A DNA stretch of 64,000 bases from Lewinella sp. LCG006 (GTDB lineage: Bacteria; Bacteroidota; Bacteroidia; Chitinophagales; Saprospiraceae). The stretch is taken from assembly GCF_040784935.1 (NCBI RefSeq), contig NZ_CP160680.1, positions 2,285,501 through 2,349,500 of the forward strand, in the 5' to 3' direction. A program made the position numbers and the translations under genes. A model generated the notes under the pieces. The model was not told the origin of the DNA and ran no database searches. It saw only the letters and a list, made by a program, of their open reading frames with translations. Each line of letters opens with the position of its first letter. Within the stretch, counting starts at the first letter, position 1. Of this stretch, positions 1 to 64,000 are shown one piece after another.

Positions 1-2
1 CT

Positions 3-3000
3 AACGTCATTACCCTCCAAGAAGACTGTGGCAGCATCAGTGGTACTGGTGGAGGAGCGGGTTGCAACAACCCTGGTCATACCTTTATAGCAACCGATAA
101 TGGCTCATGTGACAACAGGGCTTATTCGGCCATCGCTACGGGCGCAATACCTGGCAGCATTTTCTGGCTTTTCGACGATCCTTTTAACGGCACCATTGGT
201 GGTAATGGTCAAAACATTACCTATCAATACACCAAGCCCGGCTTTTACCGGGTACTAATGGCGGCACTCTATGATGACGGCATGGGTGGTTCCGTACTGT
301 GCCGGGAAATTATCCCGGATACCGTATTTGCCGTCGCTGATTTCGATTACGATGGTGTTTGCCCAGGTGCTCCGGTACAGTTTTATGACCTTACAACGTT
401 CCTTGATTTAACCAGCATCACAAGCTGGAGTTGGGACTTTGGTGATCCTGCCAGTGGCCCAGATAATACTTCCTCTGACCAAGACCCTGTGCACATTTTT
501 ACAGCCGGTGGTGATTTTCCGGTGACGCTTACCGTTACGACGGCTCAAGGTTGTACGACTACCATTACTAAAACGGTTAGCCTTTACCCCTTGCCATATA
601 CCAATTTCACAGAACCCGACGTAAGTTGCGCATTAACTTCGATTGCTTTTAATGCCGATGTAGAGGCAACGGTATGGGAAGTAAACTGGAACTTTGGTGA
701 AGTCACCAGTGGCGACGCTAATACTTCTACCCTGTTTGATTCTTACCACCGCTACGCCACAGCTGGCAACTTTGTGGTGACCTTGGAAGCGACCAGTATT
801 TATGGTTGTGTCAACAGTTTTGACCGTACCATCGCGATCCTACCCAACACCCTGAGCGGCGAGATCGACCCACCCGGAGTTTCCACCCTTTGCGAAGGTG
901 ACGACCTCCTTTTAAATGCTCCTGGTAACGGTGCAACCTCCTGGTTGTGGTCAACCACCGAGAACACCCAGGCAATTACCGTAAATGAAGCTGCGGCTTA
1001 CAGTGTCGTACTGACCGATGATGATGGTTGTACTTACAAGCCAGAGCCCGTGCTGGTAGATATTATTCCTGCGCCGCAAAGCCCGATTCGTTCGGTGACT
1101 TATAATGACTTCAACCAGCCAACGGCCTTTACTTACGATACGCTTTTCGTGTGTTTCGGAGAAGATATTTTCCTGGAAACAGAGAATACGGCTGGCTATA
1201 CCTACCTCTGGTCAAATGGCGATACTGGTACGGATACGGAATACACCGAAGACCGTGGCAACTTACTAGCCGCTGGTGAATACCTCGTCACTCTTGAGGT
1301 CACCGACACCAATACGGGATGTAGTGCTATCGAAGGCTTTGTCATCATTGTTCACCCAACACCAGACATCCCGGTTTTAGACGCCGGCAACGGTGCGCTT
1401 TGTGCAGGCACGGCTGCTACCATTTCGGTGAGCAACCCTCAGGCCAACGTGATTTACTTCTGGAGCAGCGGTGATACCGGTTCCAGCATCACCACCGATG
1501 AAGCTGGTGAATACTACGTTACTTCCGTCAATATTTACGGTTGCCGTAACGAAAGCGAGGTTACGGAAGTACTAGAAGGACCAGACATTAGCCTGGTACC
1601 CAACGGTTGTCATACCCGCTGTGCGCCGGATACCCTCTGTTTGCCTACAATCCCCGACGTCATTAGTTACCAATGGTACCTGGATGGCGTCTTGATTCCA
1701 GCACCAGACGGAACGATCCCCAATTTGATCGTCGATCAAAGCGGCAGTTATACTCTGGAAATGGAAGACGTGAATGGTTGTATACAGACGAGTAATCCGT
1801 TGAACATTGACCTTCTTCCCGGATTTGGCACCTTCCTTGGCAATGTCTACTACGACCTCAACAACAATGAGATGATCGACGCTGCGGATAGTTTAGCTGG
1901 CGGTATCGAAGTGGAGTTGATGGGCGATATGGGGCTGCAAGATGCCATAATCACCCCACTAAATGGCGCCTACGGATTCGTGAATGTTCCTGAAGATGAT
2001 TACACGCTTTCGATTAATAGCATGACAGTGCCTGCCAGTTGGGCACCTCAGATAGCTTCCATTGATACCACCTTTATGGGTTGTGATCAGGAAGTGATGA
2101 TCAATTGGCTATTGGTGCAAGATTGCGATTTTGATACTACTTTCACTGCCAATATTTGTCCAGGCGAAGATTACATCTTTCAGGGCCAGTCTTACGCTAT
2201 TGGTAGTAACAACACCGTCCAAATCACTTCGGCTCAGGGGTGCGATTCGACGTTTACCTTTACCGTAGCGGCATTGCCTAGTACTACAGAAATTCTTGGC
2301 GTGGAAATTTGTTTGGGAGAAACTTACAGCTATCTCGGCACAGAATACCCCATTGGTACCGACGAGTTGATCACCTTCACCAATAGCGCGGGATGTGATT
2401 CTATTGTCCAGCTTCAGGTGGTGGCTTCTCCCGAGGCTAGCTTTGCCTTGAGTACAGAAGAAAGTTGTTCAGGAATATCCACAGGGAGCCTGACCATCAC
2501 ACCGAACAGTGGCTCAGCACCTTTTGTTTATGCTATTGACGATGGAGATTTCCAAACTCAAGCTGCTTTTATGAACCTCGAAGCTGGTGCTTATGACCTC
2601 ACGATAGAAGATGCTAATGGTTGCCAATACGTAGAAAGCTTTACCGTAGATGCTGCCGAGAATCTTGTTGTCAACGTAGCAAACATCCTACTGCCTTGTG
2701 ATAGTGCGGCCGTACAATTGCAGCCCGAAATTATCAGTGGTGACGATGGCTTTCTGCTTTATCAATGGAGTGATGGCGTCACTACCTTAGCACGCCCAGT
2801 GAGCAACCCTGGCACCTTGCAATTGGCAGTGAGCAATGCTTGTGAAACGATCAGTCTGCCCGTGACGGTAACCGCAGAAAAATCACCAGAAGGTTCGCTG
2901 ATCTACGTGCCCAATGCCTTCTCCCCCAACAACGATGGTGCCAATGATGCCTTTAAAATATATCCCGGCCAGGATGTGCTGATTGATGATCTCGACTTCC

Positions 3001-3185
3001 AGGTGTTCGACCGCTGGGGCAGCCTCATCTTCGACGCCCAAAGTGGCACCGACGAATGGAACGGCGTCAGCAAAGGCCGGCTTGCTGCACAAGGTGTCTA
3101 CATCTGGCAGTTAAAAGCAAAAGTAAACCTGTGCGGACAAGCAGTAGATGTTGTCCAGCAAGGTGAAGTTATATTGGTTCGCTAA
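3..3185 (+). CDS. Giant PKD/Ig-like repeat surface protein with T9SS type B C-terminal domain (5' partial)
   Basis: The frame is open from the window edge, so the start lies upstream; about 1060 residues are visible. It reads as a chain of secreted beta-sandwich modules: PKD-like segments (WSWDFGD near the start, WNWNF-like later), several Ig-like units each opening with a Cys and containing W.S.GDTG-type strands, an SdrD-B-like unit (GNVYYDLNNNEMIDAADS), then two units with the pattern C.GE.Y...G..Y and GCDS. The last ~95 residues are the gliding-motility-associated C-terminal domain (YVPNAFSPNNDGANDAF, FDRWGSLIF, GVYIWQL, GEVILVR), which directs T9SS export and surface attachment. Role is probably adhesion or gliding (inference). 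A terminator hairpin follows 90 bp downstream. Confidence 0.9.
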   Translation, partial: NVITLQEDCGSISGTGGGAGCNNPGHTFIATDNGSCDNRAYSAIATGAIPGSIFWLFDDPFNGTIGGNGQNITYQYTKPGFYRVLMAALYDDGMGGSVLCREIIPDTVFAVADFDYDGVCPGAPVQFYDLTTFLDLTSITSWSWDFGDPASGPDNTSSDQDPVHIFTAGGDFPVTLTVTTAQGCTTTITKTVSLYPLPYTNFTEPDVSCALTSIAFNADVEATVWEVNWNFGEVTSGDANTSTLFDSYHRYATAGNFVVTLEATSIYGCVNSFDRTIAILPNTLSGEIDPPGVSTLCEGDDLLLNAPGNGATSWLWSTTENTQAITVNEAAAYSVVLTDDDGCTYKPEPVLVDIIPAPQSPIRSVTYNDFNQPTAFTYDTLFVCFGEDIFLETENTAGYTYLWSNGDTGTDTEYTEDRGNLLAAGEYLVTLEVTDTNTGCSAIEGFVIIVHPTPDIPVLDAGNGALCAGTAATISVSNPQANVIYFWSSGDTGSSITTDEAGEYYVTSVNIYGCRNESEVTEVLEGPDISLVPNGCHTRCAPDTLCLPTIPDVISYQWYLDGVLIPAPDGTIPNLIVDQSGSYTLEMEDVNGCIQTSNPLNIDLLPGFGTFLGNVYYDLNNNEMIDAADSLAGGIEVELMGDMGLQDAIITPLNGAYGFVNVPEDDYTLSINSMTVPASWAPQIASIDTTFMGCDQEVMINWLLVQDCDFDTTFTANICPGEDYIFQGQSYAIGSNNTVQITSAQGCDSTFTFTVAALPSTTEILGVEICLGETYSYLGTEYPIGTDELITFTNSAGCDSIVQLQVVASPEASFALSTEESCSGISTGSLTITPNSGSAPFVYAIDDGDFQTQAAFMNLEAGAYDLTIEDANGCQYVESFTVDAAENLVVNVANILLPCDSAAVQLQPEIISGDDGFLLYQWSDGVTTLARPVSNPGTLQLAVSNACETISLPVTVTAEKSPEGSLIYVPNAFSPNNDGANDAFKIYPGQDVLIDDLDFQVFDRWGSLIFDAQSGTDEWNGVSKGRLAAQGVYIWQLKAKVNLCGQAVDVVQQGEVILVR

Positions 3186-3273
3186 GTGTGTTGCTTTGGC
3201 CCGGATCAATTTTCGGGCCAGGCAACGCACATTTTCGTCCCCTATAAAAAGACGAGTAGTAAATCCTTATTTA

Positions 3274-3309
3274 GCGGATGGAAGCAGTAGCTTTTCATCC
3301 GCTTTTTTT
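3274..3309 (+). terminator. Rho-independent terminator of the surface protein gene
   Basis: GCGGATG at 3274-3280 pairs with CATCCGC at 3296-3302 and is followed by seven T residues. The T-run flows directly into the -7 box of the next promoter (3309-3316). Confidence 0.75.
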
Positions 3310-3316
3310 ACCTTTG
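3309..3316 (+). promoter_or_regulatory. Promoter -7 box (TACCTTTG) for the DUF3127/moa operon
   Basis: Matches the Bacteroidota housekeeping sigma -7 consensus TAnnTTTG exactly, 49 bp before the DUF3127 start codon. It abuts the terminator T-tract, so termination and initiation share bases here. No convincing TTG -33 element was seen. Confidence 0.6.
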
Positions 3317-3365
3317 GAGATTAAGCTCCAAGCTTCTTATATTGAAACTAAATATTATTATCGAT

Positions 3366-3731
3366 ATGTCTTATGAATTAACCGGAAAACTCCACAAAAA
3401 ATATCCTACGGAGAACAAAACGGATAGCTTCCAGGCCCGGGAGTTTGTGGTGTTGATGGAAAGTGGAAACTACCCCCAGTACATTAAATTACAGCTTACA
3501 CAAGATCGTTGTGCACTCCTTGATCCTTACCAGGAAGGCCAGGAAATCAAAGTACATTTTGATCTTCGTGGACGGGAATGGAATGACAAATACTTCACCA
3601 ATCTCAATGCTTGGCGCGTTGAGGCGCCTACTGCTGCCACTGCTCCTTCGGCTTCTTCTGGCGAAGAAAATTTCTTCCCTACTGCCGATGATGAGCCCAG
3701 TGTAGCTGCAGACGACGACCTACCCTTCTAA
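3366..3731 (+). CDS. DUF3127 family OB-fold protein
   Basis: 121 residues from the ATG at 3366; an upstream in-frame start at 3342 would add eight hydrophobic residues not seen in the family. The body (SYELTGKL, FVV..ESG.YPQYIKLQL, YQEGQEIKVHFDLRGREWN, YFTNLNAWRVE) is the DUF3127 fold common in Bacteroidota. The tail is acidic and ends DDDLPF, like the C-terminal tip of single-stranded DNA-binding proteins, so binding to SSB partner proteins or to ssDNA is possible, but this is inference. It ends 4 bp before moaA and is probably co-transcribed with it. Confidence 0.85.
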   Translation: MSYELTGKLHKKYPTENKTDSFQAREFVVLMESGNYPQYIKLQLTQDRCALLDPYQEGQEIKVHFDLRGREWNDKYFTNLNAWRVEAPTAATAPSASSGEENFFPTADDEPSVAADDDLPF

Positions 3732-3735
3732 ATCT

Positions 3736-4734
3736 ATGACCGGGCAACTATTTGACAACCACGGACGGCAGATCAACTACCTGCGCTTAGCCGTTACGGA
3801 TCGCTGTAATCTGCGCTGCTTTTATTGCATGCCAGAAGAAGGTATCAATTATGTTGCCCGGACACAACTCCTCACATACGAGGAAATGCTGAGGATGGTG
3901 CAAGTGCTTGTCCCATTAGGCATTGAAAAAATACGCCTTACTGGTGGTGAACCTTTTTTGCGTAGAGATTTCATGGATTTCCTGCGCGCAATCAGCACCA
4001 TTGAAGGCCTAAAGCAAATCAACCTCACCACCAACGGCACCCTCACGGAGCAGCATGTACCCGAGCTCAAGCAGCTGGGTATCCACTCCGTCAATCTGAG
4101 TATTGACTCCCTGGACCGGCAGCGTTTTCACGAGATCACTCGCCGGGATAGCTTGCCCGAAGTATGGGCCACTTTCGAGGCTTTGGTCGCCCACGGCATC
4201 GATACCAAATTGAACGCCGTGGTCATGGATCAGCGAAATATTGAAGATATTTTGCCCATGGTGGAACTGACGAAAAAATACCCCGTCAGTGTTCGCTTCA
4301 TCGAAGAGATGCCTTTCAACGGCGATACCGCCCACTACCAAAAACTGCCTTGGGATCACCGTCGGATCACCGAACATATTCGCGCGGCTTATCCTGGTCT
4401 GGAAAAACTGGTGGATCCTCCCGGCAGTACTTCCTACAATTACAGCATTCCCGGTCACCAGGGTACGGTGGGGATTATTGCAGCTTACTCCCGTACTTTT
4501 TGCGGCAGTTGCAACCGTATTCGCGTCACCCCAAAGGGTTTGTTGAAGACTTGCCTTTACGATCAGGGCGTACTCAGCATTCGCGATATCATGCGGGCAG
4601 GTGCTACCGATGACCAATTGGCGGATGCCTTCACCACCGCCCTCCAGCACCGCGCCAAAGACGGCTGGGAAGCCGAAGGCCGCCTCAGCAACGACCCCAA
4701 CGCACGGGAGAGCATGGCCACGATTGGGGGCTAA
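3736..4734 (+). CDS. moaA: GTP 3',8-cyclase MoaA
   Basis: Radical-SAM enzyme that performs the first step of molybdopterin synthesis, turning GTP into (8S)-3',8-cyclo-7,8-dihydro-GTP. The N-terminal 4Fe-4S motif is C24xxxC28xxC31, the second cluster is C256xxC259x13C273, and the chain ends with the conserved Gly-Gly (MATIGG). The SAM-binding GGEP stretch (LTGGEPF) is present. At 332 residues it has full family length. It starts 4 bp after the DUF3127 gene; moaC and a MobA-type gene follow, interrupted by a broken Uma2-type gene. Confidence 0.97.
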   Translation: MTGQLFDNHGRQINYLRLAVTDRCNLRCFYCMPEEGINYVARTQLLTYEEMLRMVQVLVPLGIEKIRLTGGEPFLRRDFMDFLRAISTIEGLKQINLTTNGTLTEQHVPELKQLGIHSVNLSIDSLDRQRFHEITRRDSLPEVWATFEALVAHGIDTKLNAVVMDQRNIEDILPMVELTKKYPVSVRFIEEMPFNGDTAHYQKLPWDHRRITEHIRAAYPGLEKLVDPPGSTSYNYSIPGHQGTVGIIAAYSRTFCGSCNRIRVTPKGLLKTCLYDQGVLSIRDIMRAGATDDQLADAFTTALQHRAKDGWEAEGRLSNDPNARESMATIGG

Positions 4735-4807
4735 CCAACCTTCTTTTCTTACTTAGTGTTATCTTTATAGTCCTCCAAGGCAGGATTTAAGAATAAAGAC
4801 CATCGCA

Positions 4808-5047
4808 ATGAACCAAACAACCGTCGCTCTGGCCGACCTTTACAAATGGACGGTTTCGGAGTTTCATCAAATGGCAGCAGCAGGAATTATTGAAGAAGAC
4901 GCTCACGTCGAATTACTTCACGGTCAAATTGTACACATGAGTCCCGTAGGAAAATTCCATGCTGCTTGTGTTAGTTTTTTGAATGATTGGTTAACCCAAC
5001 AACTGCGTTTGGATTTTATTATCAATAATTTATTTCCCTCGCTTTAA
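4808..5047 (+). pseudogene. Truncated Uma2-family (DUF820) endonuclease gene
   Basis: The first ~60 residues follow the N-terminus of Uma2/DUF820 proteins (YKWTVSEFHQMAAAGII, then VELLHGQIVHMSPVG, then HAACVSFLN). Family members are about 180-190 residues, with the PD-(D/E)XK catalytic residues in the second half; here the frame ends after 79 residues and the nuclease core is absent. The last ~15 residues look like unrelated read-through. It sits between moaA and moaC and appears to be the leftover of an inserted and then deleted gene. Confidence 0.75.
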
Positions 5048-5059
5048 CTCACCAATTCC

Positions 5060-5536
5060 ATGTCTTCTTTCACCCATCTCGATGCTGCCGGTAATCCCTC
5101 CATGGTTGATGTTGGCAACAAGAACGTTACGCGCCGTACGGCCGTAGCCCAAGCCATCGTCGTGCTCGGCGACGAAATCATGGACAAGCTCGAAAACAAG
5201 GATATCCAAACCAAGAAAGGCCCGGTTTTTCAAACGGCCATCCTCGCGGGTATCATGGGAGCCAAAAGAACCAGCGAGCTGATTCCGCTGTGCCATCCTC
5301 TGGCACTAGAAAAAGTAGGCGTCGACATCACGGTCAACGAAGCACGTGAAGTAGTGATCACCTGCACCGCTCGCCTTTCCGGCAAAACCGGCGTTGAGAT
5401 GGAAGCCCTCACTGGCGCCAGCGTAGCCGCTTTGACCATCTACGATATGTGCAAAGCTTTCAGTCACGATATTGTGATAAAATCCACTCGTTTGCTGGAG
5501 AAGACGGGGGGGAAGTCTGATTATCAATCCGCTTAG
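5060..5536 (+). CDS. moaC: Cyclic pyranopterin monophosphate synthase MoaC
   Basis: Rearranges the MoaA product into cyclic pyranopterin monophosphate. Conserved blocks are visible: start HLDAAGNPSMVDV, KKGPVF, KRTSELIPLCHPL (H79) and the catalytic region GASVAALTIYDMCKA (D129, K132). Full family length (158 residues). It starts 12 bp after the broken Uma2-type gene and ends 3 bp before the MobA fusion gene, so all are likely read as one transcript. Confidence 0.97.
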   Translation: MSSFTHLDAAGNPSMVDVGNKNVTRRTAVAQAIVVLGDEIMDKLENKDIQTKKGPVFQTAILAGIMGAKRTSELIPLCHPLALEKVGVDITVNEAREVVITCTARLSGKTGVEMEALTGASVAALTIYDMCKAFSHDIVIKSTRLLEKTGGKSDYQSA

Positions 5537-5539
5537 ACC

Positions 5540-6676
5540 ATGTCCAAACCTCACCAAAAACACGCCAAACTTACCCGTCCCGCTTACGGCGAATTTCACC
5601 GCAGCGAATGGGGCTTTATGGGTGCCCCTTGTGGTACGATCCAGCAGTTGAGTGCCAAATTGATCGAAGCCTTGCAAATGCACTATCGCCTCGCCTACGT
5701 GGATGCCGATCACGCCGCAGGCGACCAGGCCGAAACTATGCCCGTAAGTGGCAGTGCCTTGGTGTATACCCATAAGATCAATTACCACCGCTACGACCTG
5801 GCCGATGAGCTGAATACCTTCCACCGTCGCCCGCTTTTCAACGGGGTGGATGGGGTGCTCGTCAATGGCAATCATTTTTTGGCCAGGCGGCAAATCGTCA
5901 TCCTCGACCCTAAAAAGGAAGAAAGCCTCAGTCGCAAGCTGGATCGCCTGACGGATGTCGCGCTGATCCTGACGACGCCGGGCCAGGAAAAACCTTACGA
6001 TTTTCTACTCGAACACCTGGGCGATCAGCGACCTTTCGTGATGCCTCTCGGCGATACCAACGGCATCATCCAGTGGCTCCGCGCTCAGTTGACGGCGGCC
6101 CGCGCGCCGGTCAATGGGCTCGTTTTGGCGGGTGGAAAAAGCCAGCGCATGGGCAGCGACAAGGGGCAAATTGCTTATCACGAGCTTCCCCAACGGGAGC
6201 ATCTTGCGCAGCAGCTCAGTGGTATTTGTCAACAGGTTTATTATTCTATGCGGCCGGAGCAGGAAGCACCGGAAGAGATGCCCCTCATTCGGGATACCTT
6301 CACGGGGCTGGGGCCTTATGGTGCGATACTTTCCGCTTTTCGCGAACAGCCTGAAGCGGCCTGGTTGGTAGTCGCTTGTGACCTTCCCTTACTCGATCAG
6401 GAAGCACTGAGGTTTTTGGTGCAACACCGCGATCCTTCTAAATTAGCAACGGCGTTCCATAATCCAGCAACGGGTTTCCCCGATCCGCTCGTAACGATTT
6501 GGGAGCCACGGGCCTATCCTGTGTTGTTGCAGTTTCTTACGCAGGGCTACAGTTGCCCCCGGAAGGTGCTGATCAACTCGGACATCAAAGCATTGCAGCC
6601 GCCCAATCCCCAAATTTTATTGAATGCCAACTCGCCGGAAGAGCGGGAAGCGGTGAGGGCGATGCTAGACAAATAA
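5540..6676 (+). CDS. mobA: MobA-type molybdenum cofactor guanylyltransferase with MobB-like N-terminal domain
   Basis: 378 residues in two parts. Residues ~195-378 are a nucleotidyltransferase with the MobA signature LAGGKSQRMGSDKG (about 196-209) and DLPLL for metal binding; this would attach GMP to molybdopterin. Residues ~1-190 precede it and contain GAPCGTIQQLSAKLIEAL followed by YVDADH, which resembles a worn P-loop and switch region of MobB but lacks the GxGKT lysine. The MobB relation is inference. Being last in the moa cluster supports the cofactor role. No moaD, moaE or moeA lies nearby. Confidence 0.82.
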   Translation: MSKPHQKHAKLTRPAYGEFHRSEWGFMGAPCGTIQQLSAKLIEALQMHYRLAYVDADHAAGDQAETMPVSGSALVYTHKINYHRYDLADELNTFHRRPLFNGVDGVLVNGNHFLARRQIVILDPKKEESLSRKLDRLTDVALILTTPGQEKPYDFLLEHLGDQRPFVMPLGDTNGIIQWLRAQLTAARAPVNGLVLAGGKSQRMGSDKGQIAYHELPQREHLAQQLSGICQQVYYSMRPEQEAPEEMPLIRDTFTGLGPYGAILSAFREQPEAAWLVVACDLPLLDQEALRFLVQHRDPSKLATAFHNPATGFPDPLVTIWEPRAYPVLLQFLTQGYSCPRKVLINSDIKALQPPNPQILLNANSPEEREAVRAMLDK

Positions 6677-6693
6677 GTTTTTTTTGAACTTTT

Positions 6694-6830
6694 TTGAACC
6701 ACCAAGGGCACCTAAGGTTTGTTTTTTTGAACCATATGAGGGATTATAAGGGAATTTAAGGAAAGGGGATTTTTGAACCACCAAGGGCACTTAAGATTTG
6801 TTTTTTAACCACATAAGGCACTTAAGGCTA
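6694..6830. repeat. Degenerate tandem units of AACCACCAAGGGCACTTAAG type
   Basis: Three clear units with shared core (TTGAACCACCAAGGGCAC at 6694 and 6773, TTAACCACATAAGGCAC near 6805) plus a weaker one near 6730 (AACCATATGAGGGATT). Spacings are uneven (~40-45 bp) and the units differ, so it is decayed intergenic repeat DNA, not CRISPR. A related stretch lies at about 45180-45220. It fills part of the gap between the convergent mobA and mfd genes. Confidence 0.6.
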
Positions 6831-6881
6831 TTTTCTTTTATACTAAGAGCTTGACGAACGTGATGCTTTTAGCTTTGGCTG

Positions 6882-6917
6882 TTACTATGTACCAAGTACC
6901 TTGTACTTAATACCGTG
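6882..6917 (-). repeat. 3'-end repeat, copy A (behind mfd)
   Basis: Read on the minus strand, directly after the mfd stop and a small hairpin (GGTTA/TAACC), comes CACGGTATTAAGTAC, then AAGGTACTTGGTA. The same core follows three other genes in this window at 31143, 38444 and 43735, always pointing away from the stop codon. Confidence 0.65.
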
Positions 6918-6925
6918 AGGTTACC

Positions 6926-9900
6926 CTAACCTTCCATCGCTTCCACTTTTTCCAGAATAGTTTGTAGGACCTCCTTGGCCTCACTCAAAGAATTCACGCG
7001 TTCTTTGCTCATGATGAGGTTGCGGGCGGCTTGCTTGAGGTAGAGGCCGCGCAGTTTGCCTTCGGTGGTGATCAGTTGCAGAATATTGTTGAAGCGCTTG
7101 GTCTCGAAATACATACTCTGGGGGTCTTCGACGAAGTAGGCGCGTAGCTTGCCGTCTTTGAGGATGATGCGCTCGAAACCGAGTTTCTTACACTCCCAAC
7201 GCAAGCGCAGGCCGTCAAATAATTCCTCCACCTGCGACGGGATGGGGCCGAAGCGATCTCGTAGTGCCGTAGCAAATTTGGCCAGTTCCTCCTCCGTCTC
7301 AATCGCGTCCAGTCTGGTATAAAGATTGAGGCGTTCCTGGATATTGGTGATGTAGGCGTCCGGGATCAGCATTTCCACATCGGTGTCGATTTGGACGTCG
7401 CGGACGAAGTCGTTCTTCTTTTCCAATTCCTCCCGGAAGAGGTCTTGAAAATCTTTTTCTTTCAATTCCCGCACAGCGTCGTCTAGTACGCGCTGGTAGG
7501 TTTCGTAGCCAATGTCAGAGATAAAACCGCTCTGTTCGCCACCGAGCAGGTTACCCGCACCGCGAATATCGAGGTCGCGCATGGCGATATTGAAACCACT
7601 GCCCAAGTCGCTAAACTCTTCCAGGGTACGCAAACGGCGGCGAGCTTCCGGTGTCAGTACGCTCATGGGCGGTGCCATCAGGTAACAGAAAGCCTTTTGG
7701 TTGGAGCGCCCAACCCGGCCACGCAACTGGTGCAAATCACTGAGGCCAAACTGGTGAGCATTGTTGATGATCATGGTATTCGCATTCGGAATATCCAGTC
7801 CGGTTTCGATAATATTGGTACAAATGAGTACCTCGTGCCGGCGATCAATAAAGTCGATCAGCACCCTTTCCAGTTCTTTGGGTTCCATCTGACCGTGGGC
7901 TACCGCTACATCTACATCAGGGCACAGTCGGCGTACCAAAGCCCCCATATCGGCCAGGCTTTTTACTCGATTATGGACAAAAAAGACCTGTCCGCCGCGT
8001 TGTACTTCGTAGTAGATAGCCTCTTTGATCATCTCCTCCTTGAACACCCGCACTTCCGTGTGGATAGGTCTACGATTGGGCGGTGCTGTTCTGATGATGG
8101 ATAAATCGCGGGCCGAGAGTAGACTAAATTGCAAGGTCCGCGGAATCGGCGTAGCCGTCAAGGTCAGCGTATCTACATTCACCTTGATGCTGCGGAGTTT
8201 CTCTTTGGCTGCTACCCCGAACTTTTGTTCTTCGTCAATGACCAAGAGGCCGAGGTCTTTAAATTTTAGTTTCTTATTGAGCAGTGCGTGGGTGCCAATC
8301 AGTACATCCACCTCACCAGATTCAGTGGCTTTATAGACCTTATTGCGTTCGGCGGTGCTTCGAAAGCGGTTGACGTAATCTACCGTCGCGCCAAATTCTT
8401 CCAAACGCTCTTTGAACGTTCGGTAATGCTGCAAAGCCAGGATCGTGGTTGGCACCAGAATGGCTACCTGCTTGCCGCCAACTACCGCTTTGAAAGCTGC
8501 TCTTATCGCAATTTCGGTTTTACCGAAACCCACATCTCCACAGATCAGGCGATCCATAGGGTAGGGTTTCATCATATCCTCCTTCACATCCTGGGTCGCG
8601 GTAAACTGGTCGGGCGTGTCTTCGTACATGAAGCTGGCCTCCAGTTCGTTTTGCAGATAGCCATCTTGCGGAAACGCAAACCCAGGGCTGGCCTTACGTT
8701 TGGCGTAAAGCTTGATCAGCGAGGCCGCAATGTCTTTGACTTTCTTCTTTGTCTTGGCCTTGAGCGTCTTCCAGGCATCAGAGCCCAGCTTATTGAGGCG
8801 CGGTGCGGCACTGTCTTTGCCCGAATAACGGGAAAGCTTGTGCAGCGAGTTGATCCCAACGTAGAGCAGGTCGTTGTTTTTGTAAACAATCCGCACCGAC
8901 TCCTGGCTCTTGCCGTTGATATCCAGTTTTTCCAGCCCACTGAAGCGGCCAATACCGTGGTCGATGTGCACCACAAAATCGCCGGGTTCCAGCTCCCGCA
9001 GCATCTTCAGGTTCAGTGCCTGGTCTTTGGTAAATCCTCGTTTTAGCTTGTAGCGGTGGAAGCGCTCGAAAATCTGGTGATCGGTATAGCAAGCCACTCC
9101 CAAATCGACATCCACAAAGCCTTCGTGGATGGCTTGAATGATGGGGTGAAACTGTACGTGCGCATTCAGGTCATTGAAGATGGCGTAAAAGCGCTCAATC
9201 TGTTTGGGGTTGTCTGTGAACAGAAAATTTTCGCGCTGCTCCGCCGTATTGCTGTGCAAGTCTTTGATCAGCAGATCAAAATTCTTGTTGAAACTCGGTT
9301 GCGGACACGTTTCAAAATGTATTTTCTGTTGAACAGGAATGGGCTGGGCGTGGTCGGTAAACAGAACAATAGGATGGTCGGCCACATCGGCCGCTACTTC
9401 CCCCGGGCGGATAAAGGCCCGGTCTCGGAATATTTCGGCCAGATCACCTTCGTCAAGGATGGTAATCGTCTTGGCAAAATCTTCCGCTTTTTCAAAACAC
9501 GTTTGTAGTTTATCCAGCAACACCTGTAAATCTGCGATCCAGATAATCGTATCCGGGGGCAGCACCTGAAACAAAGAAACCTTCTGCTCCAGGCTAAACT
9601 TGGTGTTGATGTTTGGTACAATAGAGACCTGCTTGATGGTGCGTACCGATAGCTGATCCAGCGGATTGAAAGTGCGGATGGTCTCTACTTCCTCATCAAA
9701 AAGCTCTACGCGGTAGGGGTAGTCATTACCGTAGGAGAAGATATCGATGATGCCGCCGCGGATGCTGAACTGGCCCGGCTCGTAGACAAAATCTTCACGA
9801 CTAAAACCGTACTCCGTCAACAGCTCGATCATCGTATTCACATCCACCAACTCTCCGACTGCGATGTTGATGCGGTTGGCATTGAGCACCTCGGGCGCCA

Positions 9901-10315
9901 CGACCTTCTCGAAAAGCGCTTCGGGGTAAGTGACGACGATCTCGCCCTTGGCTTTGGATTGCGTGAGATTGTTGACCGTCTCGGTACGTTGGAGGACATG
10001 ATTGGTATCCAGCACCTCAAAGTTCAGGGGGCGCTTAAAGGAGTCGGGGAAAAACCGGACAGGTTTGGGTTCTAGCAGACCAGCTACCGTATTTTGCAAA
10101 TAAGCCGCTTCTTCCTTATCGTTGGCAACAATCAGGTGATGGTGGCTGGCCTCCCGATAAGCAGCACTCATCACAAAGCTACTCAGACTGCCTCGCATAC
10201 CCGTGAGTTGCACGCGTGGCTGCTCCGTTTCTGTACCCCCACCCAAGGCCGTGAGCAGCTGCTTTAAACGATCATCATTTTGATACCGCCCGAGTAAGTC
10301 TTCTAAATTCCCCAC
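6926..10315 (-). CDS. mfd: Transcription-repair coupling factor Mfd
   Basis: Superfamily 2 translocase that pushes stalled RNA polymerase off damaged DNA and recruits UvrA. 1129 residues, normal length. Order seen: UvrB-homology N-terminus, CarD-like polymerase-interaction domain (GDFVVHIDHGIGRFSG), Walker A GDVGFGKTE near residue 592, DEEQ box (VIDEEQKFGV), TATPIPRTL, motif VI (QLRGRVGRSN), and the TRCF C-terminal domain. The ATG at 10315 lies 19 bp after a good -7 box. A 3'-end repeat follows the stop. Confidence 0.97.
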   Translation of the reverse strand: MGNLEDLLGRYQNDDRLKQLLTALGGGTETEQPRVQLTGMRGSLSSFVMSAAYREASHHHLIVANDKEEAAYLQNTVAGLLEPKPVRFFPDSFKRPLNFEVLDTNHVLQRTETVNNLTQSKAKGEIVVTYPEALFEKVVAPEVLNANRINIAVGELVDVNTMIELLTEYGFSREDFVYEPGQFSIRGGIIDIFSYGNDYPYRVELFDEEVETIRTFNPLDQLSVRTIKQVSIVPNINTKFSLEQKVSLFQVLPPDTIIWIADLQVLLDKLQTCFEKAEDFAKTITILDEGDLAEIFRDRAFIRPGEVAADVADHPIVLFTDHAQPIPVQQKIHFETCPQPSFNKNFDLLIKDLHSNTAEQRENFLFTDNPKQIERFYAIFNDLNAHVQFHPIIQAIHEGFVDVDLGVACYTDHQIFERFHRYKLKRGFTKDQALNLKMLRELEPGDFVVHIDHGIGRFSGLEKLDINGKSQESVRIVYKNNDLLYVGINSLHKLSRYSGKDSAAPRLNKLGSDAWKTLKAKTKKKVKDIAASLIKLYAKRKASPGFAFPQDGYLQNELEASFMYEDTPDQFTATQDVKEDMMKPYPMDRLICGDVGFGKTEIAIRAAFKAVVGGKQVAILVPTTILALQHYRTFKERLEEFGATVDYVNRFRSTAERNKVYKATESGEVDVLIGTHALLNKKLKFKDLGLLVIDEEQKFGVAAKEKLRSIKVNVDTLTLTATPIPRTLQFSLLSARDLSIIRTAPPNRRPIHTEVRVFKEEMIKEAIYYEVQRGGQVFFVHNRVKSLADMGALVRRLCPDVDVAVAHGQMEPKELERVLIDFIDRRHEVLICTNIIETGLDIPNANTMIINNAHQFGLSDLHQLRGRVGRSNQKAFCYLMAPPMSVLTPEARRRLRTLEEFSDLGSGFNIAMRDLDIRGAGNLLGGEQSGFISDIGYETYQRVLDDAVRELKEKDFQDLFREELEKKNDFVRDVQIDTDVEMLIPDAYITNIQERLNLYTRLDAIETEEELAKFATALRDRFGPIPSQVEELFDGLRLRWECKKLGFERIILKDGKLRAYFVEDPQSMYFETKRFNNILQLITTEGKLRGLYLKQAARNLIMSKERVNSLSEAKEVLQTILEKVEAMEG

Positions 10316-10334
10316 TAAAAATAATTTAAAAATG

Positions 10335-10342
10335 CAAAGATA
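10335..10342 (-). promoter_or_regulatory. Promoter -7 box (TATCTTTG) of mfd
   Basis: Exact TAnnTTTG on the minus strand, ending 19 bp before the mfd ATG. Confidence 0.6.
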
Positions 10343-10372
10343 CGGTTTGGAAACAAGGGAAGAGGGAATAGG

Positions 10373-10654
10373 TTGGATAAGTACCCTTATTTAGCAATTG
10401 TTAATTTTGCCTTGGAGAATTGTAACAGAAAAACTGGTGTAAACTGGTTTGACATTGACGAGCAGCGGTGGAGTCAAAACCAATTTCATCTATCGGCCGG
10501 GGGGTACGTGTTCCGGCTGCGTTCCGTGCCGGAACGCAGCTTCTCCCAAGCCCCCATCGTTTTGCAGTGTGCCGCCTGGCCGCCCGGTTACTACTTTGTA
10601 CAGGTGCAAGATCGCCGAGGGCGGCAGTGGGTGAGTAAGTTGGTGGTGCGGTAA
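10373..10654 (+). pseudogene. Remnant of a T9SS-sorted protein C-terminus
   Basis: The last ~55 codons read like the end of a type A T9SS sorting domain: GGYVFRLRSVPE, then PPGYYFVQVQDRRGRQW and the terminal KLVVR. The upstream ~35 codons have no signal peptide and no recognisable domain, so this is a scrap of a larger secreted protein rather than a working gene. Alternatively it could be a chance frame; the match in its last 25 residues makes the remnant reading more likely. Confidence 0.45.
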
Positions 10655-10666
10655 AGAAAAATCAAC

Positions 10667-11881
10667 TTATCTAACCAAGGTTACCTGACCTGAATGCTGA
10701 ATACGTTCCGAGCTTCCTGGCAACTGATACAATACCTGATAGATATAAACGCCCCCCGGTACGGATTTCCCTTTGAATTCTCCCCTCCATCCCTGGGCGG
10801 GATGCTCACTTAGGAAAACCTGCTGGCCCCAGCGGTTGTATACCTCCATTCGGTAATTACTCAAAACACAATCACTGGGATAGAAAAGTCGGAATTCATC
10901 ATTGACGCCATCTTGATTAGGAGAAAAGATGTTAGGGTAGAAAACGTCGCAAGATACTGGTTCAAAGCAGTTGTTGCGCCAGGATATCATGATGGTATCC
11001 ATCACTTGGATACAATCACCCAAGGTAGCTATGAGGCTGTAAGCTCCTGTATCCTGTACAGTTATACTGGGGGTCGTTTCACCCGTTGACCAGTTGTAGG
11101 AAGTAATAAGCGAATTATCTATCGGGAGGATAGTGTAACTTTCTCCAGGGCAAATCTGATGGTATTCTGTATAAAGCAGATCAAGTGGTAATGTGGCATT
11201 ATGAGCGGCAGTACCATTATAATCTATAACCAGCATAGGCCGCAAGGCAGGATCATCTGCTCTACTGCCCGCAAAAATCAACTTGCGATAAAAATCGGTC
11301 TCCCGCATTCTCATCAACAAACCGTGCCTTTCACCAGGCTGCTGCACTTGCCGTTGGATCAATGTCGTGATATCAATATCCAGGTAATCCTCTTGTTCGG
11401 TGCTGGGGGCTGCCAGTACAACTTCCTCTTCACTCGTAGTGCCTGGTTGATTATTCCAGGTAAGGGTATTCGCATCCCATGCTTCCGTAATTCCTTGAAT
11501 GACTCCAATACTTGGTTTTCCTGTATTGACCTCTAAGGAATGAAATTGATCAGAAGTAGGCTCATCAGGCGCGAAAAGCGAAAGGCGAGCACTAGTGATC
11601 ATCACATCTTCAGGAAAGACAATACCATCTAAAAAATCAAACAACATATATCGTTCTCCAGGTGACCCGTTCCAGGTCCAGTTCATTACGGGCCAAAAGG
11701 TGATGCTGCTATAATTGTTATCATTAGTCGTCCCGAATGGCCCTTGCTGGGTATCTAACCGCCAAACCATAGCTTCCTTGGCACAAGTTGGACTAGGTTG
11801 AATAACCAGTGTATTCTGGGCGAGAATTTCAAACGAAAAAAACAATACAACTAACACGTAGAGAGACGCTTGGAAAGACAT
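10667..11881 (-). CDS. DNRLRE-domain surface protein with T9SS type B sorting domain
   Basis: 404 residues. Signal peptide MSFQASLYVLVVLFFSFEIL-AQ; residues ~25-230 form a DNRLRE/CBM96-like module (SARLSLFAP, ITEAWDANTLTWNNQP, DIDITTLIQRQ, GLLMRM, ADDPALRPMLVIDY), a fold often found on carbohydrate-binding surface proteins; then one Ig-like unit (YNWSTGETTPSITV) and the gliding-associated C-terminal domain (YPNIFSPNQDGVNDEF, NRWGQQVF, GGVYIYQV, GQVTLVR). Predicted cell-surface or released protein exported by the T9SS. The ligand is unknown. Single gene; upstream 250 bp hold nothing I recognise. Confidence 0.85.
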   Translation of the reverse strand: MSFQASLYVLVVLFFSFEILAQNTLVIQPSPTCAKEAMVWRLDTQQGPFGTTNDNNYSSITFWPVMNWTWNGSPGERYMLFDFLDGIVFPEDVMITSARLSLFAPDEPTSDQFHSLEVNTGKPSIGVIQGITEAWDANTLTWNNQPGTTSEEEVVLAAPSTEQEDYLDIDITTLIQRQVQQPGERHGLLMRMRETDFYRKLIFAGSRADDPALRPMLVIDYNGTAAHNATLPLDLLYTEYHQICPGESYTILPIDNSLITSYNWSTGETTPSITVQDTGAYSLIATLGDCIQVMDTIMISWRNNCFEPVSCDVFYPNIFSPNQDGVNDEFRLFYPSDCVLSNYRMEVYNRWGQQVFLSEHPAQGWRGEFKGKSVPGGVYIYQVLYQLPGSSERIQHSGQVTLVR

Positions 11882-12131
11882 GAGCTCCGGTTTTTATTGA
11901 AATTATTGATAACGATATCGACAAATTTCTATTCTTTTCCAATTTAGCATAATCTTTTTAAAAAGAAGAGTAGGATCATCTCCAATCTGGCCAAGATAGA
12001 TACATCTTTAAGATTATGCATCTGAGATGGTAAAAACTAGTCGCTTATTAACAACCGAAAACATGCTGTCTTCTCTCAACCTCCTTTTACTTTTATGTGT
12101 TGTAGCTTGAATCTACTCTCCCACACCATTC

Positions 12132-13349
12132 ATGGATAGTCTTACACAAATCACACTTGGCGCCGCAATAGGCGAAGTTGTTCTTGGCAAAAAAGCGGGC
12201 AACCGGGCGATGCTCTGGGGTGCCATTGCCGGTACTTTTCCCGATCTGGATATCATGGCCAACTTCGTTACCGACCAGGTCAGTGCGCTGGCTTATCATC
12301 GTGCTTTTACGCACTCCATTCTCTTTGCGGTCGTTGTTCCGCTGGGGATGGGCCTCTTGGTGTACCGGCTTTATGGTGGACGGGAAGGGCCCTGGCCCAA
12401 AGACGGAAAAGTATCCTTACTAACGGGCTGGCTATTTTTCTTCCTGGCGGTGTTCTTGGGAAGTTCCTTGATGCCCTTGGAGATCAACAACGTTGGAGGT
12501 ATTGCCTTGATGGTGAGTACTGCTATGATTGCGTTTCCGCTCATTGTTTACTTACGTGAAAAAGTGCGAAAAACGCCTTCGGTAAACGAAAACCCCAGTT
12601 GGTGGGGATGGATGCAGTTGTTTTTCTGGGCCATCCTGACACATCCTTTGCTGGATGCTTGTACGACCTACGGTACGCAGTTGTTTGAGCCTTTTAGCAC
12701 CCTCCGAATTGCCTGGAATGTGGTCTCGGTCGCTGATCCGCTGTATACCATTCCCTTTTTGGTCTGTCTTATTTTGGCCAGTCGGCAAATACGGGGTAGC
12801 CACAAACGGCTGCGCTACAATTGGGCGGGCATTCTCATCAGTAGTGCTTATCTGCTATTGTGTACCAGTTTTTTCTGGTACGCCAATCAGCGCCTGACCG
12901 CGACCCTGGAAAAAGAAAACATTACGGCTACCCGACAAGTCGTTGGGCCTACGATACTGAACAATATTCTCTGGCAGGGCACCGCAGAAACGCCCACCAG
13001 TTTTTATACCGGGCAGTATTCCTTGCTTGACAAGGAACCTTTTTTCAAACTAAAGGAGGTACCCAAAAATCACCACCTGGTTAAAGATCACTGGGAAGAC
13101 CGCGACGTGAAAATTCTCCGTTGGTTTGCGGATGGCTATTTTAGTGTAGAACAAGAAAATGATGGTACCTTTCGCCTCAATGATCTCCGCTACGGACAAA
13201 TTGAGGTACCAGGAAAGCGGCCAATGCCCATCTTCTACTTTGTCCTTCAGGAAAAAGAAGGGCAACTACAGGCTGTTCATGTGCAGCAAGGCCCGGAAGA
13301 CCGGGAGGCGAGCATGTCGGGGTTGTGGGAGCGAATTATGGGAGAGTAA
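12132..13349 (+). CDS. YdjM/DUF457-type membrane protein (predicted metal-dependent hydrolase)
   Basis: 405 residues. The N-terminal half has the family signature MDSLTQITLGAAIGE, GTFPDLDI, HRAFTHSILF and later HPLLDACTTYGTQLF, with at least five hydrophobic segments; conserved Asp and His residues could bind a metal in the membrane. The C-terminal ~140 residues after the last membrane segment (about 255-275) are extracytoplasmic or soluble and unassigned. E. coli YdjM is a LexA-controlled inner-membrane protein; no SOS box was recognised here. A hairpin (13366-13384) follows the stop. Confidence 0.85.
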   Translation: MDSLTQITLGAAIGEVVLGKKAGNRAMLWGAIAGTFPDLDIMANFVTDQVSALAYHRAFTHSILFAVVVPLGMGLLVYRLYGGREGPWPKDGKVSLLTGWLFFFLAVFLGSSLMPLEINNVGGIALMVSTAMIAFPLIVYLREKVRKTPSVNENPSWWGWMQLFFWAILTHPLLDACTTYGTQLFEPFSTLRIAWNVVSVADPLYTIPFLVCLILASRQIRGSHKRLRYNWAGILISSAYLLLCTSFFWYANQRLTATLEKENITATRQVVGPTILNNILWQGTAETPTSFYTGQYSLLDKEPFFKLKEVPKNHHLVKDHWEDRDVKILRWFADGYFSVEQENDGTFRLNDLRYGQIEVPGKRPMPIFYFVLQEKEGQLQAVHVQQGPEDREASMSGLWERIMGE

Positions 13350-13365
13350 GGAAGTCAAGGGATGC

Positions 13366-13384
13366 GGAGCTATTTCATAGCTCC
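13366..13384. terminator. Short hairpin behind the YdjM-like gene
   Basis: GGAGCTAT/ATAGCTCC with a 3-base loop, 17 bp after the stop codon. No T-run follows, so terminator function is uncertain; transcript end or stability hairpin are both possible. Confidence 0.4.
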
Positions 13385-13385
13385 T

Positions 13386-13466
13386 GTAGTAGAGGGTAGA
13401 GAAAGTGTAGTAGAGGGTAGAGAGAGGCACATACGCTAGTAACAACTTAGTTTGCCTCTACCCTTG
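13386..13466. repeat. Direct and inverted AGTAGAGGGTAGAGA repeats
   Basis: GTAGTAGAGGGTAGAGA occurs twice in tandem (about 13386-13402 and 13408-13424), and GCCTCTACCC near 13455 is the inverted counterpart, giving a loose palindrome. The rest of the gap up to the esterase (13627) is GC-rich with GGACAAGCGGGCTTGCC, reminiscent of the GCGGACAGG part of the 3'-end repeat family. Confidence 0.4.
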
Positions 13467-13626
13467 ACGTAAGCATCCCTTCGGGGCTAGCCTAGTGACG
13501 CGAAGCGGATCGTATCTCCAGTTCGCTGGACAAGCGGGCTTGCCTGGCAGTCAGACAGGCTTTACAGATTTTTACTAGAAATCCTTTAGAGCATGTTTGG
13601 AAATTTTGAAATTGATCAATTCAGCA

Positions 13627-14394
13627 ATGCAACTTAATCACAAGACTTTTGGCCAGGGGCCACCACTCATTATTCTACACGGGCTTTTTGGTACGCTCGA
13701 CAACTGGCAGACGCTGGCCAAGCGTTGGGCGGATCATTACACTGTCGTTATCCTTGACCAGAGGAATCACGGGCGCTCGCCTCACCTCGATGCGCATTCT
13801 TATCCACTAATGGCCGAAGACCTTAAGGCTTTTATGGAGGCCAATTGGATGTACGAGGCCCACCTGATGGGGCACTCTATGGGTGGGAAAACGGCCATGC
13901 AGTTTGCGACCCATTTTCCGGATATGGTCAATAAACTGATTGTGGTAGACATTGCGCCAAAGGCTTACCCCGGTGGTCACGAAATTATTGTTGAAGCACT
14001 CAATGATTTGGACTTAGATGCCATTGAGGATCGTAAGCAAGCTGATGCCATGCTAGCCGAACGCATTGCTGATTTTGGCGTAAGGCAATTCCTGCTCAAA
14101 AACCTTACGCGTGACAAAGAAGAGGGGGGGTATCGCTGGAAGATGAATTTGCCGGTACTCACACGTGATTACGAGGCCATCCTCGAAAACATCACGGCCG
14201 CCGAGAGCTATGATGGCCCCACTTTATTCATCCGGGGAGCCGCATCCAACTACATTGACGATGGCGACTTGCCGACCATGAAAAAATATTTCCCTGCCGC
14301 CGAATTGGCCACCGTTGCTGATGCGGGGCACTGGGTACACGCCCAGCAACCGGAGGCACTTTTTGAATTGGTCAGCACTTTTTTAGCAGGGTAG
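13627..14394 (+). CDS. Alpha/beta hydrolase, YbfF-like esterase
   Basis: 255 residues starting at the ATG at 13627; an in-frame ATG at 13597 would add ten residues before the usual start. Classical fold: oxyanion-side motif LHGLFGTLDNW, LDQRNHGRSPH, nucleophile elbow GHSMGG with Ser84, and catalytic His235 in DAGHWVH. This matches the YbfF subgroup that hydrolyses short acyl esters or acyl-CoA; the natural substrate is unknown. Not obviously in an operon. Confidence 0.88.
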   Translation: MQLNHKTFGQGPPLIILHGLFGTLDNWQTLAKRWADHYTVVILDQRNHGRSPHLDAHSYPLMAEDLKAFMEANWMYEAHLMGHSMGGKTAMQFATHFPDMVNKLIVVDIAPKAYPGGHEIIVEALNDLDLDAIEDRKQADAMLAERIADFGVRQFLLKNLTRDKEEGGYRWKMNLPVLTRDYEAILENITAAESYDGPTLFIRGAASNYIDDGDLPTMKKYFPAAELATVADAGHWVHAQQPEALFELVSTFLAG

Positions 14395-14512
14395 GCTGCG
14401 TCTTGCCCCCTGTTCACAGCAATGCTGATGTCAATTTATCATCAGCTTACAACATTCAGCTATCTTAAGCGTATAATTTGGGTGACAAATATTGCGCAAA
14501 AAACGAATAACA

Positions 14513-16147
14513 ATGAGCAAGCGTATTCTAATGGTGGGAGGTTTGGTAGGCACTTTGCTGCTAGGCACCGCTTTTACCATAAGTAGTGAGAAGGACAAGT
14601 ATTTTGAGATCATCAAGAACATTGAAATCTTCACAAATCTCTATAAAGAAGTCAATACCAATTACGTCGACGATATTGATCCGGGCCAATTGATGCGTAC
14701 TGGCCTCGAGGCCATGGTAGGATCTTTGGATCCATTTACCAATTACATCAGTGAATCAGACATTGAGGGCTACCGCGTTATCAACGAAGGTAAATACCAC
14801 GGCATCGGCACCCAGAGTAAGAAAATGGGAGACTACATTACGATTACCGAATTGTTCAAAGACCAGCCTGCTGACAAGGCTGGATTGAAAGCGGGCGACC
14901 GCTTTATTTCTGTAGACGGAAAAAGTGCTGTTGGTCGCTCGATGGAAGAGATGGAAGAAATCATGCGCGGTTTCCCAGGAACAACTATGCGCCTGGTCAT
15001 CAACCGCCCAGGCGTCGCCGAAAATCTCAATATTGAGCTGACACGCGGCGAAGTGGATGTGCCCAATGTTCCTTATTTCGGGATGCTCAACGAAGGGGTA
15101 GGTTATATCAATCTCTCCATTTTTACCCGTGATGCGGGCAAGAATATTATCAACGCTTTCCAAAGCCTCAAGCAAGAAAACCCCGGCCTCAAAGGGTTGG
15201 TTTTAGATTTGCGTGGCAATGGTGGAGGTTTGCTCAATGAAGCCGTCAACATCAGCAATATCTTCATTCCTCGCGATGAAGTAGTTGTTACAACCAGAGG
15301 GAAAGTCAAAGATTGGGATCGGGCCTACAAAACCGTCAATCAACCCATTGATACCGAAATCCCACTGGCCATATTAGTGGATAAAGGCTCTGCTTCTGCT
15401 TCCGAAATTGTGAGTGGAGTGATGCAGGATTATGATCGTGGCATCCTGATCGGACAACGGACTTACGGCAAAGGACTGGTACAGAACACCATGGAAATTG
15501 GCTACAATGCCCGCGTAAAAATTACCACTGCTAAGTATTACATCCCCAGCGAACGCTGTATCCAAAGCGTTGAGTACAAGAACGGAGAACCTGTAGCCAT
15601 TGCCGACGAAAAGCGCGCGCGCTTCAAGACCCGCAACGGCCGAACTGTTCTCGACGGTGGTGGCGTAAAGCCCGATGTTGTGATGGATGCTCCTTCTGAC
15701 GATGGCATCATTAAAGCCCTGCTAGATGAAGACGTTATTTTCAATTACGTGACGGAATGGGCACAAACCCGCCCAAGTATAGACTCTACGGATACCTTCC
15801 GCTTCACCGACTTTGCTGATTTTGAAAACTACCTGCAAAGAGCAAAGTTCTCCTACGAAAGTGATGGGGAGAAAGTACTGAAAACCCTGGCCGAAAAAGC
15901 CAGCGCCGAGGAGCTTAACCTCAGCAGTGAAATCAAAGCCTTGCAACTGAAGTTCGACAACGCTCAGTCTACCGAACTCACTAAACACCGGGATGTCATC
16001 ATTCGCTTGATTGAAAAGGAAATTGCAGGCCGCTATTACTACCAAAAAGGCAAAGTGCAGATTGGCCTGCGCAATGACCCGGAAGTCAACGAAGCGATCC
16101 GTATTTTGAATAACAAGGCGGAATACACACGGATTTTGAGCAATTAA
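14513..16147 (+). CDS. Carboxy-terminal processing protease, S41A family
   Basis: 544 residues from the ATG at 14513; an in-frame TTG at 14492 is less likely. One N-terminal hydrophobic segment (VGGLVGTLLLGTAF) exports or anchors it in the periplasm. PDZ domain around residues 90-180 (KAGLKAGDRFISVDGKS), then the S41 core with LRGNGGGLL, the serine block KGSASASEI (residues 291-299) and GQRTYGKGLVQ carrying the general-base Lys. The ~150-residue C-terminal extension is charged and helical, as in Bacteroidota homologues. Cleaves C-terminal tails of periplasmic proteins. A strong bidirectional terminator follows. Confidence 0.93.
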   Translation: MSKRILMVGGLVGTLLLGTAFTISSEKDKYFEIIKNIEIFTNLYKEVNTNYVDDIDPGQLMRTGLEAMVGSLDPFTNYISESDIEGYRVINEGKYHGIGTQSKKMGDYITITELFKDQPADKAGLKAGDRFISVDGKSAVGRSMEEMEEIMRGFPGTTMRLVINRPGVAENLNIELTRGEVDVPNVPYFGMLNEGVGYINLSIFTRDAGKNIINAFQSLKQENPGLKGLVLDLRGNGGGLLNEAVNISNIFIPRDEVVVTTRGKVKDWDRAYKTVNQPIDTEIPLAILVDKGSASASEIVSGVMQDYDRGILIGQRTYGKGLVQNTMEIGYNARVKITTAKYYIPSERCIQSVEYKNGEPVAIADEKRARFKTRNGRTVLDGGGVKPDVVMDAPSDDGIIKALLDEDVIFNYVTEWAQTRPSIDSTDTFRFTDFADFENYLQRAKFSYESDGEKVLKTLAEKASAEELNLSSEIKALQLKFDNAQSTELTKHRDVIIRLIEKEIAGRYYYQKGKVQIGLRNDPEVNEAIRILNNKAEYTRILSN

Positions 16148-16165
16148 AGCGCTTTGTTCAATAAT

Positions 16166-16205
16166 AAAAAACGGTGCTGCCTTTGTGAAGGCAGCACCGT
16201 TTTTT
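16166..16205. terminator. Bidirectional terminator between the S41 protease and the DUF5723 gene
   Basis: Perfect stem ACGGTGCTGCCTT / AAGGCAGCACCGT with a TGTG loop (16184-16187), A-run on one side and T-run on the other, so it can end both convergent transcripts. Confidence 0.9.
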
Positions 16206-16218
16206 ATTGCCCCTCTAC

Positions 16219-17580
16219 TTAAAACATCCGATTCCCGTTACTCGTATCAGCACTTTCTTTCTCTTGGCCAAAGGCCAAATTCAAGCCTATCCGAAAGTTA
16301 GCGAGATGTGCATCTTTAGGGCGGAAAGCCGAAATGATGTTATCCGTTGCAGCCATCAGGTGGACTGGGCCAAGGCTTAGGGTAGCATTTACACCCAGGT
16401 TATCCAGGCGTTCGTTGCGCAGGCCGTAGAAACCACCAATCCGCAACAACGGCGAAAAGTTGATGCTGCCAGAAACCGCAACTGCAGTGGTATTCACATC
16501 CCGGTAATTATCCGTAAATGCAATCAGACCAATCAAGATATCTTCCGATAGCTCGTACTGGCCACTGAAATAGTACTTCGCACCCACGTTCGTGGTATAG
16601 CTATTGGTCGATTCTTGCGGCTCGTAAGTGTTGTATAGCGAATCAATCACCGAGCCAAACGATTCACCATCATCCAGCAGTTGTTGAGCGACATCCAGGC
16701 CTTGAAATTCGTATTGCCCGCTGAGGGTGTAGTTGGTCACTTCCTCCTCCCAACTGATTTCCGCCCCTAAATCGAGGGCACTTACGGCCAAATGAATTTT
16801 GCCAAGTTCTACGGCGACTCCCAAGTCAAATGCCAGACCGGTATTGCTTCCGAAAAGATCATTAGTAGAAAAATTACCAAAGTCAAAGTCTACACCAACG
16901 TCTCGCAAGCCATCGTAGCGGAGGGAGCCAGCGGTATTGACTAGCAGATCAGCATCCAGCGTGAGCTGGTAGACGTCGTCGCTGGTGGTGAGCTGCAAAT
17001 CATTACGCTCCGTATTGAGGTTGGCACCGCCGCTGAGGAGTTTCACTTTGCCTCCAATCTGCACGTTTTTGCCAATCTTGTAAGAAGCACCCACCGCAAA
17101 TTCGTGGTAAGCTGTAAGGTCAAAAGACGGGCTAAAACCAATGGTCTGCCCGATAAATTGCTCGTTGCCTTCCCAGATGAGTTGCGCCAGCGTTTTAGGA
17201 TAATCAATCAAGGCATTGAAGCGTAGGCGGTGCCCAATGCTGAGGCCCAGCCGCCCCACGTGAAAACCAAGTCCGATGGTTTCAATATCAAAATCTTCGC
17301 GCAGAAGATTTTGGGCTTCCATCTGCCCTATGGCGTTGCCAATGTCCAGCACTTTAGTGCCATTTTCTTCCACCACCAAATCATTGAAGGTGATATTGGT
17401 CAGCCAGAGGTTGTTGTAAATCCCGGGTAGGTTCACCACAATCCCTTCTGGTTGCAAAGCCGGATTGGTGCTCATTTCCTGCCAACTATTACTCAATAGA
17501 AGGCTGCTCAAGTCGCTCTGCCCTTGCAGAACAGTAAAGCTTGTTGCGGCGAAAGCCAATGCTATAAAAATATGTTTCAT
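16219..17580 (-). CDS. DUF5723-type outer-membrane beta-barrel protein
   Basis: 453 residues from the ATG at 17580, with signal peptide MKHIFIALAFAATSFTVLQG-QS. The body has repeated alternating hydrophobic strands (IGLGFHVGRLGLSIGHRLRF, VQIGGKVKLLSGG, LRIGGFYGLRN, FRIGLNLAF) and an early SSLLLSNSWQEMSTNPAL segment, all as in Bacteroidota DUF5723/PorV-like barrels. An upstream in-frame start would overlap the lipoprotein gene and destroy the signal peptide. It follows that lipoprotein by 22 bp, so the two probably act together in the outer membrane. Function unknown. Confidence 0.8.
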   Translation of the reverse strand: MKHIFIALAFAATSFTVLQGQSDLSSLLLSNSWQEMSTNPALQPEGIVVNLPGIYNNLWLTNITFNDLVVEENGTKVLDIGNAIGQMEAQNLLREDFDIETIGLGFHVGRLGLSIGHRLRFNALIDYPKTLAQLIWEGNEQFIGQTIGFSPSFDLTAYHEFAVGASYKIGKNVQIGGKVKLLSGGANLNTERNDLQLTTSDDVYQLTLDADLLVNTAGSLRYDGLRDVGVDFDFGNFSTNDLFGSNTGLAFDLGVAVELGKIHLAVSALDLGAEISWEEEVTNYTLSGQYEFQGLDVAQQLLDDGESFGSVIDSLYNTYEPQESTNSYTTNVGAKYYFSGQYELSEDILIGLIAFTDNYRDVNTTAVAVSGSINFSPLLRIGGFYGLRNERLDNLGVNATLSLGPVHLMAATDNIISAFRPKDAHLANFRIGLNLAFGQEKESADTSNGNRMF

Positions 17581-17602
17581 GTTCTTTTTTTTCTCTTTGA
17601 TC

Positions 17603-19150
17603 TTAGTTCTCCGAAACGCCCAAAATAGCACCTAGCTTCACCCTCACATTTTGGTTGCCCAGAATCTGTACCGATTGTTGTCCATCCGTGGTAGTGAAGA
17701 AAGTGGCTACTACCTCTAATTTTGCGGCATTCTTGATACGCGCAAACCGAGCGGGAGGAAAATCACTGTAAGTAACGGTTTCCTGTATACCCGTTGGGCG
17801 ACCATTTGGCCCCACAGGAGCCCCGGCAATGACACGCGTAGATTCGGCATACAAAGAATCCAGAATACCCCCATTGGCATCAAGAAAGTAACCTTGAATA
17901 CCAATGGCTACAGGCATCTCATTTTCAGTGACCAGCTTAAATTCCGCATAATCAACTTTGTCGAAATCTCCCAGGTTTAAATCGAAGGTGTCGCGGACGC
18001 CAAAATCTACCGCAGAGCCGTAGAGTGGTAGATCTACATCGACCCTTACTTCGTAAAAGGAGCTGTCGGTGACAAAGCCGCGGATCTCGGTATTTCCATC
18101 GGGGTTGGTAGCAGCATCCACATCATAGACAATAGCGATTGGGCCCGCACCGAGTACTTCTCTGATATTGGAATTATCCCGGTTGAAGACAAAGTCCGTA
18201 GATTTTGTCTGCCCTACTTCGCTAAGGGTAGGAAAGGGAAAATCGATACCTTCTTCGATATAGATACTTTCGAGTGGCAGTGTATCACCATCTACCGTAA
18301 TGATATCAAACTGTTCGATCACCGAGCGGGTAGGTATCCCAAAAGAATTGGCAAAATTGAAAGTGATGACCGGATCTTCGAAGTAGACATCTCCCCGAAT
18401 CCAGTTGTCGAAGAAATCAATATCAATGCGGTCTACACCACTGGAATGCTGAATTTGCCCCAGATAGCCTTCCGCGTAGCTGAACGCCAATCCCAGAATG
18501 AGGATAGAATTATTGGAAGAAGGAGCGATCTCCATCCCATCCGAATCCACGGCCATGTATTCTACGAAAATGGAATCGTTCTGGGGAGTAATCACGTAGT
18601 TTTCCAGATTGATGGGGGACAACGCGTTGTTCAAGGAAGGGCAGTCTCCAGTTCCGCTATAAGCGGCAATCGTACGGGTAATGGTCAATGGCACCCCATT
18701 CCGCATTACCGTAGGAAAGGTCATGGTAGCAGTGATGGGTTTGTCGTGACAATTTTCAAACTGCCAAAACATCTGTCCTTCTTTCAACTCCATCCGGTCA
18801 ATGACCAAACCATCAGGGCCGGAAAAAGGCAGTGCCTGAACATTGTCCTGAATGACTATCCCTCCGACGCCGGCCAGGGTAGCATTGATTGCTTCAAAAA
18901 CATCATCCGCATTTTCGGTGAGCACGCTTCCGCTGTACTGCAAACGTAGCAAGCCATCAGGTAGCACAGTAAGTACCGAATTTTCCTCAAAATTTTCCAG
19001 CAAATCATTCATGGAAAAGCTGGTATTGAGTAAAGGTACCGCGTAGGCTGCATCATAGTTTGAACGTTCCACATCTTCTAAATCCGCAAATTGACTACAT
19101 CCTAAAAGGAAGCATAGCGGCAAGACCATAAAATGGCTCCATTTTTTCAT
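17603..19150 (-). CDS. Large outer-membrane lipoprotein of unknown function
   Basis: 515 residues from the ATG at 19150. Lipoprotein signal MKKWSHFMVLPLCFLLGC with lipidated Cys in LLGC. The mature part is rich in beta-type sequence with repeated D-x-D-x stretches (VRVDVDLPLYG, FDLNLGDFDKVDYAEFKLV) and no catalytic motif I recognise. It is the first gene of a pair with the DUF5723 barrel. In related genomes such pairs are typical of secreted or surface assembly machinery, but a role here would be guesswork. Confidence 0.75.
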   Translation of the reverse strand: MKKWSHFMVLPLCFLLGCSQFADLEDVERSNYDAAYAVPLLNTSFSMNDLLENFEENSVLTVLPDGLLRLQYSGSVLTENADDVFEAINATLAGVGGIVIQDNVQALPFSGPDGLVIDRMELKEGQMFWQFENCHDKPITATMTFPTVMRNGVPLTITRTIAAYSGTGDCPSLNNALSPINLENYVITPQNDSIFVEYMAVDSDGMEIAPSSNNSILILGLAFSYAEGYLGQIQHSSGVDRIDIDFFDNWIRGDVYFEDPVITFNFANSFGIPTRSVIEQFDIITVDGDTLPLESIYIEEGIDFPFPTLSEVGQTKSTDFVFNRDNSNIREVLGAGPIAIVYDVDAATNPDGNTEIRGFVTDSSFYEVRVDVDLPLYGSAVDFGVRDTFDLNLGDFDKVDYAEFKLVTENEMPVAIGIQGYFLDANGGILDSLYAESTRVIAGAPVGPNGRPTGIQETVTYSDFPPARFARIKNAAKLEVVATFFTTTDGQQSVQILGNQNVRVKLGAILGVSEN

Positions 19151-19444
19151 AACACTCGTAGACATTTAGGCTTACGTCAATGGCTGGCTGTGACAGATTG
19201 CGTAAGAAGGTACTAAAATAAAGCAGGGAGGCTTTAATATCTGTGGGGAAGTGGGTAGACGTTGCTCAGAATCAACAGCATGAGATAAAACCTGTATCCC
19301 TTTGTTATTCTAACGCCAAAGGTAAAGCAAATGCTGCAAGGCTACTCATTCTGCCCTCGAAAAACGCAGCCCGGAAGACAAAAATTATCCCAGGCTTAAT
19401 ATTTACTGTCAACTGCTTATCTTGAGCTTATCTAAAAACAAGTC

Positions 19445-20635
19445 ATGGACGTTTTGCCAAATGCACCCCTTCCTTTGATCAATGCCGCCAAAAAGTACAT
19501 CTCTGCACTGAGCATGCAACATCAGGATGCGCAGGCACTGCTTTATGATGATCAATTGGCTTTTTTCCTGGAAAACCTGGTCTTTCAGTTCGGCACGATC
19601 GAACAGGCCACTCCTGAAATTATAGCAACCGCACAATTGGCGGCCTTGTTTTATCCGCTAGGGTATCAGCTGGATCGTAAAAACCCTTCCAGCGCAGCAC
19701 AAAAAAGTTGTCAAAGTTTTTTACAACAGCAAGGAAAAGAAAACCTGTACCCTGCTGTAGAACACTGCCTGCGCGCCAATTACCAGCAATCGCCTGATGA
19801 TACAGCTAGCTGGCTGCTGGCAGATGCCTTGATTGGTATCTATTGCAATGATGAGGTGCACCACTGGGCAGATTTACGAGCCCTTGAGCAAGAGCTACGT
19901 GGTGGGCAGGAACAGCCCTTGGAGCAGGCGGAACTAAAACTGCAAGAACTCCTGACGCTGCGTTACCATACCCGTGCAGGAAAAAATCACTGGCAAAAAC
20001 GTATCGGTCAGCAAATTCTGATTCAGAAAAAACGTCTCGAAAAACTAAGGAAAACCCAACTGTTGGAACCTTCGCCAGCAGAGGACGCCCCCTTTAGTCA
20101 GCTCGAAACTAGCTTGCCGATTAGAGGGACGCAGAGCTACTTCCGGGTGGTTTATCGAAATCATATTAACCTTAGCGCAATTGCTGATAATAAGGCAAAT
20201 ATTATGATCAGCGTCAACTCGATACTGATCAGTGTACTGATTACTTTTTTATCCTACCGAAATATTGCGGAGACCCAACCCATGATTCTACTGCCCGTGG
20301 TCATTTTTTTGGTGACGGGCCTGGCTTCGCTTATTTTCGCTGTACTTTCTGCCCGCCCAAAGGTGACGCAACTCCCTGCTACACCAGAAAAATCGCCTTC
20401 TGGCCTGGCTTTCTTTGGCAATTTTGTGAGATTACCGCTGGGCGAATTCCAGACGGCTATGGATAAAACATTACAAAGCAGTACATTGCTTTACAATAGC
20501 ATGGTGGAAGATTTATATCACTTGGGAAAAGTATTGGACAAAAAATACCGTTATCTATCGATCTCCTACAATATTTTTATGGTAGGGCTCATCGTTACCG
20601 TAGTCTTGTTCCTTTTTACCTTACTTATACCTTAG
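19445..20635 (+). CDS. Pycsar-effector-like membrane protein with degenerate HD domain
   Basis: 396 residues. The C-terminal half (about 225-396) matches the Pycsar effector TM domain (PF18967 type): YRNHINLSAIADNKANIMIS, two membrane segments (ISVLITFL, VVIFLVTGLASLIFAVLS), the stretch FFGNF, Y..M..DLY.LGKVL..KY..L, and a last membrane segment ending in FLFTLLIP. The N-terminal half lies where related Bacteroidota proteins carry an HD phosphohydrolase domain, but the expected FHD and DAD-type residues read FYP (AALFYPLGY) and ADAL, so the metal site looks lost. In Pycsar systems the effector responds to cCMP/cUMP and damages the membrane; no cyclase gene is adjacent. Confidence 0.75.
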   Translation: MDVLPNAPLPLINAAKKYISALSMQHQDAQALLYDDQLAFFLENLVFQFGTIEQATPEIIATAQLAALFYPLGYQLDRKNPSSAAQKSCQSFLQQQGKENLYPAVEHCLRANYQQSPDDTASWLLADALIGIYCNDEVHHWADLRALEQELRGGQEQPLEQAELKLQELLTLRYHTRAGKNHWQKRIGQQILIQKKRLEKLRKTQLLEPSPAEDAPFSQLETSLPIRGTQSYFRVVYRNHINLSAIADNKANIMISVNSILISVLITFLSYRNIAETQPMILLPVVIFLVTGLASLIFAVLSARPKVTQLPATPEKSPSGLAFFGNFVRLPLGEFQTAMDKTLQSSTLLYNSMVEDLYHLGKVLDKKYRYLSISYNIFMVGLIVTVVLFLFTLLIP

Positions 20636-20659
20636 GCCTCGTCTCCCATATTTGTAACT

Positions 20660-21730
20660 ATGCAAGATCAAACGATTGATATACGTTCCGGCGAAGAACT
20701 TAATGTGGATAAGCTCACCGCTTACCTAAAAGAGCATATTCCCGGGTTCACGACCATTTCTGAAGTCCGGCAATTTCCGGGTGGGTTTTCTAACCTGACC
20801 TACCTTCTGCGCACGAATCTGGGGGCCTGGGTGCTGCGCCGACCACCACGTGGGGCAAAGATAAAATCGGCACATGATATGGCTCGCGAATTTCGGGTAT
20901 TGGAAAAATTGCGGCGTATTTACGGTCGCATTCCTGCCCCCATCCATTTGTGCGAAGACCATGATTTACTAGGCTATACTTTTTACGTCATGGAAAGGGT
21001 CGACGGGATCATTCTTCGCAACAAACCACCCCAGGGTCTTGATCTTTCCCCACCACGGATGCGGGTAATTTCGGAAGCAACCATTGACAACCTTGCGCTA
21101 CTGCACCAAATCAATATTGACAGCACGGGTTTATCCGAATTAGGAAAACCGGAAGGCTATGTAGGACGTCAGATAAGTGGTTGGACAAAACGTTACGAGC
21201 ATGCACAAACAGATGACATTGCGGTAATGGAAGAACTTGCAGCATGGATGGTTAACAACCAGCCTGAAGACGGTTATCCTGGCTTAATCCACAATGACTA
21301 CAAATACGACAATCTGGTCCTGGACGCATCCGAACCAGCACGTATTTTGGCAGTATTGGATTGGGAAATGGCTACAGTAGGAGATACCCGCATGGATTTA
21401 GGCACCAGTCTGGCCTATTGGAGTGAGGCATCAGAAGCTAAAGTAATGCAGATGGCCGCTGGCAACCTGACTTGGTTACCGGGCAATTTGACGCGCACAG
21501 AGGTGGTTGAAAGATACCAACATACGACCGGACACCAACTCGAAAACATCCTCTTTTACTTTGTTTATGGTGCTTTCAAAATTGGCGTTATTGTACAACA
21601 AATTTACGCTCGCTGGAAACAAGGACATAGCAAGGATCCCCGTTTTAGTGAACTTATTCAAGCTGTGCACTATTTTGGTAATTTAGCCAGGCTCGCCATT
21701 GAAAAAGATCGCATAAGCAGATTACTTTAG
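20660..21730 (+). CDS. APH/ACAD10-type phosphotransferase family protein
   Basis: 356 residues with a kinase-like fold: FPGGFSNLTYLL glycine loop, LRRPPRG carrying the ATP-facing region, catalytic loop HNDYKYDNLV and metal-binding LDWEMATVGD. This subgroup resembles the APH domain of ACAD10/11, which phosphorylates hydroxy-acyl-CoA in other organisms; the substrate here is unknown and antibiotic resistance should not be inferred. It begins 24 bp after the Pycsar-like gene and may be co-transcribed with it. Confidence 0.85.
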   Translation: MQDQTIDIRSGEELNVDKLTAYLKEHIPGFTTISEVRQFPGGFSNLTYLLRTNLGAWVLRRPPRGAKIKSAHDMAREFRVLEKLRRIYGRIPAPIHLCEDHDLLGYTFYVMERVDGIILRNKPPQGLDLSPPRMRVISEATIDNLALLHQINIDSTGLSELGKPEGYVGRQISGWTKRYEHAQTDDIAVMEELAAWMVNNQPEDGYPGLIHNDYKYDNLVLDASEPARILAVLDWEMATVGDTRMDLGTSLAYWSEASEAKVMQMAAGNLTWLPGNLTRTEVVERYQHTTGHQLENILFYFVYGAFKIGVIVQQIYARWKQGHSKDPRFSELIQAVHYFGNLARLAIEKDRISRLL

Positions 21731-21845
21731 TAGAGACCGTTAAAAAAAGACTAAGAATTCATCCACAACAAAATAGTTGGAATAACCATTAGCGTTAATA
21801 TGCTGGTTATACTCCCGGCCTTATTATTTCCAAAAACCTACTGTA

Positions 21846-23285
21846 ATGCTCAATCGATTATATACCCTTACCTTCTTTCCTTTGCTGCTTTTGTTTTTAG
21901 CTCCTGCTGTGAACCTTAAAGCGCAGCAGAGCGAAACCCAGCTCAACTATATCAACCGCTTCAAGGATATTGCCGTGCAAGAAATGGAGCGCACGGGCAT
22001 TCCCGCCAGTATCAAATTGGCACAGGGGCTTTTGGAATCTAATGCCGGGCAAAGCGTTTTGGCCAGACGTGCCAACAATCACTTCGGTATCAAATGTGGT
22101 AGTGATTGGCAAGGCGATAGTTTTTACCGGGAAGATGATGACTATGATGCCAATGGCCAGCTTATCAAAAGCTGTTTCCGTTCTTATAAGAATAGCGATG
22201 CTTCCTTTATTGCGCATTCAGAATTTCTGCGTGATCCCCGCAAAGCGTTTCGCTACGGGTTTCTCTTCCGTCTTGATCCAATGGATTACCGCAACTGGGC
22301 CTACGGGCTCAAGCAGGCGGGTTATGCCACTAACCCTGCTTATCCAGAAAGCTTGATCTCTCTGATCGAGCGCTATCAACTTTTTCTCTATGACAATGCT
22401 ACAGCGGTAGATATCGATACGCCTTCCGATATTGTCGCCAGCGGCATTCTCGACAACAACGATGTTCGCTATGTCGTGGTTACGAAAGGAGAAAGTCTGG
22501 AAGATATTGCCAAGAGAGTGGATGTAAGCGTGCGGAATTTGATCAGTTACAACGAAAAAATCACCAGCAGCCAACAAGAAATAGCGGAAGGTGAACGCGT
22601 TTATTTGCAACCCAAAAGAAATGGCTATCGCGGCAAAGAAAAATACCACACCGTCGCTACTGGAGAGACGATGTTTAATATTTCTCAGGAGTACGCGGTA
22701 AAATTGAACAAGCTCTATAAGCGCAACCGTATGTCTCAAGGGGAGGAGCCACGCGTGAACGAAAAAATAAAGCTTCGGGGTTGCAAAGTAAAAGATGCCC
22801 CTAAATTGCGTTCTGAAGAGGACGAATTTTTGAATCCGGAGTCATCAGCCCCTCTCTTGCCCAATGGAGAGCTGGACATGGAGGAGCCAGATGAAGACAC
22901 CAGCCAACCAAGCACTCCTACGCGCCCGGTCACTCCACCTCCGGTCATTGTACAGCCAGAAGCACCGAATAATGGTGGCAACCGGCCTGATGTTCCAATT
23001 ATTATCGTGGACCCCAACCGGCCGCCAGCTCCTGCACCACAGCCCACAAAACCTACTACTACTCAACCACCCGTGGTAAGTCCAACCCCTACCAACCCAA
23101 GCCCTGCACCAACGACCAATCCCACCAATAACCCGAATGGTACCCCTGTTTACCACACTGTGGTTGCCGGTGAAACACTGTACGGCATTTCACGCAGATA
23201 CAATATCACCGTAGACCAGTTGAAAAGCTTGAATGGACTGACAGAAAACACAATTCAAGCCGGAATGCAGCTTCGCGTCAAGTAA
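21846..23285 (+). CDS. Secreted glucosaminidase with three LysM domains
   Basis: 479 residues; signal peptide ends near LKAQQ. Residues ~30-180 are a GH73 N-acetylglucosaminidase (FKDIAVQEMERTGIPASIKLAQ, catalytic Glu in GLLESNAGQS, NHFGIKCGSDW). LysM repeats follow at about 212-255, 265-300 and 432-479 (YVVVTKGESLEDIAKR; YHTVATGETMFNIS; YHTVVAGETLYGIS), the last two separated by a ~110-residue Pro/Thr-rich linker. Cuts peptidoglycan during growth or division. Hairpin with promoter follows at 23297. Confidence 0.92.
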   Translation: MLNRLYTLTFFPLLLLFLAPAVNLKAQQSETQLNYINRFKDIAVQEMERTGIPASIKLAQGLLESNAGQSVLARRANNHFGIKCGSDWQGDSFYREDDDYDANGQLIKSCFRSYKNSDASFIAHSEFLRDPRKAFRYGFLFRLDPMDYRNWAYGLKQAGYATNPAYPESLISLIERYQLFLYDNATAVDIDTPSDIVASGILDNNDVRYVVVTKGESLEDIAKRVDVSVRNLISYNEKITSSQQEIAEGERVYLQPKRNGYRGKEKYHTVATGETMFNISQEYAVKLNKLYKRNRMSQGEEPRVNEKIKLRGCKVKDAPKLRSEEDEFLNPESSAPLLPNGELDMEEPDEDTSQPSTPTRPVTPPPVIVQPEAPNNGGNRPDVPIIIVDPNRPPAPAPQPTKPTTTQPPVVSPTPTNPSPAPTTNPTNNPNGTPVYHTVVAGETLYGISRRYNITVDQLKSLNGLTENTIQAGMQLRVK

Positions 23286-23296
23286 AATTGGAGAAC

Positions 23297-23338
23297 CGTA
23301 AGGGATAGCTTATGTTTGTACCCGGACTATCCCTTACG
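23297..23338. promoter_or_regulatory. Hairpin enclosing a -7 promoter box
   Basis: CGTAAGGGATAG (23297-23308) and CTATCCCTTACG (23327-23338) are perfect inverted repeats of 12 bp. The loop contains TATGTTTG (23311-23318), an exact TAnnTTTG box. The right arm ends 3 bp before the ATG of the next gene. It could be an operator, or a terminator-like end for the upstream gene. Confidence 0.5.
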
Positions 23339-23341
23339 ACT

Positions 23342-24100
23342 ATGTATATCAGACTACTGCTACTCCTGGGTTCCTTCTTACTGAGCTATCAAAGCTGGGC
23401 CCAAGGTACCTTTTATGGCCTCAAAGGAGGCCTGACCATTGCTAATCAACAATGGAATACTTTTGAGCGCGACCCACTGGTGGCCTACCACGCCATCTTA
23501 TCGGCTGAAAGTGCGCCTGCTGATGAAAATTTTTCCCTATTTGCTCAATTGGGTTACCATTTGAAAGGTAGTGCTATTCGGCAATCCCTTTTCGGGAATC
23601 CCTTCAATGCTAGCTTTGTTTCTTTCCCTACGCAACGGTTTGAATTTCACAACCTGAGCTTATCCATTGGTGCTAAACAAGTAATTACCCAAGCAGGCAA
23701 CAGTAATGTTTATTACTTATTCGGCATTCGAGGTGATTATACTCTTTCGACCAACCTTGATGAATACGAGCGGTTCTCAGAACTCAATCAAATTCCTCAG
23801 GGGATTTATCCTTTAAACGTTTACTTTTCAGAGAATCAGATTCTTGGTGTTCGCCGCTTCAACTATGGCTTCCTGGCGGGGGGTGGACTCAACTTTCCCT
23901 TCTCTGAATATGTTGAAGGAATATTAGAATTTACCGTTAACCCTGATTTTTCACTACAGTACCAGCAACCAAGTATTGACAATGTAAGGAACCCCATTAA
24001 CGGGCAAAACACGACCATACAAGAACGTAGAATTCGCAACCTTACTTTTGAACTAACAGTAGGTGCACGTTTCTTACGCAAGATAGAGTACATTGACTAA
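23342..24100 (+). CDS. Outer-membrane beta-barrel protein, PorT-like fold
   Basis: 252 residues from the ATG at 23342, chosen because it gives the signal peptide MYIRLLLLLGSFLLSYQSWAQ; the in-frame ATG at 23312 would sit inside the promoter hairpin. Alternating strands and aromatic turns (FYGLKGGLTIANQQW, LFAQLGYHLKG, LSIGAKQVI, YGFLAGGGLNFPF, LTFELTVGARFL) indicate an 8-10-stranded barrel of the outer-membrane protein beta-barrel superfamily. Function unknown. Followed by lptB 46 bp later. Confidence 0.75.
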   Translation: MYIRLLLLLGSFLLSYQSWAQGTFYGLKGGLTIANQQWNTFERDPLVAYHAILSAESAPADENFSLFAQLGYHLKGSAIRQSLFGNPFNASFVSFPTQRFEFHNLSLSIGAKQVITQAGNSNVYYLFGIRGDYTLSTNLDEYERFSELNQIPQGIYPLNVYFSENQILGVRRFNYGFLAGGGLNFPFSEYVEGILEFTVNPDFSLQYQQPSIDNVRNPINGQNTTIQERRIRNLTFELTVGARFLRKIEYID

Positions 24101-24146
24101 TAGACTTGTTATTCTATGTTCATAAAATGAATGATTCCGACCAGCC

Positions 24147-24902
24147 ATGATGATCCTACGCAGTGAAAATTTAGTAAAACTCTACGGCCGCCGAAAAGTC
24201 GTAAAGGAGGTCTCTCTAGAAGTACATCAAGGAGAGATCGTGGGGCTACTCGGGCCTAATGGCGCTGGTAAAACCACCACTTTCTACATGACGGTAGGTT
24301 TCATCCAGCCCAACGAGGGCAGTGTTTTCTTAAACGATGAAAACATCACGGATCTTCCTATGTATCAGCGTGCTCGCCGTGGTATTGGATATTTGCCCCA
24401 AGAGCCATCCGTTTTTCGTAAACTATCAGTAGAAGATAACATCAAGGCCGTTTTAGAAATGACGGCCCTAAGCAAAGAAGAGCAAAGAGACAAACTAGAG
24501 TCTTTGATCGAAGAGTTCCGGTTGGAAACGGTTCGCAATTCCTTTGGCGACACCCTTTCCGGAGGAGAGCGGCGCCGTACAGAGATTGCCCGTGCCCTGG
24601 CGACCAACCCCAGCTTTATTCTTCTGGATGAGCCTTTTGCGGGAATCGATCCCATCGCCGTTGAAGACATTCAATACATTGTAGCCAAGCTAAAAACCAA
24701 GAACATTGGTATCTTGATTACCGATCACAATGTACAGGAAACACTGTCTATTACCGACCGTGCGTACTTGATGTTTGAAGGGAGCATTCTGAAAGCAGGG
24801 ACAGCCGAGGAACTGGCGGCAGACGAGATTGTTCGCAAAGTCTACCTCGGCAAGCATTTTGAACTTCGCCGAAAAGTTATTGACGTAAACGATCGCGAAT
24901 GA
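24147..24902 (+). CDS. lptB: LPS export ABC transporter ATPase LptB
   Basis: 251 residues; a second ATG at 24150 is equally possible. ABC ATPase with Walker [11 protein letters not shown]-loop [14 protein letters not shown], signature [15 protein letters not shown], Walker [14 protein letters not shown] and switch His in TDHNVQET. The GIDP and GGERRR variants fit LptB, which drives lipopolysaccharide transport to the outer membrane with LptF/LptG. Its stop overlaps the start of the next lipoprotein gene (ATGA), so they are translationally coupled. Confidence 0.93.
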
Positions 24903-25168
24903 AAAAATTTTCTTTTCCCCTCATCGCTATTATCTTCTTCACCTTCACGGCTTGTGACAACCAAACACAAAATGTGAGCTTACGCCTTACGCCTACCGAA
25001 CGTAACCGGATTGACACCCTTTATACCAGCCAACTGGACAGTTTGCGGCCAATATGGGACAGCCTGTGCGAACTACGCTACCCAGAAATGGTAGCTTCAG
25101 CGGTAGACAGCATCGTCAAGCAACGCCTGGAAGAAGAAGAACGCTTACGCACCAGAATATCAAATTAA
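24899..25168 (+). CDS. Small lipoprotein translationally coupled to lptB
   Basis: 89 residues. Lipoprotein signal [19 protein letters not shown], then a short charged helical region with two LDSL/VDSI motifs ([20 protein letters not shown]). Starts inside the lptB stop (ATGA overlap). It shares its build with the next gene: lipobox, charged helix, xDSIxxxR. Function unknown; the coupling suggests a link to the envelope or LPS export. Confidence 0.75.
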
Positions 25169-25195
25169 AGACCAGCACGAAAACACGATTTAGGT

Positions 25196-25537
25196 ATGCG
25201 GCAATTACTCTTCTTTGCTACTTGGTTGTTTTTTCTGAGCTTTTTCACGACCTGTGAAAGTGCTACCCACGTAGATATTGATGCCGTCATAGCAGAGAAA
25301 GTACAGGAGCGCTTGACCGAATTTGAGAGCATTGTCAATCGGCGTTGTCGAGATCGCGCCCTGGAAGAAGCAGGCTTGATGGCCGACTCCATCATCATCG
25401 AAGAGGCTCGCCGTAAGAAAGACACCCTGGATCGTCCAATGAGACCTTTACGACCAGATCAACCAGAGCTGCTACAACTGAAAGACAGCCTGGAGTTGGC
25501 GCCTCTTTTTGATACGTCTACCCAAAAAAAACACTAA
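25196..25537 (+). CDS. Small lipoprotein, second of the pair behind lptB
   Basis: 113 residues with a signal MRQLLFFATWLFFLSFFTTC; Cys20 is the likely lipidation site. The mature part is helical and charged (VDIDAVIAEKVQERLTEFESIVNRRC, ADSIIIEEARRKKDTL) with a proline-rich tail. Probably a diverged relative of the preceding 89-residue protein. It ends converging on crcB, whose coding region overlaps its last codons by 4 bp. Confidence 0.7.
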   Translation: MRQLLFFATWLFFLSFFTTCESATHVDIDAVIAEKVQERLTEFESIVNRRCRDRALEEAGLMADSIIIEEARRKKDTLDRPMRPLRPDQPELLQLKDSLELAPLFDTSTQKKH

Positions 25538-25890
25538 TTGATCAGCCGCATCCCGAGCCAAATCGCTAATAGGCCGAACAATATACTTCCGAAGAGATAG
25601 CTTCCAGCAGCAAAATAATTGGCGTGCCGTAGCATTTGTACCAATTCGTTGGAAAAAGTAGAAAAGGTGGAAAAACCACCACAGAATCCGGTGACCAAAA
25701 GTAATCTCAATTCCGCGCTAAGCCCCTGTTTGCTAAACACCGCTACCAACATTCCCAGGATAATGCAGCTAAGGCCGTTTGCAACGAAGGTCCCCCAGGG
25801 ATAAACTTCTGCCCTGTTCAACCAGCTGGCCAGACCAAAACGGCACAAGCTCCCTAATCCTCCTCCGATAAAAACCCAGAAATAGGCCAT
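25534..25890 (-). CDS. crcB: Fluoride channel CrcB/Fluc
   Basis: 118 residues from the ATG at 25890; upstream in-frame starts would run into the preceding gene. Four membrane helices with family motifs GGGLGSLCRFGLASWL, NGLSCIILGML and the Phe-box helix GFCGGFSTFSTFSNE that lines the fluoride path. Exports fluoride as a dual-topology dimer. Last gene of a minus-strand set psuK-psuG-wecA-like-crcB, 22 bp behind the transferase. No fluoride riboswitch was recognised in that short gap. Confidence 0.93.
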   Translation of the reverse strand: MAYFWVFIGGGLGSLCRFGLASWLNRAEVYPWGTFVANGLSCIILGMLVAVFSKQGLSAELRLLLVTGFCGGFSTFSTFSNELVQMLRHANYFAAGSYLFGSILFGLLAIWLGMRLIN

Positions 25891-25912
25891 AGTTTGTTGG
25901 TTTGCTTGTTGG

Positions 25913-26971
25913 TTAGTTGGTGTTGCGATTGCGATGAGCTTGCCGATGAAAGTAAAAACTAAATACACTCACCAAGCCCAACTCCAGTAAAATCACCAGG
26001 TGAGTATTTAATTTGTCGTGGCAAAAAAGTACCAACGAGATAACAAACATACTCAAGCCTACCAGGATAGCCGTCGCTTCGGAATGCGATTTACCAGCAT
26101 CTATCAACAAATGATGAATATGGCGACGATCGGCCTTCAACGGAGGCTGCCCCCGTATGATTCTGGTAGAAAAAACCCTGATGGTATCAAACAATGGAAT
26201 CAGTAAAATCCCGATAGCGACTGCCGGTCCGCCCGTTAGCCGATAGGGGTTGCCTTTCATTAAACCTTCGTTTAAGTCGATAAACTTAATGGCTAAAAAA
26301 GCCGACATCAGGCCCAGCATTAGGGCACCAGTATCTCCCATAAAAATTTGAGCTGGAGAGTAGTTGTACTTTAAAAACGCTAATACCGCACCTACGACGG
26401 CAAAAGCTATCGCTGCCAAAACAGCAAAACCCGCCACAAAAAACCACACCCCAAAAGTGGTAAAAATCAAGACCGCCAGGCTGCCTGCCAGGCCGTTGAT
26501 CCCATCAATCAAATTGAAGGCATTCGTAATCACGAAAATGGTAAAAATGGATAAAATGATGACCAAGGCCTCGGGCAATGGCTGATGAAGCCCCATGAAA
26601 CCGTAAAGACTTTCTAAACGAACATCAGATTTGAGCACCAAAATAGAGGCCGCCATGATTTGGCTAATGATCTTTTTATTGGCAGAAACAGGCGAAATAT
26701 CATCCTTGGCACCAATGAGTAAAAGGATCAGCATCGCACAAAGTACATACTGTAAATGGTCTTCACCACCCAGTGGCGTCCAGTAAATGATTGAAAAAAT
26801 AGCACCAGAAAAAATAGCAATACCCCCGAGAGAAGGTGTACTCTCGTAATGCGAACTGCGCTCGCCTGGCACATCATACAATTGCTTATCCCGAGCGATA
26901 TGGATGATGGAGGGTATCGCGAAGTAAGTCAGTGCAAATGCTGTAAGAAAGCTGAACGCCAATAAGAGCAT
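25913..26971 (-). CDS. WecA/MraY-family polyprenyl-phosphate sugar-1-phosphate transferase
   Basis: 352 residues from the ATG at 26971; a start at 26998 would overlap psuG. About eleven membrane helices. Motifs: DVPGERSSHYESTPSLGGIAIF, the Mg-binding KDDISPVS, NAFNLIDGINGLAG, FMGDTGALMLG, and the His-rich DRRHIHHLLID that separates WecA-type enzymes. Likely loads GlcNAc-1-P or a related sugar onto undecaprenyl phosphate to start a surface glycan. It is 10 bp after psuG, although the pathways are not known to be connected. Confidence 0.9.
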   Translation of the reverse strand: MLLLAFSFLTAFALTYFAIPSIIHIARDKQLYDVPGERSSHYESTPSLGGIAIFSGAIFSIIYWTPLGGEDHLQYVLCAMLILLLIGAKDDISPVSANKKIISQIMAASILVLKSDVRLESLYGFMGLHQPLPEALVIILSIFTIFVITNAFNLIDGINGLAGSLAVLIFTTFGVWFFVAGFAVLAAIAFAVVGAVLAFLKYNYSPAQIFMGDTGALMLGLMSAFLAIKFIDLNEGLMKGNPYRLTGGPAVAIGILLIPLFDTIRVFSTRIIRGQPPLKADRRHIHHLLIDAGKSHSEATAILVGLSMFVISLVLFCHDKLNTHLVILLELGLVSVFSFYFHRQAHRNRNTN

Positions 26972-26981
26972 ACTTCCTAAT

Positions 26982-27914
26982 TTAAGTGAGCAATTCACGT
27001 TTCAGGAGACTACTTGCTACCGCTATTTCTGCAGCCAGACGAGCATTATTGAGCACCAATTCAATGTTTGAGACCAAGCTTTTTCCTTCCGTCAATTCTT
27101 TTATTTTGCTCAACAAATAAGGCGTAATGGCTTTTCCTTTGATCTTTTCGCGCGTAGCCTCCGCTAGTGCATGTTCAATAATGCCGTTGAGGTAAGTGGC
27201 GTCCATGCTGAATTTTTCCGGCACGGGGTTCGCGATGATGGCCCCTCCAGCTAAACCAGCATTCCATTTGGTAGCCAAAACTGTTGCTACTTCTTCCGGT
27301 GTATGTAAGGTATAATCGACCCCCAATCCGCTTTCTCGAGAATAAAAAGCAGGAAACTCACGGGTTTGATAACCGATTACTGGTACGCCATAGGTTTCGA
27401 GGTACTCCAAGGTGAGTGGTAAATCCAGGATTGACTTCGCACCAGCGCAAACAACGGCTACATTCGTTCGTGCCAATTCTTGCAAATCTGCCGAAATGTC
27501 AAAATTTTCTGCTCCGCCGCGGTGTACGCCACCAATACCGCCAGTGGCAAAGAGCTCAATGCCGGCCTGTGCTGCAATGATCATTGTGGCCGCAACCGTT
27601 GTTGCTCCAAGCTGTTTTTTTGCCAGAAGAAAAGGGATATCCCGCCGACTGGCCTTGGCCACTGCGGTGCCTGTTTTTCCCAGCGTCTCGATTTGGTCGA
27701 GGTTCAAACCTGCGCACAGTTGTCCATCAAGAATGGCGATGGTTGCTGGTACAGCACCGGCTTTCCGAACAGTTTCCTCTACCCGCAGGGCTGTTTCTAC
27801 ATTTTCAGGGTAAGGCATCCCGTGGGAGATGATCGTTGATTCTAAGGCTACAACCGCCTTTCCGTCAGCTAATGCATCAGCTACTTCTTCCTTTTTGTTG
27901 AGGTATTGGCTCAT
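26982..27914 (-). CDS. psuG: Pseudouridine-5'-phosphate glycosidase PsuG
   Basis: 310 residues. Reversibly splits pseudouridine 5'-phosphate into uracil and ribose 5-phosphate. Family blocks: ALESTIISHGMPYPENVE, VPATIAILDG, KKQLGATTVAATM with the catalytic Lys, FATGGIGGVHRG, CAGAKSILDLPLTLEYLET, and NPVPEKFSMD. Preceded by psuK with a 55-bp gap, so both steps are encoded together. Confidence 0.96.
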   Translation of the reverse strand: MSQYLNKKEEVADALADGKAVVALESTIISHGMPYPENVETALRVEETVRKAGAVPATIAILDGQLCAGLNLDQIETLGKTGTAVAKASRRDIPFLLAKKQLGATTVAATMIIAAQAGIELFATGGIGGVHRGGAENFDISADLQELARTNVAVVCAGAKSILDLPLTLEYLETYGVPVIGYQTREFPAFYSRESGLGVDYTLHTPEEVATVLATKWNAGLAGGAIIANPVPEKFSMDATYLNGIIEHALAEATREKIKGKAITPYLLSKIKELTEGKSLVSNIELVLNNARLAAEIAVASSLLKRELLT

Positions 27915-27969
27915 CAGATCGTCAATTACTATTTGCGATTTTTATTGCGCAGAAAATAAATTGCTGTTG

Positions 27970-28893
27970 CTAACAAAATTTACGGATATGCTCCAATAAG
28001 ACCGCCTGCGACATTTCCTTATTGATTGCTCCTTCGGCGCGTACCGCTACGGTGGATGCGGCCAAGCCCGCCCGGCAACAATCCTCCAGCGACCATTTGC
28101 GTAAGCTGGCCCAGATCAGGCCTGCCTGAAAAGCATCTCCTGCTCCCGTGGTGTCTGCTACTTTTACCTTGGCTGCTGGCAGATGAATTTTTCGTTCAGC
28201 ATCAGCAGCATAAGCCCCGTGATCACCCAATGTAATGAACACCCGCTGTACACCAGCTGCAAGCCACCTGCTGGCTAATTTTTCTACATCGCTTGATTGT
28301 GAGAGGGGTTGCCCGCTTAATACTTCGGCCTGACGGCGATTTACCTTTACGGTATGAAACTTGCCAAGCTGGTCCTTGACCCTGGTAGCCAATTGCGCCG
28401 AAACGGGGTCGAGATAAATAGGTACATCCAGCTCTTGGGCCAGCAACCACTCAATGGCCGCTGGTGGTGTATTGGTTTCCAAACAAATGATGCTTGCTTC
28501 TTGCAGCGCGGGGAGCTGAGACTCCAGGTAAGCAGGCGTGATTACGTCTAAAATAGAAAGGTCGGCGATCCCGGCAAAGAGATCATTCTTTTCGTCCAGT
28601 ATCGCCAGGTTGAGTGCACCTTTGCGGCCATTAGCCAGGATGCTGTAGCGTACACCAATGTTCAGCTCCTGGCATTCGGAGAGCAGTGCTTTGCCATTGC
28701 GATCATCACCAAAGACGGTCATCAATTCCGTGGGCAAGCCTAGCCGAACGAGATTTTCGGCCAAGTTGCGACCTACGCCACCCGAAGACTTTACAATTCT
28801 ACCCGGTACTGATTCCGTTAAGGTTGGTTTTCGTTGAGGAAAGCCTACCATATCCGTCAGTGCTGCTCCCAGCACAAAGATTGGTTTACTCAT
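27970..28893 (-). CDS. psuK: Pseudouridine kinase, PfkB family
   Basis: 307 residues from the ATG at 28893. PfkB/ribokinase fold: GGVGRNLAENLVRLG near the N-terminus, substrate lid, VKVNRRQAEVLSG, and the C-terminal signature DTTGAGDAFQAGL with the catalytic Asp. Placement directly before psuG and GGVxRN support pseudouridine as substrate. First gene of a four-gene minus-strand operon; its start is 110 bp from the divergent BtpA-family gene. Confidence 0.9.
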   Translation of the reverse strand: MSKPIFVLGAALTDMVGFPQRKPTLTESVPGRIVKSSGGVGRNLAENLVRLGLPTELMTVFGDDRNGKALLSECQELNIGVRYSILANGRKGALNLAILDEKNDLFAGIADLSILDVITPAYLESQLPALQEASIICLETNTPPAAIEWLLAQELDVPIYLDPVSAQLATRVKDQLGKFHTVKVNRRQAEVLSGQPLSQSSDVEKLASRWLAAGVQRVFITLGDHGAYAADAERKIHLPAAKVKVADTTGAGDAFQAGLIWASLRKWSLEDCCRAGLAASTVAVRAEGAINKEMSQAVLLEHIRKFC

Positions 28894-29003
28894 GTTTTTA
28901 GGGATATTTAAGCACAGAGATACGAAAAATTCCGGGGTCTTTATAGAAGACTTGTTTGCCATTGCACAGATATTGCGCCAACTTTGTCCTAAACTCTTCC
29001 CTT

Positions 29004-29813
29004 ATGCCTTTTTCCTTATCCGCTACCTTTCCTGATCGTAAGCCGCTGGTGGCGATGATCCATGTGCCGGCATTACCCGGTACGCCCGCTTATCAAAACA
29101 ACTGGCCTGCCGTGTTGAAAAAAGTGCGGCAAGAAGCTGAGCTACTCGCTACTGCGGGGGTAGATGCCTTGCTCCTCGAAAATATGCACGATACGCCTTA
29201 TGCTGCAAGGACAGTAGGCCCTGAAATTGTGAGCGGCATGACAGCCGTGGCGCTAGCGGTGAAAAATATTGCGCCCCAATTACCCTGTGGTATTCAAATT
29301 TTGGCAGGAGCGAATCAGGCTGCTTTGGCGGTTGCATTGGCTGCTGATCTCCAATTCATCCGAGCCGAAGGTTTTGTTTTTGGCCACTTGGCGGACGAGG
29401 GTTGGATGAACAGTGATGCAGCAGAGCTGCTCCGTTACCGGAGAAATATAGGGGCTGAACATATTGCTGTCTTCACCGACGTCAAGAAGAAACACAGTGC
29501 CCACGCCATGACGGCGGATGTGGACTTGGCGGAGACGGCCAAAGCTGCTCAGTTTTTCCGTACAGATGGCTTGATTGTCACCGGAACTGCTACCGGAACG
29601 GAAGCAAAACCCGAAGATTTGGCAGCGGTAAAAAAAGCGTGTCCTGATCTTCCGCTGTTGGTAGGGTCAGGGATTACGCCCGGCAATATCAAGCATTATC
29701 TGCCTTTTGCGGATGGGTTTATCGTCGGGTCGGCATTGAAAAAAGAGGGGCACTGGGCGAATGATATTGATCCTCGCAGGGTGGAGGAGATGGTGGGGGC
29801 TTTGGTGGGATGA
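29004..29813 (+). CDS. BtpA/SgcQ-family TIM-barrel protein
   Basis: 269 residues from the ATG at 29004. Motifs of the family: VAMIHVPALPGTP, GVDALLLENMHDTPY, GIQILAGANQAALAVALAA, FIRAEGFVFGHLADEGWM, VFTDVKKKHSAHA, GLIVTGTATGTE and LLVGSGITPGNI (phosphate-binding end of a TIM barrel). BtpA is named for a photosystem I phenotype in cyanobacteria, but most members occur in non-photosynthetic organisms. The divergent psuK/psuG pair makes a role in nucleoside or ribose-phosphate metabolism plausible (inference). Confidence 0.88.
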   Translation: MPFSLSATFPDRKPLVAMIHVPALPGTPAYQNNWPAVLKKVRQEAELLATAGVDALLLENMHDTPYAARTVGPEIVSGMTAVALAVKNIAPQLPCGIQILAGANQAALAVALAADLQFIRAEGFVFGHLADEGWMNSDAAELLRYRRNIGAEHIAVFTDVKKKHSAHAMTADVDLAETAKAAQFFRTDGLIVTGTATGTEAKPEDLAAVKKACPDLPLLVGSGITPGNIKHYLPFADGFIVGSALKKEGHWANDIDPRRVEEMVGALVG

Positions 29814-29815
29814 CC

Positions 29816-30970
29816 CTATCTCACCCTCCGCCCTTTCCAATAAAAAGAAAGCGGCAACAAAGCCAGTGTACCAATCAGCACTATATAGAAAGGATGGATC
29901 AACTGCACGGGTAGTAGCCAAGTCAGCCACTTGCCCTCACCCATTTCGCGACAAGCAAAGCGCAGGTAAAATCCTTCGACTATCAATTTCACCAGCCAAG
30001 CTAAGGCCACTACAAAGGGCTGGAAAAAAAGTAAAGGAAGGAGCAGTAGCAGCCCCCAGGAGAGTAGATAAACCAGCCCTTGAAAAATGATCAAATAAGG
30101 ATCGCGATAAGCTCCCGTTTTTCCGGCCCAGCGCAGGCGTTGCCAAAATAATTTTGACCAACTATCCTCTGCTTCCGTGCAAACGGTAGCTGATGTAGTA
30201 AATAAGAACTGAATGGATTTGACGTCTTTCTTTACCGCTTTTTGCAGCAAGAAAATATCATCGCCTGAGGCCAGCTTTTCATTACCCAGGTAAGCGCCGA
30301 GTTCCTGGAAATAAGTTTTGGTAAAGGCCAGGTTGGCCCCATTGGCTAAAAGTGGACGCCCCTGATAAACGGCGGCTCCGGTGAGCAACATAGTGCCGCA
30401 AACATCCAGCCCTTGCCAGGCAGTGAGCAAGCTTGCGGGGCCGCTCATTTTTACGGGACCTAAGATCATTTTTGCGCCCCCGTGCCAAGCAGCAGCTATT
30501 TCTTCCAGCCAGCCCTTCGGCACAACCACATCTGCATCGGTGGTGACGATGAGTGTCCCCTGGGCTTTTTGAATGGCTTTTTCCAGTGCTGCTTTTTTGC
30601 CCTGACCATGATCTCCTTGCAGCGGTATCAAGTGCACTCTTTGATCTATGATTTGCTCGACGATCTTGGCGGTGCCATCCGATGAATGATCATCAATGAC
30701 AATAATTTCCATTTTTCCGAAAGGGTAATCCTGGCTCAAGACCGACTGAAGGCAAGCCCCGATATTGGCCGCTTCGTTGCGAGCCGGAATGATGACGGAA
30801 ATTAGGGGTAATTCAGCAGCAGCGACAGGAGCACGATAAGCTCGCGCACCATCTTTCCAACGCTTGGCAAGCCAGGCCAGAAAAAAAGCGTACAGCAGGC
30901 TTAGCACCAGCGTACCATACAGCACTACGGTACTAGCCACTAGGTAAAAGATACTTGGTACAACATCCAT
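29816..30970 (-). CDS. Family 2 glycosyltransferase, membrane-anchored
   Basis: 384 residues. One N-terminal membrane helix (VASTVVLYGTLVLSLLYAFF), GT-A catalytic domain (LISVIIPARNEAANIGACL, IIVIDDHSSDG, VTTDADVVVPKGWL, SGDDIFLLQKAVK, QRLRWAGKTG in place of QxxRW), then two or three C-terminal helices. DxD and the QxxRW-like motif fit a processive or lipid-linked transferase. Acceptor and sugar unknown. It stands convergent to the BtpA-family gene, 2 bp apart. Confidence 0.87.
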   Translation of the reverse strand: MDVVPSIFYLVASTVVLYGTLVLSLLYAFFLAWLAKRWKDGARAYRAPVAAAELPLISVIIPARNEAANIGACLQSVLSQDYPFGKMEIIVIDDHSSDGTAKIVEQIIDQRVHLIPLQGDHGQGKKAALEKAIQKAQGTLIVTTDADVVVPKGWLEEIAAAWHGGAKMILGPVKMSGPASLLTAWQGLDVCGTMLLTGAAVYQGRPLLANGANLAFTKTYFQELGAYLGNEKLASGDDIFLLQKAVKKDVKSIQFLFTTSATVCTEAEDSWSKLFWQRLRWAGKTGAYRDPYLIIFQGLVYLLSWGLLLLLPLLFFQPFVVALAWLVKLIVEGFYLRFACREMGEGKWLTWLLPVQLIHPFYIVLIGTLALLPLSFYWKGRRVR

Positions 30971-31077
30971 TTGTAGGAATTTAAACCGCTAAGAAAGCAC
31001 CGCGAAGCTCGCCGGCTGTACCAGCATGGGAGGTAAACCTTTCTGACGGAGTACTTGGCAAGACGTCAAATTTGGGT

Positions 31078-31143
31078 TATTCAAAATCCCTATCCCCCCT
31101 GTCCGCTTGGTCAGGCGGGCTCTACTAAGTACCTAATACAGTG
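31078..31143 (-). repeat. 3'-end repeat, copy B (behind the EnvC-like gene)
   Basis: On the minus strand, after the stop codon and a GTGA/TCAC hairpin, comes CACTGTATTAGGTAC, TTAGTAGA, then GCCCGCCTGACCAAGCGGAC and AGGGGGGATAGGGATTTT. The long second half is shared almost base for base with copy D at 43735-43801. Confidence 0.7.
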
Positions 31144-31153
31144 AGATTTCACA

Positions 31154-32374
31154 TTACTTACTGATCCAACGCTCAGGATTCAGTCGTTCTTTTTGGCGCC
31201 ATAGCTCAAAGTGGAGTTCTCCGGCTTGGGTGCTGATATTACCGATCGTTTGGCCCGCAACAAGGGTAGTGCCGCTACTTACGCTCACACTTTCCAGATT
31301 CGAATATACCGTATAGTAGTCTCCGTGTCTTACCAGTACCATATTGCGGTAACCGGGTACAAAATGGGTGCTCACTACCGTGCCCGCAGCTACGGCCTTG
31401 ACCCCCGTGTTGGTTTTGATACCGATATCGATACCGTTGTTAGATATTTCCACCCCCTTGACGGTGGGGTGGGGCTGACGGCCAAACCTTTTTACAATTT
31501 CTCCCTCCACGGGCCAGGGTAGGCGGCCTTTTTGGCTTCCAAAATTACTGGTGTCATTATTTCCTTCCGGCGCTGCGGTGTTGCTGGCGGCAGGTGTCGT
31601 AGTGGCCGTCTCTGTTCTGGTTCTTTCTGCTTTGCGTATCCTGGCCATCTCCGAGGCGATGGATTGCTCAATGGCTTGATTGAGTTCTTCGCGGGCGATC
31701 TCCTGCCGTTTGATGTCGGCGAGAAGCGTGGCTTCACTCTTATTGAGTTTGGTCAACAACTGATCCTGAGCCACCTTTTCTCGGCTGATGGCTACTTTCT
31801 GATTTTCCTCGGTGAGTAGCAACCTTTCTTTTTCCTCCCGACGTACTTCCAGTTGAGTAAGCTTAGTTTGCAATGATTTTTGCGTGGCCACAATCAGGCG
31901 AGCCTGGCGACTTCTGAATCGTTGGTACTGGCGGAGGTATTGCCAACGCCGAAAAGCTTCGTTAAAATTTCGCGATGATAAGAGAAAGCTGAGCCAGGTA
32001 TGCTGTAGGCGGCTACGATAAGCCGCCCGTACCAAGTGGCTGTACTCTTCTTTCAATCGATCTACATCTTCATTGAGGGCTAGGACGACTTCATTGGTAC
32101 GAATGATACTGGCATCCGTGTAGGAAATTTCTTGCTGAAGGGTGCTAATGAGTTCTTCCCTTTTGCGAATCTGTTGTTGCAGTAATGCCAACTGCTCTAC
32201 CGTAGCTGCTTTGTTGCGGCGGGTATCCCCCAAACGGCGGTTGTTGGCGTTGATTTCCGCCATCAATTCTGCTCGTTTGTTCTTCAGTGCGTCTGCTGAC
32301 TGCCCTGATAAAGCGCCTGTGGTACTGCATACGATCAGTAGCAGTAAAAGTGCATTACTTAGACATCCGCTCAT
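31154..32374 (-). CDS. EnvC/NlpD-like murein hydrolase activator (coiled coil plus degenerate LytM domain)
   Basis: 406 residues from the ATG at 32374. Signal peptide, then a long coiled coil (about 30-260; KRAELMAEINANNRRLGDTR onward), Thr/Pro linker and a C-terminal M23/LytM domain (PWPVEGEIVKRFG, GIDIGIKTN, VLVRHGDYYTVYSNL, LHFELW). Two of the four zinc ligands are replaced: NNGID instead of HxGxD and ELHFE instead of HxHFE. This is the pattern of EnvC, which does not cut peptidoglycan itself but activates amidases at the division site. Start overlaps the DUF4292 gene by 20 bp; together with DUF4292 and TPR genes it forms an operon. Confidence 0.85.
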   Translation of the reverse strand: MSGCLSNALLLLLIVCSTTGALSGQSADALKNKRAELMAEINANNRRLGDTRRNKAATVEQLALLQQQIRKREELISTLQQEISYTDASIIRTNEVVLALNEDVDRLKEEYSHLVRAAYRSRLQHTWLSFLLSSRNFNEAFRRWQYLRQYQRFRSRQARLIVATQKSLQTKLTQLEVRREEKERLLLTEENQKVAISREKVAQDQLLTKLNKSEATLLADIKRQEIAREELNQAIEQSIASEMARIRKAERTRTETATTTPAASNTAAPEGNNDTSNFGSQKGRLPWPVEGEIVKRFGRQPHPTVKGVEISNNGIDIGIKTNTGVKAVAAGTVVSTHFVPGYRNMVLVRHGDYYTVYSNLESVSVSSGTTLVAGQTIGNISTQAGELHFELWRQKERLNPERWISK

Positions 32375-33149
32375 AGCGCGGAGGCACACTGAAATCGAAA
32401 TCGGTAGGAACGTTGAGCTCAACTTGGGTAAATTCTATTTCTATCTCTGCCTTCCCGGTTTCCCGGCTATTGACAGCAATTTTACGAAGGTAAGAAAAAT
32501 CACGGTTGGTGCCAGCATCCTGATAGTTCAGTAATTGAATGGCTAGTGAGCGGGCGTTGCCTCCTTGCTGTACCTCCATCCTATCCAACTGGTAATTGGG
32601 CAGCAAGAACCAGAAATCGTTGCGCGCATCTTCATCTTGTGCAGACCACCGCAGGGTATTTTCTTCAGTACTTGCCTTAGGCGTATACTGGGTCAGGTAA
32701 ACCGGGTTTCCGAGCAAAATTTGTTGCAACATCGTGAGGTCGGCAGGCAGCTTAAAACGCTCGGCGATATAGCTAATAGGCTCCGCCGCGTACTCTTTGT
32801 TGAAACGATCTATGATGAATAGCGAATCGGGCGTGACCATTGCACGAGCAACTTCGAAGCCAAACTTCTTAACACTCATCCAGATAGCTCGGTCTTTTTG
32901 CATTTTAATGGTAGCGGTACCACCTACAGACATGTCGCCATCATCAAAGGAAAGGCGAGCACTACCGTTGAGCCACTCTGCCTGGATTTGGTTTTGGGCA
33001 AAAACTTTCAGATAATCAGCCGGCCCCATGGGGCGATCGACGGTGGTTGTTTCGGTGGCTTTTTTAGCGGTGTTACAACCACTGGACAAAACCAGGGTCA
33101 GCACAATAAAAACACCTAAGAACGAACGAAATGCTGGTAGTGAAATCAT
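32355..33149 (-). CDS. DUF4292 lipoprotein (LolA/LolB-like fold)
   Basis: 264 residues, signal MISLPAFRSFLGVFIVLTLVLSSGC with lipidated Cys. The mature part has the DUF4292 features (AEWLNGSARLSFDDGDMSVGGTATIKMQKDRAIWMSVKKFGFEVARA, given here in pieces: LSFDDGDMSVGG; IWMSVKKFGFEVARA; VTPDSLFIIDRFNKEY). This fold is related to lipoprotein carriers, so envelope lipid or lipoprotein handling is a reasonable guess. Translation is coupled to the TPR gene upstream (ATGA overlap at 33146-33149). Confidence 0.85.
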   Translation of the reverse strand: MISLPAFRSFLGVFIVLTLVLSSGCNTAKKATETTTVDRPMGPADYLKVFAQNQIQAEWLNGSARLSFDDGDMSVGGTATIKMQKDRAIWMSVKKFGFEVARAMVTPDSLFIIDRFNKEYAAEPISYIAERFKLPADLTMLQQILLGNPVYLTQYTPKASTEENTLRWSAQDEDARNDFWFLLPNYQLDRMEVQQGGNARSLAIQLLNYQDAGTNRDFSYLRKIAVNSRETGKAEIEIEFTQVELNVPTDFDFSVPPRYERMSK

Positions 33150-34840
33150 AAACTCCGATTTGCAATTTTATCTTCTAAACGCTTACTATCGCCGCCTAGT
33201 GTCTTGGCTTCCTGCCAAAAGGAAACGGCTTGATCTGGATGCTTGAGTTGAAACTGGATGTCCCCCGCCAACTCCAAAGCAGCAGGCCAATAGGCCGCGC
33301 CGTTGGTACGGGCTTTGGCATTCCATTCTTGCGCTTGCTCGTAGCGACCATCCTGGTAATATACTTTGGCTAAGCCATTGGCATAATAGGGATGGTATGG
33401 CATTTGGTTGGCTGCTTGTTCGGCCGCCGCCTTGGCGTTTTTCAGGTCATTTTTTTCCAGCAGGTATTCCGCATAACGGTAGTTGACATCTGGCGACGTA
33501 GGGGCCAACTCCAAAGCCTGCTTGAATGCAGCTGCCGCAGCTGATTTATCCCCTTGATGACTGTACACCTGTCCTTCAATGGCTTGAATTTCTCCGCGCA
33601 GGGCCTGGTCTCGGCCGCTCATCATGGTGGCCATGCTGGTGGCGTCGAGGGCTTCGTCGTAGCGTTTCGTCGCATCGGCTCCCAATGCCAGAAAATATTG
33701 GATGACGGCGCGGTTGGGGAAAATATCCAAGGCGTCATTGGCGGCTTTGTAAAGCCCTTCCCCATCACCTACTTCGTAGAGAGCCGTGAGCAGTTGTTCC
33801 CATACGGGAAACACATTTTCATCGCGTTCCAGCGTAGTTTTGTACTTCTGAATAGCTTCTTTCTTTCGTCCAGAATGATAGAGCAAATCTCCCGCTGCTG
33901 AAAACGGCTTGGCATCGCTGTTGTGAACACCTTCCATAATGGTCGTAAGTTCCAAAGCCGCATCGGCAATGACACGATTTCCTGTTTCGGCCACCATGGT
34001 AATGAAAGGGTAAAGCTTACTGATTTTCAGATCTACGGCAACGTCGCTGCGTTCGAAGGCGGGTCGCAATTCAGCGAGATAGCGGAGTTCGTCTTGCTGT
34101 ATATTAGAGCCTCCAGCCAGGGCCAGTTGCGCCTTGGCGTCTTTGGGGTCTTGGGCAATAATTTGCTCGTACACTTTCCGAGCGGCAGCCGTATCACCTT
34201 GAGCATCGTAAAAAGCAGCCAGAATGTGCTTGTATTCCAGCACCTTGGGGTAGACCTCCACCAGGTGTTCCAGTTCTTTGGCGGCGCGTTTGGTATCGCC
34301 CAAACCTAAAAAGAGGGTGTGGCGGCGGCGGGCAATTTCTTCGTTAAGCCCGATGGCTTTTTCTAAATCGTCGTAGACCTTAAGCGCTTTATCAATCTCC
34401 TGGGCGCGAACCAAAAAATAAGCCCAGCGGAAATAGACGTACTGATCATCTGGCGACTTCTTGGCCAAGGCCTCGTAAAGTGCTGCCCCTTCGGCGTTGC
34501 GCCCTTCTTGCTGGTAGATGTCGGCCAAAAACTTGAGGTACCATTCGTTATCGGGAGCTAAATCGGTTGCCAGTTTCAGGTAACGAACCGCATCCTCGAT
34601 GTCACCCTGCGCGTGTAGCAAACGGCCGAGTTCGTAAGCGACGGCGGCATTGCTGCCATCCTGGCGATTCAGCTCACGCAGCATGCTTACGGCCTTATCG
34701 TAATTGCCCAATAGTTTTTCGCGGTTGGCTTCAATAAAAAGCTTTTCGCGGTTGACTTCTTCTTCCGTCACTTGCTCCTGCGCGAACACAGCACTCAAAG
34801 ACAAAAGCATCAAAAAGGGTAGTAGTATCTTTCGACTCAC
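33146..34840 (-). CDS. Periplasmic TPR-repeat protein
   Basis: 564 residues beginning with GTG at 34840. Signal peptide MSRKILLPFLMLLSLSAVFA-QE. About twelve tetratricopeptide-like units fill the rest (for example AVAYELGRLLHAQGDIEDAVRYL, in short form YELGRLLHAQGDIEDA, and YRYAEYLLEKNDLKNAKAAA). Likely a scaffold for envelope proteins. Heads the TPR-DUF4292-EnvC-like operon, suggesting a shared envelope or division function. A -7 box lies 27 bp upstream. Confidence 0.87.
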   Translation of the reverse strand: MSRKILLPFLMLLSLSAVFAQEQVTEEEVNREKLFIEANREKLLGNYDKAVSMLRELNRQDGSNAAVAYELGRLLHAQGDIEDAVRYLKLATDLAPDNEWYLKFLADIYQQEGRNAEGAALYEALAKKSPDDQYVYFRWAYFLVRAQEIDKALKVYDDLEKAIGLNEEIARRRHTLFLGLGDTKRAAKELEHLVEVYPKVLEYKHILAAFYDAQGDTAAARKVYEQIIAQDPKDAKAQLALAGGSNIQQDELRYLAELRPAFERSDVAVDLKISKLYPFITMVAETGNRVIADAALELTTIMEGVHNSDAKPFSAAGDLLYHSGRKKEAIQKYKTTLERDENVFPVWEQLLTALYEVGDGEGLYKAANDALDIFPNRAVIQYFLALGADATKRYDEALDATSMATMMSGRDQALRGEIQAIEGQVYSHQGDKSAAAAAFKQALELAPTSPDVNYRYAEYLLEKNDLKNAKAAAEQAANQMPYHPYYANGLAKVYYQDGRYEQAQEWNAKARTNGAAYWPAALELAGDIQFQLKHPDQAVSFWQEAKTLGGDSKRLEDKIANRSL

Positions 34841-34867
34841 AACAGTGGGTTATCTTAATAAAACACA

Positions 34868-34875
34868 CAAATTTA
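34868..34875 (-). promoter_or_regulatory. Promoter -7 box (TAAATTTG) of the TPR/DUF4292/EnvC-like operon
   Basis: Exact TAnnTTTG on the minus strand, 27 bp before the GTG start of the TPR gene. Confidence 0.55.
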
Positions 34876-34976
34876 CAGTGCTTCAATGGAATAAAGCCAT
34901 TGGCACCTAATTAACAACAACGAAAATTCCTTTCTGGTTATTAGTCTGTTCGATGAAGTTAATTTTTAGAGCTTGT

Positions 34977-34984
34977 TATCTTTG
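34977..34984 (+). promoter_or_regulatory. Promoter -7 box (TATCTTTG) of the methylmalonyl-CoA epimerase gene
   Basis: Exact TAnnTTTG, 19 bp before the ATG at 35004. Its position rules out the in-frame ATG at 34953 as the true start. Confidence 0.6.
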
Positions 34985-35003
34985 TGAAAAAACAGGGAAA
35001 CTG

Positions 35004-35402
35004 ATGCAAATTGAACACCTCGGTATTGCCGTGAAAGACCTGGAAGCAGCCAATGAGCTGTATACGACCCTACTGGGTAAAGCACCCTACAAAGCGGAAG
35101 AAGTAGAAAGTGAAAAAGTGATGACTTCCTTCTTTCAAACGGGTGAATCCAAGATTGAGTTGCTGGCAGCTACCGCTCCAGAAAGTGCGATTGCCCAGTA
35201 CATCGAAAAACGGGGCGAGGGGATTCACCACGTCGCCTTCCGGGTAGCGGATATTCGTGCCGAGATGGAACGCCTACGGGAGCAGGGCTTTCGTTTACTC
35301 AACGAAGCACCGAAGCGAGGTGCAGACAATATGTGGGTTTGTTTTGTGCACCCGAAGTCTGCCAATGGGGTTTTGGTAGAGTTGTGTCAGCCGGTTGAGT
35401 GA
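35004..35402 (+). CDS. mce: Methylmalonyl-CoA epimerase
   Basis: 132 residues from the ATG at 35004. Two glyoxalase-fold repeats with metal ligands visible: His5 in IEHLGIAV, the GIHHVAFRV His and the C-terminal Glu in VLVELCQP; KIELL supplies the fourth acidic position. Interconverts (R)- and (S)-methylmalonyl-CoA, linking propionyl-CoA metabolism to succinyl-CoA through the B12-dependent mutase. Single gene with its own promoter. Confidence 0.94.
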   Translation: MQIEHLGIAVKDLEAANELYTTLLGKAPYKAEEVESEKVMTSFFQTGESKIELLAATAPESAIAQYIEKRGEGIHHVAFRVADIRAEMERLREQGFRLLNEAPKRGADNMWVCFVHPKSANGVLVELCQPVE

Positions 35403-35471
35403 AAAAAATAAAAATAGAGGGTAAGGTTTTGGTGGTATTAGGTATCTATCAATGAATCTAAAAACCACAAA

Positions 35472-36254
35472 ATGAAACCTTTTATTTTGCTTTTTCTATT
35501 TCCTTTCTTGTTGACAGCCCAAGACAAATCAATCATTTTCACGATGAGAGATCATCAAGTGAAACAACTGATTCTTAGCAGTGAAGATAATGTCAGCTAC
35601 GAATATGAGGATGGGTTGATCACTACCGCTGCTGTCATTGCAGGGGTTTCTTCCCAAACTTTCAATTATTACTCCGGAGATGATCGTCTCGACTCTGTGA
35701 TTGTTCATACCCACCTGAATAAAGAAATAAGGATCAGTAAGAAAATCTATGATTATGACAAAGGTGGTCAGCTCGTATGTACGCGTAATGGACAAGATCT
35801 GCTTAGGGAAAACGTGGAAGTAGACTCCTTCTTTTACAACGCCAAAGGACAGCTGGTCCAACTGCGACAATATCAAAATAAGCTGGGAATGGAAGCTGGC
35901 TACCGGCGAGTAGATCATTTGCTTCCCCAGGTTAGCGTTGATTACGAATACAATAACAGGGGGCAGATAATACGTGCTACCAGCTCAGGCTGGATGCTTC
36001 CTAGTACTACCCATTATTATTACGACGAGCAGGGGCGAGATCTGAGATCAGAAAAAATACTCTTTGTTGATGCCACCAAAGCGGAGGAAAACGAAGCCTG
36101 TTTGCGTATTGTCTCGGAAAGTGAATACGATGACACGGGCTTATTGGTTGTTACCAACATTTCTACTTACGAGATCAAGCCCAATGGGCGAGAAAAAAAG
36201 ATTCCTGGAAAAATTCAAATGAAACGCAGCTACACTTTTTACGATCATCTATAA
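35472..36254 (+). CDS. Secreted YD-repeat-like protein
   Basis: 260 residues, signal peptide MKPFILLFLFPFLLTAQ. About five irregular YD-type units (YDKGGQLVCTRNGQDLL, YNAKGQLVQLRQY, YEYNNRGQIIRATS, YYYDEQGRDLRSEK, SEYDDTGLLVV) of the kind seen in RHS/YD proteins, forming a small beta structure. No toxin or core domain follows. Common in Bacteroidota as short secreted proteins of unknown role. Confidence 0.7.
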   Translation: MKPFILLFLFPFLLTAQDKSIIFTMRDHQVKQLILSSEDNVSYEYEDGLITTAAVIAGVSSQTFNYYSGDDRLDSVIVHTHLNKEIRISKKIYDYDKGGQLVCTRNGQDLLRENVEVDSFFYNAKGQLVQLRQYQNKLGMEAGYRRVDHLLPQVSVDYEYNNRGQIIRATSSGWMLPSTTHYYYDEQGRDLRSEKILFVDATKAEENEACLRIVSESEYDDTGLLVVTNISTYEIKPNGREKKIPGKIQMKRSYTFYDHL

Positions 36255-36300
36255 ACAAAAGTGTCGGCTGTAACTAAGTCGCTTAGTAGACTCTTTTCAG

Positions 36301-36308
36301 TACCTTTG
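36301..36308 (+). promoter_or_regulatory. Promoter -7 box (TACCTTTG) before the leader hairpin
   Basis: Exact TAnnTTTG, 92 bp ahead of the 55-residue membrane protein; the predicted transcript would begin just before the hairpin at 36319. Confidence 0.5.
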
Positions 36309-36318
36309 CCGCAACAAA

Positions 36319-36372
36319 GCAAAACTTTTGGGTCAGCCTATTTATTCAGCAAAGGCTGCCCAAAAGTTTTGC
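36319..36372 (+). promoter_or_regulatory. Long 5' leader hairpin
   Basis: GCAAAACTTTTGGG-T-CAGCCT (36319-36339) pairs with AGGCTGCCCAAAAGTTTTGC (36353-36372): a ~20-bp stem with one bulged T and a 13-base loop. No T-run follows (CGCTTTAATTAA), so it is not a standard terminator. It begins ~10 bases after the -7 box and ends 28 bp before the ATG at 36401, so most of the leader would be folded. Confidence 0.6.
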
Positions 36373-36400
36373 GCTTTAATTAAATGAAGTGATTCACTGT

Positions 36401-36568
36401 ATGGCGTACCAAAGCAGAAAAAGAGACTACCGCACCCCGCGCGAAAAAAATGCGGTCACTTGGCGAAACACCAAGCTGATTGTCCTTTTTTCCACCCTGG
36501 CGATCATCGTTTGGGTTTTTAAAAATCGTTACGAATACTGGGCTTGGATCAAGACCTATTTTTATTGA
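36401..36568 (+). CDS. 55-residue single-pass membrane protein upstream of dnaX
   Basis: Short open frame from the ATG at 36401 to TGA at 36566. A basic N-terminus (MAYQSRKRDYRTPREKNA) is followed by one membrane helix (LIVLFSTLAIIVWVF) and an aromatic tail (YEYWAWIKTYFY). Codon use resembles the neighbouring genes. It has its own promoter with a leader hairpin, and the dnaX -7 box begins 2 bp after its stop. The positive-inside pattern predicts a cytoplasmic N-terminus. Function unknown. Confidence 0.7.
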   Translation: MAYQSRKRDYRTPREKNAVTWRNTKLIVLFSTLAIIVWVFKNRYEYWAWIKTYFY

Positions 36569-36569
36569 T

Positions 36570-36577
36570 TATCTTTG
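36570..36577 (+). promoter_or_regulatory. Promoter -7 box (TATCTTTG) of dnaX
   Basis: Exact TAnnTTTG, 18 bp before the dnaX ATG. A TTG at 36544-36546 could be the -33 element, with a spacing slightly longer than usual. Confidence 0.6.
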
Positions 36578-36595
36578 TAGGAAAGAATATTCTCT

Positions 36596-38389
36596 ATGAG
36601 CAATTTTGTTGTTTCGGCCCGCAAGTATCGCCCCCAGCGCTTTGATGAAGTGGTGGGGCAACAGCACGTGTCCCTGACCCTCAAAAATGCTTTGCAGAGT
36701 GATCACCTGGCCCACGCTTTTCTTTTTTGTGGGCCTCGGGGAGTGGGTAAAACGACCTGCGCCCGAATTTTGGCGAAGACGCTCAATTGCCAAAACCCTA
36801 CGGCCGATTTTGAGCCTTGTAATACTTGTGACAACTGTGTTTCGTTCAGCCAAAATGCTTCTTTCAATATTACCGAGCTGGATGCTGCCAGTAACAACTC
36901 GGTGGAGCACATTCGGGCGCTGATTGAGCAGGTGAGGTTTCAGCCGCAGCAGGGCAAGTACAAGGTGTTCATCATTGATGAGGTACACATGCTTTCTCAG
37001 GCGGCGTTCAATGCCTTTCTGAAAACCTTGGAAGAGCCGCCTTCCTACGCCATCTTTATTCTGGCGACCACGGAGAAGCACAAGATTATTCCTACGATTC
37101 TCTCCCGCTGTCAGATTTTTGATTTCAAGCGGATTCAGACACCGGACATGGTGGCCCACCTGGCAGATATTTGTGAACAAGAAGGGATCAAGGCCGATGC
37201 GGATGCCTTGCACATCGTAGCCCAAAAAGCCGATGGTGCCCTGCGGGATGCGCTTTCTATTTTTGACCGGATCGTTTCGTTTTCCGGCAAGCAGATTTCT
37301 TACGAGGACGTAATTACGAACCTCAATGTGCTGGATTACGACTACTACTTCCGGGTGGTGGATGCCTTGTTGGCCGAAGATATTCAGCAGACGCTTGTGA
37401 TCTTCGACGATATTCAGCGCAAGGGATTTGATGGCGACTTGTTCGTCACGGGCCTGGCGGAGCATTTGCGCAATATCCTCGTTTGCAAAGACGAGCAAAC
37501 CCTGAGCCTGCTGGATGCCAGTGATAGCCTGCGGGACCGGTACCAACAGCAGGCACGCCTGAGCGGCAGTGATTTCATCCTGACGACGCTCAACCTGGCC
37601 AACGATTGCGACCTCAATTACAAACTGGCCCGCAACAAACGGCTCCACGTGGAGATGACGCTCATCAAGATGGCCAGCATAGGAAGAGCTTTCCGGATTG
37701 CTGATCAACCGCTGGCAGCCCCAGCAACCCAGGAAAAAAAAACGCCTGACGCGAACGTAAGTAGCCCCGTGGCCAACGCTGCCGATGTGCCTTCGGTAGG
37801 AATTGCACCGCCCTCCACCAGCCCGGGAAATACCCCACAAGCACCCGCCGCTACAACGACCAACCAGCAAGCCAACTCCTCGACAGAACTAAACAAAAAA
37901 GCACCTCCCACAACGTCCATCCCCATCAAAGAACAGGCCAACACCATGGCCAAGGCCAACCTGAGCAGTATGTTGGCCCAGCTCAAGGAGGAAGATAAAA
38001 TCAAGGTAGAAACGGTTGATAAACTCCAACTCAACGAGGTACAAAAAGCCTGGGATAAATACGTCGCATCCGTTGAACGCGACAGCTTGCGTTTTCAGCT
38101 ACAGGGGGTAGAACTCTCGCTGGAGCACATGACCATTACCGCCAAGGTCAGCTCCATTTTGATAGAGAGTGCCATTCGGGAAGAGCATGACCTCACTGAA
38201 ACCTTGCGCCAAGAGCTAAAAGCGCCCGACCTGATGTTGAAAGTGGAAGTGGATGCCAGCATGCGCAAAGAAGAGGTAAAAGTAAAGCCCAAGACCCTCA
38301 ACGCCCGCGAAAAGTACCAGATGATGGTGGAACAGAACCCCGCCGTAAAGGAGCTGGTGAAGCGCTTTGGTTTGCGGCCTGATGAGTGA
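36596..38389 (+). CDS. dnaX: DNA polymerase III subunit gamma/tau
   Basis: Clamp-loader ATPase, 597 residues. AAA+ module: FDEVVGQQHV, Walker A GPRGVGKTT, zinc-binding Cys set (NCQNPTADFEPCNTCDNC), Walker B IIDEVHMLS, sensor 1 LATTEKHKI, arginine finger SRCQ, and sensor 2 DGALRDALS. A variable Pro/Ala-rich stretch (~370-450) separates it from a C-terminal domain resembling tau domain V (about 470-590). I saw no clear slippery frameshift site for a short gamma form. A palindrome and a 3'-end repeat follow. Confidence 0.96.
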   Translation: MSNFVVSARKYRPQRFDEVVGQQHVSLTLKNALQSDHLAHAFLFCGPRGVGKTTCARILAKTLNCQNPTADFEPCNTCDNCVSFSQNASFNITELDAASNNSVEHIRALIEQVRFQPQQGKYKVFIIDEVHMLSQAAFNAFLKTLEEPPSYAIFILATTEKHKIIPTILSRCQIFDFKRIQTPDMVAHLADICEQEGIKADADALHIVAQKADGALRDALSIFDRIVSFSGKQISYEDVITNLNVLDYDYYFRVVDALLAEDIQQTLVIFDDIQRKGFDGDLFVTGLAEHLRNILVCKDEQTLSLLDASDSLRDRYQQQARLSGSDFILTTLNLANDCDLNYKLARNKRLHVEMTLIKMASIGRAFRIADQPLAAPATQEKKTPDANVSSPVANAADVPSVGIAPPSTSPGNTPQAPAATTTNQQANSSTELNKKAPPTTSIPIKEQANTMAKANLSSMLAQLKEEDKIKVETVDKLQLNEVQKAWDKYVASVERDSLRFQLQGVELSLEHMTITAKVSSILIESAIREEHDLTETLRQELKAPDLMLKVEVDASMRKEEVKVKPKTLNAREKYQMMVEQNPAVKELVKRFGLRPDE

Positions 38390-38392
38390 GTG

Positions 38393-38447
38393 CGTGAGGC
38401 TTACCTTGTATGTTCCTAGAAGAGAGATAATTGAGGCAAGCCTCACG
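38393..38447 (+). repeat. Inverted repeat behind dnaX
   Basis: GTGAGGCTTA just after the dnaX stop and CAAGCCTCAC (about 38437-38446) are inverted copies separated by ~35 bp; the right arm runs into the 3'-end repeat (CACGGTATT). Possible transcript-end hairpin. Confidence 0.5.
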
Positions 38448-38488
38448 GTATTGGGTACGGGGTACTTAGTATAGGGTATTTTAAATAC
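38444..38488 (+). repeat. 3'-end repeat, copy C (behind dnaX)
   Basis: CACGGTATTGGGTAC, GGGGTACTTAGTATAG, then GGTATTTT. Same core and same orientation relative to the preceding gene as copies A, B and D; it lacks the GCCCGCCTG segment. Confidence 0.65.
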
Positions 38489-38540
38489 GAAAAGGTACAG
38501 TACCCCGGTTAACATCAACTGTTCACTTAGCGAACCGTCT

Positions 38541-39176
38541 CTAAATGTACTTGTGCGATCCGTCGCAGGAAGGCATCTTGTTGGACAGGCCACAGACGCA
38601 GTCGTTGATGCCTTTTCCATCGAGAATCCGCTCAATGTACTTTTCTATCCTTGCTGTGCGGGTTTGGGATTGTTTTCCGGCGGAGAAAAACAGGTTGTAG
38701 CCCCTTTGTCGCCCTGGGGTCAGTGCCTCAAAGGCGGTTTTGAAGGCGGGGAGTTCTTCGAACTTATGTAGTAATTCTTCTACCAGAACGAGTTCGTTTT
38801 TTTCTTTAAAATCGATCCTCAATCCTGCTTTTTCCACTTCGATGGCTTCAAAAATATATGCTTCCAAGGTGGATTTTTTTGCTGTAATTTCTTTGCTATT
38901 GGTAAATCGAATCACACGTGCAGCCTGAATATTCTCTCCCGGTTTTTCCAGGATTCCTTCCGGGTTTTGGAGCAAGGCCCCTTTGAAAAAGCTGAGCACA
39001 CAATGGGTCTTAAATCCACCAATGATAGCAATGTTGCTCCCTTGAAAGGTATAGCAAGGAGAACGCCACTTCCATTCCTCTGTCAAATCACAGTCGAGGA
39101 GGATGGTTCTTAGTTCCGCCATTTCTTCCTGCCATTGATCGGCTTTACTGAGGAAGGTGTCTACTTTGGGGTTCAT
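38541..39176 (-). CDS. DUF1801/YdeI-type protein with C-terminal CDGSH iron-sulfur motif
   Basis: 211 residues. N-terminal DUF1801/YdeI part (DQWQEEMAELRTILLDCDLTEEWKWRSPCYTF, in short form EEWKWRSPCYTFQG; then THCVLSFFKGALL), helical tail typical of the OmpD-associated YdeI family (FETLTPGRQRGYNLFFSAGKQ-like block). Residues 193-208, CVCGLSNKMPSCDGSH, match the CDGSH motif CxCx2(S/T)x3PxCDGxH exactly, with C193, C195, C204 and H208 as 2Fe-2S ligands. A half-site needs a partner or dimer. Function unknown. Confidence 0.8.
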   Translation of the reverse strand: MNPKVDTFLSKADQWQEEMAELRTILLDCDLTEEWKWRSPCYTFQGSNIAIIGGFKTHCVLSFFKGALLQNPEGILEKPGENIQAARVIRFTNSKEITAKKSTLEAYIFEAIEVEKAGLRIDFKEKNELVLVEELLHKFEELPAFKTAFEALTPGRQRGYNLFFSAGKQSQTRTARIEKYIERILDGKGINDCVCGLSNKMPSCDGSHKYI

Positions 39177-39271
39177 GGGTTGGGGGGGTGTGTGATTAAC
39201 GGTTGTTGGTTGGATTAACAGCGATGCTTTGCTTACAGCACATTACTAAACAGTCTCATTCCTAATTTCTC

Positions 39272-39751
39272 TTATCCTTCATTTACTCTAATGAGGATAT
39301 CCTTATACAATTTTTCACTTATTCTGAAACCCATTTTTTCTTTTAAATCCTTCATGTAAGGCTCAACCTTTGGTATTAGACCTTCTTCTTTTGCCAATAC
39401 TAGAATACCTAAAAGGCCAATTATTCTAATTCCATATGATCTTGCTATCCTTCTTCCTTTTGCCTCATCCATTACAAGAAAATCCGAATTCAGCTCAAGG
39501 GCTAATACGATCGCTTCTGATTCTCCTTTATCCAGTTTTTCTCTTAACTCCTCGTATAAATTCCGATTCTTTATCTCCACTATCTTTATCCAGTCAAAGG
39601 AATCAATTACTTTTTTCTGCTTTGAAAGGGCTGCTAATTCTTTATATACTTCATTAGGGATTAAGATTTCTCTATAAAGCCCCTTCATTATCAGTAATAA
39701 CTTAATTTTCAACAAGTTAGTTATTGCTGTTGTATCGCTTACTACTACCAC
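39272..39751 (-). CDS. DUF3368 PIN-like toxin
   Basis: 159 residues. PIN-type ribonuclease fold of the DUF3368 group: VVVSDTTAITNLLKI with first acidic residue, LDKGESEAIVLALEL, and LVMDEAKGRRIARSYGI with the C-terminal acidic cluster. Such proteins pair with UPF0175 antitoxins, and the antitoxin gene lies directly upstream, sharing one base at 39751. The pair is clearly AT-richer than its surroundings, a sign of transfer. Confidence 0.85.
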   Translation of the reverse strand: MVVVSDTTAITNLLKIKLLLIMKGLYREILIPNEVYKELAALSKQKKVIDSFDWIKIVEIKNRNLYEELREKLDKGESEAIVLALELNSDFLVMDEAKGRRIARSYGIRIIGLLGILVLAKEEGLIPKVEPYMKDLKEKMGFRISEKLYKDILIRVNEG

Positions 39752-40053
39752 TATTCTTTCATTTCTTTATATGCCTTAATTGAGTCAAGGTCATCTAGAA
39801 AATCTTCATAATCGTATTTTATTAACACATCTCTCTTTGACATTTCCAATTGAAAAGAAATCTGGTCTAGTCCCGCCATATTCCTGGCTTGACCTAAAGT
39901 TAATCGGCCTATATCGTACAGGTGTACTGCGATTTCTATCAACAGATCGTCAGGCGACATATTGGCATTCAGCAGCACATCTTCTCCTATTATTAATCCC
40001 ATCTGCTCTATTGTTTTATATATAACAGCTCTTAGCCTACTAAAATAAGTCAA
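39751..40053 (-). CDS. UPF0175-family antitoxin
   Basis: Up to 100 residues. The segment LLIEIAVHLYDIGRLTLGQARNMAGL followed by FQLEMSKRDV and YDYEDFLDDLDSIK is the UPF0175 pattern (LAVxLYxxGxLSLGxAAxLAG). In short form: AVHLYDIGRLTLGQARNMAG. The N-terminus is uncertain: ATG at 40053 or at 40002 (MGLIIGEDV), the second giving a more usual 83-residue protein. It probably neutralises the PIN-like toxin and represses the operon. AT-rich island. Confidence 0.82.
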   Translation of the reverse strand: MTYFSRLRAVIYKTIEQMGLIIGEDVLLNANMSPDDLLIEIAVHLYDIGRLTLGQARNMAGLDQISFQLEMSKRDVLIKYDYEDFLDDLDSIKAYKEMKE

Positions 40054-40225
40054 TTTGAGTACTTTATCAAATTGACCAAATAAAACCTATACATATTCTC
40101 TTTCACCTAGAATTCTATTTACCCGAAGAGTTGAGCGAACGTCCCCTTATTTGCATTGCACTAAAACCTTGTATCCCCCCTTTTACCTACTTACAAAAAA
40201 GCCTTTTCTACCCCATTCGCAGCCC

Positions 40226-41062
40226 TCACCCCACCTCAACCCCTCGCCCCTCAACCGTAATCCAATCACTCCAGGAGCCGGGGTACAGGCGGGCGTCGCC
40301 TAAGCCGGCGTGTGCGTAGGCGAGGATATTATGGCAGGCGGTGACGCCGGAACCACAGTAGAAGGTGGTCTTTTCTGCTGCTGGTAGATCAGCAAAACGG
40401 GCACGCAGTTCTGCGGGTGATTTTAGCAGTCCTTCGCTGGTCCAATTGTCGGCGAAGGGCAGGTTGATGGCGCCGGGTACGTGGCCCGCTACGGGATCGA
40501 TGGGCTCTACTTCTCCGCGGTAGCGTTCGGGAGCGCGGGAATCTACGACAACAGCGTCAGGAGCGGTACGTAAATGATCTAAGGCTGCGGCATCATTGGT
40601 CCAGTCTTTTTGTGCTTTAGCTACAAAATTTACCGGCGACAGCTTGCGTACTTCTGTGTTCTGCGGCAAGCCTGCTTTTTCCCAAGTGGCCAGTCCGCCG
40701 TCGAGCACCGCCACGGCCTCGTGCCCCAGGTAGCGCAACATCCACCACAGGCGAGCAGCGATGGCACCGCGCTTGTCATCATAAACGACCACCTGCGTCG
40801 CAGGGCTGATTCCCCAACGGCTGAACAATTGTTCCATTGCCGTAATACAGGGCAGTGGGTGCCGCCCGGTCTTTCCCGGAACGATGGGCCCACTCAGGTC
40901 TTCCTCCAGATGAGCGAAGATGGCCCCCGGGATATGAGCATGGTCATAAGCACGTTGGCCATAAGCCAGGTCGTCCAGATCGTGGCGGCAATCAATGACC
41001 AGCCAATTGGGATTCGCCAATTCTGACGCTAATTCTACTGCGGAGATGATGGTATTGAACAC
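40226..41062 (-). CDS. sseA: 3-mercaptopyruvate/thiosulfate sulfurtransferase
   Basis: 278 residues, two rhodanese domains. The C-terminal active loop CGSGVTA (Cys236) is the 3-mercaptopyruvate sulfurtransferase type; the first domain carries RHDLDDLAYGQRAYDHAHIPGA, shown here as DHAHIPGAIF. Ends with YPGSWSDW, the family's end signature. Moves sulfur from mercaptopyruvate to thiols or cyanide. Single gene in normal-GC DNA next to the AT-rich toxin-antitoxin island. Confidence 0.93.
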   Translation of the reverse strand: MFNTIISAVELASELANPNWLVIDCRHDLDDLAYGQRAYDHAHIPGAIFAHLEEDLSGPIVPGKTGRHPLPCITAMEQLFSRWGISPATQVVVYDDKRGAIAARLWWMLRYLGHEAVAVLDGGLATWEKAGLPQNTEVRKLSPVNFVAKAQKDWTNDAAALDHLRTAPDAVVVDSRAPERYRGEVEPIDPVAGHVPGAINLPFADNWTSEGLLKSPAELRARFADLPAAEKTTFYCGSGVTACHNILAYAHAGLGDARLYPGSWSDWITVEGRGVEVG

Positions 41063-41163
41063 AGGATGTCTATTTTAGCTCTTCATTTACTAATAATCTT
41101 CTAATATTGTGAAATTTTCCGTTAGGGAATGAGTATTCACATCATTTTTTATTTCACTACAGT

Positions 41164-43680
41164 ATGATGATCTCACTACGTTATACCATTGGGCTTTTGG
41201 TCGCCTGCTTGCCTTTATTGCTTTTGGGCCAGCTACAAAGTCCTGATAATTTCCTTCCCCATCGCCTGGGACAAACCTTTACGCCTCACCACTTGCTGGT
41301 GGATTATTTCGAGCACGTTGCGGCCAACAGCAAGGCGGTCCAACTCGAAGAATATGGCCGCACCAACGAGCAACGCCCGCTCCTGTTGGCCGTCGTTTCT
41401 ACACAAGAAAATATGGCTCAAATCGAAGCCATTCGCCTGAATCATCTCCGTCGTGCGGGTATAGAAAAAGGCACACCAGACCCTGCGCTCGACCGTGCTA
41501 TCGTCTGGCTGAGCTACAGTGTCCACGGCAACGAAGCGGCCGGCTCAGAATCCAGCATGGGGGTCATCTACGATCTCGTGGATCCCAATAACAAAGCTGC
41601 CCAGGAGTGGCTCAAAAATACCATCGTCATTATCGACCCTTCGGTCAATCCTGATGGGTATTCCCGCTATACCAGTTGGTACCGGGGCGTAGCCACCACC
41701 AGTCGTGATATTAATCCTGATGTTCGCGAGCACCGCGAGCCCTGGCCCGGTGGTCGTACCAACCACTATATGTTTGACCTCAACCGTGATTGGGCCTGGC
41801 AGACGCAGGTGGAATCGCAGCAACGGATCGTGAAATACCACCAATGGATGCCCCATATCCATGCCGATCTGCACGAGCAGTGGTTTGATAATCCTTACTA
41901 TTTTGCACCCGCTGCCCAACCTTTTCACGCTTACATTACCGAATGGCAAAGTGATTTCCAAACAGAAATCGGAAAAAACCACGCCAAATATTTCGACCAA
42001 AATGGCTGGCTCTATTTCACGCGGGAGGTATTTGATCTGCTTTACCCTAGCTACGGTGATACCTACCCCACCTTCAATGGATCTGTAGGAATGACTTACG
42101 AGCAAGGTGGTCACAGTAAAGGTGGCGCAGCTATTTTGTTGCCTAATAGTGATACACTGACCCTCTACGACCGGGTGGCACATCACCGCACTACTTCTTT
42201 GAGCACCATTGAAATTGCGAGTAAGAGTGTGGATCGTTTGGTAAATCAGTTTACCGATTACTTCAAAAGAGCGGCCGACAATCCTACGGGGTCTTACAAG
42301 ACCTACATCATCAAAGGAGATAACCAGCAGCCAAGAATGGAGGCCCTCCTTCAGTTTTTGGATCGCAATGGAATTGAATACGGCACTGCGGCAAGCTCCA
42401 GCACCGTCAACGCCTACAACTACCAAAATGGGAAGCGGGAAAATATCAGCATTGGCAACAATGATTTGGTCATCAGCGCCTACCAGCCTCGTTCGGTGCT
42501 GACCCAGGTATTGCTTGATCCTACCACCGAGGTCGTCGATTCTCTCACTTACGATATCACGGCTTGGAGCCTGCCTTATGCTTATGGCCTTAACGCTTTT
42601 GCGAGTACGACGCGCGTAAATGTGAAAAAAGGTTACGAGCCAGCTCCTTACACCAATAACCTGGGTAGCAATCAAACACCTTATGCCTATCTAATTCCCT
42701 GGGAATCTACCAAGGAAGCACATTTTCTTGCCCAGCTTTTCAAAGCAGATGTGCAGGTAAGAGCTGCCAGTACTGATTTCCAACTTCGCGGCAAGCAATA
42801 CCAGGCAGGAACACTGGTGATCACCCAGGCCGACAACCGTAAAAGAGATGATTTCGATAGTGTCGTACGCGACATCATCCGAACCAATAAGATCAGTGTG
42901 GATGCCATCACAACGGGCTTCACGGACAATGGCCCGGATTTGGGCTCGTCTTCTATGATGTTGCTGAAAGCACCTCGCGTAGCGATGGTAGCCGGTGAGG
43001 GCACTTATTCCAATGAAGCAGGCCAGGTATGGCATTTCTTTGAGCAACGCCTGGACTATCCTATCCATATCTACTACCCCGATGATTTGGAATCCTGGAC
43101 GGGCGAAGATATCGACATCCTTATTTTGCCCGAAGGCTACTACCCAATGAATGATGGAGCAGGTGAAAACATTAAAAACTGGGTTCGCAGTGGTGGCAAG
43201 CTGATTGCCATTGGTGATGCCTTGTCTTCATTAGTAGGTCAGGATGGGTTTGGTCTCAGCTACAAAAGCGCTACCAGCGATAATGAACCCAGCCCCCCTC
43301 ATCAGGACCACAGTTACGCTGGAGCAGAGCGTCGTAGCATTGCTGATGCTATTCCCGGTGCTATTTTTAGTGTAAAGATGGACACTTCCCATCCCTTGGC
43401 TTTTGGTTTAGGGGAAACTTACTTTTCGCTTAAAACAGGCACCTCCGCTTATGAACCGCTCAGCAGTGGTTGGAATATTGGCACCATTGGTGACGACCCC
43501 ATGATCAGTGGTTTTGTAGGTAGCAACGCGAAAGAAAAGATGAAAAATACCTTGGTGTACGGCGTGAAGCGGCACGGTGGTGGCCAAATGGTTTACCTGG
43601 TGGATAATCCGCTTTACCGTGGCTTCTGGGAAAACGGGACTTTCCTGTTTAGCAATGCTCTGTTTATGGTGGGGAATTAG
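41164..43680 (+). CDS. Secreted M14-family zinc carboxypeptidase
   Basis: 838 residues; ATG at 41164 or 41167. Signal peptide ending near LLLLGQ. M14 core in the first ~330 residues: zinc pair in SVHGNEAAG (HxxE), PSVNPDGYSR, FDLNRDW and third ligand in HADLHEQ; a Glu in MTYEQGG may be the general base. The remaining ~480 residues include a Rossmann-like glutamine-amidotransferase-type module (VAMVAGEGTYSN... and ILILPEGYYP) seen in other large Bacteroidota M14 proteins. Probably trims exported peptides. Followed by a perfect 18-bp hairpin and 3'-end repeat copy D. Confidence 0.88.
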   Translation: MMISLRYTIGLLVACLPLLLLGQLQSPDNFLPHRLGQTFTPHHLLVDYFEHVAANSKAVQLEEYGRTNEQRPLLLAVVSTQENMAQIEAIRLNHLRRAGIEKGTPDPALDRAIVWLSYSVHGNEAAGSESSMGVIYDLVDPNNKAAQEWLKNTIVIIDPSVNPDGYSRYTSWYRGVATTSRDINPDVREHREPWPGGRTNHYMFDLNRDWAWQTQVESQQRIVKYHQWMPHIHADLHEQWFDNPYYFAPAAQPFHAYITEWQSDFQTEIGKNHAKYFDQNGWLYFTREVFDLLYPSYGDTYPTFNGSVGMTYEQGGHSKGGAAILLPNSDTLTLYDRVAHHRTTSLSTIEIASKSVDRLVNQFTDYFKRAADNPTGSYKTYIIKGDNQQPRMEALLQFLDRNGIEYGTAASSSTVNAYNYQNGKRENISIGNNDLVISAYQPRSVLTQVLLDPTTEVVDSLTYDITAWSLPYAYGLNAFASTTRVNVKKGYEPAPYTNNLGSNQTPYAYLIPWESTKEAHFLAQLFKADVQVRAASTDFQLRGKQYQAGTLVITQADNRKRDDFDSVVRDIIRTNKISVDAITTGFTDNGPDLGSSSMMLLKAPRVAMVAGEGTYSNEAGQVWHFFEQRLDYPIHIYYPDDLESWTGEDIDILILPEGYYPMNDGAGENIKNWVRSGGKLIAIGDALSSLVGQDGFGLSYKSATSDNEPSPPHQDHSYAGAERRSIADAIPGAIFSVKMDTSHPLAFGLGETYFSLKTGTSAYEPLSSGWNIGTIGDDPMISGFVGSNAKEKMKNTLVYGVKRHGGGQMVYLVDNPLYRGFWENGTFLFSNALFMVGN

Positions 43681-43681
43681 G

Positions 43682-43737
43682 GTAAAATTCACCTTCAGGT
43701 ATACGCTAAAGTCGGTTTGCCTGAAGGTGAATTTTAC
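43682..43737 (+). terminator. Perfect 18-bp hairpin behind the M14 peptidase
   Basis: GTAAAATTCACCTTCAGG (43682-43699) and CCTGAAGGTGAATTTTAC (43720-43737) are perfect inverted repeats with a 20-base loop, starting 2 bp after the stop. There is no T-run; the right arm continues into the 3'-end repeat. Confidence 0.6.
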
Positions 43738-43801
43738 GGTATTATGTACTGGGTATAGCCCGCCTGGCCAAGCGGACAGGGGTATAGGGATTTTTGATAT
43801 C
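43735..43801 (+). repeat. 3'-end repeat, copy D (behind the M14 peptidase)
   Basis: TACGGTATTATGTAC, TGGGTATA, GCCCGCCTGGCCAAGCGGAC, AGGGGTATAGGGATTTTT. Nearly identical to copy B over ~50 bp and in the same orientation with respect to its upstream gene. Confidence 0.7.
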
Positions 43802-43933
43802 GCTAGTAGAAGCATCTGATAAATTTCCTACCACTGGCTTTTCAAATCGATATTGGGAATCAATACCTAATTGTTTACTATCCCTTTATACGCTACTTTA
43901 AGGGGTCAGCGAAGCAGCCGCATCCTACTACGT

Positions 43934-43999
43934 AAAAAGGGCTTCGACCCGCTTGTTTCTATCCCTAAAAGGAAAACAAGCGGGCCGAAGCCCTTTTTT
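43934..43999. terminator. Strong terminator of the fatty acid desaturase gene
   Basis: GGGCTTCGACCCGCTTGTTT and AAACAAGCGGGCCGAAGCCC form a ~20-bp stem with one mismatch and a 14-base loop, flanked by A-run and T-run, so it works on the minus strand for the desaturase and possibly both ways. Confidence 0.85.
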
Positions 44000-44025
44000 A
44001 TTATCGTAAAACCTGTGTTTAAGCT

Positions 44026-45063
44026 TTACGCCGCCGGCTCATAGCGCTGATAAAATTCTTTGAAGGTGATCATCCGCTCGGTCTGTTCGTCCCAAAGTTT
44101 GTGGAACATAAATTGCAGGCTTTCGAAGAAGGTCACCGAGGTAACGTACTGCTGCAAATCTGGATTTTCCTCCGCACAGCGTATCAGGTTGTAACTGGGG
44201 ATACGGCTGTTTAGGTGGTGGATATGGTGGTAACCAATATTCCCCGTAAGGAAGTGCAACCAACCCGGCAACTTGTAAAAGCTACTGCCGCGAATGGCAC
44301 TCAAGAGGTAATCCCAGTTGTCTTTCCAATGCTTGTAAGCCAGTTCGTGCTGATGTTGGACAAAGAAAAACCAAACGGCAATGATGGCGAACAAGAAGAC
44401 AATTGGCAATTGGATCATCAAGAACGTTTTCCAACCAAAAGCCCACATGCCCAGGCCGTAAGCCGTGAACAGGAACAGATTGTTCAGTGCCAGCCACTTG
44501 CGGTTGTTTTGCCAGCCTTGTAATTTCACCAGCGTAAACCTGTTGTTACGAATCAAATAAATAACCGGCCCGACAACAAAAGTAATCAGTGGCATCCGAA
44601 AAATGCGATAAGCCAAACGCTGGCGTGGCGTAGCTTCAGCGTATTCCTTGGCGGTCATGGTTTGAATATCACCAATATCGCGTACCTCCAACTGTCCGCT
44701 GTGGCCATGATGAAAATCGTGTACCTGTGCCCAGTACTGGAAAGGAATAAAAGTAAACAAACTGGCTATCCAGCCCACAATCTTGTTCCAACGCTGGTCT
44801 TTGAAAAAGGAGCGGTGGCCACAATCGTGTTGGATAATAAAAATACGAACGGTAAAAAAAGCATTCAGCAAAGCCAAAGCCCAGGTGATACCGTACGACC
44901 ATTCCAGGCTCTGGTACATCAGCGCCCAAATAGCGATGAATGGCCCGAAGGAAGTAATGATCTGAAGAATAGCCCGGCTACTGTCTGACTGAGCATACTT
45001 CTTGAAGCGAACCGGCCAATCGGCTAAGGCTTGCTGGATCTGTTGATCGGTGTAAGTTGACAT
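44026..45063 (-). CDS. Membrane fatty acid desaturase
   Basis: 345 residues from the ATG at 45063; further upstream in-frame codons have no coding character and lie in the promoter region. Di-iron membrane desaturase with all three His boxes: HDCGH, HDFHHGH and HHIHH, on four to six membrane helices (FGPFIAIWALMY, LFLFTAYGLGMW, FLFAIIAVWFFFV). Introduces a double bond into phospholipid acyl chains, probably helping with membrane fluidity; the position of the double bond cannot be told. -7 box 97 bp upstream; strong terminator downstream. Confidence 0.9.
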   Translation of the reverse strand: MSTYTDQQIQQALADWPVRFKKYAQSDSSRAILQIITSFGPFIAIWALMYQSLEWSYGITWALALLNAFFTVRIFIIQHDCGHRSFFKDQRWNKIVGWIASLFTFIPFQYWAQVHDFHHGHSGQLEVRDIGDIQTMTAKEYAEATPRQRLAYRIFRMPLITFVVGPVIYLIRNNRFTLVKLQGWQNNRKWLALNNLFLFTAYGLGMWAFGWKTFLMIQLPIVFLFAIIAVWFFFVQHQHELAYKHWKDNWDYLLSAIRGSSFYKLPGWLHFLTGNIGYHHIHHLNSRIPSYNLIRCAEENPDLQQYVTSVTFFESLQFMFHKLWDEQTERMITFKEFYQRYEPAA

Positions 45064-45159
45064 AAGAAAAAAAATTAGGCATTGAAAAACAAAACAGTTT
45101 GAAACACAGATAGTTGTCAGCCACGCAGAAGCATCAGCTGTTAACTGAATGTAGTCTGG

Positions 45160-45167
45160 CAAAGATA
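45160..45167 (-). promoter_or_regulatory. Promoter -7 box (TATCTTTG) of the desaturase
   Basis: Exact TAnnTTTG on the minus strand, leaving a ~90-base leader before the ATG at 45063. Confidence 0.5.
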
Positions 45168-45388
45168 GGATATTAGTCAACCACAAAAATAGGGCACAAA
45201 GACCCAAAGCACCAAGCAGATAGCAGTATATTGTCTGGTCAAGACAGAAAGGTGACATGATATTAACAAACCAAATACGCTTAGAATAGGGGGGCTTTCT
45301 ATTTATACACATCTCTTTAACAACAGGATACATTTTCATTGTCAAAAAAGCAAGTGTAGCGTTAATCCATACTAAACACCTTCCCATC

Positions 45389-47806
45389 ATGTTTCGTAGC
45401 TATCTAAAAATCGGCTTTCGTAGCCTCCGCAAGCAACCTTTTCAGACCACCATTTTTATTTCAGGTCTGGCTTTAGGGCTTACTGCTTTCCTTTTTTTAC
45501 AGCAATACACTGCTTTTGAAAAGAGCTACGATAATTTCCATTATGCTGCCGACGAGCTCTACCGCGTCACTACTGATCAAATAGTAAACGGGAAAATAGA
45601 TACACGCGACGCGATGTCCTTTGCCTCATCCGGCGCTATGCTCGTGGAAGAAATCCCTGAAATTATCAACGCTACGACAACCTATAAAACGGAACGGATG
45701 GTATTTCGTAAGCGCAATCAACCGATCGAAGAACTCAACGTCATTGCTGTAGACACCAATTTTCTTGACCTTTTTGCTTATCCCGTACTTCAGGGCGACC
45801 CAAAGACGATGCTTTCCGCTCCCTTCAGTATCGTCTTGACCAAAACCCAGGCCGTGAAGTATTTTGGCGAAGAAAATCCCATTGGTAAAACGATTGAAGA
45901 CCTCGATGAATTCAATCAGGCTTTTACTGTTACCGGAGTTATTGACGATGTTCCCGAAAACACGCACTACCATTTTGATATACTTGTATCACTGGCCAGC
46001 TACCAGGAAGAGCTGGAAGAAAACGGATGGGATGGCTACAATTATTACACTTATGTCTTGTTGGACGCTGGGGCAAAGTTGGCACAAGTAGAGAAAAAAC
46101 TCCTCGCGCTTGCCAAGAAATACATTGGCGAAGAGGATCAACTTTTTTTTAATCTTCAACCCGTAAAAGATATTCATCTTTATTCTGATTTCACTTTCGA
46201 ACCTCAGGTTCACGGTAGTGCCAAAGCCGTTAATTTTTTGAGTATCATCTCTATTTTCATTCTGCTCATTGCATGGATCAATTATATTAATCTGTCTACT
46301 GCAAAGGCGGTAGAACGCGCCAAAGAAGTAGGTTTACGCAAAGTTGTTGGTGCTCAGCAAAAGCAACTTATTGGGCAGTTTTTTTTCGAATCCTTGCTTA
46401 TCAATTTATTTGGTGCCTTAGCAGCTCTTCTGTTGGCTTTTGCGCTTACCCCCTATTTCAACGGGCTCGTAGGTAATACAGTCGTCCACAATGTTTTTTT
46501 CAATTCCTATTTCTTAGGGCAATTGGCGATTTTCTTTCTTGTAGGTACGATCGCTACAGCCTTCTATCCCGCTATTGTACTTTCCTCTTTTCAACCCATC
46601 AATGCTCTGCGTGGTGCTTTTAGCCGGACCCCAAAAGGGATATTCTTACGTAAATTGCTAGTAGTTGTGCAGTTTGCCGCTTCCCTTTTACTGATCGCCA
46701 GTACAGTGATTATTTACCGACAGGTAGATTTTCTTACCAATACAAAAATGGGAATGAACACCACCCATGTCATTGGTTTTGAAAGACCCGACCCTGAGGA
46801 TATGTCACGTGAAGCATATATCAGTAAGATCAGGGCTTTTGAAAATGCCCTATTAGCTAAGCCTGAAATAAAAAGTGTTGGTGGCATTCAGAATATGCCT
46901 GGTGGACAGAGTTTTGACATCAACTCTACCAGCAGTGGCGTAAGTATACCTGGTCAAACCGATATTGTTAAATCTACCATATATCTCACCGGTGCAGATG
47001 ACAACTATCTTGATGTACTTAACATAGCCACGCTTGCCGGCCGTAATTTTGATCGAGAAATTGCTGCCGACTCTAATGCTGTTATGGTTAATGCAGCCTT
47101 CCTGAAATTATTGAATATTGCTGATCCGAGCCTTGCTGTTGGCGAGTTGCTGCAACTAAGAGAAGGCCCAAATGCAGCAAGGTTACCCATCGTAGGGGTT
47201 ATTGATGATTTCAATCGCTCTACTTTAAAACAGCAGGTAGAGCCTACCATTCTTTATTACACTCCCACACCTCCGCGCAGTGTCGTGAAATTAAGTGGAG
47301 TGCAAATGGCTGCACAGTTGGACTTTATTCAAACCACCTATCGCGAGATGTTCCCCAATGCGCCCTTTGCTTATACGTTTCTTGATGAGCGATTTGCGAA
47401 AATATATGCCGCAGATAGGCGCTTTGGTAGCATCTTCCTCATTTTTTCCATCCTTGCCATTTTTGTAGCGTGCATGGGGTTACTGGGGCTGTCTTCCTAT
47501 CTGGCGCTTCAGCGTACAAAAGAGGTTGGAATTAGAAAAGTACTGGGTGCTACCGTGCCGAGTATTGTATTATTATTCTTCCAAGATTTCCTCTGGTTAA
47601 TCCTTATCGCCGTCGTAATTGGGGTTCCTATTACTTACTTGGGGATGAACGAATGGCTAGCTGGTTATGCACACCGGATCACTTTTCCCTGGTGGGTACT
47701 TTCAGGAGCCATACTCACATTGGTAGGTATTGCCTTTTTAACCGTCAGTTACCAAACTTGGCGTTTGGCCATATTAAACCCCACATCAACCCTACGACAA
47801 AACTAA
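45389..47806 (+). CDS. FtsX/MacB-type ABC transporter permease
   Basis: 805 residues with two FtsX-like units. N-terminal helix (TTIFISGLALGLTAFLFL) followed by a periplasmic MacB core domain, three helices near residues 285-440 with the AKAVERAKEVGLRKVVGAQ coupling stretch (short form EVGLRKVVGA), a second periplasmic domain, and three C-terminal helices with the second coupling stretch EVGIRKVLGA. Type VII ABC family: uses motion across the membrane rather than substrate passage. The ATPase partner is not adjacent. Confidence 0.9.
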   Translation: MFRSYLKIGFRSLRKQPFQTTIFISGLALGLTAFLFLQQYTAFEKSYDNFHYAADELYRVTTDQIVNGKIDTRDAMSFASSGAMLVEEIPEIINATTTYKTERMVFRKRNQPIEELNVIAVDTNFLDLFAYPVLQGDPKTMLSAPFSIVLTKTQAVKYFGEENPIGKTIEDLDEFNQAFTVTGVIDDVPENTHYHFDILVSLASYQEELEENGWDGYNYYTYVLLDAGAKLAQVEKKLLALAKKYIGEEDQLFFNLQPVKDIHLYSDFTFEPQVHGSAKAVNFLSIISIFILLIAWINYINLSTAKAVERAKEVGLRKVVGAQQKQLIGQFFFESLLINLFGALAALLLAFALTPYFNGLVGNTVVHNVFFNSYFLGQLAIFFLVGTIATAFYPAIVLSSFQPINALRGAFSRTPKGIFLRKLLVVVQFAASLLLIASTVIIYRQVDFLTNTKMGMNTTHVIGFERPDPEDMSREAYISKIRAFENALLAKPEIKSVGGIQNMPGGQSFDINSTSSGVSIPGQTDIVKSTIYLTGADDNYLDVLNIATLAGRNFDREIAADSNAVMVNAAFLKLLNIADPSLAVGELLQLREGPNAARLPIVGVIDDFNRSTLKQQVEPTILYYTPTPPRSVVKLSGVQMAAQLDFIQTTYREMFPNAPFAYTFLDERFAKIYAADRRFGSIFLIFSILAIFVACMGLLGLSSYLALQRTKEVGIRKVLGATVPSIVLLFFQDFLWLILIAVVIGVPITYLGMNEWLAGYAHRITFPWWVLSGAILTLVGIAFLTVSYQTWRLAILNPTSTLRQN

Positions 47807-47807
47807 A

Positions 47808-48170
47808 CTACTCGTATTCCCCTCGATAGATCACCCCACTACTGGGGTTTTCACACACTTCTACCCGCGAGAGTGCCGGCAGTTGAGGCTTCACTTCCCG
47901 CCAAATCCAGATGGCAAGGTTTTCTGCCGTGGGGTTTTCCAGGCCAGGAATATCATTGAGGGTACGGTGATCGAGTCTTTCTTCGATAGGTTTCCAGATG
48001 GCTTTGACATCACCGAAATCTGCCACCCAGCCCAGGTGTGGATCCAATTCTCCACTAATGTACAGGCGTACAATATAGGTATGCCCGTGCATTCTTCGGC
48101 ACTTGTGTTCTTCGTGAACGTTGGGCAAATAATGTGCAGAATCAAACGTAAACTTCTTAAAGATCTCCAT
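47808..48170 (-). CDS. queD: 6-carboxy-5,6,7,8-tetrahydropterin synthase QueD
   Basis: 120 residues from the ATG at 48170; the TTG at 48182 is unlikely. Zinc His ligands in FDSAHYLP and MHGHTY, catalytic Cys in KCRRMHGH, Asp/His pair LDHRTLND, and C-terminal Glu in [10 protein letters not shown]. Makes the pterin precursor of preQ0/queuosine. -7 box TAACTTTG 19 bp upstream. No preQ1 riboswitch was recognised. Confidence 0.94.
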
Positions 48171-48189
48171 CCTGTTGGCCAATTTTGCG

Positions 48190-48197
48190 CAAAGTTA
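48190..48197 (-). promoter_or_regulatory. Promoter -7 box (TAACTTTG) of queD
   Basis: Exact TAnnTTTG on the minus strand, 19 bp before the queD ATG, which supports that start. Confidence 0.6.
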
Positions 48198-48307
48198 GTA
48201 TTAATTTTACGTATCTTCGAAAGTTGGTAACCCTTTCACAGATAGACTCATAAAGCAGTATCCCCGTCGCGAAGTGATTGGGGTATCGTACACCAAAACC
48301 GTTTAGT

Positions 48308-50296
48308 ATGGCTACTCAAAGGGGGTTCGGAAGACAAGAAGGAAGCAATACCTCTCCAAATAGTGGCAAAAACTATTTGCTCACCATCGGTATCGACAAT
48401 TACCTCCATTGGCAACGCCTCTCTAATGCCGTAAAGGATGCCCAGGAATTTGCTGATGTACTTACTCGTCAATATCAATTTGAGGCCGGAGATATTTTTA
48501 CACTCTACAATGAACAGGCCACCGAGGCCAATATTTACCAGGCTTTAAGGGACATGAAACGGCGGCTGGAGCCACTGGACAACCTCATTGTTTACTATTC
48601 CGGCCACGGCCATTATGATGACGAATTTGATGAAGGTTACTGGATTCCCGTCAATGCTAAGCCCGATGATGAGAGTAATTTCATCAGCAATGCCAATATC
48701 GTCAAGCGAATCAACGCCCTGGATACACAGCATACGCTGCTAATCGTCGACAGTTGTTTTTCGGGATCTCTCGTGGTGCAAAAAAGAAATGCTATTCCCG
48801 ACGAGCGGTTTAAGTCTCGGCGTATCCTGACCTCTGGCCGCTACGAAACGGTTTCCGATGGCCGCGATGGGGAGAACAGCCCTTTTTCCGCAGGCCTCCT
48901 CACTTATCTGCGCAAGAATACTTCGCCAAAACTGGATACCACCAGTGTCATCAAATACGTCAAAGACTTTGTTTTCACCCAGGCCAAGCAGCATCCCGTT
49001 GATGGCCGCATTCAAAATAGTGCCGACGAAGGGGGCGAGTTTGTCTTTTACCTGCGCCGTGACGAAGAAGCCGTTTGGCAGGAAGTGTGCCTGGCTGATA
49101 AAGTGGTGGAATACCGCAATTACATCGCCGGCTTTCCTGCCGGAAAATACGTAGCCGCCGCCAATCGCAAGATCAATTTACTGGAAGAAGATGAAGTCTG
49201 GTCGAGCGTCAAGATCAACGACACCGAGCTTGGCTATGAAGGTTATATCAGCAAATATTCTCCTTCCGGAAAATACCTCACCGAGGCTAGAGAGCGGCTC
49301 TCAAAACTCAGAGAAAACCGCCACGAACGCCAAAAAGCCCAACAGGAAATTGCCGCACGAGAAAGCGAGCGTGCCCAACTACGCCTGGCTTTCGACGAGC
49401 TGGTAAAAAGCGCTGAACGCTTATTTGGCGAACGCAAGCTGGAGGAAGCTCGCAGTAAATACCGAGAGGCACTCCAAACTCACCTCCCCGGCTTTGCCCC
49501 TACTCAGGAGTACCTCGAAGAGCAAATCAACCTTTGCCAGAGCAACCTGGCTTTTTTAGCTCATTACGAAAACGGCAAGGCGGCACTGCAGCAAGAAAAC
49601 TACCGACTGGCCATCGAGTATTTTCAGGAAGCCCTGAAGATTAATAACAATGCCAAAGTAGAAAAACTCATCGCGCATTGCCAGCAGCAAATGCAAAATG
49701 GTCAGCGTAAAACTTCGACCAGAAGTGGCGGTGCTCAAACACGTTCTTTCGCAGGTACTGCTACTCCTGACGCGCCAAAGCGCCGTATTGGGATGTGGAT
49801 TGGGGTAGGGGTTACCCTATGCTTCTTATTGTTCCTCCTTTTCGCAGCACTGGTCAACGAAGGCATTTTTGACAACACGCTCCCCAACTACGACGATACC
49901 TCTATCTACGACGACGATTACACCGATGATCCCACACCCGGCAGTACGCCTGCCAGCCCCACTACCGCAGATTTACTGATGGGCACCTGGCAAGTAAGTA
50001 CCATCAATGTGGTGCGTAATGGTGTAGCCTACAATGCCACAGCAGAAGATCAATCACTATTGTTGCTGATTGGAGCCGTCTACAATTTCCAGTCGAACGG
50101 CATTGTGACACTTAGCACCGAATTTGGCTCCGAAAACATCTATTACAGCCTCAATGGGAACAATATTTACGTGCAAGCCCCCGGCTACAGCACTGGAACC
50201 ATTAACAAAATAGATCGGCAAAGCTTACAGCTGACGCTGCCCTTTACCAATTACTTTGGTACCCACATGTTGCAGTTTAATCTGGTGCGGTATTGA
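48308..50296 (+). CDS. Caspase-like (C14) protease with TPR and membrane-anchored C-terminal domain
   Basis: 662 residues from the ATG at 48308. Residues ~20-250 are a caspase p20/p10 fold: YLLTIGIDNY, YYSGHGHYDD with His100, and LIVDSCFSGSL with Cys150, the dyad for cleavage after basic or acidic residues. Next come two short Y..YI..FP.GKY..A repeats (~265-345), a charged coiled coil, two TPR-like units (~380-460), one membrane helix (GMWIGVGVTLCFLLFLLFAALV, about 500-520) and a ~130-residue beta-rich C-terminal domain (LMGTWQVSTINV) of lipocalin-like type outside the membrane. Peptidase in the cytoplasm, sensor outside is a reasonable guess. Confidence 0.88.
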   Translation: MATQRGFGRQEGSNTSPNSGKNYLLTIGIDNYLHWQRLSNAVKDAQEFADVLTRQYQFEAGDIFTLYNEQATEANIYQALRDMKRRLEPLDNLIVYYSGHGHYDDEFDEGYWIPVNAKPDDESNFISNANIVKRINALDTQHTLLIVDSCFSGSLVVQKRNAIPDERFKSRRILTSGRYETVSDGRDGENSPFSAGLLTYLRKNTSPKLDTTSVIKYVKDFVFTQAKQHPVDGRIQNSADEGGEFVFYLRRDEEAVWQEVCLADKVVEYRNYIAGFPAGKYVAAANRKINLLEEDEVWSSVKINDTELGYEGYISKYSPSGKYLTEARERLSKLRENRHERQKAQQEIAARESERAQLRLAFDELVKSAERLFGERKLEEARSKYREALQTHLPGFAPTQEYLEEQINLCQSNLAFLAHYENGKAALQQENYRLAIEYFQEALKINNNAKVEKLIAHCQQQMQNGQRKTSTRSGGAQTRSFAGTATPDAPKRRIGMWIGVGVTLCFLLFLLFAALVNEGIFDNTLPNYDDTSIYDDDYTDDPTPGSTPASPTTADLLMGTWQVSTINVVRNGVAYNATAEDQSLLLLIGAVYNFQSNGIVTLSTEFGSENIYYSLNGNNIYVQAPGYSTGTINKIDRQSLQLTLPFTNYFGTHMLQFNLVRY

Positions 50297-50466
50297 TTTT
50301 TGGGGAACTTGTCGTGTTAGCGAAACGGATGTATGAGCTCTTGCTTACAGGATGAGAGGGTTTATGTGATTTTAATGCTTAAATTTAGGTTATGGTGCTT
50401 AAATCTGGCCTGGGTACAGTGCGAGGAACGAGGCTTGTCGGTCAAGCTTTGTTGTGTGCTGCCCAA

Positions 50467-50832
50467 TTATTCTTCTCCATCCTCTGGTTTCTCATATTCA
50501 TAAGAATATCCGTAACCAAAATTGTGCTTTATATTATAGGCCCGATTAAGCACTAAACCAATTAAGGGGATTTCATTTTTTGAAAGAAGATCAATGGCAC
50601 TTCTAAGAGTTTCTTCGTTAGAATTATGAAAGGAGTTTACAAAGATTACCCCATCTGTATTTTTCCCAATTACTATTGCATCAGCAACCATTAGTATAGG
50701 TGGAGTATCAATAAGTATTAAATCATATTCATTTTGGAGAATAGATACTAATCCTTTAAACCTTTCTAAGCTCAAGATTTCCATTGTGTTATACCCGTCC
50801 CTAAGTGGTTTGGGCGTATACAGAAGTCCCAC
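50467..50832 (-). pseudogene. Tyrosine autokinase (BY-kinase), 3' fragment cut off by IS630
   Basis: C-terminal ~107 codons of the interrupted kinase: NTMEILSLERFKGL, Walker B YDLILIDTPPILMVADA, and a tyrosine-rich tail (FGYGYSYEYEKPEDGEE) that would be the autophosphorylation cluster. The open frame continues 14 codons into the IS end, with a possible GTG start, but those codons belong to the inverted repeat. Joining to the 5' fragment restores a 464-residue protein. Confidence 0.9.
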
Positions 50833-51899
50833 CTACTGAACGAAAATTCAACGTTAGTAGCCTGCGTAACTCTGACTTGTGTGACTTAGTGTCATTGAGA
50901 AAATCAATTATTCCGTCTTTGAATTTTGAATACGTATCGTAGTAAATAGAGCTGATGACTTTTTTACGCATAAACTTCCAAAGCCGCTCTATTAGATTCA
51001 AATTAGGAGAATAAGGGGGTAGAAATACAAATTCTATGCGCTGATCAGCGGCCCAGTCCTGGAGCATTTTATTGCGATTATAGCGGGCATTATCGCAGAT
51101 CAGATATATTTTCTTCTTTGGATGTTTCTTCAATAATTGCCGGCACAGCCGTTGGGTAGACTGTGCATTGATAGAATCAGTGATGTCATAAACCAGGTGC
51201 TCAGGCTTAAGTGCATTGATCGCACCGTTGATATTTACCCGTTTACGACCGCTATTACAGTCCACCTCAAAGTCTCGGCCCTTGCGTATCCAAGCTCTCC
51301 CCGTTTTGGTATTATGGGTGGGATGACAGCCATCAGCGTAGTATACTACTGCTTCTCCTTGTACGGCTTGTTCCAAAAGTTCGGGCAGTACGTCATCTAG
51401 AAAATCCAGCTGATCTTGTTCGTTAGCTTTGCTGGCTACTGCCTTGGTCTGCTTGTATACAAAGCCAATGCGATGCAGGAGCTGAGTCATACCAGATACC
51501 GAATAAATAACGCCAAAGGTTACTTGAACATACTCACAAATGGAAGCGGCTTCTTCGTACAAGTTCTCTTCCAAGTGAGCTGTCAAGAGTAAAATCTCTT
51601 CCTCGTTCAGTTTTCCTGAATAGGGCGTAAACCCATCCAAGAGGTAAGCCGTCAATCCCTTTTCATAAAAGGCTTTCGCGTAACGTCTGATGGTATTATC
51701 ATCCAAACCCAGCGCAGCCTCAATGACCTTGATCTTATGTCCCTGATGCAACATAATCAAGACCGTAACCTTGCGGAATTGACGCGGGGGCAAATTCGGA
51801 TGCTTCTGAATTTGACGTAATTGATCGTACTCGGATTGACTTAGCTTGATTTTCACGCCAAAAAATACGAATTTTTCCCAAACTACTTAGTGACGGGTA
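50792..51899 (-). mobile_element. Complete IS630-family insertion sequence, 1108 bp
   Basis: Terminal inverted repeats run TACCCGTC(A/C)CTAAGT at both ends (left 50792, right ending 51899), 23 bp with two mismatches, and the element is flanked by a TA duplication at 50790-50791 and 51900-51901, the hallmark of IS630/Tc1-type insertion. It carries one transposase gene that ends inside the left repeat. Removing the element plus one TA copy restores the host gene frame exactly, so insertion is recent or the host gene was intact at the time. Confidence 0.93.
50801..51856 (-). CDS. IS630-family DDE transposase
   Basis: 351 residues starting with GTG at 51856. Helix-turn-helix N-terminal part (FRKVTVLIMLHQGHKIKVIEAALGLDDNTIRRY; short form AALGLDDNTIRRYAKAF), then a DDE domain with YADGCHPTHN (first Asp), LICDNARYN (second Asp) and LPPYSPNLNLIERLWKFMRK (Glu). 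Single uninterrupted frame without programmed frameshift. Looks intact. Confidence 0.95.
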   Translation of the reverse strand: MKIKLSQSEYDQLRQIQKHPNLPPRQFRKVTVLIMLHQGHKIKVIEAALGLDDNTIRRYAKAFYEKGLTAYLLDGFTPYSGKLNEEEILLLTAHLEENLYEEAASICEYVQVTFGVIYSVSGMTQLLHRIGFVYKQTKAVASKANEQDQLDFLDDVLPELLEQAVQGEAVVYYADGCHPTHNTKTGRAWIRKGRDFEVDCNSGRKRVNINGAINALKPEHLVYDITDSINAQSTQRLCRQLLKKHPKKKIYLICDNARYNRNKMLQDWAADQRIEFVFLPPYSPNLNLIERLWKFMRKKVISSIYYDTYSKFKDGIIDFLNDTKSHKSELRRLLTLNFRSVGGTSVYAQTT

Positions 51900-52971
51900 T
51901 AGTATGAATATTTCCTGAAAAAATCATATCTAACTTATCACGGCCTTCATAGCTATATAGAATTTCCTTTATCTCAACATTGCCATATTGAAGGTATTCA
52001 GAAAGGCCTAAATTTTTCTTATCAGTATTATAACTTTGGTTTACAGTTCTTCTAAGGTGAGGTCTTCTTAAATCGGCATCAATCAATAAAACTCTCTTAC
52101 TCTGAGAAACAAGAAGGGCTAAATTATAACAAAATGAAGTTTTACCATCCCCTGCCAATGAGCTTGTCACACTAAATAGTTTCTTCTCATAATAGTTTGT
52201 TTGATGTCGTAGGTTCAGTTCAATATAACGAAGGCCTTCACTATACATAGTTCTACTTCCTTTAAAATGGAAAGGTTCCTTCCCTCTCTTAACAGTTCCA
52301 AGAGGACCTAAAAAGTTAATATCTAATTTTTTAAATTGAGAAACATCAAAAATTCGCCCCGTCACTGAAAAGAAAAGAACTCTAACAAAAAATAAGGATA
52401 CTAAGATTGCAATTAGGTTTAAGTAATCTGAATTAATCTTTTCTATCACTCCATATCTTTCCAGTAATCTAACATTACTGCCCAAAAAATCTAGCTGCCT
52501 GTTAACTATGGCGTCAAGTTGATTTGAATATTCTTTTATTTTTCTTTTTTTACTCACCTCATCAAATAAATCTTTAACGAAAAATACTTCGGTAGAAATA
52601 GAGAGTAAATTTTCGTTTAGAACTACACTTACTTTTCCTAGATCAAAGCCTAAAGACTTTTTTTCTAACTGAGTTCGAATATAGTCACCACTAGTTAAGT
52701 TTACATTTAACAACTTAGCATATGTTAAGACATCAGAATAGCTGTCTTCTATTTTTGAAATAGGCAAAACCACGTAGTCCTTCTTTATATTACAAGTCAA
52801 ATTTCTTTCAAGAAATAAATATGACAGTAGCAGTATAATGACGATTAACCAGATGTATCTATCTTTTCGCAATACGTAACTAATTAAAGGAATGAGTTTT
52901 TTAAAAAACTCATTCAGTTGACTCCAAAATTGTACTGATAGAAATTCCTTTGACATTTTTGCAAAACTCAT
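51883..52971 (-). pseudogene. Tyrosine autokinase (BY-kinase), 5' fragment cut off by IS630
   Basis: About 357 native codons from the ATG at 52971 to the insertion, then five IS codons and a stop. Two membrane helices (YIWLIVIILLLSYLFL near 45-60; LIAILVSLFFVRVLFFSV near 205-222) enclose a ~140-residue outer domain, much shorter than the Wzz-type domain of Wzc. The kinase begins with Walker A SSLAGDGKTS and Walker A' VLLIDADLRRP. It is AT-rich and no capsule genes flank it, so it is an orphan, now disrupted. Confidence 0.88.
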
Positions 52972-53001
52972 TATTACTCCTTCTATATTACTTCGCTGCA
53001 A

Positions 53002-53487
53002 ATCTCAGCCTGAAGATAAGATTATCGAAAATATTTAGTTCCGACAACATCTCAAATTAATTTCCATCCCTAATTCCACCTTATATTCTACTATAAGCCT
53101 CTTCTAATTTGCCTATAGAAGACTACTTGTAGCTATTTATAATCATATGTAATGGCATACAACGACAAGCCCTGCATCCGCCATTCTGCTTGAGGCAGGA
53201 ATGGCGGATGCAGGGAAATTAAATGATGCCGCCGGCTTTTACTATGGGCTTTCTATTTTTTTGCATGTCCTTTTCAGGCTTCCTGCCCACTCGATGCTAG
53301 ACTAAATATAGTTTTTTGGGGGATTTTTCCGGTCATCATTTTGGCGGAACACTACACTGGGAAGTACTAGCAATTAAAGATAACTGTATGTTTATCTTTA
53401 TGAACTCATTTTTAGTGATTTAGCAGTATTTATAGTGACTTCGTGTCGCACCGCTGGTAGCTAAGTTAGGCACCGTTTCTCTTTTCT
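53002..53487. other. Non-coding AT-rich gap with two palindromes
   Basis: No gene seen in 486 bp. A strong palindrome lies at 53170-53215: CCCTGCATCCGCCATT with CTGC, loop, then GCAG-G-AATGGCGGATGCAGGG; the GC content of its stem is far above its surroundings. A second, smaller one at 53375-53400 is TAAAGATAA / TTATCTTTA with an 8-base loop and may end the nuclease-protease transcript. The first may be an inserted hairpin or a terminator for one of the two neighbours. Confidence 0.5.
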
Positions 53488-54729
53488 TTAATTGTACTCT
53501 CGAAACTCATCTTTATTTTGATCAATAATCTGTCCAATAGACTTAAGCCGAGAGTGATTATCGATTTGGTCTAGATCATTTAACCGGTATACAACGCTCG
53601 TCTTTGTCGTGTAAAAATAATAAGCCAACTTTTCCACCAATTGATAAAAGGATTTTCTGTTAGCCCATTGATCATCTAGGTATATCTTACCTACTCTCAT
53701 CCCCAACTGTTCTTGGAACATGAATAACCTTGTCAATAATGAGATGTCAGGTAAAATAATTGACGACGCAAAACAATTAGCTTGCCATTCAAGCCAATTT
53801 CTGTCATTGGTTAAAACGTACCTCATACTGCTAAATGAGAATTCAGCATCTGTAAATGCTTCATATTCAATTTGGCTTAGCTCGATTTCGCTATGTAAAA
53901 GTATATGGCCAAGCTCATGTGCTAAGATAAAAGGATAGGATCTACCTTGAGACACCTGATTTGACACGTGAATGACACCATTCTCTAAATCCGTAGCTGC
54001 ACGAATTTTCCTACCTGCCGAATCTTTTCCTAAACTGTTAACTTTTTGAATACCAACATTGAGTTCACCGGTTATATATTTTTCTAACTCACGTAATGGG
54101 AGCTTTCTCTTTCTCTCCAAAATATACTGATCAATCCTATTTATCAGTGACTTGGCAATCCTATTAATATCATTCCTTGAAAGTCTCTCTATTTGAGATC
54201 TAATACTAGCTCTATCACTAATAGGATTAAGGACTTTTTGAAGTTGATTATCAATAATTGAAAACTCATCAGTTGGCGAAATAACTCTGAATTTCCTCGT
54301 GCTACTATGCAGTACTATTTTGTAGCTATTGTCATCATATACTTTTATGTACATAATACCTCTATTCTTCGCGTAAAGAGGTCCCGTTCCTTGAAGATTT
54401 GCATTGGTAATGAACACAGCTTTAGCATTTAAGCCTGAAACCTGTGTAACTTTCTTATCAAACTCTTCTAAATCATTAATTGGAATTGGGTGGCTGTAAT
54501 TCTTGCATTCTACCACAAACAGTAACATGTAGTTTGCTGCTCCTGGTGGCCACACTTCAATCGACAGATCAAAGATGATATCGCTTTCTCGTTCTTTAGA
54601 ATAGTATTTGGGTTTCTTTCTTAGCTTACAATACTTCCCATCCATACCTAATATTCCTTCATCTATTGCCTTCTCCAAAAGGAGATAAACTCTTTCCTCA
54701 AATTCATTTCCTTTTTTGGTCGTATTCAT
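53488..54729 (-). CDS. Fusion of PD-(D/E)XK nuclease-like domain and ImmA/IrrE metalloprotease
   Basis: 413 residues. N-terminal ~1-150 resembles Mrr-type restriction endonucleases: FEERVYLLLEKA, ESDIIFDLSIEVW with Asp50, and FVVECKNY with Glu74 and Lys76, then VTQVSGLNAKAVFITN. C-terminal ~230-400 is an ImmA/IrrE (DUF955) metallopeptidase with zinc motif H271ELGH275 in FILAHELGHILLHSE, and a downstream Glu314 in WLEWQANCFAS, as third ligand. ImmA cleaves repressors in mobile elements and IrrE drives DNA-damage responses. No antitoxin or helix-turn-helix gene lies directly beside it. AT-rich; likely horizontally acquired. The combination suggests nucleic-acid sensing or cleavage coupled to proteolysis (inference). 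Confidence 0.83.
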   Translation of the reverse strand: MNTTKKGNEFEERVYLLLEKAIDEGILGMDGKYCKLRKKPKYYSKERESDIIFDLSIEVWPPGAANYMLLFVVECKNYSHPIPINDLEEFDKKVTQVSGLNAKAVFITNANLQGTGPLYAKNRGIMYIKVYDDNSYKIVLHSSTRKFRVISPTDEFSIIDNQLQKVLNPISDRASIRSQIERLSRNDINRIAKSLINRIDQYILERKRKLPLRELEKYITGELNVGIQKVNSLGKDSAGRKIRAATDLENGVIHVSNQVSQGRSYPFILAHELGHILLHSEIELSQIEYEAFTDAEFSFSSMRYVLTNDRNWLEWQANCFASSIILPDISLLTRLFMFQEQLGMRVGKIYLDDQWANRKSFYQLVEKLAYYFYTTKTSVVYRLNDLDQIDNHSRLKSIGQIIDQNKDEFREYN

Positions 54730-54773
54730 TAATTTATAAAGTATTTATCTTCTTACGTCACCTTACGCCCCCC

Positions 54774-55106
54774 CTACCACAACCGCTCCAGCCCCCGCAT
54801 CAAATTATGCTCCAAATGGCTATAGTCATCATCGGCTTTAAAGAGACCTACCAGATGCCCTTTCAAGGTACGGGTCCCTTCCTCCCCTGGAAAGAAGGTC
54901 TCCTTCATCTCAGTGAGAACCTGAATGATCTCGTAATCCGATTTGTCTGCGCTAAAGGCCTTTGCTTTTTCACAGTGCTCTTTGCCGCAGCGATTTTGCA
55001 TAAAATCTCGCTCTTCCTCACTGATACTCAGGTCTGCACCTGCAGCGTAGTGTAATGCTAAGGCTAGAAAATCTTCCCGGATCCAGTTGTTAGGTATTAA
55101 TGACAT
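54774..55106 (-). CDS. Small TerB-like helical protein
   Basis: 110 residues from the ATG at 55106. Helical, with DFLALALHYAAGADLSISEEERDFM, a pattern reminiscent of TerB/DjlA-N helical domains (helix, acidic turn DLSISEEE, helix); short form: YAAGADLSISEEERDF. No other motif. The relation to TerB is weak and the function unknown. It is the first gene before the AT-rich block. Confidence 0.6.
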   Translation of the reverse strand: MSLIPNNWIREDFLALALHYAAGADLSISEEERDFMQNRCGKEHCEKAKAFSADKSDYEIIQVLTEMKETFFPGEEGTRTLKGHLVGLFKADDDYSHLEHNLMRGLERLW

Positions 55107-55183
55107 GTTTATAGGGTGTTTGTTATGCTTTACTTAAAGATAGGTAGATTTGGGAAGAAATACCATAGTTTTCACTTTGAACT

Positions 55184-55226
55184 AAAAAGCCATTCTCTCC
55201 GCCTAATTAGCAGAAAGAATGGCTTT
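55184..55226 (-). terminator. Terminator of the large T9SS type A gene
   Basis: On the minus strand AAAGCCATTCT and AGAATGGCTTT form a stem with a ~20-base loop, followed by a T-run. It is 20 bp behind the stop of the large gene. Confidence 0.75.
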
Positions 55227-55247
55227 ACCTGGAAAGAGAAGCTTTTA

Positions 55248-58200
55248 TTACTTCTTCACCAACTTCGCTGTTCCTAACAAATCTCCGTTGTCAAGTGTCA
55301 ATCTCAATTGGTACCAACCTGCGGGCAAATCCGCTACCGAAAGCGAATGGGTCTTGCCACTGAAGGACGCTTGGCGCAACAGGCGGCCTTGCGCATCCAG
55401 CACCTGCAAGAGCAGCCGGTCAGGTACTTCTTCTCCACTCAGCTGTAGTTCCAGCTGGTCAGCGACGGGGTTGGGGAAGATGTTCCATTGGATGGCTACA
55501 CCTGGCACCACTTCGGTATTGACCACCTCCAGGAAATTGCGCCCCAGGGTATGGAATACGGTATTGGTGATCACGGGCTCATTGAAGTCGAAGTAGATCG
55601 CTGCATCGTTTTCGATGATGGTCTCCAGTGGTGCATTGGCGTCGGGTGAAATTCGGAAATCAACGAAACCTTGAGAAGCTTCCAGATTGGTGGTGCTATC
55701 AGGCAGTAAGATGTTGTTGAAGGTAAAGGTCAGCGCCCGATCAGCTCCAATATTGGCGGTATAATCATGGGTACTTACCCCCAAATCAATGGTGCGTAAA
55801 TCCAGGTACTCCGACAAGGTGTCCCGAATAACCACCGTGAAGGCAGTATCAGTACCCGTGTTTTGGAAGCGGATGCGATAGTACAATTCGGTTTCCGGAA
55901 CGATATAGTGCTGCTCACCATATCCTACGGGCAGCGCCGCTTTGTCGTTGGGATCATAGGAACCCACATTTTCCAGACAGAAAACATCGCTGCTGATCGT
56001 GGCTGTCGTTTGACTAAATTGAGTAACAAAACCAGTACTGAACTCATTTTGATCATTGAGCCCGCAACCTTCAATCGACAAACTTAATACTTCTGAATAA
56101 GGGTGGTTTTCTACTTGGTCGATTTGAAAAGTATAGGTAGAGCCATTGGCGGGAAAGAGGAAAGTCTCGATTTGATCTCCGCCCAAATCATCAATCATTT
56201 GAGGTTGCATCATGGCTACGCCATCTTCAATGACGATGTAGTTGATGCTTTCCGCCAAGTCTTCCGTTCCGGTATTCCTAACGGTAAAGACGACATCCGT
56301 TCCATTGCAATCAGCCTCCAACTCCAGGTTGGTACCCGACCAGTTTTGCGCAGGAGCGCACAAAGGGTTAGGAGTTACGAATACCTCAGAACAGTGGGTC
56401 TGCCCCAATTGCGCATTACAGCTGACAAATACCTGTACCCAGAAAAAGACGGTTTCATTAGGAGCAATTTCATCAATGGTCCACACAATAGTTTGGTCAA
56501 CAATTCCCGTAGGTTGAAGACTTGAATTTTCGTAAAAAACAAATTCATCTAAAGTCAAAATAACCTCAGCACCGAAGGCAGTTTCCGTGCCATTGTTGGT
56601 AACGTTGATGTAGTAGTAATTTGAAAAACAACGACGCAAGAAGTTGGCACTCAAATTGACGTTGAGTTCCGGGCAATACACCAAGGCTTTAACCGGAAAA
56701 TCTACATTTCTCGCTTCCCCTTCCTCTAAAGCTGGATCGAGCTCAACTGTTGCTAAACATATTTCCCAAGCTGCTGATGGAGCGATCAAGGTCACAGAAG
56801 TCGTTGCAATAGGGACACTCAATTCATAATATCCTTCACTATCGGTAAACGCAACGTAACTGGCCACACCGTCCGTAGCGATGACTTCCCAGCCTTCGAG
56901 TGGCAGATCTGCGGGGTCGGGCGCACAATCTTCGTTATCGTCTTGATGTACGTAACCATTAATCGTCGCACAGGTTTCAGCTTCCAGATCAATAAAGATC
57001 GTTGAATAAAAATTACAATCAAAGCCTATAGCCTCTGTCCGCAGGGTATAAATACCGGTTTGGGTAGGCGTAATGGTCTGTTCGTCGGTAATGGTCGTAA
57101 CACCATCAGGGAACGTCCATTCAAAAGCTATCTGACCAAAATAATTGGCTGGAATGATGCCTTGTAAGCGATAATCGTTACACCCCAAGACGGTAGTAAT
57201 GATACCATCCTCAAAGTCCAGTGTAAGGTCGGTTACGGTCACCTCCAGACTACTGCTACAACCTGCAACACTGATACTGCTCACCGTTAAGACATAAATG
57301 CCCGGATCACTGACGGTGACTACCTCTTGGTCACTGCTAAAACCATTAGGCCCTGTCCATTGATAAGTATAGTCGGGGCCGCTTGTTGAGCCAGAGCCAT
57401 CCAATACCACACTGCCAGTGGAGCAGGAAAGGATGCCAGAGGTATTGACATCTACCAATGGGAAAGGGTCGTAACTAACAAACTGGGTAATGCTACAACC
57501 ATTCTCATTAGTGACCGTCAGCACAATCTGTCCGGGTGCAGGGTTCACCAACTCCGTAGTCGTAGATGCTACAACTCCATTGATCTCCCACAAGTAGGTA
57601 AAGTTGCCACTGCCGCCTTCGGTCACTGCTTGAAGCGTAAAATCCGTCACACATGGCTCGGTTGGCAAGCCATTGACAGTTACGGTAAAAGAGGGATCTT
57701 CTAATATTGTTGCATCAGTAACTACTGTACAACCACTGGCATCAATAATGGTCACAGAATAGGTCCCTGCGGGTAAGTTAACCAGCGTAGATCCATCCAA
57801 ACCAATGTCCCAATTATAGATATAGGGAGCTACGCCTCCAATTACCGTAACCGTAATTGTACCATCGACCATGCCAGCGCAAGTAACATTTGTAGCTGAT
57901 GCATCAGCTTGTAATACCGGTGGTTCTGTTATTACAAAACATTCCTCATTGGCACACCCACTTCCATTTGTCACGGTTACACAGTAGGTGCCTGCGGATA
58001 AGCCTTGTTGTAACGGGTTGGTATCTCCATTGCTCCACTCGTAGATAAAATTCGCACCATTATTGATCTGAATAAAACCTGTATTTGCACCATTGCAGTT
58101 GATGTTCTGTACGGTAGCTTCTATGACTAATGGTGCCACCGTGACGGTTACACTGGCACTGCCTTGTTCCCCCAGGCCATCTTCTACCGTTAAGGTATAA

Positions 58201-58436
58201 GTTGTTGTGACGGTAGGCGTAGCCATGGTACCCAAGCAATCCGCACAGCTCAAACCTTCTGTGGGTGTCCAGGAGTAAGTATAGTTTCCGTCGCCTCCAC
58301 TGGGATTGGCATCCAAAAAGACGCTTTCTCCCTCACAAATGGTCACATCATTTGAAATAGAGATATTAATCTGCCCGGTAAGCGGCAGAACAAAAAGCAG
58401 CAGAACTGCCCAAATAAGTAGTTTTCTATGATTCAT
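55248..58436 (-). CDS. Large SprB-repeat-type surface protein with T9SS type A sorting domain
   Basis: 1062 residues from the ATG at 58436. Signal peptide (MNHRKLLIWAVLLLFVLPLTG-Q). N-terminal PKD/Ig-like units (GGDGNYTYSWTPTEGL; SPTLTVEDG), several SprB-type repeats (NVTCAGMVDGTITVTVIGG, short of 20; YTYQWTGPNGFSS), an SdrD-B-like unit (INGYVHQDDNEDCAPD), two mixed DUF11-like units, then a block with GSYDPNDKAALP typical of a conserved Bacteroidota repeat region. The last ~75 residues are a type A sorting domain (IFPNPVADQLELQL, LDAQGRLLR, LPAGWYQLRL, GTAKLVKK). Exported by the T9SS; likely adhesion or glycan binding. Confidence 0.88.
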   Translation of the reverse strand: MNHRKLLIWAVLLLFVLPLTGQINISISNDVTICEGESVFLDANPSGGDGNYTYSWTPTEGLSCADCLGTMATPTVTTTYTLTVEDGLGEQGSASVTVTVAPLVIEATVQNINCNGANTGFIQINNGANFIYEWSNGDTNPLQQGLSAGTYCVTVTNGSGCANEECFVITEPPVLQADASATNVTCAGMVDGTITVTVIGGVAPYIYNWDIGLDGSTLVNLPAGTYSVTIIDASGCTVVTDATILEDPSFTVTVNGLPTEPCVTDFTLQAVTEGGSGNFTYLWEINGVVASTTTELVNPAPGQIVLTVTNENGCSITQFVSYDPFPLVDVNTSGILSCSTGSVVLDGSGSTSGPDYTYQWTGPNGFSSDQEVVTVSDPGIYVLTVSSISVAGCSSSLEVTVTDLTLDFEDGIITTVLGCNDYRLQGIIPANYFGQIAFEWTFPDGVTTITDEQTITPTQTGIYTLRTEAIGFDCNFYSTIFIDLEAETCATINGYVHQDDNEDCAPDPADLPLEGWEVIATDGVASYVAFTDSEGYYELSVPIATTSVTLIAPSAAWEICLATVELDPALEEGEARNVDFPVKALVYCPELNVNLSANFLRRCFSNYYYINVTNNGTETAFGAEVILTLDEFVFYENSSLQPTGIVDQTIVWTIDEIAPNETVFFWVQVFVSCNAQLGQTHCSEVFVTPNPLCAPAQNWSGTNLELEADCNGTDVVFTVRNTGTEDLAESINYIVIEDGVAMMQPQMIDDLGGDQIETFLFPANGSTYTFQIDQVENHPYSEVLSLSIEGCGLNDQNEFSTGFVTQFSQTTATISSDVFCLENVGSYDPNDKAALPVGYGEQHYIVPETELYYRIRFQNTGTDTAFTVVIRDTLSEYLDLRTIDLGVSTHDYTANIGADRALTFTFNNILLPDSTTNLEASQGFVDFRISPDANAPLETIIENDAAIYFDFNEPVITNTVFHTLGRNFLEVVNTEVVPGVAIQWNIFPNPVADQLELQLSGEEVPDRLLLQVLDAQGRLLRQASFSGKTHSLSVADLPAGWYQLRLTLDNGDLLGTAKLVKK

Positions 58437-58614
58437 AGCGGATATTTTATTAGCATCCATAACACAGGATTATTTTCGATGCTACAAATATGCGCTTTGC
58501 TGTTCCCGAACACAAACCAAAATAATATGCTTTGTAGAATATTATTATTTTTAAAAATCTATTAAATTGATTAAAATAAAGGATAAATATTTTTTTTGTA
58601 GAACATATTAAGAT

Positions 58615-60021
58615 TTGAAAAATACATTATTACTTTCATTTATTGCTACATTAGACCGTAGAGAGCGCCAACAGGCTGCTTTGTGGCTGGGGTGTGAGCT
58701 TCACAACACAAGGCCGGCTTTGCGTAAGTTGTTTCTTTTTTTGGAAGAACAGCACTTTGAGCTCGGCCTTTCTCCCTCTAGAGAAGATGCCTTCCGGATG
58801 ATTCATCCTCACCAAGACTTTGATGATCAGGAGTTTCGCTTACAATGCAGCTACCTGCACCAATGCCTGGAAGAATGGTTGCAATGGCGTGTTTTCCAAC
58901 AGAACAATGTGGGTGATACTGCATTGTTATCTGCTTATCGCAACCGAGGTTTGGATAAACACTTTCGGCGGCGGGAAAAAAAGCAGCGGCATCTCCTCAA
59001 GCAGCAACCACTCCGCCACCACAATTTTCATTTGCAACAATACCAACTGGAAGAAGAAGTGTATCTCTTCCAATCGAGAGAAGGCCGCGGCCTCGCACTC
59101 AATTTTCAACAGCAAGAGAGTGCTTTGCAAAAAGCCTTTATGAGTTACAAATTACGCCTGGCCTGTCTGAGTATCGCGCACCAAAGGGTGTCGGGGGCGA
59201 GTTACGAAATAGCCATGCTGCCTGAGATACTGGCCCTTGCTCCGCTTCCAACCTACCGACAAGCGCCGGCCATTTCCATTTATTACAATGCTTACCTGAT
59301 GTATCAGGAACCTGATAATGAAATGGCATTCCGGGAGTTTGAGCGACTATTACTCACTCACCTCCCTGAGTTTCCTGATAGCGAAGGCCGCGACCTGGTC
59401 TTACTTGGTATCAATTTCTGTATCCGACAAATCAACAAAAAAGGGAACATCTACTTCAAAGAAGCACTGGAGCTTTACCGTAAGGGACTGGAACAAGATT
59501 TGCTCCGAGAAGATGGTTACCTCACTCCCTTTACTTATTCCAATATCACGATTATTGCCATCCGCTCTGGAGAATTAGACTGGGCCGCACAATTCCTTGA
59601 AACTTATCGCCACCAATTGGATCCACTCCGGCGGGAAGGTATTCATGCCTTGAATGAAGCTCGGCTTGCCTATCACCGCGGTCAGCACCGGGAAGCGCTT
59701 CTTAAATTACACCAGTTTTCGGATCGGGATTTTATCCACCAGTTTAGTGCTAAAATCATCCAATTGAAGATCTACTACGAAGCCGGAGACTTTCAGTTAT
59801 TAGCTGCCCACATCAAAAACACCCGGGCTTACTTGCGTAGAATTAAACACGATAGTTACCACAAGCAGATTTATACCAACATCTTCACCCTCACGGATCA
59901 ATTGATGAAGCTTCCGCCTTACGACAAAGAAAAACGACGAGCACTAAAAGCACAGATCATGACGACTGAACCGCTTACAGAAAAGGAGTGGCTCCTGGCG
60001 CAGTTGGAAATAGGTGGCTAG
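58615..60021 (+). CDS. Hypothetical protein, lineage-restricted
   Basis: 468 residues read from TTG at 58615; an in-frame TAA lies just upstream at 58609 and no ATG occurs for ~60 codons, so either TTG is used or the gene starts later. Rich in Gln, Arg and Leu with a helical pattern (LWLGCELHNTRPALRKLFLFL, short form NTRPALRKLFLFLEE; then HRQQLEEEVYLFQSREGRG-like block). The region ~180-440 looks like degenerate TPR/SEL-type helical pairs (YYNAYLMYQEPDNEMAFREF; GELDWAAQFLETYRHQ). I do not recognise a catalytic motif. Confidence 0.65.
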   Translation: MKNTLLLSFIATLDRRERQQAALWLGCELHNTRPALRKLFLFLEEQHFELGLSPSREDAFRMIHPHQDFDDQEFRLQCSYLHQCLEEWLQWRVFQQNNVGDTALLSAYRNRGLDKHFRRREKKQRHLLKQQPLRHHNFHLQQYQLEEEVYLFQSREGRGLALNFQQQESALQKAFMSYKLRLACLSIAHQRVSGASYEIAMLPEILALAPLPTYRQAPAISIYYNAYLMYQEPDNEMAFREFERLLLTHLPEFPDSEGRDLVLLGINFCIRQINKKGNIYFKEALELYRKGLEQDLLREDGYLTPFTYSNITIIAIRSGELDWAAQFLETYRHQLDPLRREGIHALNEARLAYHRGQHREALLKLHQFSDRDFIHQFSAKIIQLKIYYEAGDFQLLAAHIKNTRAYLRRIKHDSYHKQIYTNIFTLTDQLMKLPPYDKEKRRALKAQIMTTEPLTEKEWLLAQLEIGG

Positions 60022-60074
60022 AGGGGAGGTGAGTTGAATTTGGCTGCTTTTTTGTGCTGCGCTGCGCTTGCGGT

Positions 60075-60195
60075 GGTGTTCGCCTGATGACTCGGAATGG
60101 CGGTAGTGTTCACTAAAGCTCGTCCCAAGGCCTCGTGACGGCTTACCGCCGACGCAGTCGGCATCCCCTCGATTCCGATTTGTCGGGAGAACACC
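60075..60195. repeat. Imperfect 24-bp inverted repeat spanning 121 bp
   Basis: GGTGTTCGCCTGATGACTCG (60075) continuing GAAT, and its counterpart ATTCCGATTTGTCGGGAGAA (60172) continuing CACC, match as inverted arms with about seven mismatches. A further small hairpin lies inside (GCCGACGCAGTCGGC). The gap between 60022 and 60267 has no gene. MITE-like. Confidence 0.4.
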
Positions 60196-60267
60196 CCCCA
60201 CAAGCGTGGACGAAAAACATCAAGCAGATTCTTCCCCAAATTCAAGAGACCAAACCACAAAGCACCA

Positions 60268-61002
60268 CTATTTTTTCCGCTCTCCCAACACAAATACCGC
60301 CGGCCTTTTGTGCAAATCAGGCAGCTTTAGCGTACGCCAAACACCAATGGTGTGGGTCTGTATCCACTGGGTAGGCAGGGTGATGTCTACGGCAATAGAG
60401 AAGAGGATATTGGTATCGAGTGTATTCAAGGCGGTTTCAACCACAGCTTGATTGCGATAGGGAGTCTCAATAAAAATTTGGGTTTCTCCTCGACGATTTG
60501 CCTGTACTTCTAGTTGCTTAAGTTCCTGGGCCAACTCCGGCCGCTTGGCACTCAGGTAACCTTTAAAGGCGAAGGACTGTCCGTTCATTCCTGCCGCCAT
60601 CAGGGCCAGCAAAATAGAAGAGGGGCCTACTAGTGGCATCACTTCTACCCCCTGCTCGTGCGCAGCGAGCACCAGTCGGCTGCCGGGGTCAGCAACTGCG
60701 GGCACACCGGCTTCTGATAACAGCCCCACGGAGCGGCCTTGCTGGGTAGCCTCTAAAAAAGAAGGGATTTCACCAGCTTCGGTACGCTTGTTGAGTTCAA
60801 AAAACAAACAATCATCAAAAGGCGTAGGGAAGGCAATGGCTTTGAGAAACCGCCGCGCCGTCTTGGCACGTTCGACCACAAAAACATCTAAACCGTGAAT
60901 AATTTCTTTCACGTACTCAGGAACAGTATGCCAGGCATCTTCGCCTAAAGGCACGGGCAATAAATAGAGTTTTCCTGATGATTGATTCTCAATTTCTTTC
61001 AT
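60268..61002 (-). CDS. RsmI-like SAM-dependent methyltransferase (tetrapyrrole methylase fold)
   Basis: 244 residues. Motifs GKLYLLPVPLGEDAW, FVVERAKTARRFLKA, GLLSEAGVPAVADPGSRLV (variant of SDAGTPgisDPG), VMPLVGPSSILLALMAAG and FIETPYRN. Similar to RsmI, which 2'-O-methylates C1402 of 16S rRNA, but a second Bacteroidota paralogue family exists with modified motifs (VERAKTARRFLK instead of AEDTR), and this protein fits that group. The rRNA target is unproven. Confidence 0.85.
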   Translation of the reverse strand: MKEIENQSSGKLYLLPVPLGEDAWHTVPEYVKEIIHGLDVFVVERAKTARRFLKAIAFPTPFDDCLFFELNKRTEAGEIPSFLEATQQGRSVGLLSEAGVPAVADPGSRLVLAAHEQGVEVMPLVGPSSILLALMAAGMNGQSFAFKGYLSAKRPELAQELKQLEVQANRRGETQIFIETPYRNQAVVETALNTLDTNILFSIAVDITLPTQWIQTHTIGVWRTLKLPDLHKRPAVFVLGERKK

Positions 61003-61155
61003 AAATCATTACAGTTCTAATTTTTTCAGGTGACGCGTAACTGCTCTTGTTACGGTGTCAAAATCTGGTAAATCATGAATTTGGTCTACCATGGATTTTT
61101 GCCACCGTATACCTTGATCGAACAAGTCTCATATACACAATTACCACCAAAGCCT

Positions 61156-61163
61156 TACCTTTG
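61156..61163 (+). promoter_or_regulatory. -7 box (TACCTTTG) 4 bp before the scpA ATG
   Basis: Exact TAnnTTTG ending 4 bp before the ATG at 61168. If used, the transcript would start at or a few bases around the ATG, giving a leaderless mRNA. Confidence 0.5.
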
Positions 61164-61167
61164 CGAC

Positions 61168-61926
61168 ATGAGTACGTCGTACACCATTAAACTGCCCCAA
61201 TTCGAAGGTCCCTTTGACCTCCTGCTCTTCTTTATCGAGCGGGACGAACTGGATATTTACGACATTCCGATCGCCAAAGTTACGGATGATTTCCTGGAAT
61301 ATATCCGGCAAATGGAGCAGATGGATATCGATCTGGCCAGTGAATTCGTATTGGTCGCCGCTACACTCTGCCGGATCAAAGCAAAGATGCTCATTCCACG
61401 CAAGCCCGTTGATGAAGAAGGGAATGAAATTGACCCTAGGGAGGAACTGGTCAGCCGCTTGCTAGAATACAAGAGGTACAAAAGCGTACTCGAAGAAATG
61501 CGCGAGTTGGAAGAAAGCCGTGCTTTGCGCAATTACCGTGGTAATGTAAGCAGCGAGCTACAGAGCATCGCCACCAAAGCCCTCGTCGACGCGGAACTGG
61601 AATCCGTCACCTTGTTCAAACTTCTCCGCGCTTTTGAACGGATGATGGAGCAAGCCGAAGAAGCTAAAAAACGGCCCACTGTTCACCAGATCGTACAGTT
61701 CAATTACTCCATTGAGGAACAGCAACAACACATCCTCACCTTGGTCAACTCAGGCAATCGCCCCAGCTTTGTGGACATCTTTGGACAATGCCAAAATCGC
61801 ATCCACGCCATCGTTACTTTCCTTGGTCTCCTGGAATTGCTCAACATGCAGCGCATCAAACTCATCGGTGGGCAGGAAGTCAACAGCTTTTGGCTGGAAC
61901 CTTATCCGATAGAAGAGGAGGAGTAA
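61168..61926 (+). CDS. scpA: Segregation and condensation protein A
   Basis: Kleisin subunit of the SMC condensin, 252 residues from the ATG at 61168; an in-frame ATG at 61075 would add 31 residues absent from the family. Conserved N-terminal block FEGPFDLLLFFIERDELDIYDIPI (short form FEGPFDLLLFFIE), AATLCRIKAKMLIP, the middle coil EELVSRLLEYKRYK, and the C-terminal winged helix that binds the SMC head (TFLGLLELLNMQRIKL). scpB is not here. Confidence 0.92.
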   Translation: MSTSYTIKLPQFEGPFDLLLFFIERDELDIYDIPIAKVTDDFLEYIRQMEQMDIDLASEFVLVAATLCRIKAKMLIPRKPVDEEGNEIDPREELVSRLLEYKRYKSVLEEMRELEESRALRNYRGNVSSELQSIATKALVDAELESVTLFKLLRAFERMMEQAEEAKKRPTVHQIVQFNYSIEEQQQHILTLVNSGNRPSFVDIFGQCQNRIHAIVTFLGLLELLNMQRIKLIGGQEVNSFWLEPYPIEEEE

Positions 61927-61947
61927 CAGCAGCATTTCTCCAACAAA

Positions 61948-62177
61948 CGCTAAGCTGGACTTTCGGCAAAAGTCCGTAGTAGGACACGGCTTGCTTCGCA
62001 CGCCTATGGTATAGGGTAAAGAGATAAGGAAAGACATCGGAGTCAATTCCAAATAAGAGCGGGAAAAACCGAAGTTGGAAATTAAACGATCGAAATGCTC
62101 TTTAGGGTTCAAATCCCTATACCCTCTACTTCTAATCCTCTGTCCGACTTTCGGCAAATGTCGAAAGCCCAGCTTAG
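61948..62177. repeat. Imperfect palindromic element with CTAAGCTGG ends
   Basis: CTAAGCTGGACTTTCGGCA (about 61949-61967) and its inverted counterpart in TGTCGAAAGCCCAGCTTAG (about 62159-62177) enclose 230 bp with inner hairpins (GACTTT...AAAGTC) and shared TATAGGG-type stretches. The gap between scpA and the DnaA-box cluster holds no gene. The TATAGGGTA and CCCTATACCC stretches recall the 3'-end repeat tail. Confidence 0.45.
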
Positions 62178-62210
62178 TTATCCACAGTTATCCACACCCA
62201 ATGTGGATTA
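62178..62210. other. DnaA-box cluster at the 3' end of ctaA
   Basis: TTATCCACA at 62178-62186 and at 62188-62196 are perfect consensus boxes in tandem; TGTGGATTA at 62202-62210 is a third box on the opposite strand with one mismatch. It is 1.3 kb from the richer cluster at 63510-63885. Confidence 0.6.
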
Positions 62211-63302
62211 TTCTCGTAACAATTGATAATCAATAAATAAGACGGCGGACAATAGGAATATCGCACCTGCTTGGTGCAATACCCCCAAGCCAACGGGAAT
62301 AATACCAACACTGTTGATAACCGTAAGAATACCCAATACGACTTGAGTTATCAACATACTTACCAACAGGTAAGATGCGCGCCTGATAAGCTGTGATTTG
62401 GTCGTCTTTAAGAGCTTCCAAACGAAATATAAAGCAATGATAGTCAACAGATAAGCTGTACCTCTATGCAGGAATTGGATCAGCGCTGGTTGAAACAAAG
62501 TCGCATCGTAGTTCACAAGGTTTTCCACATTCCACATCTCCGATTTAGTCAATACCTCCGGTACCCATTTTCCGTTCATATCAGGCCAGGTAGGATAGAA
62601 TAATCCGGCCTTGGCTCCTGACATGATTCCCCCCAGAATAATCTGTAGTGCAGTGATGCCCGTAAGTACTTTCGCCCAAGTTTTCAACACCCTATGTGGA
62701 AAACCTACGGGCTCGGGTTGAAACACTTTAAATACCGTCCATAGCAAGTACGAATAGAGGATACAAGCCAGAGATAAATGCATCGTCAACTTGTAGGCAT
62801 TCACCCAGGGGCGCTCAACGAGTCCGCTGGCCACCATGATCCAACCAAAAGACGCCACCACCGCTGCCAGTAGCACGGTAATCCCCAAACGCTTCATCAA
62901 GGGCCTGTCGAGCCACCCCTTGCGCCAAAAGATCACAAAGGGGATAGCGAACACAAATCCCATCAAACGCGCCCAGAGGCGATGAAAATACTCCCAGAAG
63001 TAGATAAACTTGAATTCTGATAAGCTCATTCCTTCATTAATCTTAGCATATTGGGGAGTAGCTTTGTAGTGATCAAACTCCGTGTTCCAGTCTGCTTCAT
63101 TGAGCGGAGGCAGGGTGCCTGTAACGATTTCCCATTTGGTAATGGATAAGCCAGAGCCCGTCAGGCGGGTAATCCCGCCAATGACGATCTGGCCAATAAT
63201 CATAATCACGCCCACTACCAGCCACCATTTCACGATTGGCCGGTAGCTCTTGATTCGTGCTGTACTTTTTTCGCCATCAAGCGTGCCTAGCTGTGTGTCC
63301 AT
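62208..63302 (-). CDS. ctaA: Cox15/CtaA-type heme A synthase
   Basis: 364 residues, eight membrane helices. Conserved His residues in YFWEYFHRLWARLMG, LTMHLSLACIL, FLHRGTAYLL and VLHQAGAIFLL bind heme, with GGITRLTGSGLSITKWEIVTG as the family N-terminal signature (short form GGITRLTGSGLSIT). Oxidises the C8 methyl of heme O to give heme A for aa3-type cytochrome oxidases. No ctaB neighbour in view. Confidence 0.93.
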   Translation of the reverse strand: MDTQLGTLDGEKSTARIKSYRPIVKWWLVVGVIMIIGQIVIGGITRLTGSGLSITKWEIVTGTLPPLNEADWNTEFDHYKATPQYAKINEGMSLSEFKFIYFWEYFHRLWARLMGFVFAIPFVIFWRKGWLDRPLMKRLGITVLLAAVVASFGWIMVASGLVERPWVNAYKLTMHLSLACILYSYLLWTVFKVFQPEPVGFPHRVLKTWAKVLTGITALQIILGGIMSGAKAGLFYPTWPDMNGKWVPEVLTKSEMWNVENLVNYDATLFQPALIQFLHRGTAYLLTIIALYFVWKLLKTTKSQLIRRASYLLVSMLITQVVLGILTVINSVGIIPVGLGVLHQAGAIFLLSAVLFIDYQLLRE

Positions 63303-63339
63303 TCCTGTTTATTTTTCTTGTATCATTCAAAGCAATTTT

Positions 63340-63905
63340 CCTATGCTTTTGTTTCGATGAATGCTTTTGGTAATAGGGTCTATTAATAGATTTTAATAAT
63401 TTTTTTTCTTTTTCCTTATTATTATTAGTGCTGTTAGTATGGTGGAGAAAAAAATAAGTTAAGTCTAGGTAAATTCATTGTTAATAAAATAGCTCCCTCA
63501 ACTAACACATTATTCACATACCAACCCCTTGAAAAATAAGGAATTTGCAAACTTATTCACAGTCGGTGGATTATTTGTCAACGGAATAACTTTTTTAAAA
63601 CCGGGTATGGAAATTTGACCTTTGAATGTCAATAACCATGAACGCTTTCCACCAAAAAAGGCCTTTTAGACAATAGCCCGATTTGCGCCTCCCTTCAGCT
63701 GTTGATAGATGTAGAGAAGTTGGGGCTTATCCCCCGTACTTTCCACAACGAATGTGGAAAAAGGATTTGGCTAACTGCTTGCTTTTTACGTACTTACAAG
63801 AAGTCAAAGAATAGCAATGTGGAAAACTTCATGAAGGTTATTTGCATACATTTGTTTTTGTGTAGTCCATGAGATGTTATTCACAATCTGATTATTATAG
63901 CGCTT
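63340..63905. other. Candidate replication origin (oriC): AT-rich region with DnaA boxes
   Basis: About 570 bp between ctaA and the SRAP gene without coding potential. TTWTNCACA boxes: TTATTCACA at 63510-63518, 63553-63561 and 63877-63885 (plus strand), TTTTCCACA at 63753-63761 and 63818-63826 (minus strand), and near-matches at 63740 and 63917. An extremely AT-rich stretch (63380-63480, including T-runs and TTATTATTATTAG) could be the unwinding element. No dnaA gene is in view, so this is based on box density and composition only. Confidence 0.55.
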
Positions 63906-64000
63906 ATGTGTGGTAGATATTCACAAGTTTTCACCCTTGCACAGGTGGAGCAGCAACTAGAGATGCCGTTGGATGGAAGCTCTGAGGTGGTGCCCAATTA
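63906..64000 (+). CDS. yedK: SRAP (HMCES/YedK) protein, 5' end only
   Basis: The first 31 codons from the ATG at 63906 read MCGRYSQVFTLAQVEQQLEM, continuing into VVPN at the window edge. Met-Cys-Gly-Arg-Tyr is diagnostic: Cys2 becomes the N-terminal residue and forms a covalent bond with abasic sites in single-stranded DNA, protecting them. The gene is cut by the window edge. Confidence 0.9.
   Translation, partial: MCGRYSQVFTLAQVEQQLEMPLDGSSEVVPN

What the first reader, a model, noticed from the sequence alone, without database searches (positions are those of the whole stretch)
53488..54729. Nuclease-like domain fused to an ImmA/IrrE metalloprotease in an AT-rich island
Asp50...Glu74-x-Lys76 fits a PD-(D/E)XK active site and H271ExxH275...Glu314 an ImmA/IrrE active site, both apparently intact, in one chain. 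In known ImmA/IrrE systems the protease cuts a repressor after DNA damage, whereas here a nuclease or nucleic-acid sensor is built in. No repressor or partner gene is directly adjacent, so it might be a single-gene defence or damage-response device.
Basis: partly seen in the sequence, partly recalled or inferred. Interest (0 to 1): 0.68.

Follow-up and report, generated by a model that had tools for sequence, protein, structure and literature searches.

The report
One-gene DNA-cutter fused to protease
A roaming bacterial and phage gene makes one protein that joins a DNA-cutting domain to a stress-responsive protease, with both active sites preserved in distant relatives, so it looks like a self-contained defence or damage-response switch whose job is still untested.

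Summary
The 413-aa ORF (minus strand, 53488-54729) is real. It joins an N-terminal Mrr-type PD-(D/E)XK nuclease domain (residues 1-140) to an ImmA/IrrE (M78) metalloprotease domain (181-390) through a poorly conserved linker. Fold comparison supports both halves: AF1548 and Can2 for the nuclease, CapP and IrrE/PprI for the protease. In 17 fused homologues (the window's phylum, Acinetobacter-labelled records, viral contigs) D54, E74, K76, H271, E272, H275 and E314 are all invariant. The fusion is sparse (4 of 395 genomes in each of two draws, lower bounds) and looks mobile; two diverged T7-like, integrase-bearing phages carry it at the same site. No partner gene recurs across most loci. An HTH gene lies within 800 bp in 2 of 17 seen, one being a CI-type repressor directly upstream in a Mu-like prophage. 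Best reading: a single-gene conditional nuclease whose built-in ImmA protease is the switch. Main rival: an anti-repressor protease with a nuclease-fold DNA sensor. No function was tested; my searches showed no paper on the architecture. New variant of a known kind.

The parts
53488..54729 (-). Fused gene: Mrr-type PD-(D/E)XK nuclease domain + ImmA/IrrE (M78) metalloprotease domain, 413 aa
   Evidence: ORF; Pfam; family; structure
54310..54729 (-). Nuclease domain, residues 1-140
   Evidence: AF2 model; VIA-align: AF1548 1y88 Z 12.8 rmsd 2.3 over 110 residues, NucS-type 2vld Z 10.9, Can2 7bdv Z 10.7, Card1 6wxw Z 9.6
54568..54570 (-).
   Evidence: 17 of 17 fused homologues
54502..54510 (-). 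Glu74-Cys75-Lys76, ExK motif of the nuclease
   Evidence: E74 and K76 invariant in 17 of 17
54190..54309 (-). Linker, residues 141-180, low model confidence; 35-83 aa in homologues
   Evidence: pLDDT under 50 at 142-178; lengths
53560..54189 (-). ImmA/IrrE metalloprotease domain with C-terminal helices, residues 181-390
   Evidence: PF06114 35.9 bits; CapP 7t5t Z 12.9, IrrE 3dti Z 12.2, PprI-ssDNA 8sln Z 11.9
53905..53919 (-). H271-E-L-G-H275 zinc-site motif
   Evidence: H271, E272, H275 invariant in 17 of 17
53788..53790 (-). Glu314, third zinc ligand (E-x-Q-A-N)
   Evidence: invariant in 17 of 17; role as ligand recalled from the ImmA/IrrE family
53659..53676 (-). D352-x-Q-x-x-N357 family motif, role unknown
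   Evidence: D352 and N357 invariant in 17 of 17; Q354 in 16 of 17
50309..54762 (.). Variable interval holding the gene, between the resident caspase-like gene and a 110-aa gene
   Evidence: homology to sister genome G002 stops at 50308 and resumes at 54763; G002 has other genes there; in G001 the caspase gene is next to the 1070-aa gene. G003's contig shows only the caspase side

Best explanation
A horizontally mobile single-gene effector. The N-terminal Mrr-type PD-(D/E)XK domain is the weapon (a DNA nuclease), and the C-terminal ImmA/IrrE metalloprotease is its switch. Proposed sequence of events: the protein is made but held inactive; DNA damage or phage-derived single-stranded DNA activates the ImmA domain, as reported for its relatives CapP and PprI; the protease then frees or licenses the nuclease by cutting within the chain or linker, or between subunits, or by cutting an inhibitor elsewhere; the nuclease attacks DNA, stopping the invader or the infected cell. 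Shown by computation here: the two-domain architecture, both folds, invariance of both active sites, spread across distant hosts and phage contigs, and no partner gene recurring across most loci. Inferred: mobility (from scattered sites and carriers), DNA as the substrate, ssDNA as the trigger, the protease controlling the nuclease, and the anti-phage or stress role.
For: Both active sites are invariant in 17 of 17 fused homologues, although median pairwise identity among the 16 full-length ones is only 36% (nuclease) and 29% (protease), so both domains are probably catalytic. Synonymous change is saturated while nonsynonymous stays low in both domains of the two pairs tried (e.g. L073/L074 nuclease pS 0.78, pN 0.15). 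The two domains' identity matrices correlate (r 0.67, 0 of 5000 permutations), so they travel as one unit. The nuclease domain resembles Can2, Card1 and NucS-type nucleases. The protease resembles CapP and PprI, both reported to be ssDNA-activated (PMC10904395 passages; PMC13373217 passages). [quoted passage not shown] no such domain was found here, and the nuclease domain sits at the other end instead (inference). No gene family recurs across most loci compared. Mobile or phage-borne: two T7-like phages with an integrase, an integrase-bearing prophage, a Mu-like phage with a Mu transposase gene, a contig with a phage lysozyme gene next door, and a plasmid. Precedent that a protease can gate an antiviral nuclease: PMC12799240 (abstract and Discussion).
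Against: No activity was measured. No autocleavage site is visible, and the linker varies in length (35-83 aa) and sequence. One homologue, L084, sits directly downstream of a CI-type repressor, which fits an anti-repressor as well or better, and L073 has an HTH_3 (HigA-like) gene nearby that my HTH profile missed, so other HTH neighbours may have been missed too. Defence-model neighbours exist at three loci (L019, L073, L054) but no enrichment control was run. The model is of middling confidence (mean pLDDT 75.8, pTM 0.51) and says nothing about how the domains touch. A PF00589 integrase was found in only 3 of 7 viral records (records may be fragments).
Confidence: 0.4

Rival explanations
1. 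Anti-repressor with a built-in DNA sensor: the ImmA domain cuts an HTH repressor in trans (the ImmR/ImmA, CapH/CapP, DdrO/PprI scheme), and the nuclease-fold domain recognises damaged, broken or foreign DNA and turns the protease on.
For: In the Mu-like prophage L084 the fused gene (start placed by homology) begins 136 bp after a 120-aa CI/XRE-type repressor gene on the same strand. That repressor shows no S24 (LexA-type) domain among its Pfam matches, so a separate protease would be useful. The closest folds, CapP and PprI, do this. The window's own genome has an ordinary XRE + ImmA pair elsewhere that could share targets.
Against: The HTH profile finds a neighbour within 800 bp of 1 of 17 fused genes (L084); a Pfam check of 10 chosen proteins adds L073 (HTH_3), so at least 2 of 17. 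The profile finds one for 11 of 29 stand-alone ImmA entries, 9 of them on the same strand; of 8 distinct places with an ImmA under 245 aa, 7 have it on the same strand (L004, L012 and L084 helped train the profile). A pure sensor would not need an invariant nuclease triad. Phage positions differ: between exonuclease and portal in L083/L123, beside a lysozyme gene in L125, near an integrase in L053. A gene downstream of a prophage repressor can also be an exclusion gene, as with lambda rexAB (recalled).
Confidence: 0.27
2. Single-chain toxin-antitoxin: the ImmA domain holds the nuclease inactive mainly by binding, like ImmA-type antitoxins of RosmerTA systems, and loss of the ImmA part releases toxicity.
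For: ImmA domains act as antitoxins in RosmerTA (PMC10440598 passages). PADLOC RmrA models are among the matches to the protease half. A Rhizobium plasmid copy that groups with fused proteins has lost its nuclease half and keeps the ImmA half (L022).
Against: The zinc-site residues are invariant, which binding alone would not demand. No toxin or antitoxin family recurs across most loci compared.
Confidence: 0.15
3. Type IV-like restriction enzyme: the Mrr-type domain cuts modified or foreign DNA by itself and the ImmA domain is a secondary regulator of turnover.
For: The nuclease domain is Mrr-type; MspJI and McrBC chains appear among the fold matches at Z 7.7-8.0, a range the tool warns may mean only a common arrangement. 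Nuclease-only relatives exist, one (L085) beside a type I restriction specificity gene.
Against: No separate DNA-recognition or modified-base domain was found, and strict conservation of the protease suggests more than an accessory role.
Confidence: 0.1

Closest known systems
CapP (CapH-CapP controllers of CBASS and other immune operons)
   Same: Nearest solved relative of the protease half (7t5t, Z 12.9 over 164 residues; profile E 1.9e-8); PADLOC capP E 6.9e-12
   Different: CapP is reported to cleave the HTH repressor CapH, the pair lying beside the immune operon it controls (PMC13373217 passages); here a nuclease domain is on the same chain and no HTH gene lies next to the window gene
IrrE/PprI of Deinococcus
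   Same: Same metalloprotease fold (3dti Z 12.2, 8sln Z 11.9); reported to be activated by ssDNA (PMC10904395 passages)
   Different: PprI carries HTH and GAF-like domains C-terminally and cuts DdrO; the fused protein has an N-terminal nuclease, and no GAF-like domain was found
ImmR/ImmA of ICEBs1 and TnSmu1
   Same: Mobile-element location; in L084 the order repressor then ImmA-type gene is the same
   Different: ImmA alone has no nuclease domain (recalled); the window gene has no adjacent repressor
RosmerTA (RmrA/RmrT)
   Same: ImmA-type domain tied to a possibly toxic partner activity
   Different: RosmerTA uses separate toxin and antitoxin genes, the antitoxin often with an HTH (PMC10440598 passages)
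Can2/Card1 and Mrr-type PD-(D/E)XK nucleases; AF1548
   Same: Fold of residues 1-140
   Different: Can2/Card1 are switched by cyclic tetra-adenylate through a CARF domain (recalled, in line with the entry titles); here the partner is a protease domain
Nuclease-protease pairs of Hachiman, AVAST and canu (PMC12799240)
   Same: Idea of an antiviral nuclease coupled to a protease that activates it
   Different: Those use metallo-beta-lactamase-type nucleases with trypsin-like or caspase proteases, with the nuclease in a separate gene; here a PD-(D/E)XK nuclease and a zinc metalloprotease share one chain

Membership tests
ImmA/IrrE (Peptidase_M78) | HExxH plus downstream Glu, significant family match | tested here: met
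   H271, E272, H275, E314 present and invariant in 17 of 17; PF06114 35.9 bits over the cut-off of 22
ImmA/IrrE (Peptidase_M78) | Fold of CapP and IrrE | tested here: met
   VIA-align Z 12.9 and 12.2; Foldseek E 4.8e-5 and 4.0e-5
ImmA/IrrE (Peptidase_M78) | Cleaves a partner protein | not testable with these tools
   needs biochemistry
Mrr-type PD-(D/E)XK nuclease | D...E-x-K triad conserved | tested here: met
   D54, E74, K76 in 17 of 17
Mrr-type PD-(D/E)XK nuclease | Profile match above Pfam's cut-off for this protein | tested here: not met
   Mrr_cat 13.4 bits against 21; 12 of 13 family members match at E<=0.1, best 9.2e-8; L084 shows no Mrr_cat match at E 0.01
Mrr-type PD-(D/E)XK nuclease | PD-(D/E)XK fold | tested here: met
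   1y88 Z 12.8, 2vld Z 10.9, 7bdv Z 10.7
Mrr-type PD-(D/E)XK nuclease | Cuts nucleic acid | not testable with these tools
   needs biochemistry
CapH-CapP / ImmR-ImmA pair | HTH repressor gene adjacent to the window gene | tested here: not met
   none within 800 bp in the window by the HTH profile, and no Pfam match in the 110-aa gene beside it; among homologues L084 has one adjacent and L073 a HigA-like one nearby
RosmerTA | Separate toxin gene next to the ImmA-type antitoxin gene | tested here: inconclusive
   no gene family shared by most of the loci compared, but neighbours were not tested for toxins locus by locus; L073 has a HigB toxin gene nearby
Nuclease-protease pairs of PMC12799240 | MBL-type nuclease gene with trypsin-like or caspase protease | tested here: not met
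   Pfam and folds are PD-(D/E)XK and M78 instead

The most novel reading that the evidence does not exclude
A one-gene abortive-infection or superinfection-exclusion system in which a pro-nuclease carries its own activating ImmA protease: ssDNA made during infection or damage switches on the zinc protease, which cuts the chain (in cis or in a dimer) and unleashes a PD-(D/E)XK DNase. It would be a single-polypeptide, metalloprotease version of the recently described nuclease-protease immune pairs, carried by temperate phages and bacterial islands alike.
Probability: 0.28. Interest if true: 0.82.

Novelty: new variant of a known kind. Interest (0 to 1): 0.6.

Why it matters
ImmA/IrrE proteases link DNA damage to mobile-element induction and immunity, in the systems I read about through a separate repressor. 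A conserved family in which the protease is fused to an apparently active nuclease suggests a direct protease-to-nuclease circuit in a single gene. It is compact enough to clone and test at once, and it would extend proteolytically gated immunity to a metalloprotease. Because phages with an integrase carry it too, it also bears on inter-phage competition.

Tried and rejected
A chance open frame or assembly accident: rejected, 16 other fused homologues. Several gene copies in the same genome: rejected, one full-length copy; the second ImmA-type hit is an ordinary XRE + ImmA pair. A conserved operon partner: not found in what was compared. One search compared 13 loci (its printed output was cut in the middle) and one search compared 14, within 6 kb; L123 and L125 were in neither, and L083 and L123 share their phage backbone. 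Apart from that, shared neighbours were a UmuD/UmuC-like pair in L002 and L054, a SRAP-type gene in L054 and L055, ABC-type ATPases and methyltransferases, and (only) a secreted-protein match between the window and L075. The pooled PADLOC scan of 92 neighbours gave 34 families (25 shown), several probably generic ATPase matches, with no control, so I claim no enrichment. A second scan of 10 of the 92 assigned hits to L073, L019 and L054. Boundary repeats of an integrating element round the gene: only short imperfect repeats, apart from the terminal repeats of the neighbouring IS and a hairpin. Promoter and terminator counts were near the shuffled means. dN/dS: dS saturated, so only raw proportions are used. 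Tree of protease domains: too few well-supported forks to say whether the fusion arose once; 4 label changes on the best tree, 2 forced by starred branches. Viral scan with the single protein found nothing; scans with alignments did. BFVD fold search gave IrrE-type hits but no fused protein that I could identify. The fold list also holds M. tuberculosis transcriptional regulators with an ImmA-like part (6d2s and others, Z 11.2-11.8), not pursued. A PDB sequence search with the L073 HTH protein found nothing. Second structure job not used.

Literature: ten searches were answered. Only the listed top papers were looked at (e.g. 20 of 1,322), as titles and abstract starts; none describes an Mrr-ImmA fusion. 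The library is open-licence only, and domain databases may list the architecture.

Rows dropped or special: L078 lacks the first 46 residues (contig end), so N-terminal columns count 16 rows and its upstream side was not seen; L055 shows only about 650 bp upstream. L082 (cut by the contig end) and L020 (99.3% identical to L021) are not in the 17. In one search the stand-alone set was my choice of 32 loci with an ImmA-type match; 3 without a clear motif (L005, L044, L050) were dropped although L005 does have an HTH gene beside it; L013/L027 and L015/L036 are the same places, so 11 of 29 is 10 of 27 distinct (8 of 27 on the same strand). The opposite-strand hits are L011 and L051; by eye the L011 one is the start of an hsdM-like gene. 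The profile missed the HTH_3 gene near L073, so both counts are lower bounds.

Full report
WHAT WAS CLAIMED AND WHAT IS THERE. The ORF at 53488-54729 is open for 413 codons on the minus strand from an ATG. The window lies in a 7.5-Mb single-contig genome that holds one full-length copy. Pfam gives Peptidase_M78 (ImmA/IrrE) over residues 241-336 at 35.9 bits, above the cut-off of 22, and a sub-threshold Mrr_cat match over residues 70-116 (13.4 bits, cut-off 21). PADLOC gives capP (6.9e-12) and several RmrA models for the protease half, and a CARF-PDDEXK model for residues 68-131 (5.2e-4). PHROGs gives phage metallo-protease and regulator families; NCBIfam gives only a weak antitoxin match far below its cut-off.

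HOMOLOGUES. L078 is cut by a contig end. The phylum is not told by a call; the Por_Secre_tail and SprB domains of a neighbouring gene and the Allomuricauda and Spirosoma homologues suggest Bacteroidota. The fusion is rare. Of 148 genomes in the relatives search, 6 (own included) have any match and only the own genome's is full-length. Of 395 drawn from the phylum, 4 (own included) hold the fusion (one of them partial). Of 395 drawn from the class, 4 (own included) do (66 have some match, nearly all to one domain). At most 4 candidates were scored in most of those genomes, so these are lower bounds. The three genus-mates have no match.

CONSERVATION. Across the 17 these residues are invariant: R47, D54, E58, E74, K76, F90, K103, I253, F267, H271, E272, H275, L278, E314, Q316, A317, N318, F320, D352 and N357. 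G7, E11 and Y42 are invariant in the 16 that cover them. The nuclease triad is therefore D54...E74-x-K76. In 13 members scanned singly, M78 matches 13 and Mrr_cat 12 at E<=0.1, best 1.7e-15 and 9.2e-8; L084, scanned later, shows M78 but no Mrr_cat at E 0.01. Among the 16 full-length members pairwise identity is 20-71% (median 36%) in the nuclease domain and 18-64% (median 29%) in the protease domain, and the two identity matrices correlate at r = 0.67, reached by 0 of 5000 permutations. The linker runs from 35 to 83 residues. Nuclease-only relatives (L057, L085, L003) and ImmA-only relatives with a similar D-x-[QE]-x-x-N tail (L011, L056) also occur. L085 and L003 have Glu at the D54 column.

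STRUCTURE. AlphaFold2 with 11 permitted rows gave mean pLDDT 75.8 and pTM 0.51; residues 142-178 and 283-306 are unreliable. The N-terminal part has the helix and strand order of a PD-(D/E)XK domain: D54 precedes strand 55-59, and E74/K76 close strand 69-76. VIA-align on Foldseek's top 1000 gives, for residues 6-135, AF1548 (1y88, Z 12.8, rmsd 2.3, 110 residues); further nuclease matches are 2vld (Z 10.9), Can2 (7bdv, Z 10.7) and Card1 (6wxw, Z 9.6). For residues 183-407 it gives CapP (7t5t, Z 12.9, rmsd 4.7, 164 residues), then IrrE (3dti, Z 12.2) and PprI with ssDNA (8sln, Z 11.9). A family profile finds CapP at 1.9e-8 and IrrE at 0.0014. A nuclease-only profile finds only Cdn1, weakly (E 1.1), aligned at its ECK motif. 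Interdomain geometry was not assessed.

NEIGHBOURHOOD. In the window the gene lies in a variable interval. DNA homology with sister genome G002 stops at 50308 and resumes at 54763, and G002 carries different genes there; in G001 the caspase-like gene sits directly beside the 1070-aa surface-protein gene. G003 shows only the caspase side. All-against-all comparison of neighbours (13 loci, partly cut in print; 14 loci; L123 and L125 in neither) found no gene family shared by most loci. A home-made HTH profile finds an HTH gene within 800 bp of 1 of 17 fused genes, against 11 of 29 stand-alone ImmA entries (9 on the same strand; 10 of 27 distinct places). Of 8 distinct places with an ImmA under 245 aa, 7 have it on the same strand and the eighth on the opposite strand. 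The profile was trained partly on L004, L012 and L084, and it missed an HTH_3 (HigA-like) gene 513 bp from the fused gene in L073, so at least 2 of 17 fused genes have an HTH gene nearby. L084 is a Mu-like prophage: a Mu-type transposase gene (Pfam Mu-transpos_C) and an HTH_35 gene run leftward, and a 120-aa CI/XRE-type repressor followed 136 bp later by the fused gene (start placed by homology) runs rightward. L083 and L123 look like T7-like phages with an integrase at one end; each carries the fused gene before the portal gene, and in L083 the gene on its other side is a 5'-3' exonuclease. The fused proteins are 54% identical and the portals 76%. Integrase matches were found in 3 of the 7 viral records. 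L125 lies before a phage lysozyme gene. L053 lies near an integrase and a CII-type gene. L019 lies next to an nSTAND3 protein with a just-sub-threshold Mrr_cat match (PADLOC PDC-S73). L073 lies next to a HigB/HigA-like pair matching PD-Lambda-2 models. These are single cases without an enrichment control.

MECHANISM. Strict conservation of both active sites argues that the nuclease is an effector, not only a fold used to bind DNA, and that the protease is catalytic, not only a scaffold. For the nearest protease relatives, the passages I read report activation by ssDNA and cleavage of an HTH repressor (PprI-DdrO: PMC10904395; CapP-CapH: PMC13373217), and for ImmA cleavage of ImmR after DNA damage (PMC10233336). 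ImmA-type domains also serve as antitoxins in RosmerTA (PMC10440598 passages), and an ImmA/IrrE peptidase is listed among the domains found in a functional selection for defence loci (PMC9519451 passages). In Hachiman and AVAST a protease activates a pro-nuclease (PMC12799240 abstract and Discussion). Putting these together, my first choice (0.40) is a one-gene conditional nuclease with the ImmA domain as switch. The second (0.27) is an anti-repressor with a nuclease-fold sensor, best supported by L084. The third (0.15) is a single-chain toxin-antitoxin. The fourth (0.10) is a restriction enzyme with an accessory ImmA part. Trigger, substrates and benefit are inferred, none shown.

NOVELTY. 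Each domain family is known; the combination, its invariance and its spread over phages and bacteria are what I take to be new. Ten paper searches (only the capped listings read) showed no paper on this fusion. I rate it a new variant of a known kind, interest 0.6.

Noticed in passing
window 50467-53001: A Wzc-like (name recalled; AAA_31 match below cut-off) gene appears split into two fragments (51883-53001 and 50467-50832) by an IS630-type (DDE_3) transposase gene (50801-51856) with 25-nt terminal inverted repeats at 50790-50814 and 51877-51901.
   Followed up: partly
window 53170-53215: Perfect 17-nt inverted repeat (hairpin) just downstream of the fused gene; one-mismatch copies occur at one other place in the genome.
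   Followed up: partly
L028 1510-2904 and L029 1501-2958: Another ImmA fusion: an FTCD_C (formiminotransferase-cyclodeaminase) domain joined to Peptidase_M78, in two genomes of the window's class; in L028 an ATPase-like gene (by eye) lies next to it.
   Followed up: partly
L080 9079-10081 (own genome, C1 about 2079078-2080080): Ordinary XRE-like (108 aa) + ImmA (191 aa) gene pair in the window's own genome, a possible target or counterpart.
   Followed up: no
L056 7965-10378: Stand-alone ImmA of the related subfamily directly upstream of a reverse-transcriptase gene (RVT_1) in a viral contig.
   Followed up: partly
L003 570-2536: Nuclease-only relative (254 aa) with Glu in place of Asp54, preceded on the same strand by a 329-residue open frame of untested family; a possible two-gene version.
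   Followed up: no
L022 5010-5753: Rhizobium plasmid copy that groups with fused proteins but has lost the nuclease half; a transposase gene lies just upstream.
   Followed up: partly
L020 and L021 source records: Likely mislabelled records: a 4.09-Mb Acinetobacter 'plasmid' and 'phage MD-2021a' contigs carrying nrdA, nrdB and metE genes look chromosomal.
   Followed up: no
L002 3428-5130 and L054 2618-4310: UmuD/UmuC-like pairs (named by eye) lie within about 6 kb of the fused gene in two unrelated loci, and SRAP-type genes near it in L054 and L055; may be chance.
   Followed up: no
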